Shown: positions 1 through 34,277 of the stretch, one piece after another
Layout of the letters: every line of letters starts with the position of its first letter
Position numbering within the stretch: the stretch's first letter is position 1
Assembly: GCA_902530985.1 (NCBI GenBank)
Contig: CACACI010000012.1
Coordinates: 1 to 34,277 of the forward strand
Direction: 5' to 3'
Origin: an uncultured Alphaproteobacteria bacterium
GTDB taxonomy: Bacteria; Pseudomonadota; Alphaproteobacteria; Methylaequorales; Methylaequoraceae
Length of the DNA: 34,277 nt
Position numbers and translations under genes: made by a program
Notes under the pieces: generated by a model
What the model was told of the DNA's origin: nothing
Seen by the model: only the letters and a program-made list of their open reading frames with translations
Databases searched by the model: none

Positions 1-1
1 T

Positions 2-520
2 ACCAAGGAAGGACAAAGTTTTTGGCTTTTCAACCCGCAAAAGTTAAAGAAAGAATTAGGAAATTTTAATGAAATTAAAAATTATAAATTTAATTTAGAA
101 TGGAATGGAGTTTTAGTTATAGAAATTGAAGAAGAAAAACCATTCATGAAATGGATTGAAGAAAATCGTAAAAACTATATAGATAAAAACGGGAACCTTC
201 TCAAACTTGATATCGAAAATTCTAATTTTAAAGTGATAAAACTTTATGGAAAAGCAGCAAATACTAATATAGCCAAATTAAATAAAACCTTATTAAATTA
301 TAAAAAAATTGTCCCTAAAATAAGCTCAATTAAATTTGAAAATAATATTGGATGGAAAATCAACTTTGATGATAATAATTGTATTTATCTTCCTCTAAAA
401 GAACTTGATAAATTATTAAATATATTTGAAAATATATCAAATTCAGAAATATATAATAAATTCAACCTTTTTGATTTAAGGGTGATAGGAAGAATTTACA
501 TGAGTAATAAAAAATGTTGA
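2..520 (+). CDS. ftsQ: Cell division protein FtsQ, C-terminal part (5' truncated)
   Basis: The reading frame is open from base 2, so the gene begins outside the window; 172 residues are visible. FtsQ is a single-pass inner-membrane divisome protein that links FtsA/FtsZ-side components to FtsB/FtsL and the septal wall enzymes. The visible part matches the end of the POTRA domain and the following beta domain: an N-terminal stretch with FWLF, then KPFMKW and a YIDKNGNLL segment (the family's 'lid..G' motif), ending with FDLRVIGRIY, which resembles the FtsQ 'DLR' end. The signal anchor is not in the window. An internal ATG at 146 gives a shorter frame but would cut the POTRA domain, so it is not the start. 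The stop overlaps the ftsA start by 7 bases, which suggests translational coupling. Identification rests on motifs and on position before ftsA. Confidence 0.85.
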   Translation, partial: TKEGQSFWLFNPQKLKKELGNFNEIKNYKFNLEWNGVLVIEIEEEKPFMKWIEENRKNYIDKNGNLLKLDIENSNFKVIKLYGKAANTNIAKLNKTLLNYKKIVPKISSIKFENNIGWKINFDDNNCIYLPLKELDKLLNIFENISNSEIYNKFNLFDLRVIGRIYMSNKKC

Positions 521-1737
521 AACTTATCTCAAACCAAAAAAAATATTGCGTGTTTGATATTGGTACTGACAAGGTCGCTTGTTTGATATTCAAAATTGAA
601 AAAAATAGGCCTTTTATTATTGGAATGGACCATCAAAAAAGTTGGGGTTTCTTTAACAATAATATTGTTGATGAAAAAAAACTCTCTAAAACTATTTCAA
701 AAGCCCTAAAAAAAAGCCTGCCCAAAAATATAAGTCAAAAAGATTTTATCTTTTTCAGTAATATTACTGATGCTAATTTAGTAACTAGAAAAAATTATAC
801 TGATTTAAACGCTGGCAAATTAGGAATATCTAAAAAAGATGTAAGAAAAATCTATAAAAAATCTATTATTGAATCTAAAGTAAAAGGTAAACACCTTATA
901 CACTCATATCCCATAAATTTTCGAATAAATGATAAGAAAGTAATAGATGATCCAGTAGGTGAAAAGTGTACAAAATTTGGTATATCATCACTTAATATTA
1001 TGGTGGATAGTCAATTACATCAAAAATTAAATAATTGTTTTAAAAGCCAGCAAATAGAAATAAAAAATTTTTTTGATACAGGACTGGCCTCAGCGTTAGC
1101 TAATTTAACTGACAATGAAAAAAATGAGGGTGTTGCATGCATTGACATCGGTTCAACATCATCAAAAGTAATAGTTTTCATTAATAATAAGGTTGTTTAT
1201 TCGAATACTATTCCTATTGGTGGAGAACATGTGACAAATGATATTTCTAAAGGATTAGAAATTTCAAAAGAATCCGCTGAACACGCCAAAATTATAAATG
1301 GGACTCTTGCTCTACCTTTTAATGAAAAAATCTCTATTAATTCCAATCAGAATGAAGATAAGGTTATAAGTAAAAATCTACTTTACGGAATCGTCAAGCC
1401 AAGATACGAAGAAATATTGGAAATTATAAGGGATTATATTTTTGATGATATTTATGCAAGGGTAAGTATTAAATCAATAGTGATTACTGGGGGTGCAAGC
1501 AAAATTTCAGGACTTTTAAAAATATCTGAGAGTATTCTAAATAGAAAAGTGAGAATCGGTAAAGTTTCTAATAAAGAAAGTTTTTTTTATAATAAACCTG
1601 AATTCAGTACTTTATTAGGATTAATTAAACTTGCTCGAGACAATAAGAAATATGAATACTCTAATGAACTAATAAAAGGGAATATATTTACTGTATTTGA
1701 TAAATTAGAAAATTGGATTGAAGAAAGTTACGCATAA
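514..1737 (+). CDS. ftsA: Cell division protein FtsA (actin-like membrane anchor for FtsZ)
   Basis: FtsA is an actin-fold ATPase that polymerises under the membrane, tethers FtsZ and recruits late divisome proteins. In this 407-residue protein I see the phosphate-1 motif FDIGTDKVA near residue 15, the phosphate-2 motif CIDIGSTSSK near residue 209, and the adenosine motif VITGGASKISG near residue 325. The C-terminus carries a short amphipathic helix ending NWIEESYA, the usual membrane-targeting sequence. It lies between ftsQ (7-base overlap) and lpxC (67-base gap). In most Alphaproteobacteria ftsZ sits directly after ftsA; here it does not, although the FtsZ partner is expected somewhere in the genome. 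The start is the ATG overlapping the ftsQ stop. The product call is secure. Confidence 0.95.
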   Translation: MLKLISNQKKYCVFDIGTDKVACLIFKIEKNRPFIIGMDHQKSWGFFNNNIVDEKKLSKTISKALKKSLPKNISQKDFIFFSNITDANLVTRKNYTDLNAGKLGISKKDVRKIYKKSIIESKVKGKHLIHSYPINFRINDKKVIDDPVGEKCTKFGISSLNIMVDSQLHQKLNNCFKSQQIEIKNFFDTGLASALANLTDNEKNEGVACIDIGSTSSKVIVFINNKVVYSNTIPIGGEHVTNDISKGLEISKESAEHAKIINGTLALPFNEKISINSNQNEDKVISKNLLYGIVKPRYEEILEIIRDYIFDDIYARVSIKSIVITGGASKISGLLKISESILNRKVRIGKVSNKESFFYNKPEFSTLLGLIKLARDNKKYEYSNELIKGNIFTVFDKLENWIEESYA

Positions 1738-1804
1738 TTATTGAAATAAATTGTAACTTATTGTGATTTGATTATTGCATGCTAATTTTGTAAAAAATTA
1801 ACTA

Positions 1805-2737
1805 ATGCTAGTTAAAAAAAAAGAAGTTAAAGAAAACAAGTTATTCGTAGACATCAAACTACCGAAGTTCTTGAGTGCCAGAAGGCAACAAACCCTTAAA
1901 AAATCTCTGAGTTTCAGTGGTATTGGTCTTCATACTGGAAATAAAGTTGATATGAAGCTATCACCAGCACCTCCAGAAACAGGAATTGTATTTAGAAAAA
2001 GAATAAAAAATAAATTATCCTATATTAAAGCAAATTATAAAAATGTTAAATCAACTAAACTTTGCACCATACTCTCTGACTCTGAAGGAAATAGTGTCTC
2101 TACCGTTGAACATATTCTTTCTGCACTTTATGCTTATGAAATTGACAATGTATACATCGATATAAATTCAAATGAAATACCAGTATATGATGGATCTTCA
2201 TTAGAATTTGTAAGAAAATTTGATGATATAGGACTTGAAGAACAAGATTCTTACAAGAAATTTATTAAAATTAAAAAGCATATCGAGGTCCTTGAAGATG
2301 GGAAATCTGCTAGGGTCTCTCCATTTGACAATACATTAATAACAACTGAAATTGAATACCCCCATAAGTTAATAGGTAAACAAACAATTTCTCTGATGTT
2401 AAACCCTAGTATATACCAGTCACAAGTTTGTAGCGCCAGAACTTTTGGTTTCTTAAAAGATGTAGAAAATTTAAGGAAATCTGGTTTAGCATTAGGTGGT
2501 AGTCTTTCCAATGCAATTGTATTAGACGAAACCAAAATACTTAATAAAGAAGGTCTCCGCTTTAGTGATGAGTTTGTTCGTCATAAATTACTAGATTTTA
2601 TTGGAGATATTTCTTTATCAGGTTTTAGAATCCTTGGATCCTTCTTTACTTCACATACAGGCCATTATCTTAACTGTAAACTTATAAATAAAATTTTTGA
2701 ATCTCCCGATAATTGGGAGTTAGTTTGTTCAAATTAA
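1805..2737 (+). CDS. lpxC: UDP-3-O-acyl-N-acetylglucosamine deacetylase LpxC
   Basis: LpxC is the zinc-dependent cytosolic deacetylase that commits UDP-sugar to lipid A synthesis, so this is a Gram-negative cell. Family signatures are all present: GIGLHTG near residue 39, VEHILSAL with catalytic Glu102 and zinc ligand His103, ARTFGF near 211, GLALGGSLSNAIV near 228, RHKLLDFIGD with ligands His260 and Asp264, and the catalytic His287 in THTGH-like context (TSHTGH). At 310 residues it is near family length but carries about 25 extra N-terminal residues before RRQQTLKK. An in-frame TTG at 1871 would give a more typical N-terminus. I kept the ATG at 1805 because neither start has a strong ribosome-binding site. 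It sits directly after ftsA where ftsZ would be expected, and before bamD. Confidence 0.95.
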   Translation: MLVKKKEVKENKLFVDIKLPKFLSARRQQTLKKSLSFSGIGLHTGNKVDMKLSPAPPETGIVFRKRIKNKLSYIKANYKNVKSTKLCTILSDSEGNSVSTVEHILSALYAYEIDNVYIDINSNEIPVYDGSSLEFVRKFDDIGLEEQDSYKKFIKIKKHIEVLEDGKSARVSPFDNTLITTEIEYPHKLIGKQTISLMLNPSIYQSQVCSARTFGFLKDVENLRKSGLALGGSLSNAIVLDETKILNKEGLRFSDEFVRHKLLDFIGDISLSGFRILGSFFTSHTGHYLNCKLINKIFESPDNWELVCSN

Positions 2738-2783
2738 AAAAAATATCTTTATAAATAATTAAAATCAATTAAGAATATTCAAC

Positions 2784-3611
2784 ATGAAAAAAAAAGTGTT
2801 GATATTCATACTTTGTTGCATTTTAAACTCATGTTCAACTAATGAAGAGATTAACAATAACTTTTCATCATACAGTGATGTAAGGCTTTACAATGAGGGT
2901 ATGAAAAAACTAAAACAAAGGAAATTTAATGAAGCTATAGATACTTTCACTGAACTGGAAATACAATACCCATATTCCCCATGGGCATCTAGAGGGCAAT
3001 TATTAACTGGTTTTACTCATTATACAGCAAATGAATATGATGAAGCTATCTTAAGTTTGAGCAAATTTATTGAATTAAACCCTAATCATAATTTAATACC
3101 CTATGCAATATATCTTAAAGCCTATTCATATTTTGAGAGAATGCCGGATATTAAGCTTGATCAAAAGTTTTCTGCAAGAGCATATGAAGAATTTTCAGAA
3201 CTTATAAACAGATACCCAAATTCAAAATATTCTAAAAAATCACAAAAACATATTAAAAAACTTAGAAATCATTTAGCAGCTAAAGAAATTAACGTAGGTA
3301 AATTCTATCAATCTGACGGAAACTATTTAGCAGCAATAAAAAGATACAAAACAATCCTTAAGGAATACAGAAAATCTACTTTGATACCCGAATCAATATA
3401 CAGATTAATTGAATCATATGTTTCACTTGGGTTGATGAAGCAATCATATTACCTGTACAAAATATTAGAGTATAATTTCCCTAAATCAAAATGGAAAATA
3501 GAAGGTACTACTTTAGTAAAGAAATATATGTTAAATAAAAATCTTAAAAAATACAAAAAAAGACAACTTGATTTAGAAAAATTACAATCAGCTGATTTTG
3601 ATTTGATTTAA
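2784..3611 (+). CDS. bamD: Outer-membrane assembly lipoprotein BamD (ComL family)
   Basis: BamD is the essential TPR lipoprotein of the BAM complex that folds beta-barrel proteins into the outer membrane. The start MKKKVLIFIL and lipobox LNSC (cysteine at residue 17) show a lipoprotein signal, with attachment to the outer membrane expected. The 275-residue chain has tetratricopeptide-like repeats such as YNEGMKKLKQRKFNEAI, YDEAILSLSKFIELNP, AYEEFSELINRYP and YLAAIKRYKTILKEY, matching the usual BamD layout. It follows lpxC by 46 bases and precedes recN by 2 bases, the standard alphaproteobacterial neighbourhood. The C-terminus is lysine-rich, in line with the base composition. No other family fits better. 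Confidence 0.93.
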   Translation: MKKKVLIFILCCILNSCSTNEEINNNFSSYSDVRLYNEGMKKLKQRKFNEAIDTFTELEIQYPYSPWASRGQLLTGFTHYTANEYDEAILSLSKFIELNPNHNLIPYAIYLKAYSYFERMPDIKLDQKFSARAYEEFSELINRYPNSKYSKKSQKHIKKLRNHLAAKEINVGKFYQSDGNYLAAIKRYKTILKEYRKSTLIPESIYRLIESYVSLGLMKQSYYLYKILEYNFPKSKWKIEGTTLVKKYMLNKNLKKYKKRQLDLEKLQSADFDLI

Positions 3612-3613
3612 TT

Positions 3614-5272
3614 ATGATTAGGCATTTATCTATCAATAATTTGATGTTAGTTGATAAAATTGAAATGGATATTGGTCTTGGCCTCTGCGTTTTAACAGGT
3701 GAAACTGGAGCTGGAAAGTCAATGATACTTGAATCCTTAGAATTAATTTCTGGTAGAAGAATTAAACCTAATTCAAGGCCAGACAGTGGAAAAAAAACTG
3801 TAATCACAGCATTAATTGATATTTCAGATTTTGAAGAAATAAAAGAACTTCTCACAAGACAAGAGATAAATTTTGAAGATGAAATAATTATTAAAAGAAT
3901 TATTGAAAGCGACGGTAAAAGTAAGGCCATCATTAATGATAATATTGTTGGTTTGAACACTCTAAAGGAAATATCAAATTATGTAATAGAAGTGCACAGT
4001 CAATTCTCTGAGCAAGGTCTTCTTGATAATTCAACTCATATAACAACTTTAGATGAATTTGGAGATTATAAAATAGAATTGAAGCAATTATCTAAAATGT
4101 GGAGAGAATATAAGGAAACTCAAAAACAATATATAGATGAAAACACTAAGTCTGAAAATATAAAAAATCAAATAGATGAATACACGCATGATTTAAAAGA
4201 ATTAAAATTGTTAAGTCCAAGAAAAGGTGAATTTTCTGAATTAGAGAAAAAAAGAAAGTTTTTAAAGAATTCAAGAAAAATTAGAGAAAATATAACCCAC
4301 GTCATTGATAATTTTTTAAGAGAAGAACCACCCGGAATAGAAAGTCTTATAACTAAAAATATTGTTATTTTAGATCAGATCAAAGGTTTGGTTGACAATG
4401 AAACTACAAAAGATATTGAAAAACTCAATTCAATTTCTCTTGAAATTTCAGAAATATCAAAGATGTTCGAAAACTTTTTAAGTAAAGAAAACGATGGAGA
4501 TTCTCTTGAAGAAATAGATGACAGAGTAACTTCCTACAAAAGAATTGCGCAGAAACATTCTATTAATGTTGACAACCTTGAAATCAAAATCAATGAGCTT
4601 GAAAGAGATATTAGATTAACTGAGGAAAGTAAACTCTCTCTTGAAAACTTAGCAAAGGAATTAAAAGTTAACCAAGAGAAATACAATACTATGTGCGAAA
4701 AGGTTTCAACAATTAGGAAGAGAAGTGCTGAGTTACTCGATAAGAAAATTAATACAGAGTTCCCTGATCTTAAGCTAGAAAATGCTAAATTCAAAACACT
4801 AATTCAGGAATGTGAACGAACAGAATTGGGTAAAGATAAAGTTGTTTTTAATATAAGGACAAATCCAAAATCAAAAATGGGTGAAATACGAAATATATCC
4901 TCAGGCGGTGAATTGTGTAGAATTGCATTAGCAATCAAAGTTACTGCAGAAAGAAATAATTCTTCTACAATGGTATTTGATGAAGTTGATAGTGGAATTG
5001 GAGGTGCTGTTTCAACAGCTGTTGGAGAAAGATTAAGAAAATTAGGAGAAAAAAGACAGGTTATGGTAGTCACTCATTCCCCTCAGGTAGCATCTTTAGG
5101 TGCAAGTCACTTTTTAGTTAAAAAAAGAATTTTAGAAAATAATATAGCTATTGAAGTCCAGAAAATTGAAGGTGAAGAAAAGACAACTGAAATAGCTAGG
5201 ATGTTATCGGGCAAGCAAATAACTCAAGAAGCAATTCAAGCGGCAAAAAAGTTGATGGAAAACTTTTTTTAA
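3614..5272 (+). CDS. recN: DNA repair protein RecN (SMC-like ATPase)
   Basis: RecN is an SMC-like ATPase that acts on double-strand breaks and sister-chromatid cohesion. This 552-residue protein has the Walker A motif GETGAGKS near residue 30, then a predicted coiled-coil middle (charged heptad-rich stretches about 170-390), then the ABC signature SSGGE followed by CRIALA, the Walker B segment FDEVDSGIGG, and the H-loop segment VVTHSPQVAS. It starts 2 bases after the bamD stop and probably shares its transcript. It ends 7 bases from the end of the convergent aminopeptidase gene. In many Alphaproteobacteria ligA follows recN; here it does not. No SOS box can be assigned because the gene lies inside an operon. 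Confidence 0.96.
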   Translation: MIRHLSINNLMLVDKIEMDIGLGLCVLTGETGAGKSMILESLELISGRRIKPNSRPDSGKKTVITALIDISDFEEIKELLTRQEINFEDEIIIKRIIESDGKSKAIINDNIVGLNTLKEISNYVIEVHSQFSEQGLLDNSTHITTLDEFGDYKIELKQLSKMWREYKETQKQYIDENTKSENIKNQIDEYTHDLKELKLLSPRKGEFSELEKKRKFLKNSRKIRENITHVIDNFLREEPPGIESLITKNIVILDQIKGLVDNETTKDIEKLNSISLEISEISKMFENFLSKENDGDSLEEIDDRVTSYKRIAQKHSINVDNLEIKINELERDIRLTEESKLSLENLAKELKVNQEKYNTMCEKVSTIRKRSAELLDKKINTEFPDLKLENAKFKTLIQECERTELGKDKVVFNIRTNPKSKMGEIRNISSGGELCRIALAIKVTAERNNSSTMVFDEVDSGIGGAVSTAVGERLRKLGEKRQVMVVTHSPQVASLGASHFLVKKRILENNIAIEVQKIEGEEKTTEIARMLSGKQITQEAIQAAKKLMENFF

Positions 5273-5279
5273 AACCCTC

Positions 5280-7016
5280 TTATATCTTTTCTGTTTTTTT
5301 TAAAAGCCATTCCCTAATGTCTCTTGGCAAAAACTTTGAAAGTTTCTGATAAATTTCTGAATGGTAAGAATCTACCCAAGCGCGCTGACTTTTTGTTAAA
5401 AAATTAACATTAATTAAATTCTTCTCGTATGGAAAAAGTGTTAAGTTTTCAAACTCTAAAAAATCATTATATTTTGACCTCTTAACTAAAAGTAGATTTT
5501 CAATTCTTATTCCATAATTCTTTTTTTTATAATAACCAGGTTCATTAGATAAAATCATACCTTCTTTTAATGCATGATTATTAAATCTTTTTGCAATAGA
5601 TTGAGGTCCTTCATGCACTCCAAGAAAACTCCCTACTCCATGTCCAGTTCCATGATTGTAGTCTAAACCACTCTGCCATAAATGATACCTTGCAACACTA
5701 TCAATTTGATTGCCTTTTGTCCCTACTGGAAATTTAACCATTGCAAGATTTATATGACCAATTAAAACTTTTGTATAGTTTGATATTAATTCTTTTTTAG
5801 GTTTCTTTTTCCCTAAATATATTGTCCTAGTTACGTCTGTTGTAGCACCAAAATATTGTCCACCTGAGTCACAAAGATACAAGTGACCTTTAGCTAATTT
5901 TTTGCTTACTTTTGAAGGGATATAATGAATAATAGATGCGTTTGCTCCTGTTGCAGATATAGTTGGAAAACTTAATGAGAAAAAATTTTTGTTTTCTTTT
6001 CTAAATTCTTCTAATTTCTTAGCCACATTATATTCTGTGAGTTTAGAACTAAATTTTTGATTCTCTAACCAATAAAAATATTTTACTAAACACACACCAT
6101 CCCATACATGAGCCCCTTTTGCATGTTGAATCTCCACATAATTCTTTTGGCTTTTTTTAATTTTGCATGGATCCGTTATCATAGTTGGTTTAAACCCATT
6201 AGAAATCATTAAGTCATAAAAATAGTATGAAGTCATATCATCCATAAATATCTTGTTTTTTTTTGATAATTTAAGAATCTCTTTTTCAAAATATTCAGAT
6301 TTATAGATTTTAACTTCGTCACCTTTAATACCTTTTTTAGGTACCTTTTCTATATCTACAAAGAATTTAATCTTTGATTTTGATACAATGGCTCTAGAAA
6401 AAACAATTGGGGTATATGGTAAATCATATCCCCTAATATTTAATAACCAACACACAGACTCTGGGGATGTAATAATAAAAATATGATCTTTTTTATCAGT
6501 TATGATTTTCTTCTTTTTATCTTTAGTACTCTCTCCTGACATTGTCTGTTTAATAAAAAAAAACTTTTTATAAATTATTTCCGGTCTATTATCCCAGATT
6601 TCATCAATTATATTTTCTTTATCATTTCTGATTTTAAGAGAATTAATATTAGAAATTTTAATTAGTTTTTTAATAAAACTTATTGAAAAGATCCTGAAAT
6701 CAACTAGGAGTTGTTTTTTTTGAATTTTTTTTTTAAGGAATGTAAAGAAATCAATTAAACCTATATCTACAATTTCAAAATCTTTGTCTATTTCTTTTTC
6801 TGCCTGTAATAGATATCTACCATCTGTGAAAAAGAATTTTTTACTTTCTGATATCAGTGCCAACCCATTAGACCCAGAAAAATTAGTAATATACTTTAGT
6901 CTCATATTTCTATTTGGAGTGTATTCATTCAAAAATTCATCAAAAGTGGATATCAAATAAAAATCACATTTTTTTTCTTTAAGTTTTTTTAATAATCGAT
7001 TTAAATTAACACTCAC
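5280..7016 (-). CDS. X-Pro aminopeptidase (M24B metallopeptidase, long form)
   Basis: This 578-residue protein matches the long, three-domain X-Pro aminopeptidases, which remove an N-terminal residue before proline using two metal ions. Two creatinase-like N-terminal domains (about 1-300) precede the pita-bread catalytic domain. Metal ligands are visible: two Asp in CDSGGQYFGATTDVTRT, His in HGTGHGVG, Glu in SNEPGYY and Glu in IRIENLLLV. The end (AWVDSYHSEIYQ) matches the short C-terminal domain of the long form. The start is a GTG 1 base after the prmA stop; no ATG fits the frame there. It is the last gene of the metF-metH1-metH2-uvrD-prmA run. The role is most likely turnover of proline-containing peptides in the cytoplasm; no signal peptide was seen. 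Confidence 0.9.
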   Translation of the reverse strand: MSVNLNRLLKKLKEKKCDFYLISTFDEFLNEYTPNRNMRLKYITNFSGSNGLALISESKKFFFTDGRYLLQAEKEIDKDFEIVDIGLIDFFTFLKKKIQKKQLLVDFRIFSISFIKKLIKISNINSLKIRNDKENIIDEIWDNRPEIIYKKFFFIKQTMSGESTKDKKKKIITDKKDHIFIITSPESVCWLLNIRGYDLPYTPIVFSRAIVSKSKIKFFVDIEKVPKKGIKGDEVKIYKSEYFEKEILKLSKKNKIFMDDMTSYYFYDLMISNGFKPTMITDPCKIKKSQKNYVEIQHAKGAHVWDGVCLVKYFYWLENQKFSSKLTEYNVAKKLEEFRKENKNFFSLSFPTISATGANASIIHYIPSKVSKKLAKGHLYLCDSGGQYFGATTDVTRTIYLGKKKPKKELISNYTKVLIGHINLAMVKFPVGTKGNQIDSVARYHLWQSGLDYNHGTGHGVGSFLGVHEGPQSIAKRFNNHALKEGMILSNEPGYYKKKNYGIRIENLLLVKRSKYNDFLEFENLTLFPYEKNLINVNFLTKSQRAWVDSYHSEIYQKLSKFLPRDIREWLLKKTEKI

Positions 7017-7017
7017 A

Positions 7018-7872
7018 TCAAAAACCTTTTTTTTTGAAAATTAGAGAAACCCAGTTACGACTATAGGTTTTTTTTATTAATTTTAAATTAAATTTATCAA
7101 ATAGACTAGTTATATCATTTACTTGAGTACCTAATATTCCAGAAATTATTAGAAACCCATTTTTCTTTAACCTTAAATAATAATCTTTAACAAGTTTTTT
7201 ATGAGAATTAAGTAATATATTTGAAGCTATTAAATCAAACTTTCTACTCAACAAATATTTATTTTTGAATCCTTCATTGATTTGAAAAAAAATATTATTT
7301 AACTGATTATTTTTCATATTATAAAAAAAACATTCTTTTGTCTTTGAATCAATATCTGTTGCCAAAATTTGCATTTTAGTCATTTCTCTTAATACAAATG
7401 CTAAAATTCCAGACCCTGTTCCTAAATCTAAAATCTCATAACAAGAAAATCTCTTTAATATGAATTCTAGATTTTTTAAAGCCAAAAATGTCGACTCATG
7501 AGTCCCTGTTCCAAAAGCCGTAGATGCAGGTATAATAAGATTAAATTTTTTTTTTTTTTTAGGTTCAGTAAGTCCCTGGGAAATTGAAAAAAAATCAGAT
7601 TCTATTTCTTTATCATCCTCAACATTCTTTAAAATCCAGTTTTTTTCTAAAACATCTGTAATCTCATATGAAAGAAATTCTTTTTTTATTTTTCTTAAAA
7701 AAATATCATCAATTTTTGAATTTTCTAACCATAACTCTACATCTATATAATTCCCATTAGGAAAAATTGCGATATTATCGTAATTCTCCAATAAAAAAGA
7801 TAATCTTTTATTATCAAGTTTTTTTATTGTTGATGATATTTTCTTCAAAATAATTTTATATTTTGGTAACAA
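7018..7872 (-). CDS. prmA: Ribosomal protein L11 methyltransferase PrmA
   Basis: PrmA uses S-adenosylmethionine to methylate ribosomal protein L11. The 284-residue product has the family motif TAFGTGTHEST before the SAM-binding domain, then motif I LDLGTGSGILAF, the acidic ATDID after strand 2, and SNILLNSHKKL, which resembles the family NIL motif. The proposed start is TTG inside the end of uvrD (17-base overlap); no ATG lies near the expected N-terminus, so the exact start is uncertain. The gene contains an uninterrupted run of 15 adenines on the coding strand (plus-strand T run 7546-7560) encoding five lysines just before the catalytic half. The frame is intact across it. The N-terminal substrate-recognition domain is lysine-rich and divergent. 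Confidence 0.88.
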   Translation of the reverse strand: MLPKYKIILKKISSTIKKLDNKRLSFLLENYDNIAIFPNGNYIDVELWLENSKIDDIFLRKIKKEFLSYEITDVLEKNWILKNVEDDKEIESDFFSISQGLTEPKKKKKFNLIIPASTAFGTGTHESTFLALKNLEFILKRFSCYEILDLGTGSGILAFVLREMTKMQILATDIDSKTKECFFYNMKNNQLNNIFFQINEGFKNKYLLSRKFDLIASNILLNSHKKLVKDYYLRLKKNGFLIISGILGTQVNDITSLFDKFNLKLIKKTYSRNWVSLIFKKKGF

Positions 7873-10009
7873 AGTCTGAAAATATTTTTATAACTTCATT
7901 CGAACTATTAAATCTTATTTGAAGTTTTTTCTCTGTGATACCAAGAATTATGCCTACACCATAATCACTATGAATAACTTTATCACCAATAGAAAAATCT
8001 TCACTCAAATATTGGACTAATTTTTTCTTTTCATCCTCATTTTTTTGACTAATTTGAATTACTCTACAATTTTTTTTGGGTAACTCTGATAAAAACCTAG
8101 AAGCTATTGAACGATAAATATTGTAATTATATTGTTTTCTAAAGTTAACATATGAAATAGTTAATTTTTTTCTAGCTCTTGTAATACCCACATACGCCAA
8201 CCTTCTTTCCTCCTCTAAGCCCTTATTACCATATTCATCAATATTCCTTTGATTAGGAAAAATCCCTTCCTCCCAACCTGGCAAAAAAACAAAGTCAAAT
8301 TCAAGACCTTTAGCGCTATGTAGAGTCATAAGAGAAACCTTATCGGATATATTACTTGTATTTAAGTTATCAATTAAAAGACTTACTTCCTCAATAAACT
8401 CCTCGATTGAGTTTCTATTTTTAATATCCGTGATAAGTTTTTTTAAATTTTCAAGTCTACCTTCTGCATCAGGAGTTTTTTCTTTTTGGAGCATTTCTGT
8501 ATAACCCGCATCATCAAGTAACGACCCAGCAACTTCAAAGTGACTTTTATTATCAAGCATAGAAGTATGTTTCTCGATAATATTGATAAATTCTTTTAAA
8601 TTTTTCTTTTGAGAAATATTTAATTTTCCTGAATCATAAAAAATTTTCAAAGATTTAAATAAGCTAATATTATTTCCATCAGAAATTTCATATAGTTTTT
8701 TTATTAATGCCTTACCAAAACCTCTTTTTGGCACATTAATTATCCTTTCCAAAGACAAATTATCAGCTTTATTTATTAATATTCTTAAATAGGCCATTGC
8801 ATCTTTAATCTCGGCTCTCTCGTAGAACCTTAATCCACCAACTACTCTGTATTTAATATTTTCTTTAAGAAATCTATCTTCAATATCCTTGAATTGAAAA
8901 CTTGCTCTGGTTAAAATTGCAATTTGTGAGGGATTAATTCCATCATCAAGAGATTCTTTTATTTTTTTTGCTATGAAAATTGCCTCTAAATCATCGTCTT
9001 CTAGATTATTTATAGTTACCTTTTCCCCATCATCATCGGAGGTCCAAAGGTTCTTTCCAATCCTTTCTTTATTTTCAGAAATCAAACATGATGCTGCTTT
9101 AAGAATATTGCCAGTAGATCTATAATTTTGCTCTAATCTTATGATCTGAGAATCTTTAAAATCACTCTTAAAATTAAGAATATTTTTTAATTGTGCACCT
9201 CGCCATCCATAAATAGACTGATCCTCATCTCCAACACAACAAATGTTATTATTATACTCCGTTAATAATCTTAAAAGCATATACTGAGCAGCATTTGTAT
9301 CCTGATACTCATCAACTAAAGTGTACTTAAATTTTTTTTGATAAAAATTTAAAATTTTATGATTTTCTTTAAATAACTTTATAGGAAGTAGAATCAAATC
9401 TCCAAAATCAACAGAATTATATATTGAAAGTCTTTTTTGATATAACCTATAAACCTCACTAAATTTCCCCTTTGTCTCTATCTCAAATTGATGGTTAGAA
9501 ATTTGATCTTCCATCAAACCATGGTTTTTTACTTGATCAATCATATATAAAAAATTTTTAGGAATATAAAGTTTTGGATCAAGTTCCTTAAGAGAAAGCA
9601 CTTGCTTGACTAATCTTAATTGATCATCTTTATCTAAAATAGTGAAATCATTTGTCAGTCCAATTAAATCCGAATTTCTTCTAAGAAATCTTAATCCTAT
9701 TGAGTGAAAAGTGCCAATATACATACCCTCAACTGGGTGATTAAGGTTTTTTTCAACTCTCGTTTTCATCTCCATGGCAGCTTTATTTGTAAAAGTGACA
9801 CAAAACACTTCTGAAACTTTAGCTTTTCTTTTATAGATGATACTGGCTAATCTAGAGGTAAGAACTTTTGTTTTACCAGTTCCTGCTCCAGATAAAACTA
9901 AAAGTGGTCCCTCGGTATTTAATACTGCATTTTTTTGTTGTTCATTTAGTTCATTAAGAAATCCCGGCTCAGGAATACTAACTTTTTCATCATCACCTAA
10001 GATTAACAT
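7856..10009 (-). CDS. uvrD: ATP-dependent DNA helicase UvrD/PcrA (SF1A)
   Basis: UvrD is a 3'-5' helicase that displaces the excised oligonucleotide and UvrC in excision repair, and also acts in mismatch repair and replication-fork clearing. Superfamily 1A motifs appear in order in this 717-residue protein: Q-motif LNEQQKNAV, Walker A GAGTGKT (41-47), Ia TFTNKAAMEM, II VDEYQDTN, III GDEDQSIYGWRGA, IV EQNYRS, V LMTLHSAKGLEFDFVF, VI LAYVGITRARKKL. A C-terminal Tudor-like domain with DKVIHSDYGVGII is also present, typical of PcrA/UvrD and absent from Rep. Its ATG shares one base with the metH2 stop (TAATG). The gene name follows alphaproteobacterial usage; pcrA would be equally acceptable. Confidence 0.95.
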   Translation of the reverse strand: MLILGDDEKVSIPEPGFLNELNEQQKNAVLNTEGPLLVLSGAGTGKTKVLTSRLASIIYKRKAKVSEVFCVTFTNKAAMEMKTRVEKNLNHPVEGMYIGTFHSIGLRFLRRNSDLIGLTNDFTILDKDDQLRLVKQVLSLKELDPKLYIPKNFLYMIDQVKNHGLMEDQISNHQFEIETKGKFSEVYRLYQKRLSIYNSVDFGDLILLPIKLFKENHKILNFYQKKFKYTLVDEYQDTNAAQYMLLRLLTEYNNNICCVGDEDQSIYGWRGAQLKNILNFKSDFKDSQIIRLEQNYRSTGNILKAASCLISENKERIGKNLWTSDDDGEKVTINNLEDDDLEAIFIAKKIKESLDDGINPSQIAILTRASFQFKDIEDRFLKENIKYRVVGGLRFYERAEIKDAMAYLRILINKADNLSLERIINVPKRGFGKALIKKLYEISDGNNISLFKSLKIFYDSGKLNISQKKNLKEFINIIEKHTSMLDNKSHFEVAGSLLDDAGYTEMLQKEKTPDAEGRLENLKKLITDIKNRNSIEEFIEEVSLLIDNLNTSNISDKVSLMTLHSAKGLEFDFVFLPGWEEGIFPNQRNIDEYGNKGLEEERRLAYVGITRARKKLTISYVNFRKQYNYNIYRSIASRFLSELPKKNCRVIQISQKNEDEKKKLVQYLSEDFSIGDKVIHSDYGVGIILGITEKKLQIRFNSSNEVIKIFSDFVTKI

Positions 10010-12651
10010 TAATCAACTCCTTTTGGAGAATATCCAAGGTTTGGGCCCAACCATTTTTCTACAGTATCAACTTTCAAACCTTTTCGCATAGCATAATCCT
10101 CTACTTGATCTTTATATATTTTACCAACACCAAAATAACTTGCTAATGGATTCGCAAAGTATAAACCAGCAACTGAACTGGAAGGTGTCATTGCAAAACT
10201 CTCAGTAAGTCTCACATTAAGATTTTTTGATACTTTTAATAATTCAAATAAAGTTTTCTTCTCTGTGTGATCAGGACAAGCTGGATATCCTGGTGCTGGT
10301 CTAATTCCATTGAATTTCTCTAGAATCAAGTCTTCATTAGTCAAATTTTCTTTAGATGCGTATCCCCAATATTTTGTTCTAACTTTTTTATGTAACATTT
10401 CTGCAAAAGCTTCCGCAATTCTATCACCTATAGATTTAACAAGTATTGAGCTGTAGTCATCATTCTTTTTCTCAAAATATAATGCTAACTCTTCTATGCC
10501 ACAACCAGCTGTTACAAGAAACCCACCAATATAATCTTTCTTAATTCCCAATGGGGCAACATAATCTGATAAACACATATTTGGTCTTTTAGAATTTTGC
10601 CTACTAACTTGTTGTCTCAAAAAATAAAACTTTTTAAGAACTTTCTTTCTCTTCTCAGAGTCAAAAATTAATACATCATCACCATCTGAATTTGCTGGCC
10701 AAAATCCAAAAACAGCATTTGGTTGAGTTAATTTTTCATCAATAATTTTTGTTATCATTTTTCTTGCATCTTTCCAAAGATCTTTTGCTGAATTTCCAAT
10801 CAATTTATCTTCTAATATTTGCGGAAAATTTCCATGAAGTTCCCATGCTTGAAAAAAAGGCTTCCAGTCAGCAAACTTCAATATTTCATCAACAGATACT
10901 TTTTTAATTACTTCAAGTGAGCTATTCTTTGGTTTAAAAGGGTTGTAGTTTTTCCATTCAATCTTCAGTTTATTTTTCCTACATTTTTTAAGATTGTTAT
11001 CGTTAATTTTTTCTTTTTTATAATAATTTCTTCTGAGATTTGAATATTCTGTTTTTAAAGATTCAACAAATGGTCTGCATTTATTTTTAGATATCATATT
11101 CGTCGCAACTGAAACTGCTTTTGATGCATCATTAACATAGCATACTCCAAAATTGTAGAGTGGGTCTATTTTTATAGCCGTATGAATTTTACTTGTTGTT
11201 GCACCACCTATTAAAAGTGGCTTATTAACTTTATTTCTTTCTAACTCGCTAGCAACAAAACACATTTCATCTAAACTTGGTGTTATTAGTCCGGAAAGAC
11301 CTATTAAATCTACGTTCTCTTTTATTGCAGTTTCTATAATTGTATTTGCAGGCACCATCACTCCAAGATCAATAATTTCAAAATTATTACATTGCAATAC
11401 CACTCCGACTATATTTTTTCCAATATCGTGAACATCGCCCTTTACTGTAGCCAAAAGAATTTTACCCTTAGTGGTTTTTTTAACTTTTTGTTCTTCTTCC
11501 ATGAAAGGTAATAAATAGGCAACAGATTGTTTCATTACTCTTGCAGATTTTACAACTTGGGGTAAAAACATTTTTCCTGATCCAAACAAGTCACCTACAA
11601 CATTCATCCCATCCATCAAAGGACCTTCAATTATATCCAAAGGTGAATCAAACTTTTTTCTTAATACTTCTGTATCTTCTTCTATAAACTCATTAATTCC
11701 ATTCACTAGAGCATACTCTACTTTTTTTTCAATCTTCTTCGCTCTCCATTTTTTATCAAATTTCTTTTTTTCAACTTTTCCAGAATATTTCTTTGATATA
11801 TTAATAAGATTTTCAGTTGCATCTTGATGTTTATTAAATAAGACATCTTCTATACAACTTTTTAAATCTCTAGGGATTTGCTCATATATTGTAATTTGCC
11901 CAGCATTAACAATAGCCATATCAAGTCCAGCTTTTATTGCATGGTAAAGAAAACAAGAATGCATTGCTTCTCTTACTTGATTATTCCCTCTAAAACTAAA
12001 AGAAACATTTGATAGCCCTCCAGAAACTTTTGCCAATGGAAGATATTTTTTAATAAGTTTTGTGGCTTCAAAAAAATCTAATGCGTAATTATTGTGTTCT
12101 TCTATTCCAGTTGCAACTGCAAAAATATTTGGATCAAAAATAATATCTTGAGCAGGGAAGTTTAGTTTCTCAGTCAATGTTTTGTATGCTCTCTCACAAA
12201 TTTTGAATTTTCTGTCAGAAGTATCTGCTTGTCCTATTTCATCAAATGCCATAACCACAATCGCTGCACCATAATATTTGGCTTTCTCGGCTTGTTCTAA
12301 AAAGATCTCTTCTCCCTCTTTAAGACTGATTGAATTTACAATAGGTTTTCCTTGAATGCTTTTAAGCCCTGCTTCAATCACTGACCATTTGGATGAATCA
12401 ATCATAAATGGCACTCTAGCTATATCAGGTTCAACAGATATAAGGTTTAAAAACCTTACCATTGCTCTTTCTGAATCAAGTAAACCCTCATCCATATTAA
12501 TATCTATTACTTGGGCTCCATTTTCGATCTGCATTTTTGCAATATCTACAGCTTGCTCAAAATCATCAGAAAGGATTAGTTGTTTGAATTTTGCAGAACC
12601 TGTTACATTTGTTCTTTCGCCAATATTTATAAATTTTATGTTTGGATCCAT
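10009..12651 (-). CDS. metH: Methionine synthase, folate/cobalamin/reactivation half (split MetH, second gene)
   Basis: This 880-residue protein holds the last three modules of B12-dependent methionine synthase. Residues 1-270 form the methyltetrahydrofolate-binding domain ([13 protein letters not shown], later [10 protein letters not shown] and [15 protein letters not shown]). Residues about 305-395 form the cobalamin cap ([15 protein letters not shown]). Residues 396-530 form the B12-binding domain with DxHxxG as D406-V-H408-D-I-G411, His408 being the expected cobalt ligand. The rest is the AdoMet-binding reactivation domain with [12 protein letters not shown] from 784. The homocysteine domain is missing here and is encoded by the gene just upstream, 2 bases away. 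The two products must act together to transfer methyl from methyltetrahydrofolate to homocysteine. Split MetH is known in several Alphaproteobacteria, so this is not a broken gene. Confidence 0.95.
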
Positions 12652-12653
12652 TT

Positions 12654-13703
12654 TTAAAAGTTAAATGCTTCAAGACCTGATAATCTTAATTTGTCTGATT
12701 TTAGTTTTATTTTTCTTGGAAGTTTATTTTTTAATGATTCTTTCATAACTCTAATATGTTCTGGTGTTGTACCACAGCATCCTCCCATAATATTAAGATA
12801 GTTATTTTCACTCCATTCTTTAACAAATCTTCCCATTGATTCTGGAGTTTCATCGTATTCTCCAAATGCATTTGGCAAACCAGCATTTGGATGAATACTG
12901 ATAAAAACTTCAGATATTCTATTTAATTCAATTAAATAAGGTTCAAGTTCTTTTGGACCTAGAGCACAATTCAGACCAATACTAATCGGATTGGAATGGA
13001 TTACAGAATTATAAAAACCCTCTACTGTTTGCCCTGATAAGGTTCTACCTGATAAATCTGTAATTGTTGCAGAGATCATTATTGGTATTTGTATTTTTTG
13101 CCTCTTTTCAACTTTCCTTACCGCCATTAATGCTGCCTTTGCATTCAAAGTATCAAAAACTGTTTCAACTAGAATTATATCTACTTTGGATTTAATTAGA
13201 GCATCAACACAAATTTCATAATCATTTAATAAATCATCAAAAGTTATATTACGAAACCCTGGGTCGTTTACGTCAGGTGACATAGAACAAGTCCTATTCG
13301 TAGGCCCAAGAACACCAGCAACAAGTTTCGAATTGCTAGGATTTCTTTTCAAATAATCATCAACTGCTTGCCTAGCGAGCAGCCCTCCTTGAAAATTTAA
13401 TTCGAAAGAATAATCTTCGCAGTTATAGTCCTTTTGAGAAATTCTAGAAGAGTTAAATGTGTTTGTTTCAATAATATCAGCTCCTGAATCTAAATATAAT
13501 TTATGTATTTTATATATAAGCTCTTGATTAGTTATGTTAAGTATATCGTTATTTCCAGATAAATTACTCTCTGCTGAAGCAAATTTTTTACCTCTAAAAT
13601 CCTTTTCCTTTAGATTTTCTTTTTGAATCATGGTGCCCATAGCTCCATCTAAAACAAGAATTTTTTTTTCTAATAAATCAATTAATTTGCTAATTTCAAT
13701 CAT
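12654..13703 (-). CDS. Methionine synthase, homocysteine-binding half (split MetH, first gene)
   Basis: This 349-residue protein is the homocysteine S-methyltransferase module of MetH on its own. It opens with [13 protein letters not shown], the usual MetH N-terminus, and has the zinc-site cysteines in NCALGP and in [11 protein letters not shown] near the end. It has no folate, B12 or reactivation domain; those are in the next gene. I chose the ATG at 13703, four bases after the metF stop. A TTG at 13721 is in frame and overlaps metF by 14 bases, but it adds only six residues with no family match. The alternative reading, a betaine- or S-methylmethionine-dependent homocysteine methyltransferase, is less likely because the metH2 partner is adjacent. 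Confidence 0.92.
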
Positions 13704-13707
13704 AAGT

Positions 13708-14559
13708 TTAGTTTTTCCCAAGTGATCTTATACCTAAAATATGGCATATGGCAAATGACAAATCAGCTCTATTTAAAGTGTAGAAATGAAAATCACTAAC
13801 TTTTCCTTTTATCAATTTTTTGCATTGATCATGCACAACTGTGGTAGCAACTAGTTTTCTTGTTTCAGGATCAGAATCAAGGCCTTCAAACATTTCTATT
13901 AAAGACTTTGGCATTTTACAATTCATTTTATTCGCAAAAGCCAGTGTCCTTTTACAATTTGTTACTGGAAGTATGCCGGGAATAATAGGAATATTAATTC
14001 CTCTTTTTATAGCACCATCAACATAATCAAAGTAACAATTTACATCAAAAAAGAATTGTGTAATCGCTTTAGATGCTCCTAAATCAATTTTTCTCTTCAA
14101 TACATCATATTCTTGATTCATGGATGTTGAATCAGGGTGCATTTCAGGGTATGCAGAAACAGTGATTTCAAAATCAAATTTATCCTTAAGAAATTTAATT
14201 AAATCGGTTGCGTAGTTAAAATCACCTACTCCGTCATCTTCATTTCTTTTATCACCTCTTAATGCAACTATATGTTTAATCCCATAACTCCAATAATCTT
14301 CTGCAATTTTCTCAATTTCGTATTTCGATGTACCTATACAAGTTAGATGAGCTGCTGGAGTTAGTGATGTTTTGTTTTTAATTTCCCTTACAAGATTATG
14401 TGTATTACTTCTTGTTGATCCGCCAGCACCATAAGTTACGGATATAAACTTTGGGTTTAAAGGTTCTAGCCTTTTAATATTTGTCCATAAAGAAACTATT
14501 GAATCCTCGTCTTTTGGAGGAAAAAATTCAAAGGAAACACTTTTTCTTTTTTGTGTCAT
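13708..14559 (-). CDS. metF: Methylenetetrahydrofolate reductase MetF
   Basis: MetF is a flavin enzyme that reduces 5,10-methylenetetrahydrofolate to 5-methyltetrahydrofolate, the methyl donor for the MetH pair that follows. The 283-residue protein has family length and motifs: VSFEFFPPK at the N-terminus (with the conserved catalytic Glu of the SFEFFPP motif), SVTYGAGGSTR, AHLTCIG, ALRGD, SAYPEMHP and ITQFFFD. Its ATG at 14559 is unambiguous. It heads a minus-strand operon running to the aminopeptidase, and stands back to back with mlaA across 122 bases of very AT-rich DNA. I saw no SAM or cobalamin riboswitch in that gap, so any methionine control would have to be by a protein or elsewhere. 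Confidence 0.96.
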   Translation of the reverse strand: MTQKRKSVSFEFFPPKDEDSIVSLWTNIKRLEPLNPKFISVTYGAGGSTRSNTHNLVREIKNKTSLTPAAHLTCIGTSKYEIEKIAEDYWSYGIKHIVALRGDKRNEDDGVGDFNYATDLIKFLKDKFDFEITVSAYPEMHPDSTSMNQEYDVLKRKIDLGASKAITQFFFDVNCYFDYVDGAIKRGINIPIIPGILPVTNCKRTLAFANKMNCKMPKSLIEMFEGLDSDPETRKLVATTVVHDQCKKLIKGKVSDFHFYTLNRADLSFAICHILGIRSLGKN

Positions 14560-14681
14560 AAAATTTAAATAAGTTAAGACTTTAATGTTAAATTAAATAA
14601 AAATATTATTTTTATGTTTTTAAGTTTAAATTTTTAATATAAAATGTTTTAAAATAATACTTATTATTTAATGTTTATTGT

Positions 14682-15599
14682 ATGGTAAATTCTATTGTAA
14701 AATATAACAAGATTTTGTTTATCTTAATTCTTCCTTTGTTTATAGTGCTTTCCGCCTCATATTCTAAGGCAGCTGAAGATGTTAATGACCCTTTTGAAAG
14801 AGTAAATAGGGGTATTTTTAAATTTAATAATCACTTAGATGACTATTTTTTCAAGCCTGTAGCAAAAGGTTGGAGAGAAATTCCTGACATTCCAAGAAAA
14901 CCTCTATCAAACCTTGCCAATACAGCAAAAGCCCCAATAAGTCTCGCAAATGCAATACTACAACTAAATAAAGAGAGTATTGGTAACATAATTGGGAGAT
15001 TCTTGATTAATATGACCTTTGGCCTAGGAGGAATGTTTGATATTGCAGGAACAGATAGTTTTGGTAATGTACCTGAAGTTGAAGAAGATTTTGGACAAAC
15101 TCTTGCAGTTTGGGGAGTTCCTGATGGTCCATATGTTATGCTTCCAATTTTTGGCCCATCAAGTGTAAGAGATGCTGTTGGTTTAGGCGTTGACACTATT
15201 ACTAACCCATTATCCTTTGGATATAGGATGAATGGAATAGGAATTGAAGCAAGATTGTCAGGGCCTGTTGTAAGAGGCGTAGCAAAAAGAGAAAAGTATC
15301 TTGATTATCTTGATGAAATGAAAGAAGGTTCCCTTGATTTTTACGCAACAATGCGAAGTTTGTATAGACAGAAGAGAAGGAAAGATATTTCTGGAGAGTT
15401 AGAAAGTAAAGATTTGACATTAAGTTTGCTCCCAGTGGATGTTTACGAAGATGAGGAATTCAAGGCTGAAGTTAAAAATATTGTGACATCCATGGAAATG
15501 TCAGAAAAAAAACCATCAAATACAAGGTATTATAATGGTGTTCTACCATCATCCAATTATCCCGGATTTAATGAATCAAGAGTTAATTTGATTGAGTAA
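14682..15599 (+). CDS. mlaA: MlaA/VacJ-family phospholipid-transport protein, without lipobox
   Basis: MlaA removes mislocalised phospholipids from the outer leaflet of the outer membrane and passes them to MlaC. The 305-residue product has the family start of the mature domain, NDPFERVNRGIFKFN, and later motifs LINMTFGLGGMFDIA, EDFGQTLAVWGV, GPYVMLPIFGPSSVRD. The signal sequence (about residues 1-30, hydrophobic FILILPLFIVLS) has no cysteine. It ends SASYSKA-AED, which looks like a signal peptidase I site rather than a lipobox. Classical MlaA is a lipoprotein, so this one is either soluble or held through its own amphipathic ring. The C-terminal tail after about residue 245 is charged and looks unstructured. 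mlaC follows 4 bases downstream. Confidence 0.9.
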   Translation: MVNSIVKYNKILFILILPLFIVLSASYSKAAEDVNDPFERVNRGIFKFNNHLDDYFFKPVAKGWREIPDIPRKPLSNLANTAKAPISLANAILQLNKESIGNIIGRFLINMTFGLGGMFDIAGTDSFGNVPEVEEDFGQTLAVWGVPDGPYVMLPIFGPSSVRDAVGLGVDTITNPLSFGYRMNGIGIEARLSGPVVRGVAKREKYLDYLDEMKEGSLDFYATMRSLYRQKRRKDISGELESKDLTLSLLPVDVYEDEEFKAEVKNIVTSMEMSEKKPSNTRYYNGVLPSSNYPGFNESRVNLIE

Positions 15600-15603
15600 A
15601 AAA

Positions 15604-16197
15604 ATGCCTGCCTTTAAAAAACTTATTCTAGTAATTGTTTTTTTGTTTCCTTTTTTAACCTATTCTGATGAAAATCTAGAACAAAGTAAGTACTTTGTAG
15701 AAGACCTTGGTAAGCAAGTTGTTGAAACTGTTTCTAATGTTAATCTTTCAGAAAAAGAAAGAAATATAAATTTTAGGAATCTATATTTATCTTCGTTTGA
15801 TAACTATTATATATCTCGTTTCGTTCTTGGAAGATACTGGAAAAGATTAGATAGTAAATTACGCAAAAAGTTCATCGCAAGTTTCGATAATTACATTGTA
15901 GCAACCTATGCTCCAAAATTCAAAGGGTGGGAAGGCACATTCAAAGCAGTTGATTCACTGATTGAAAACAACTACTTTAATGTAAAAATGAATGTTTTGA
16001 ACAAGGATGGACCTACATTAAAATTAATGTGGAAGATATACCTAGACAAGAACAAGAATTTCAAAATACTTGATGTTAATATTGACGGGGTAAGTATGTT
16101 AGTAACCCAAAGGGCAGAGTTTATGTCTGTAATTAAAAACAACCCTAATGGGGTAATAGGTCTAATTGAAGCTATGGACAGAAAAACTTCAGGTTAA
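15604..16197 (+). CDS. mlaC: MlaC/Ttg2D-family periplasmic phospholipid-binding protein
   Basis: MlaC is the periplasmic carrier that shuttles phospholipid between MlaA and the inner-membrane MlaFEDB transporter. The product (197 residues from the ATG) has a signal peptide of about 20 residues (FKKLILVIVFLFPFLTYS) and a MlaC domain with the typical SSFDNYYISRFVLGRYWK, FIASFDNYIVATYAPKF and VDGV-like VNIDGVSMLVTQRAEF segments. I chose the ATG at 15604, four bases after the mlaA stop; an in-frame TTG at 15592 would overlap mlaA by 8 bases. The mlaD, mlaE and mlaF genes are not in the window. The ABC transporter must be elsewhere if the pathway is complete. Confidence 0.88.
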   Translation: MPAFKKLILVIVFLFPFLTYSDENLEQSKYFVEDLGKQVVETVSNVNLSEKERNINFRNLYLSSFDNYYISRFVLGRYWKRLDSKLRKKFIASFDNYIVATYAPKFKGWEGTFKAVDSLIENNYFNVKMNVLNKDGPTLKLMWKIYLDKNKNFKILDVNIDGVSMLVTQRAEFMSVIKNNPNGVIGLIEAMDRKTSG

Positions 16198-16228
16198 TCT
16201 TAATATTTTTATTTCTTGCTAATTAAAG

Positions 16229-16305
16229 TGGTAGGCCCGGAGGGACTTGAACCCCCGACAACACCGTTATGAGCGGTGCGTTCTAACCAACTGAACTACG
16301 GGCCT
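16229..16305 (-). tRNA. tRNA with CAU anticodon, probably tRNA-Ile2 (lysidine type)
   Basis: A full 77-base cloverleaf reads on the minus strand: acceptor AGGCCCG paired with CGGGCCT, four-pair D stem, anticodon stem CACCG/CGGTG with loop CTCATAA (anticodon CAU), T stem GGGGG/CTCCC-type pairing with TTCAAGT loop, discriminator A and an encoded CCA at 16229-16231. CAU can be initiator Met, elongator Met or Ile2. The first pair is A1-U72, and positions 4 and 5 are C-G pairs, which are known recognition points for TilS in tRNA-Ile2 and are not found in elongator Met of E. coli. I therefore favour Ile2, which reads AUA codons after lysidine modification. It lies downstream of rpoD on the same strand. 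Confidence 0.85.
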
Positions 16306-16360
16306 TTTATATTCGTTATATTTTTTTACAAAACAGATTTTAATGATATTACCTGCTTTT

Positions 16361-18313
16361 TTAGTTATCAAGGAAACTTCTTAATTTTCTTGATCTGCTT
16401 GGGTGTTTTAATTTCCTTAAACCTTTGGCTTCTATTTGTCTAATTCTTTCTCTTGTAACAGAAAATTGTTGACCAACTTCTTCAAGTGTATGATCTGTAT
16501 TCATACCAATGCCAAATCTCATTCTTAAAACTCTTTCTTCTCTGGGAGTTAAAGTCGAAAGAACACCAGTTGTAGCTTCTCTCAAGTTATTTTGTATTGC
16601 CGCATCAAGAGGAAGTTTTATATTTTTATCTTCAATAAAGTCTCCAAGATGACTATCATCTTCGTCTCCGACTGGTGTTTCAAGACTTATGGGTTCTTTT
16701 GCAATCTTTAATACTTTCCTTACTTTTTCTAATGGCATTCCTAATCTTGATGCCAACTCCTCGGGTTGAGGTTCTACACCATTTTCATTTAAGATTTGCC
16801 TTGATACACGCACTAGCTTACTTATAGTTTCAATCATATGAACTGGTATTCTTATAGTTCTAGCTTGATCAGCTATGGATCTTGTAATGGCTTGCCTAAT
16901 CCACCATGTTGCATATGTTGAAAATTTATATCCTCTCTTATATTCAAATTTATCAACAGCTTTCATAAGGCCTATATTACCTTCTTGTATCAGGTCTAGG
17001 AATTGGAGACCTCTGTTAGTATATTTTTTTGCTATTGATATTACCAACCTCAAGTTAGCTTCAATCATTTCCTTCTTAGCTTTTCCTGATTCCAAAACTC
17101 CCTGATTAGCAAGACCTGATACCTCTTTAATTTCTTTTATAGTCATCAATGTCGCAAGCATAATTTCTCTAAATTTTGTTATTATTTCGACAGTGATTTC
17201 TTTTTTTGCAAATGAATCCCATTTTTTATTATTTTTCTTGGAAAGATTTCTAAGCCAGTTTTTATATTCACCGTTTTTATTATATTCTTTATCAAATTCA
17301 TCTTGGTTAATTTTTAATTTTAAAGCAGTTTCTTTCAGTTTTCTCTCGCCTGCAAGAATTTGGATATTATATAATTTATGTTTCTCTATAACATCATCAA
17401 TTCTGTTTTGATTTATAAAAATATTTATAACATTCTCTGAAACAGATTTTTCAGATGATTTAATTTTCTTTTCAAACCTGATATCAATTTTTTTATTACT
17501 TATCTTAGAGTCTACATATTCCTTTTTAAGCTTATGAAATTTCTTAAATGATTTTGAAAACTTTTTTAAATTATCAATTATTTGCGATCTCAAACTTTCT
17601 TCTTTCTCAAGGATAGATAAGTCTGACAATTCACTAGTATCTGAGGTATCACTATCAAAATCTTCTTGGTCATCTTCAGTATCATTATTTTTTTCTTCAT
17701 CTTGATTTTGTTCTTCATCCACATTATCATCTGCAAATATTTGATCACCTTTAATGTTAATATCATCAAACTCCTCTGGCTCTCCATTGATAGATCTAAA
17801 AGTAGAGTCAAGGTCAATAAAATCTCTTATTTGTCTTTTTTCAGATAAAAATTCTTCAAAATATTCTTGAATTGACATCATTGATATAAAACTTTTTGAA
17901 AAAGCATCAGTTGTCTTTTTTTTACCTGACTCAATTCTTTTGGCGATTTCAATTTCACCAATTCTGGATAACAACTCAACATTTCCCATTTCTTTTAAAT
18001 ACATCCTCACTGGATCATCAGTTCTACCAGTGTCTTCATCTTTTTGGGAAACTACAACGGCACTTTCTGACTCTTCAGATGAATTTTCATCATTATCTTC
18101 ATCGTATATTTGGATATTTAAACTTTCAACTTTAGAATAGAACTCTTCTTTATCTTCAAACTTCTCATTTTGCAGAGCCTTTTCACACTCTGATCTCTGC
18201 AGGAAGCCCTTCTTTTTTCCCTTTGAAATTAATTTTTTCAGTCCCTCACCTGACTTATCTATTAAGGGCTCTTCTATGTCTTCTTTTCTGGATTTAGATT
18301 CATTTTTTTTCAT
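16361..18313 (-). CDS. rpoD: RNA polymerase primary sigma factor RpoD (sigma-70)
   Basis: This is the housekeeping sigma factor, 650 residues from the ATG. Region 1.1 lies near the N-terminus; region 1.2 is at about 97-130 ([26 protein letters not shown]). Region 2 starts near 417 ([47 protein letters not shown]). Regions 3 and 4 close the protein, with the helix-turn-helix [20 protein letters not shown]. Between 1.2 and 2 sits a long non-conserved region containing a strongly acidic, low-complexity stretch at about 181-237. An in-frame TTG at 18322 would add three residues; the ATG at 18313 is preferred. It is third in yqeY-dnaG-rpoD, with 44 bases between it and the dnaG stop. Confidence 0.97.
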
Positions 18314-18357
18314 GGATTGCAATGTTTTACATTTAATATATGAACAGTTGATGAATA

Positions 18358-20115
18358 TTATTCAATAGCTTTAATCTGTATATTTTTTATTTCTTCAGAA
18401 ATTTTATTATATTTTTTCAGAAGGTTGTCGGAGATAATATTATCATTTGTCTCTAGAATTTCTTTTTGTATCAACTTCCTTTCATTAAGCAAAATAGGTA
18501 ATCTTAGATTATTCAAAATTTGTTTAAAAACGGACTTTTTTTCTTCTTCAGTCAAAATAATCAAATGTGTTTTTCTAAGCTCATTTATTTCTTCATATAA
18601 AGTGGGGTTCAGATTTTGATATTCTTTAATAGTTAAAAGTTCTTTTATATTTGGATCAGTAAAGTTTTTGAGAACTCTTTTTTTCTCAATTTCAAGATCA
18701 GCATCAAGAAGGTGAGTTTCAAATATCTCCTCTTGAAATTCAAGAAAAAATTTTTTTTCAGTAATTAACATATAAAGAAATAATTTTTCATTGATATTTT
18801 CAATAATTTTTTCGGTATAAGAGTTTTTAGAAGAATTACCTTTAAATCGATTCTTATCCCAAATAAAATTGTCTTTTCTAGATTTTAAAAATCTATTATA
18901 CTCCTTAGCAACTTTAGGATCTTCTATCTTATCAATAAAATTATTAATTTTCTCATCCAATATAGCTAAAAATTCTGGTGTATCTGTTTCAATCGATTCC
19001 TCAATCATTTCCCATATCAATAAAGAAAGGTCTTTTGCTTCAGATTTTAATTCCAAGAATTCTTTTTTGGAATTTTCTTTCATGAACGAATCTGGATCAC
19101 TCTTGTTAGGTAATGTAATGAACTTCAGTGATTTACCAGGGACAAGGAATTTTAAAATTTTTTGAGCAATTTTTTTAGATGCATCAACACCAGCTTCATC
19201 TCCATCGAAACAAATATAAGGAATATCAGTGAAGTTCCACATTTTTTTTAATTGAATTTCTGATAATGTTGTCCCCAAAGAAGAAACAGCATTTTTTATA
19301 TCTGAGTTGTAAAGTTTAATAACATCCATGTAGCCCTCAACTAAAATAATTTCCTTATCAAACCTGATTTGCTCATTATTTTGATAAAGTCCAAAAAGAA
19401 TTTTACTTTTTTTAAAAACCAGGTTCTCTTGAGAATTAATATATTTTATTTTGGAGTTTTTTATAGTTCTGCCTCCAAACCCTACTATATTATTAAAAAA
19501 ATTATATATCGGAAAAGTTATCCTATTACTAAATCTCCCAAAATATTCATTATTTTTATTTTTTATTAGAAGATCAGTTTTCTTTATTTCCTCGGATTTA
19601 AAACCTTTCTCTTGTAAATATCTGATTATTAATTTTTCGTCAGGACAGTATCCAATATTGAAGGTCTGAATAACTTTTTGACTTACACCCCTGAGACGTA
19701 GGTATTCATAAGCCTGTTTATTTTGAAGTAAAATTTTCTGGAAATAAATATTAATTTCATTATTAATATCAAAAATAATTTTTTCATCTGAACTTAATTT
19801 GATTCTGCTCTCATTAAAGAAAGGTATACCAGAATATTTAGATAAAAAATCTACTGCTTCTTTAAACTGCAAATTTTTATATTTAGTTATAAAGTTTAAT
19901 ATATTCCCTCCAGCCTTGCATCCAAAACAATAAAATAAGGATTTCTCATTGTTTACATTAAAAGATGGAGTATTTTCATTATGAAATGGACATTTACCTA
20001 CAAAAGAATTTCCCTTTTCATTCAAATGAACAAATTGACCAACAAAGTCGGATAATTTGATTTTATTATTTACTTCGTTCAAAAAATGATTAATTGAATT
20101 CTTTGAATCATTCAT
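18358..20115 (-). CDS. dnaG: DNA primase DnaG
   Basis: DnaG makes RNA primers for the replisome. From the ATG at 20115 it has 585 residues. The CHC2 zinc ribbon has C42 and H45 in CPFH, and C63 and C66 in CFGC. The TOPRIM core shows LVEGYMDVI (Glu near 260) and FDGDEAG (Asp near 304 and 306), the catalytic metal site. The rest is the helicase-interacting C-terminal region, which is poorly conserved here. A TTG at 20142 extends the frame by nine residues inside yqeY (MRKRQKKSS), without family support. The ATG overlaps the yqeY stop by 8 bases. Order yqeY-dnaG-rpoD is the alphaproteobacterial counterpart of the rpsU-dnaG-rpoD operon. Confidence 0.96.
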
Positions 20116-20572
20116 TGAAGATTTTTTTTGCCTTTTCCGCAACCTCTTGCATATCCAACTGACCAGGGTATTTATTTTTTAAAAAACCAATAAGTTTTCC
20201 TAGATCTTTGATTGAATTACAATCCAGTTCCTTCACAGTTTGATCTAATATAATATCAAGTTCTTTTGCAGTAATTTGATGGGGTAAAAAAGAATTTATA
20301 ATTTCAATTTCTTTTTCTTCTCTTTGTTTTAAATCATCTCTGCCTGCATCTGAATAAATTTTCACACTCTCTTTTCGTTGTTTAATCATATTTACCAGTA
20401 AATTTAAAATATCCTCATCAGAAATAGATTCGCCTTTTTTCTGGGTTCTATGCTGTATATCATGATCTTTTAGGGCAGCTAAAACCAATCTTATAGTAGA
20501 TGTGGCTAATTCATCTCTATTTTTTAAGTTCTTATCTAAACTTAACTTTATTCTTTCTCTTAACGAAGTCAT
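20108..20572 (-). CDS. yqeY: GatB/YqeY domain protein
   Basis: This 154-residue protein is a stand-alone GatB/YqeY domain. The family resembles the tail domain of the GatB subunit of tRNA-dependent amidotransferases, which contacts tRNA; the free-standing protein has no firmly established role. Family features seen: SLRERIKLSLDKNLKNRD, TIRLVLAALKDHDI, LLVNMIKQRKESVKIYSDAGR, EEKEIEIINSFLPHQ and the end DLGKLIGFLKNKYPG-type segment. The whole length equals the family norm. It overlaps dnaG by 8 bases and stands divergent from carA across 100 bases, an arrangement common in Alphaproteobacteria. Confidence 0.92.
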   Translation of the reverse strand: MTSLRERIKLSLDKNLKNRDELATSTIRLVLAALKDHDIQHRTQKKGESISDEDILNLLVNMIKQRKESVKIYSDAGRDDLKQREEKEIEIINSFLPHQITAKELDIILDQTVKELDCNSIKDLGKLIGFLKNKYPGQLDMQEVAEKAKKIFNE

Positions 20573-20635
20573 AAGGGCAAATATTAATACTTATTAATAA
20601 AAAAATCTAATAATTATATCATTTCTATCTAATTG

Positions 20636-20663
20636 TTGGAATTTACTAATATCAAAGTATATT
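20636..20663 (+). promoter_or_regulatory. Candidate sigma-70 promoter for carA
   Basis: TTGGAA at 20636-20641 and TATATT at 20658-20663 are separated by 16 bases, which fits a sigma-70 promoter reading into carA. The -10 box ends only 9 bases before the carA ATG, so the transcript would be almost leaderless, or the true promoter lies slightly upstream. In DNA this AT-rich such matches occur by chance, hence low confidence. Confidence 0.3.
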
Positions 20664-20672
20664 ATTGATCAA

Positions 20673-21818
20673 ATGAAAAATAGTGTCAAAAGAAATGGAA
20701 AAAATTGTTTATTACTTCTTGACGACGGTAGTTACGTGTTGGGAACGGGAGCGGGAAATTTTGGAAACTATTTTGGAGAAATTTGTTTTAATACTTCAAT
20801 TACTGGATACCAAGAAATATTAACTGATCCCTCTTATTTCAATCAGATTATAAACTTTACATTTCCTCACATAGGTATTGTTGGTACCAATCTGAAAGAT
20901 AACGAAAGTGACAAAATTTATGCTTCAGGTTGCATAATCAACAATCCTCTTACAGGTGCATCTAATTTTAGATCAGAAGTCGATTTTGATCGTTGGCTGA
21001 AAAATAATAAAAAAGTTTGTATTACAGGCGTTGATACAAGAGTATTGACAAAAAAGATCCGTTACTTAGGGGTATGTAAAGCTTTAATTCATTTTCCAGA
21101 AAAAAATAATTTTGAAAATCTTAAAACTTTACAAAATAAACTTAAAAATTTCCCTAGTATGAATAATCTAGATTTAGCCTCAAGTGTTTCAACTAAAACA
21201 ATATATAAGTGGGCTAAAGGTAAAAAAGTAAACTTTAATTTTAAAAACAATAGAAAATTCATTGGAGTTATAGATTTTGGAATAAAAAAAAATATTTTAG
21301 AAATTCTGGATTCTTTTGAATATGATATAATTGTTTTCCCAATAAACTATCCAATCAAAAAAATAATTGCCTTACGACCTTGTGGAATATTTCTCTCCAA
21401 CGGCCCTGGTGATCCTCATGCTACTTTTAATATATATAAAGAAAATTTAAATCTTTTAAAAAGTTTTGAAAAACCAATATTTGGAATATGTCTAGGTCAT
21501 CAAATATTGTCTTTAATTTATAATGCAAAAACCGAGAAAATGCACCACGGTCACAGAGGCGCAAACCATCCAATAAAAAATATTAAAACTAAAAAGGTCG
21601 AGATAACAGTTCAAAATCATGGCTTTGTTGTTTCAAAAAAGAAATTCCCTACTCAATTAAAAATAACTCATTCATCTTTATTTGATGGTACAATAGCGGG
21701 TTTAGAAGTAAGAAAAAAACCTTTTTTTTCTGTGCAATATCACCCAGAGTCCTCACCAGGTCCTCAAGATAGTAGGTATTTATTTAATGAATTTATTAAA
21801 CTTATAAAAAATGCCTAG
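20673..21818 (+). CDS. carA: Carbamoyl-phosphate synthase small (glutaminase) subunit CarA
   Basis: CarA hydrolyses glutamine and channels ammonia to CarB for carbamoyl phosphate, the precursor of arginine and pyrimidines. The 381-residue protein has the CarA-specific N-terminal domain ([31 protein letters not shown]) and a class I glutamine amidotransferase domain. The latter has LSNGPGDP, the nucleophile Cys in FGICLGHQ, the GHRGANHP segment, QNHGF, and the catalytic His and Glu in YHPESSPGP. The start is the only sensible ATG. The stop overlaps the carB start by 8 bases. It begins the plus-strand run carA-carB-greA-trxB and stands divergent from yqeY. Confidence 0.97.
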
Positions 21819-24800
21819 AAGAACAGACATAAAAAAAATTTTAATAATTGGTGCTGGACCAATTGTAATTGGTCAAGCATGTGAGTTTGATTATTCAGGT
21901 GCGCAAGCATGCAGAGCATTGAAAGAAGAAGGTTTTAATGTTGTTTTAGCTAACTCTAATCCAGCTACAATAATGACAGACCCTGAACTTGCTGATAGAA
22001 CTTATATAGAACCATTAAATTTGTCTATTCTAGAAAAAATTATTATTAAGGAAAAACCAGATGCACTTCTTTCAACGATGGGTGGCCAAACAGCTCTTAA
22101 TTTATCTATTGAACTTGAAAACAAAAAAGTTCTTAAGAAACATAATGTTAAGTTAATTGGAGCATCAAAGAAAGTCATTCAGAAAGCTGAAGATAGAGAG
22201 TTATTTAAAAAATCGATGACTAAAATTGGCCTTGACACACCAAAAGGATTTGTTGTCAATAATATTCATCAAAGTATAGAAATATTGAGAAAATTATCCT
22301 TTCCAATTATTATAAGACCTTCATTTACTCTAGGTGGTTCTGGAGGCGGAACAGCACAAAACAAAACAGAATATATAAAAATTATTAAAAAGGGATTGGC
22401 TTTGTCACCAATCAATGAAGTTCTTGTAGAAGAATCATTAATAGGTTGGAAAGAATATGAAATGGAAGTTATTCGGGACAACCAAGATAATTGTATTATT
22501 GTTTGTTCTATTGAAAATATAGATCCAATGGGAATTCATACTGGCGATTCTGTTACTGTTTCCCCAGCTTTAACTTTAACCGACAAAGAATATCAAGAAA
22601 TGAGAAATAATTCTATAAAAGTTGTCAGAGAAATAGGAGTTGATACTGGTGGAGCAAATGTTCAATTTGCAATTAATCCTAAAACTGGCCGTAATGTCGT
22701 CATTGAAATGAATCCAAGAGTATCTAGATCATCAGCTCTTGCATCTAAAGCTACTGGCTTTCCAATTGCTAGAGTTGCTGCAAAATTGGCTGTTGGATAT
22801 TCTTTAGATGAATTAAAAAATGACATAACAAAAACTACTCCTGCTTCATTTGAACCCACAATAGATTATATCGTAACAAAAATTCCTAGATTCACCTTCG
22901 AGAAATTCAATGTGACTGAAGAGAAACTTGGCACAGCAATGAAGTCAATTGGTGAATGCATGGCGATTGGAAGAAATTTTAAAGAATCTTTCCAAAAGGC
23001 TGTTAGGAGTTTAGAAATTGGCTTAATTGGAATAGATTCTAATGAATTTTTAGAAAAAAAGAATAATAAAGAATTAATTACTTTACTGAAAGAGAACATT
23101 CCAAATAAATTTTTGGTAATTGCCGAATGTGTAAGAAAAAAAATAGACTTGAAAAAAATATCAACTTCATCTAATTACGATCCATGGTTTGTTAGAGAAA
23201 TAGCTGAAATAGTTGAAACTGAAAATTTATTAAAGAAACAATTAATTTCAAAAGAAAATTATATTAAAGCGAAAGAACAAGGTTTTTCAGATGAAAAGAT
23301 TATTCAACTATCAAAATCAAAAAAATCTCAAATATCTCAAATAAAAAAAACAAATAAATTATCTTCTACTTTTAGGAATATTGATACTTGCTCAGGGGAG
23401 TTTGAATCTAAGACACCTTATATGTATTCATCATGGAATTGTATTAATCAAAACCAACGATTTGAAGAAGAAACCACAATAACTAATAATAAGAAAGTTA
23501 TAATACTTGGTGGGGGACCAAATAGAATTGGACAAGGAATTGAATTTGACTACTGTTGCGTTCACTCCTCTTTTGCAATAAAAGAACTTGGAATTGAATC
23601 TATAATGATCAATTGCAACCCTGAGACTGTCTCTACAGATTACGATATTTCTGACAGACTCTACTTTGAACCACTGGACACAGAATCTGTACTAGAAATT
23701 TGTAATGCTGAGAATGTAAAAAAAGATTTACTTGGTGTAATTGTACAACTTGGCGGACAAACTCCATTAAAACTGGCTGAGAAACTAACCAATTCAGGAA
23801 TAAAAATACTTGGCACTTCATTTAAATCAATTGATCTGTGTGAGGATAGAGATATGTTTGCAAAGTTAATGAAAAATCTGGGTATTCAACAACCTCAAAG
23901 TGATATTGTATTTAATTATAATCAAGCACAGAAAGCTATTGAAACTATTCAGTTTCCTATTGTCATCAGACCTTCATATGTATTAGGTGGAAGAGCAATG
24001 AGAATTATTAATAACTACGATGAACTTGAGAAATACTTCAGCAATAATTTCATAATAAATAATAAATCAATTTTGATTGACGAATTCCTTGTTGATGCTA
24101 AAGAAATTGATGTTGATGCAATTTCTGATGGCAAGGAGGTATTTATTTCTGGGGTTCTTGAGCATATAGAAGAGGCAGGTGTTCATTCAGGAGACTCTGC
24201 ATGTTCCCTTCCTCCACAAACCCTATCACAAAATCTTATTGATGAAATAACAAGAACCACAATACGAATATCCAGAAGTTTAAATATTATCGGTTTTATC
24301 AATATCCAATATGCAATCAAAGACGGAAAACTATATGTTATTGAAGTGAACCCAAGAGCAAGTAGGACTGTTCCATTTATATCTAAATCTACTGGAATTC
24401 CTCTTGCTAAGATAGCCACAAAAGTTATTTTAGGGAAGGATTTAAAAAGTTTTAATCTTAATAACAAAAAAGCACCTTACGTAACAGTCAAAGAGTCTGT
24501 TTTTCCATTTGATAGATTTCCTGGTGAAGATATAATTTTGGGCCCTGAAATGAAGTCTACTGGAGAAGTAATGGGAATTGATAAAAATTTTCCTATGGCA
24601 TTCTTAAAGTCACAAATCGCTGCAGGAAATAAACTTCCTCTGAAGGGTTGTGTTTTTATTTCTGTTAGAGATGAAGATAAAGAAAATATAATACTTTTAT
24701 CTCAAGTTCTTATAAAACTTAATTTTAAAATTTTTGCAACAAAAGGAACTGCTGATTTTTTGTCTAAATTCTCAATTAATGTTAAATCCATAAAAAAAGT

Positions 24801-25041
24801 TAACCAAGGCAGTCCTCATGTAGTTGATTTTATAGAGCAGAATAAAATACACTTAATAATTAACACAACAAGTGGAACGAATTCCATAGCTGATAGTTTG
24901 TCAATTAGAAGAACTGCCTTAAGTAAAAAAATTCCGTACTTTACTACTATTTCTGCTGCGAAAATAGCCGTCACAGGTTTAAATATAATTAATAACAGTG
25001 ATCTAACCGTTAAGTCTATCCAAGAATTGTATAATTCCTAG
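21811..25041 (+). CDS. carB: Carbamoyl-phosphate synthase large subunit CarB
   Basis: CarB is the synthetase subunit with two tandem ATP-grasp halves: the first makes carboxy phosphate and carbamate, the second phosphorylates carbamate. At 1076 residues it has full family length. The first half shows [30 protein letters not shown] and [12 protein letters not shown]. The second half repeats this as [28 protein letters not shown] and [13 protein letters not shown]-terminal MGS-like allosteric domain (about 945-1076) includes [11 protein letters not shown] and INTTSGTNS. It overlaps carA by 8 bases, so the two subunits are probably made in step. greA follows after 33 bases. Confidence 0.98.
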
Positions 25042-25074
25042 AATTTAATTTGTAATCGAATATAATATTTAAAT

Positions 25075-25551
25075 ATGAATGAAAAATTTCCTATGACTGC
25101 TGAAGGTCTTAAAATGCTTAGAGAGGAGCTTGAAAACCTTAAAAATACTGAAAGACCAAATGTTATTAAAGCTATCTCCGAGGCTCGTGAACACGGTGAT
25201 TTATCCGAAAACGCAGAATATCATGCCGCCAGAGACAGACAAAGTTTCATCGAAGGAAGAATAGCAGAATTAGAAAATAAAATAACTCGCGCTGAGGTAA
25301 TTGACCCAACAAAGCTTGATGATTCAAAAGTAACATTTGGCGCTACTGTAGTAATTACAGACTTAGAAACCAATCAAAAACATACCTACAAAATTGTAGG
25401 AACTGATGAGGCTGATATTGAAAAAAACCTTATATCTGTTTCAGCCCCTTTATGTAGAGCAATGATTAATAAAACAGTCCATGATATTTTTGAAGTTCAA
25501 ACACCTAAAGGAGTTAAAGAATATGAAATTAATTCCATAAGTTTTATATAA
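25075..25551 (+). CDS. greA: Transcription elongation factor GreA
   Basis: GreA rescues backtracked RNA polymerase by stimulating transcript cleavage through its secondary channel. The 158-residue protein has the exact family length. An N-terminal coiled coil (MTAEGLKMLREELENLK, then ISEAREHGDLSENAEYHAARDRQ) includes the tip acidic residues in GDLSENAEY, and a FKBP-like C-terminal domain starts with VTFGATVVI and ends near VKEYEINSISF. The downstream trxB starts one base after its stop. Placement after carB is common in Alphaproteobacteria. Confidence 0.96.
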   Translation: MNEKFPMTAEGLKMLREELENLKNTERPNVIKAISEAREHGDLSENAEYHAARDRQSFIEGRIAELENKITRAEVIDPTKLDDSKVTFGATVVITDLETNQKHTYKIVGTDEADIEKNLISVSAPLCRAMINKTVHDIFEVQTPKGVKEYEINSISFI

Positions 25552-25552
25552 A

Positions 25553-26491
25553 ATGTCTGAAAAAGAAAAAGTTTTAATAATTGGTTCTGGTCCAGCTGGA
25601 TACACTGCTGCAATTTACGCAGCAAGAGCAGGTCTCTCACCACTACTAATATCTGGTTTAGAACCTGGTGGACAATTAACTATTACAACCGACGTTGAAA
25701 ATTTTCCAGGATTTGAAAATCCAATTCAAGGGCCATGGTTAATGGAGCAAATGAAAAAACAATCAATGGCTTATGGGACAAGGATTATTAATGACTATGT
25801 AAAAGATGTCGATTTTACAAACAAAGGTCATAAAATAATTACAGAAAAAGATCAATTTCAATCTCATTCTATTATTATTGCTACTGGCGCAAAAGCCAAA
25901 TGGTTAAATATCGATGGAGAAGAAATGTTTAGGGGTTTTGGTGTTTCAGCATGTGCTACATGCGATGGGTTTTTCTATAAAAATAAAATCGTAGCTGTTG
26001 TAGGTGGGGGAAATACAGCAGCAGAAGAGGCCCTGTTTTTATCAAATCTATGCAAAGAGGTTATTATTATTCATCGAAGAGACAAATTAAGAGCTGAAAA
26101 AATTTTACAAAAAAGGTTAATAGAAAAAAAAAACATTAGTTTTATTTGGAACACTACTGTTGAAAAAGTTTTAGGTAATTTTGAAAAAAAATATATAACA
26201 TCAATATTAATTAAAGATAATCAAGGGAAAGAAAAGAAAATCAATATTGATGGTTTTTTTGTAGCTATTGGACATAGTCCAACTACAAATCTTTTTAAAA
26301 GTAAATTAAAAATGGATAACGAGGGTTATATTCTAACAGAAGCAGACTCTACAAAAACAAATGTAGAGGGTGTATTTGCAGCTGGTGATGTTACAGACAA
26401 AATTTATAGACAAGCTGTTACTGCAGCTGGGATGGGATGTATGAGTGCACTTGAAGCAGAAAGTTTTTTAACAGAAAAAAAAATTATTTAG
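25553..26491 (+). CDS. trxB: Thioredoxin reductase TrxB
   Basis: TrxB is an NADPH- and FAD-dependent flavoenzyme that reduces thioredoxin in the cytoplasm. The 312-residue protein has the FAD motif GSGPAGYTAA (residues 11-20), GGQLTITTDVENFPGF, the redox-active pair Cys134 and Cys137 in CATCDGFF, the NADPH motif VGGGNTAAEEALFLS, and the second FAD motif VFAAGDVTDKIYRQAVTAAG. All catalytic parts are present. Its start is one base after greA. Its last 8 bases overlap the last 8 bases of the convergent reductase gene, so the two messages could pair at their 3' ends. Confidence 0.96.
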   Translation: MSEKEKVLIIGSGPAGYTAAIYAARAGLSPLLISGLEPGGQLTITTDVENFPGFENPIQGPWLMEQMKKQSMAYGTRIINDYVKDVDFTNKGHKIITEKDQFQSHSIIIATGAKAKWLNIDGEEMFRGFGVSACATCDGFFYKNKIVAVVGGGNTAAEEALFLSNLCKEVIIIHRRDKLRAEKILQKRLIEKKNISFIWNTTVEKVLGNFEKKYITSILIKDNQGKEKKINIDGFFVAIGHSPTTNLFKSKLKMDNEGYILTEADSTKTNVEGVFAAGDVTDKIYRQAVTAAGMGCMSALEAESFLTEKKII

Positions 26492-27389
26492 AAGTAATAC
26501 CATCAAGTATCTCTTTATGAGTTTGACAATTATTACCGAATTTTTTTGAATACTTAACAATAAAGCCTGACAACCAATTTAATTCTAGTTTTTTTTTATT
26601 TATAAAATCGATATACATTGAGGAGGTCATATCAAATGGCATCTTTGTTATTTTTTCTAACCAATATTCAACTGGATCAGATTTAAATTCAACTTGGAAG
26701 AACTTTGATAAACTATAAGTTTCTTGCATTGCATTTATAAAATTATTTTTTAATTTAGGAGTTTCGAATATTTCTCCAATAGTCTTTTTTGTGAGAGTAG
26801 TAATTCCACTGTAAGCAGACAAAAAAATAAATTTTTCCCATATTTTTTCCTTGATATTTTGCTTAAGACGCAAATCAAGTCCAGAGTTTTTACATTTATT
26901 ACAAAAATCATTCAGCCTATCATCTTCTTTATTAAACATATGACCAACAAAGAATGTAGCTAATTTACCATTGTGCTTTATTATTTGATTTTCATCAACG
27001 TAAGATGAAATTTGGGCAACAGCACCGAATGCATTAGTCTTTCCAAATTCTTCTATAACTTTTTGTTCAGAATAAATACCATTCTGAAATGGTAAAATAA
27101 TAGAATTATTAATTCCAACATTTTTTAAATCTAGAATAAAGTTATCAAAATCATAAAGCTTGACTGTACATATTATTATGTCAAATTTTTTGTCACTAGG
27201 AATTGAATCAAACACTTTAATATTTTTAATTTTTTTGTCACCAAGTTGACTGCTAATTTTCAACCCTTCTTTCTTCAAAAATTCAAACCTTTTACCCCTA
27301 GCAACATATGAAACATCAAATTCTTTATTTGTAATTCGAGAACCAAGAAAACCACCTACTCCGCCTACCCCAAAAATTAAAATTTTCAT
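26484..27389 (-). CDS. 2-dehydropantoate 2-reductase family protein (ketopantoate reductase-like)
   Basis: This 301-residue NADPH-dependent reductase resembles PanE, which reduces ketopantoate to pantoate in coenzyme A synthesis. It has the nucleotide-binding glycine motif FGVGGVGGFLGSRI at residues 5-18, the VARG turn, and PFQNGI with the conserved substrate-binding Asn. It also has KIWEKFIFLSAYSGITTL, which aligns with the KPR 'K.W.K' catalytic lysine segment; the usual following Asn is replaced here, as in paralogous groups of the family. That makes the substrate less certain than the fold. The aminotransferase gene lies one base upstream on the same strand. The end overlaps trxB by 8 bases tail to tail. 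I leave out the symbol because PanE-like paralogues are common. Confidence 0.75.
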   Translation of the reverse strand: MKILIFGVGGVGGFLGSRITNKEFDVSYVARGKRFEFLKKEGLKISSQLGDKKIKNIKVFDSIPSDKKFDIIICTVKLYDFDNFILDLKNVGINNSIILPFQNGIYSEQKVIEEFGKTNAFGAVAQISSYVDENQIIKHNGKLATFFVGHMFNKEDDRLNDFCNKCKNSGLDLRLKQNIKEKIWEKFIFLSAYSGITTLTKKTIGEIFETPKLKNNFINAMQETYSLSKFFQVEFKSDPVEYWLEKITKMPFDMTSSMYIDFINKKKLELNWLSGFIVKYSKKFGNNCQTHKEILDGITSK

Positions 27390-27390
27390 T

Positions 27391-28590
27391 TTATTTGATC
27401 TTTTTCAAAGCATTTCCTATTCTATTACATGCTTCAGAAAGGTCATTTAAAGAAGTTGCATATGAAATTCTGAAAAATGGAGATTTTCCAAAAGCTGACC
27501 CTGGAACTACTGCAACTTTTGCCTCATATAATAAAAACTCAGCAAAATCCATATCATCTTTTATCTTTTTTCCATTATTTTGTACTTTATCAATAAATCC
27601 CTCACAACTTACGTAAAGATAGAAGGCACCAGACGGAATAAAAGGCTTTAAACCAATAATAGACTTAAAAAAATTTACTAAAAAATCCTGTCTTTTCTTA
27701 AACTCACTTATCCATTCTTCTAAAAATTTTTTTTCACTCTCGAGTGCAAATTTTGCTGCAACTTGACTTATTGAACATGGATTTGTAGTACTTTGTGACT
27801 GAATCTTAGAAATTGATTTTATTATCTCTTCATTACCAACTCCATATCCAATTCTCCACCCAGTCATTGAAAAAGCTTTTGATACTCCATTTACAATAAA
27901 TGTCCTATCATATAGCCTTGGCTCTACATTTAAAATATTATAAAATTTTTTGTCATAAATTATATGCTCGTAGATGTCATCTGAAAGAATCTGTACATGA
28001 GGATGTTTAATTAAAACTTTTGACAATTCGTATAACTCTTTTTTTTCGTATACTGCTCCTGTTGGGTTTCCTGGAGAATTCAGAATAAACCATTTTGTAT
28101 TTTTAGTAATATTATTTTCTAATTGTTTCGGAGTGATTTTAAAGCTATCACGCATTTGTGTTTCTATAATGACACTAGTACCTTCAGCTAAACCAACCAT
28201 ATCTGGATAAGATACCCAATATGGAGATGGAATAATTACCTCATCTTTCTTATTCAAAGTTGACATAAGTAAATTATAAATAACATGCTTACCTCCAACT
28301 CCTACAGTAATTTGCTTTAAATTATAATTTAAATGATTTTCAGAACTGAACTTATTAGCTATTGCTTTTTTTAATTCAGGAATACCATCAACCTGAGTAT
28401 ATTTAGTAAAACCTTTTTCAATTGCTTCAATAGCACTGTCTTTAATATGATTTGGTGTATCGAAGTCCGGCTCGCCCGAACTTAAACTAATGACATCTTC
28501 TCCTGAAAGCGACATTTCACGTGCAATCTGAGAGATTTTCACAGTTAGTGAAGGTTTGAACCTAGATAATCGATCTGAAATTAGAGCCAT
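27391..28590 (-). CDS. Aspartate-type aminotransferase (class I, PLP-dependent)
   Basis: This 399-residue enzyme belongs to fold-type I aminotransferases. It has the N-terminal segment [13 protein letters not shown], the cofactor-binding [22 protein letters not shown], the PLP lysine in [13 protein letters not shown], and the C-terminal FRISYATS with the carboxylate-binding arginine. The pattern fits the alphaproteobacterial aspartate aminotransferase group, some members of which also transaminate prephenate. The ATG at 28590 is preferred; an adjacent in-frame TTG (28593) adds one residue. It shares a transcript with the ketopantoate-reductase-like gene and is divergent from uvrB across 90 bases. 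Substrate range is inferred from family only. Confidence 0.9.
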
Positions 28591-28680
28591 CAATCAAGAA
28601 AAAAATGTAAATCTTCAATTTTTCGATTATATATAAACTTTAACAAAAATATATTAGATTTTTTTTTTTGTGTAATATTT

Positions 28681-30642
28681 ATGAAAAGTCATCAATTTAA
28701 TTTAAAAAGTTTATACAAACCTGCGGGTGATCAACCTGCAGCAATTAAAAAACTGTGTAATGGATTAAAAAATAAGATTAATAATCAAGTTTTACTTGGA
28801 GTGACTGGTTCTGGAAAAACTTTTACTATGGCTAATGTTATTAATGAACTCCAAAGACCAGCATTGATTTTTGCACCTAATAAGATATTAGCTGCACAAC
28901 TTTTTAGTGAAATGAAAAGCTTTTTTCCAGACAATAGTGTTGAATATTTTGTTTCATATTATGACTATTACACTCCTGAGGCATATGTACCAAGAACAGA
29001 TACATATATAGAAAAAGAGTCATCTATCAATGAACAGATTGATAGAATGAGACACTCTGCAACTCGTTCATTATTAGAAAAGAAAGATACTATCGTAATT
29101 GCAAGTGTTTCTTGTATATACGGACTAGGATCTGTTCAATCCTACTCCTCTATGACTTTTAAAATTTATAAAAATAAGACATATAATTTGGATAAACTTA
29201 AAAAAACTCTAGTGGAACTTCAGTATAAAAGAAATGATCAAGTTCATTCAAGGGGTACTTTCAGAGTTAGAGGCGATCTATTGGAAATTTTTCCATCACA
29301 TCTTGAAGATAAATCATGGAGAATCTCTCTCTTTGGCGATTTAGTAGAATCAATTGACGAATTTGACCCTTTTTTAGGAACCGTTTCAGAAAGTATGGAA
29401 GAAATTACTATTTTTGCAAATAGTCATTATGTAACACCCAGACCTTCACTTAAAAAAGCTATAGATAAGATCAAAATAGAGCTTGAAAAAAGAATTATTT
29501 TTTTTGAATCACAAAAATTATTTCTTGAAGCCCAAAGAATTGAGCAAAGAACAAAGTTCGATATAGAAATGATAGCTGCAACTGGGAGTTGCTCAGGTAT
29601 TGAAAATTATTCAAGACATCTATCTGGAAGAAACGAAGGAGAACCTCCTCCAACTTTATTTGAATATTTACCTGATGATGCAATTTTATTTGTTGATGAA
29701 TCCCATGTCACTGTACCTCAAATACGTGGGATGTTTAAAGGTGATAGGTCTAGAAAGAACACTCTGTCAGATTTTGGCTTCAGATTACCCTCATGCAAAG
29801 ATAATAGGCCATTGATGTTTGAAGAATGGGAAAAGTTTAAAGGTCAAACAGTTTTTGTATCAGCCACTCCAGGTCCATATGAACTAGAGAAAACTAATGG
29901 TGTTTTTGTTGAACAAATTGTTCGCCCAACAGGTTTAGTTGATCCAATTTGCGAAATCAGAAAAGCCTCAAATCAGGTGGAAGATGTAATTGAAGAATGT
30001 AAAAAAATAATAAAAAAGAATTTAAGAATTCTAATAACAACTTTAACAAAAAAAAATGCTGAAATGATTACAGACTATCTTAATGAAAATAATGTTAAAG
30101 CCAGATATATGCATTCAGAAATTGATGCATTAGAGAGAATAGAAATAATTAAAGAATTAAGAACAGGAATTTTTGAAGTTTTAGTGGGAATAAATTTACT
30201 ACGAGAAGGTCTAGATATTCCTGAATGTGGGCTTGTAGCTATTTTAGATGCTGACAAAGAGGGATTTCTTCGCTCACAGGTTTCACTTGTACAAACGATA
30301 GGTAGGGCTGCTAGGAATATTGATGGAAGGGTTATAATGTATGCTGACCAAAGAACTAAATCTATCTCATTAGCAATTGATGAAACAAGTAGAAGAAGAA
30401 TAAAACAAATAAATTTTAATTCAAAGCATGGCATTATCCCAAAATCCACAAACCGCAAAATAGAAGAGACTATTTATCAGAATGAGAAAAAATCAGGTTT
30501 TGTAAAAATTAAAAACTCTGAATCTTTACCAGACCTAAAAAAAAAAATGTTAGAATATGCAGAGAATCTCGACTTTGAAAGAGCAGCAGAAGTTAGAGAT
30601 AGAATTAAGTTTATGGAGAAAAAAGAACTTGGAATCAAATAA
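28681..30642 (+). CDS. uvrB: Excinuclease ABC subunit B (UvrB)
   Basis: UvrB verifies DNA damage and loads UvrC in nucleotide excision repair. The 653-residue protein has Walker A GVTGSGKT at 40-47 and the beta-hairpin tyrosines in [12 protein letters not shown] near 93-104. It also has [11 protein letters not shown], the helicase II-like [24 protein letters not shown], and motif [13 protein letters not shown]-terminal UVR motif ([15 protein letters not shown]) pairs with the similar motif in UvrC. No GTTC-N7-GTTC or E. coli-type LexA box was visible in the 90 bases upstream, but an 11-base T run (28659-28669) is. The 3' end overlaps the next gene. Confidence 0.97.
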
Positions 30643-31399
30643 AAAATATAAATCGGTCTTAATAACTGGAGGAGCACAGAGAATCGGAGCTTCTATGGCA
30701 AAATATCTTGCTGAGTCAGGGTACAACATAGCCATCCAGTATAATAAATCATCAAAAAAAGCAATCGAACTGAGAAATCAATTTAAAAACTTAAATATAA
30801 AGTTTTCAATTTATAAATTTGACTTTGAAAAAGGAAAAAAAATAAAAGATTTTTATAAGAAAATTCATAATGATTTCGGTAAAATAGATATCTTAATTAA
30901 CAATGCTTCTATTTTTAATTTTGATACAATAAATTCATCTAATGAAAAGGTTTTTGATCAACATATGAATGTAAATTTAAAAGTTCCTTTTTTCCTGTCA
31001 CAAAATTTTGTGAAATATTTAAGAGGTAAAAATGGCCTCATAATTAATCTTATTGATCAAAGAGTTAAAAATATTACGCCATACTTTACTTCCTACACAT
31101 TGAGTAAATCAGCATTGTATACATTAACTAAAAGCCTTTCTTTATCTTTGGCACCTAACATAAGAGTTAATGGTATATCTCCAGGTCCAACACTAATGAG
31201 TAAAAATCAAAATTTAGGTCAATTTAAAAAGCAAATTCTAAGAACACCCTTAAAAAAACAGGTTAAACTTTCAGAAATTAATAGTGCAATAAACTATCTT
31301 ATTAATAATTTGTCGGTTACAGGTGAAGTTCTTACATTAGATTCTGGTCAAAGTCTTGGTTGGACTCATTCTAAATCAAGAATATTTAAAACAGATTGA
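30629..31399 (+). CDS. Short-chain dehydrogenase, pteridine-reductase/FolM-like
   Basis: This NADPH-type short-chain reductase (256 residues from the chosen TTG) has the cofactor motif TGGAQRIG, then NNASIF. In the catalytic strand, LIDQ replaces the usual serine, followed by YTLSK with the catalytic Tyr and Lys, then [10 protein letters not shown]. An Asp-Tyr-Lys set in place of Ser-Tyr-Lys, with an arginine in the glycine motif, is characteristic of pteridine reductase PTR1 and of bacterial FolM, which reduce dihydropterins or dihydrofolate. The frame extends back to an ATG at 30557, but that would overlap uvrB by 86 bases. The TTG at 30629 sits 11 bases after a GGAG and leaves a 14-base overlap, so I prefer it. 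The substrate is inference. Confidence 0.8.
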
Positions 31400-31510
31400 A
31401 CAATATGAAGTTGTCAACAACAAAAATAATAAATATGACAAAAATAAAAAAGTCTAGTTGAAAACAAAATGAATAATAAATTTTTCATAAATTAATTTTT
31501 TTAGCAATAT

Positions 31511-31523
31511 AATCAATATCTTA
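31511..31523 (+). promoter_or_regulatory. Possible IHF-binding site
   Basis: AATCAATATCTTA fits the consensus WATCAANNNNTTR at every fixed position. The consensus is short and AT-rich, so a chance match is quite possible. It matters only because a DnaA box and a CtrA-type site lie within about 100 bases, the combination seen at some alphaproteobacterial origins. Confidence 0.3.
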
Positions 31524-31569
31524 TAAATTTGATTAATTTTTAATCATTTTGTTAAGACCAGCAGAATCA

Positions 31570-31584
31570 TTAACATTAACTTAA
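31570..31584. promoter_or_regulatory. Possible CtrA-type site, TTAA-N7-TTAA
   Basis: TTAACATTAACTTAA has two TTAA half sites exactly seven bases apart, the full CtrA recognition spacing known from Caulobacter. In DNA this rich in A and T several such matches are expected per window, so the site alone is weak. Whether this organism has CtrA is unknown from the window. Confidence 0.25.
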
Positions 31585-31607
31585 AAACTCAAACATTATT
31601 AACAAAT

Positions 31608-31616
31608 TTATCCACA
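31608..31616 (+). promoter_or_regulatory. DnaA box, perfect consensus TTATCCACA
   Basis: The nine bases equal the strong DnaA box. It is the only perfect copy I noticed in the window by eye. Seven bases of it (TATCCAC, 31609-31615) are mirrored by GTGGATA at 31623-31629 across a 7-base spacer, so a second, degenerate box (7 of 9) faces it. The pair ends about 20 bases before the -10 box of uvrC, where DnaA binding could repress or activate transcription, or start unwinding of the AT-rich DNA to its left. Confidence 0.55.
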
Positions 31617-31629
31617 GTAATAGTGGATA
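31609..31629. repeat. Inverted repeat of 7 + 7 bases with 7-base spacer, formed by two facing DnaA-type boxes
   Basis: TATCCAC and GTGGATA are exact reverse complements. The spacer is AGTAATA. With two GC pairs and one further G-C pair per arm the hairpin would be weak as RNA and has no T run, so a protein-binding palindrome is more likely than a terminator. Confidence 0.6.
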
Positions 31630-31649
31630 GTAATTTCTGAACAATTTTT

Positions 31650-31655
31650 TATAAT
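31650..31655 (+). promoter_or_regulatory. Candidate -10 box for uvrC
   Basis: TATAAT is a perfect sigma-70 -10 hexamer 27 bases before the uvrC ATG, giving a plausible short leader. No clear -35 lies 16-18 bases upstream; that interval coincides with the end of the DnaA-type palindrome, which suggests a regulated promoter. Confidence 0.4.
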
Positions 31656-31682
31656 GAAAGCAATACTTTAGAAAGTGTATTA

Positions 31683-33533
31683 ATGAAAGTTGATTTAAAA
31701 TATGATTATAACTTAGGGATTGAAGCTATTAAAAGAGCATCTAAAACATCCCCAAACGGTTCCGGTGTTTACCAATTTTTAGATTCTAATAACAAAATTC
31801 TATATGTTGGCAAAGCTAAAAATCTAAATAAAAGAATCACAAGTTATTTAGCTAAAAAGAATCAGACTAATCGAATACAGTTGTTGATTAACTTAACAAA
31901 AGACATAAAATTTATAAAAACACTGACAGAAGTTGATTCCTTTATATTGGAAAATAATCTAATAAAACAAAATAAACCAAAGTTTAATATCAGGCTTATT
32001 GATGATAAAAGTTATCCATACATAAATATTACCACTTCATCTGACTGGCCAAGAATAAAAAAATATAGAGGCAAATTAAATAAACAAGATGTCTTTTTTG
32101 GTCCATTTTCAAGTGTCGGAGCAGTTGATAGCGTTATCAAACAAATTGAAGGTGCTTTTTTATTGAGAAGTTGCACAGATAATGTTTTTAAATCAAGAAA
32201 AAGACCCTGTATTCTTTATCAAATAAAAAGGTGTAGTGGTCCATGCGTTGGTTTGATTTCAAAAAAGAATTATAGCGATCTAGTAAATAACACTATTTCA
32301 TTTTTAAATGGAAAAAATCCTGAAGCTAAAGAAAAGCTAATTTATGAGATGAAAAATGAAAGTCTATTACAAAACTATGAGAAAGCAGCCAAACTAAGAG
32401 ATAGAATTAAAGCTCTATCCAAGATATCTCATGAAAAATATTCAGACCTTAACAACAGTGAAAACTTTGATGTGATTTTTTTAAAAAAAAAATACAATTT
32501 AATTTCTATCCATATTTTTTTCTTCAGAGCAGGAAAAAATTTAGGTAGTAAAGACTTTTTATTTGAAAATAATTTATTTGATGAAACTAAGACTATTTTT
32601 TCTCAATTTCTTTATTTTTTTTATACAAATAATTTACCTCCTAAAGAAATACTTCTTAATTCTAAAATAGTCGATATCCCAATATTGGAATCTCTCATAT
32701 CAGATAAGTCTAATTATAAGATTTCTATTAAAATACCATTAAAAGGTAAAAAAATGATGCTTCTCAAAATGGTAGAAGAAAATGTTGATGCAACACTGAA
32801 AAAGGAAATTTACAATAGAATTAAAACAAACTCTATCTTAAAAGCTGTGAAAAACAAACTGAGGTTAAAAAATATTCCAAAAAGAATTGAAATTTATGAT
32901 AATAGTCATTTGAGTGGAACCAATCCCTTAGGAGTTATGGTAGTCTTTCAAAATGGTGTTTTTTTGAAAAATTCTTATAGAAAATTCAATATCATTTGTC
33001 AAAATCAAAAAACCTCGGATGATTATTTAATGATGGCTCAAGTCATTAGTAGAAGGTTCAAAATGTCAAGTTCATGGAAGCAGGAATTACCACAGCTTAT
33101 AATAGTTGATGGAGGTAAAGGACAATTAAATGTAGTTAAAAATGTCCTAGATGAGAAGAAAATCTATAATATTGATCTAATTGGTATAGCAAAAGGTAGG
33201 AAAAGAAATGCTGGAGATGAAACCATATATAAGCATGATAAAATTATGAAACTGGATAAAATTGATAAAGTTCTTTTCTTTCTTCAAAGATTAAGAGATG
33301 AAGCTCATAGATTTGCTATTCAATCAACTAAAGCAAAACACCAAAAATCATTTAAAAATTCTATTTTTGATAAAATCAATGGTATAGGAAAGAAAACTAA
33401 ATTAATTCTACTGTCATATTTTGGCTCTATTGATAATATAAAAACAGCTGGGGTCGATGATTTAAAAAAAGTACCTAATATAGGATCTAAGACGGCAGAA
33501 AAAATTTATAATGAATTTAATAAAAATGTTTAA
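31683..33533 (+). CDS. uvrC: Excinuclease ABC subunit C (UvrC)
   Basis: UvrC makes both incisions around a UvrB-marked lesion. The 616-residue protein has the N-terminal GIY-YIG nuclease domain (GVYQFLDSNNKILYVGKAKN) for the 3' cut and the cysteine cluster RSCTDNVF, RPCILYQIKRCSGPC. It also has a UVR motif (NYEKAAKLRDRIKAL) for binding UvrB, and the RNase H-like domain for the 5' cut (IEIYDNSHLSGT and LIIVDGGKGQL carry the conserved Asp residues). C-terminal helix-hairpin-helix motifs (INGIGKKTKLILL, VPNIGSKTAEKIY) close it. The start ATG follows a short AGAAAG. pgsA begins inside its last codons. Confidence 0.97.
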   Translation: MKVDLKYDYNLGIEAIKRASKTSPNGSGVYQFLDSNNKILYVGKAKNLNKRITSYLAKKNQTNRIQLLINLTKDIKFIKTLTEVDSFILENNLIKQNKPKFNIRLIDDKSYPYINITTSSDWPRIKKYRGKLNKQDVFFGPFSSVGAVDSVIKQIEGAFLLRSCTDNVFKSRKRPCILYQIKRCSGPCVGLISKKNYSDLVNNTISFLNGKNPEAKEKLIYEMKNESLLQNYEKAAKLRDRIKALSKISHEKYSDLNNSENFDVIFLKKKYNLISIHIFFFRAGKNLGSKDFLFENNLFDETKTIFSQFLYFFYTNNLPPKEILLNSKIVDIPILESLISDKSNYKISIKIPLKGKKMMLLKMVEENVDATLKKEIYNRIKTNSILKAVKNKLRLKNIPKRIEIYDNSHLSGTNPLGVMVVFQNGVFLKNSYRKFNIICQNQKTSDDYLMMAQVISRRFKMSSSWKQELPQLIIVDGGKGQLNVVKNVLDEKKIYNIDLIGIAKGRKRNAGDETIYKHDKIMKLDKIDKVLFFLQRLRDEAHRFAIQSTKAKHQKSFKNSIFDKINGIGKKTKLILLSYFGSIDNIKTAGVDDLKKVPNIGSKTAEKIYNEFNKNV

Positions 33534-34080
33534 AATAGCGAATATACCTAATTTACTGACACTACTAAGGATCCTAATCATTCCAGTAATAATAGTTTTG
33601 TTGGAAATAGATGATGTATTTTACAGATGGATGGCGCTTGTCTTATATTCTCTAGCTTGTATATCTGATTTTCTTGATGGTTATTTGGCTAGAAAATTTG
33701 AACTCGAATCAAGTTTTGGAAGATTTCTCGACCCAATAGCTGATAAAATTTTAGTAGTATCAGTTATTTTTATTCTGATATCAAATACTGTGATATATGG
33801 GATTTTTATATATCCAGCACTAATTATTGTAATTCGAGAAATACTTGTATCCGGATTAAGAGATTTTTTTGCACACTCTAGAGAAACTCTTCTTGTTACA
33901 AATTTATCTAAATGGAAAACATTAATTCAAATGTTTTCTCTTGGTTTTTTGATTGTTTCAAATAACTTTGAATCACAACTAATTTTATATACTGGATTTT
34001 TCGGATTAACTATAGCTTCTATTATGACCATCCATACTGGGTATATATATTTTAAAAAGAATTTAAGACTATTTAAATGA
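33526..34080 (+). CDS. pgsA: CDP-diacylglycerol-glycerol-3-phosphate 3-phosphatidyltransferase PgsA
   Basis: PgsA makes phosphatidylglycerol phosphate in the inner membrane. The CDP-alcohol phosphatidyltransferase motif (D-G-x2-A-R-x8-G-x3-D-x3-D) is seen across SDFLDGYLARKFE and FGRFLDPIADK, which hold the metal-binding aspartates. Several hydrophobic membrane helices are present, including LLTLLRILIIPVIIVLL. I chose the ATG at 33526, giving MFKIANIPNLLTLLRI, the typical PgsA start, and 184 residues; it overlaps the uvrC stop by 8 bases. An ATG at 33511 adds five residues. The uvrC-pgsA pairing is widespread in Proteobacteria. Its stop overlaps the mobB start by 4 bases (ATGA). Confidence 0.93.
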   Translation: MFKIANIPNLLTLLRILIIPVIIVLLEIDDVFYRWMALVLYSLACISDFLDGYLARKFELESSFGRFLDPIADKILVVSVIFILISNTVIYGIFIYPALIIVIREILVSGLRDFFAHSRETLLVTNLSKWKTLIQMFSLGFLIVSNNFESQLILYTGFFGLTIASIMTIHTGYIYFKKNLRLFK

Positions 34081-34277
34081 AAAAAGTATTTGGAATTGTT
34101 GGTTGGAGTGGAAGTGGGAAAACAGATCTAACAACAAGAATTATAGAGTTTTTTGTTAAAAAAGAAATTTTTGTTTCTTCTTTAAAACATTCACATCATG
34201 ACTTTGAAATAGATAAGGAGGGAAAAGACAGTCACAAGCATATTCAATCTGGTGCAAACGAGGTAATAATTTATAAT
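34077..34277 (+). CDS. mobB: MobB, molybdopterin-guanine dinucleotide biosynthesis adaptor (3' truncated by window)
   Basis: The frame runs from ATG in the ATGA overlap with pgsA to the window edge, 67 codons. It starts MKKVFGIVGWSGSGKTDLT, with the P-loop GWSGSGKT, and continues to LKHSHHDFEIDKEGKDSHKH and QSGANEVII. These match the MobB signature (KHxHHxFxIDxxGKDSxRH and AGA). MobB is a GTP-binding protein that helps MobA attach GMP to molybdopterin. Its presence implies molybdoenzymes in this organism, though none is in the window. The C-terminal part is not visible. Confidence 0.9.
   Translation, partial: MKKVFGIVGWSGSGKTDLTTRIIEFFVKKEIFVSSLKHSHHDFEIDKEGKDSHKHIQSGANEVIIYN

Follow-up and report, generated by a model that had tools for sequence, protein, structure and literature searches.

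The cell-division gene ftsZ lies between mraZ and rsmH, apart from ftsA, in relatives of an uncultured alphaproteobacterium

In the order of small-genome Alphaproteobacteria to which this DNA belongs (Methylaequorales), ftsZ stands at the front of the division and cell wall (dcw) cluster, with mraZ before it and rsmH after it, and not behind ftsA. We consider it very probable that ftsZ was relocated to this place and that the genome analysed here has the same arrangement, with the relevant upstream stretch unassembled. Three parts of this explanation were observed directly, namely the position of ftsZ in relatives, the intactness of their FtsZ and the stretch missing from this assembly. The mraZ-ftsZ-rsmH order thus represents a variant, shared across the family, of a cluster that is well known; it is glimpsed here through an incomplete genome and is moderately surprising because gene order inside the dcw cluster is otherwise very stable.

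The window, by which we mean the whole stretch of DNA that was analysed, is an entire contig (C12) of 34,277 bases with a G+C content of 29%, and it starts within ftsQ. The features of its first part are as follows.

2..520, + strand: ftsQ, 3' part only (PF03799, 32.8 bits; cut-off 21)
514..1737, + strand: ftsA, intact, 407 amino acids (TIGR01174, 208.6 bits; cut-off 175.85)
1738..1804, + strand: gap of 67 bp between ftsA and lpxC, ftsZ absent here; same junction in relatives
1741..1770, + strand: triple direct repeat TGAAA, TGTAA, TGTGA with a 10-bp period, present in 26/26 order genomes
1805..2737, + strand: lpxC (TIGR00325, 312.3 bits; cut-off 187.25)
2784..3611, + strand: bamD (TIGR03302, 238.5 bits; cut-off 81.4)
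3614..5272, + strand: recN, full length (best model TIGR00634, 370.3 bits, below its cut-off of 407.85)

The ftsQ gene is truncated by the first base of the contig (172 amino acids in the window versus 228 in the relative G003), and none of the NCBIfam models searched matched it. A preliminary description of this DNA had reported that ftsA and lpxC stand 67 bases apart without a remnant of ftsZ, in an otherwise regular ftsQ-ftsA-lpxC-bamD-recN order and next to an intact FtsA. The open reading frame coordinates bear this out, as do the three forward frames of 1738-1804, in which a search for the FtsZ tail found no resemblance. Family models match the remaining genes, with RecN under its cut-off, and FtsA both passes its curated cut-off and ends in a C-terminal stretch, FDKLENWIEESYA, that is kept across the window's genus.

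Such a junction might be an assembly error, in which an ftsZ actually present between ftsA and lpxC was dropped, and the fragmentary state of this assembly (1,116,931 bases in 45 contigs, 77.88% complete) speaks for that possibility. We therefore used FtsA and LpxC of the window as queries against 60 relatives. The gap to the first ATG of lpxC is 60-68 bp in 24 of the 26 order genomes measured, the window included; the other two (G018 and G029) lack an early ATG, and a GTG stands at the aligned lpxC start. In a 27th order genome (G022, locus L096), lpxC comes directly after ftsA on another contig. No ftsZ was found directly after ftsA in the window or, among the rest of the order, in the 26 genomes readable there. 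Because 27 of 27 separately assembled order genomes share the short junction, local mis-assembly can be excluded and we regard the junction as genuine, so that the error envisaged in the preliminary description did not materialise. The gap moreover contains a conserved element and relatives carry ftsZ at the opposite end of the cluster, which leaves next to no chance that a gene was dropped here.

The position of ftsZ was determined in an order sample of 32 genomes, all of one family and representing 12 genera. PF00091 was positive in 22 of them, and partial genes in G008 and G026, missed by this model because the GTPase domain is cut off, raise the total to 24. The complete series mraZ-ftsZ-rsmH lies on one strand and one contig in 20 of these 24 genomes, while ftsZ-rsmH stands at a contig edge in G008, G026 and G031. 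G008, the closest genome by FtsA (72%), has a contig that opens with the C-terminal part of ftsZ, before rsmH (PF12327, 99.7 bits); G026 has the FtsZ tail and then rsmH, as read from translation. In G030 (L091 / L140), mraZ and a cut ftsZ are followed by an inverted rsmH at the contig end, which is probably an amplification chimera. Measured to the first ATG, the mraZ-ftsZ gap is 9-19 bp in 20/20 complete cases and the ftsZ-rsmH gap is -1 to 40 bp in 18/20, but not in G014, whose ftsZ is frameshifted, or in G017 (206). Wherever one contig holds both ftsZ and ftsA (15/15 order genomes), ftsZ lies ~15 kb upstream. A comparison with sister genomes had been proposed as a way to date the change; since the arrangement is common to all 24 order genomes with any ftsZ, the relocation is old.

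The cluster of G003 reads N-acetylmuramoyl amidase, RNase P RNA, mraZ, ftsZ, rsmH, a short ftsL-like frame, ftsI, murE, murF, mraY, murD, ftsW, murG, murC, murB, ddl, ftsQ, ftsA and lpxC; family models were used to check the gene names. FtsW falls short of its NCBIfam cut-off (264.1 vs 337.5), yet scores above RodA; FtsI passed PF00905 and matched no NCBIfam equivalog; the ftsL-like frame, matched by no model, was named from its position and size. In G022 (L112 3729-6152), a 2.4-kb frame occupies the place of murG and murC, with only murC called, and is either fused or misassembled.

The relocated gene appears to be a normal one. FtsZ of G003 exceeds the cut-offs of TIGR00065 (382.8 bits; cut-off 295.2), PF00091 (165.6 bits) and PF12327 (97.5 bits), and it contains the tubulin signature GGGTGTG that had been suggested as a search target; the model of the alphaproteobacterial C-terminal extension, TIGR03483, gives 27.9, short of the 62.95 required. 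The C-terminal peptide of FtsZ binds FtsA, and 22 of the 24 genomes carry its tail QIPAFLRRQAN without a change, counting G026 and also G014, where it was found only in a shifted frame, via translation; in the other two it is not readable (undetermined residues in G028, a cut gene in G030). The frameshift of G014 lies in ftsZ before the tail (L079, about 8300) and is either a sequencing error or real. Judged by these models and motifs, ftsZ of the relatives is intact and encodes an ordinary FtsZ.

In the window's own genome, a PF00091 profile search of the whole assembly found no FtsZ (control: 13/14 named genomes positive), and the FtsZ protein of a relative gave no match at E up to 10, in a search that had no positive control. 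Taken with the 7 of 13 genomes of the window's genus in which ftsZ was not found, this could mean that the gene was truly lost in the species or genus, which would divide without FtsZ. The other six members of the genus, however, have ftsZ, whole or partial, and FtsA is intact. In addition, rsmH was sought in the window's genome and not found; it has no MurC-F-type ligases, its sole Mur-ligase-domain gene being folC (TIGR01499, 346.3 bits); and the nearest counterpart there of relatives' cluster-flanking fumC shows 23% identity and is in our judgement a related lyase at most, no true fumC. Because rsmH, murC-F and a true fumC are absent along with ftsZ, this assembly lacks a block that extends at least from fumC to the beginning of ftsQ; ftsZ is missing because the contig starts inside ftsQ and the upstream cluster was not assembled. 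Loss of ftsZ is very unlikely in this light. The preliminary description had preferred a moved ftsZ to division without it, and the 24 of 32 order genomes with ftsZ, 20 of them with the gene between mraZ and rsmH, side with that preference. By analogy with these relatives, the window's genome most likely has ftsZ between mraZ and rsmH too.

The eight order genomes in which ftsZ was not found are all represented by incomplete assemblies (54-86%), including G007 at 86% and G005 at 80%, and seven of them belong to the window's genus. The long ftsA contigs among them end in mraY (G007) or murF (G005), short of the expected place of ftsZ. Contigs of this genus (g1; G001, G005, G007, G011 and G012) repeatedly end between mraY and rsmH, and G001 breaks in mraY and again in rsmH. 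Uneven amplification would be our guess at the cause of these frequent breaks.

We then compared the arrangement with that in other Alphaproteobacteria. The canonical dcw order of the class is mraZ-rsmH-ftsL-ftsI-murE-murF-mraY-murD-ftsW-murG-murC-murB-ddl-ftsQ-ftsA-ftsZ, followed by lpxC. The window's order has the same genes on the same strand, in the same sequence from rsmH to ftsA and then lpxC-bamD-recN, but its ftsZ is second, between mraZ and rsmH, whereas in the canonical cluster it follows ftsA. In a class sample of 289 genomes, both ftsZ and rsmH were placed in 99 among the matches listed (15 of the ftsZ places came from a separate search), 78 of them with both genes on one contig. 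Only these 78 were scored, not the 21 whose two genes fall on separate contigs or the 190 for which the pair of places was incomplete. In 71 of the 78 scorable genomes, rsmH has ftsZ 10-30 kb downstream in the same orientation. The remaining seven are G006 and G019; G163, G184 and G281, with the genes on opposite strands; G311, with the genes 1.37 Mb apart; and G220. Only G006 and G019, both of the window's order, have ftsZ directly upstream of rsmH. Twenty loci, selected for having both places known and canonical spacing, all read rsmH ... ftsA-ftsZ (20/20), with lpxC next in 10. In G184 and G281 (L137, L138), the cluster is split, and mraZ-rsmH-ftsI... diverges from an opposite-strand ftsA-ftsZ-lpxC-bamD ~0.8 kb apart.

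One could reverse the direction of change and regard the position in this order as ancestral and the usual alphaproteobacterial one as derived. A quick LG+G4 tree of eight cluster proteins (39 rows, all with amino-acid composition warnings) recovers the window's order as one group with support 100 and gives some room to this reading, since it places the order on a long branch without resolving the nearest rows. The canonical spacing in 71 of 78 scorable class genomes argues against it, as does the available part of PMC8871954, in which the dcw cluster is reconstructed as ancient with its gene order retained; an ancestral position in this order is therefore highly improbable. According to the same part of that source, the cluster is among the most stable of bacterial gene clusters, and changes in it are mainly losses or departures of genes.

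G220, of family f75, resembles the window's order in that ftsZ has also shifted to the front part of the cluster, but differs in that ftsZ follows rsmH (mraZ-rsmH-ftsL-like-ftsZ-ftsI, L136 8533-11939). This is probably an independent move of a second kind, favoured because the familymates G314 and G105 (the latter in one of its two ftsZ copies) keep ftsA-ftsZ. In the eight-protein tree G220 and G281 are grouped beside the window's order (98, starred), but as an open fork; in view of the ftsA-ftsZ of the familymates, we disfavour a shared origin of the two arrangements. A further likeness is found in Mycoplasma genitalium, where, in the available part of PMC8475190, the order is mraZ-mraW-MG_223-ftsZ with a MraZ operator: ftsZ is also close behind mraZ, but it is the last of four genes, after mraW, in the reduced cluster of a wall-less organism. 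No description of the mraZ-ftsZ-rsmH order was found in the titles and abstracts of the literature searched.

The 67-bp gap holds a clue to what the move left behind. In 26 of 26 order genomes the triple repeat begins 2-9 bases past the ftsA stop, according to a pattern derived from those same sequences. In the assembly of the window's genome the pattern matches exactly once, at this gap, and at three other places with two mismatches; a reversed control pattern gave one match. Within the window alone, with three mismatches allowed, there are 3 matches vs 0.71 expected, a number reached in 6 of 100 shuffles; the match at 1742 has one mismatch and the other two have three each. Similar sequence precedes lpxC in other Alphaproteobacteria: of 17 genomes, 7 have it with 0-1 mismatch, 5 with three and 1 with five, and 4 gave no match, judged by a pattern composed after viewing the sequences, which 0-5 of 100 random windows per locus equal, some possibly including the true site. 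In G057, one of the four without a match, the element was seen by eye further upstream, after ftsZ (L001). In G040, lpxC is 33 kb from ftsZ and the element still stands before lpxC with no mismatch, which indicates that it belongs to lpxC and not to ftsZ. The triple repeat is probably an operator or promoter region of lpxC. If the gap does hold this putative control region, the move would thus have taken ftsZ and left that region behind, as the 67 bp that now separate ftsA from lpxC. The CenR motif, TGA-N8-TGA, is likewise a direct repeat whose half-sites start 10 bp apart, according to the available part of PMC9275681. A CenR operator in the gap was nevertheless set aside: lpxC is absent from that part of the text, and no paper linking lpxC to CenR came up in a literature search.

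The new neighbourhood of ftsZ suggests how it may be expressed. RNase P RNA (RF00010, 294.1 bits in G003) lies directly upstream of mraZ, at the following places in the two genomes scanned with RF00010 (G003 and G001); elsewhere its 3' end was recognised by eye.

L098, 830-1177: RNase P RNA (RF00010)
L073, 2612-2962: RNase P RNA (RF00010)

In the relatives, the RNase P RNA is followed by a T-run and then by repeats of the form TCCCA-N5-TCCCA on the coding strand. We take TGGGA-N5-TGGGA to be the MraZ box motif, of which this is the complement. The predicted MraZ boxes are exact in 16 of the 20 relatives examined and have at most one mismatch in 19; none was found before mraZ in G027. In E. coli, MraZ represses its own cluster, as stated in the available part of PMC8475190. 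A promoter is likely to lie before mraZ, where a loose pattern match picked differing places. With mraZ-ftsZ gaps of 9-19 bp and rsmH usually less than 40 bp behind, ftsZ has little room for a promoter of its own outside the mraZ coding region, and therefore a long transcript subject to MraZ feedback probably yields FtsZ early and FtsA late.

Based on these observations, we propose that, in an ancestor of the order, ftsZ would have moved from between ftsA and lpxC to the front end of its own dcw cluster. We infer that FtsZ is now encoded by the second gene behind a MraZ-controlled promoter, from which it would be transcribed under MraZ feedback, while FtsA would be made ~15 kb further along. 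More tentatively, and with somewhat more doubt than confidence, we suggest that this was a single ancestral move behind the autorepressor gene mraZ, after which MraZ feedback would set the dosage of FtsZ and the distance along the transcript its ratio to FtsA.

The best-known gene of the dcw cluster has thus changed its place within the cluster, and the new order is retained across 12 genera. It should be noted that looking for ftsZ by its position, or within incomplete single-cell assemblies, would falsely yield bacteria without FtsZ. The pairing of ftsA and ftsZ is supposed to reflect translation coupling, promoters inside ftsA or a fixed ratio of the two proteins. With ftsZ split from ftsA and both still in one cluster, these reasons become testable, and if MraZ does set the dosage of FtsZ, the order would constitute a natural experiment on an otherwise so constant gene pair.
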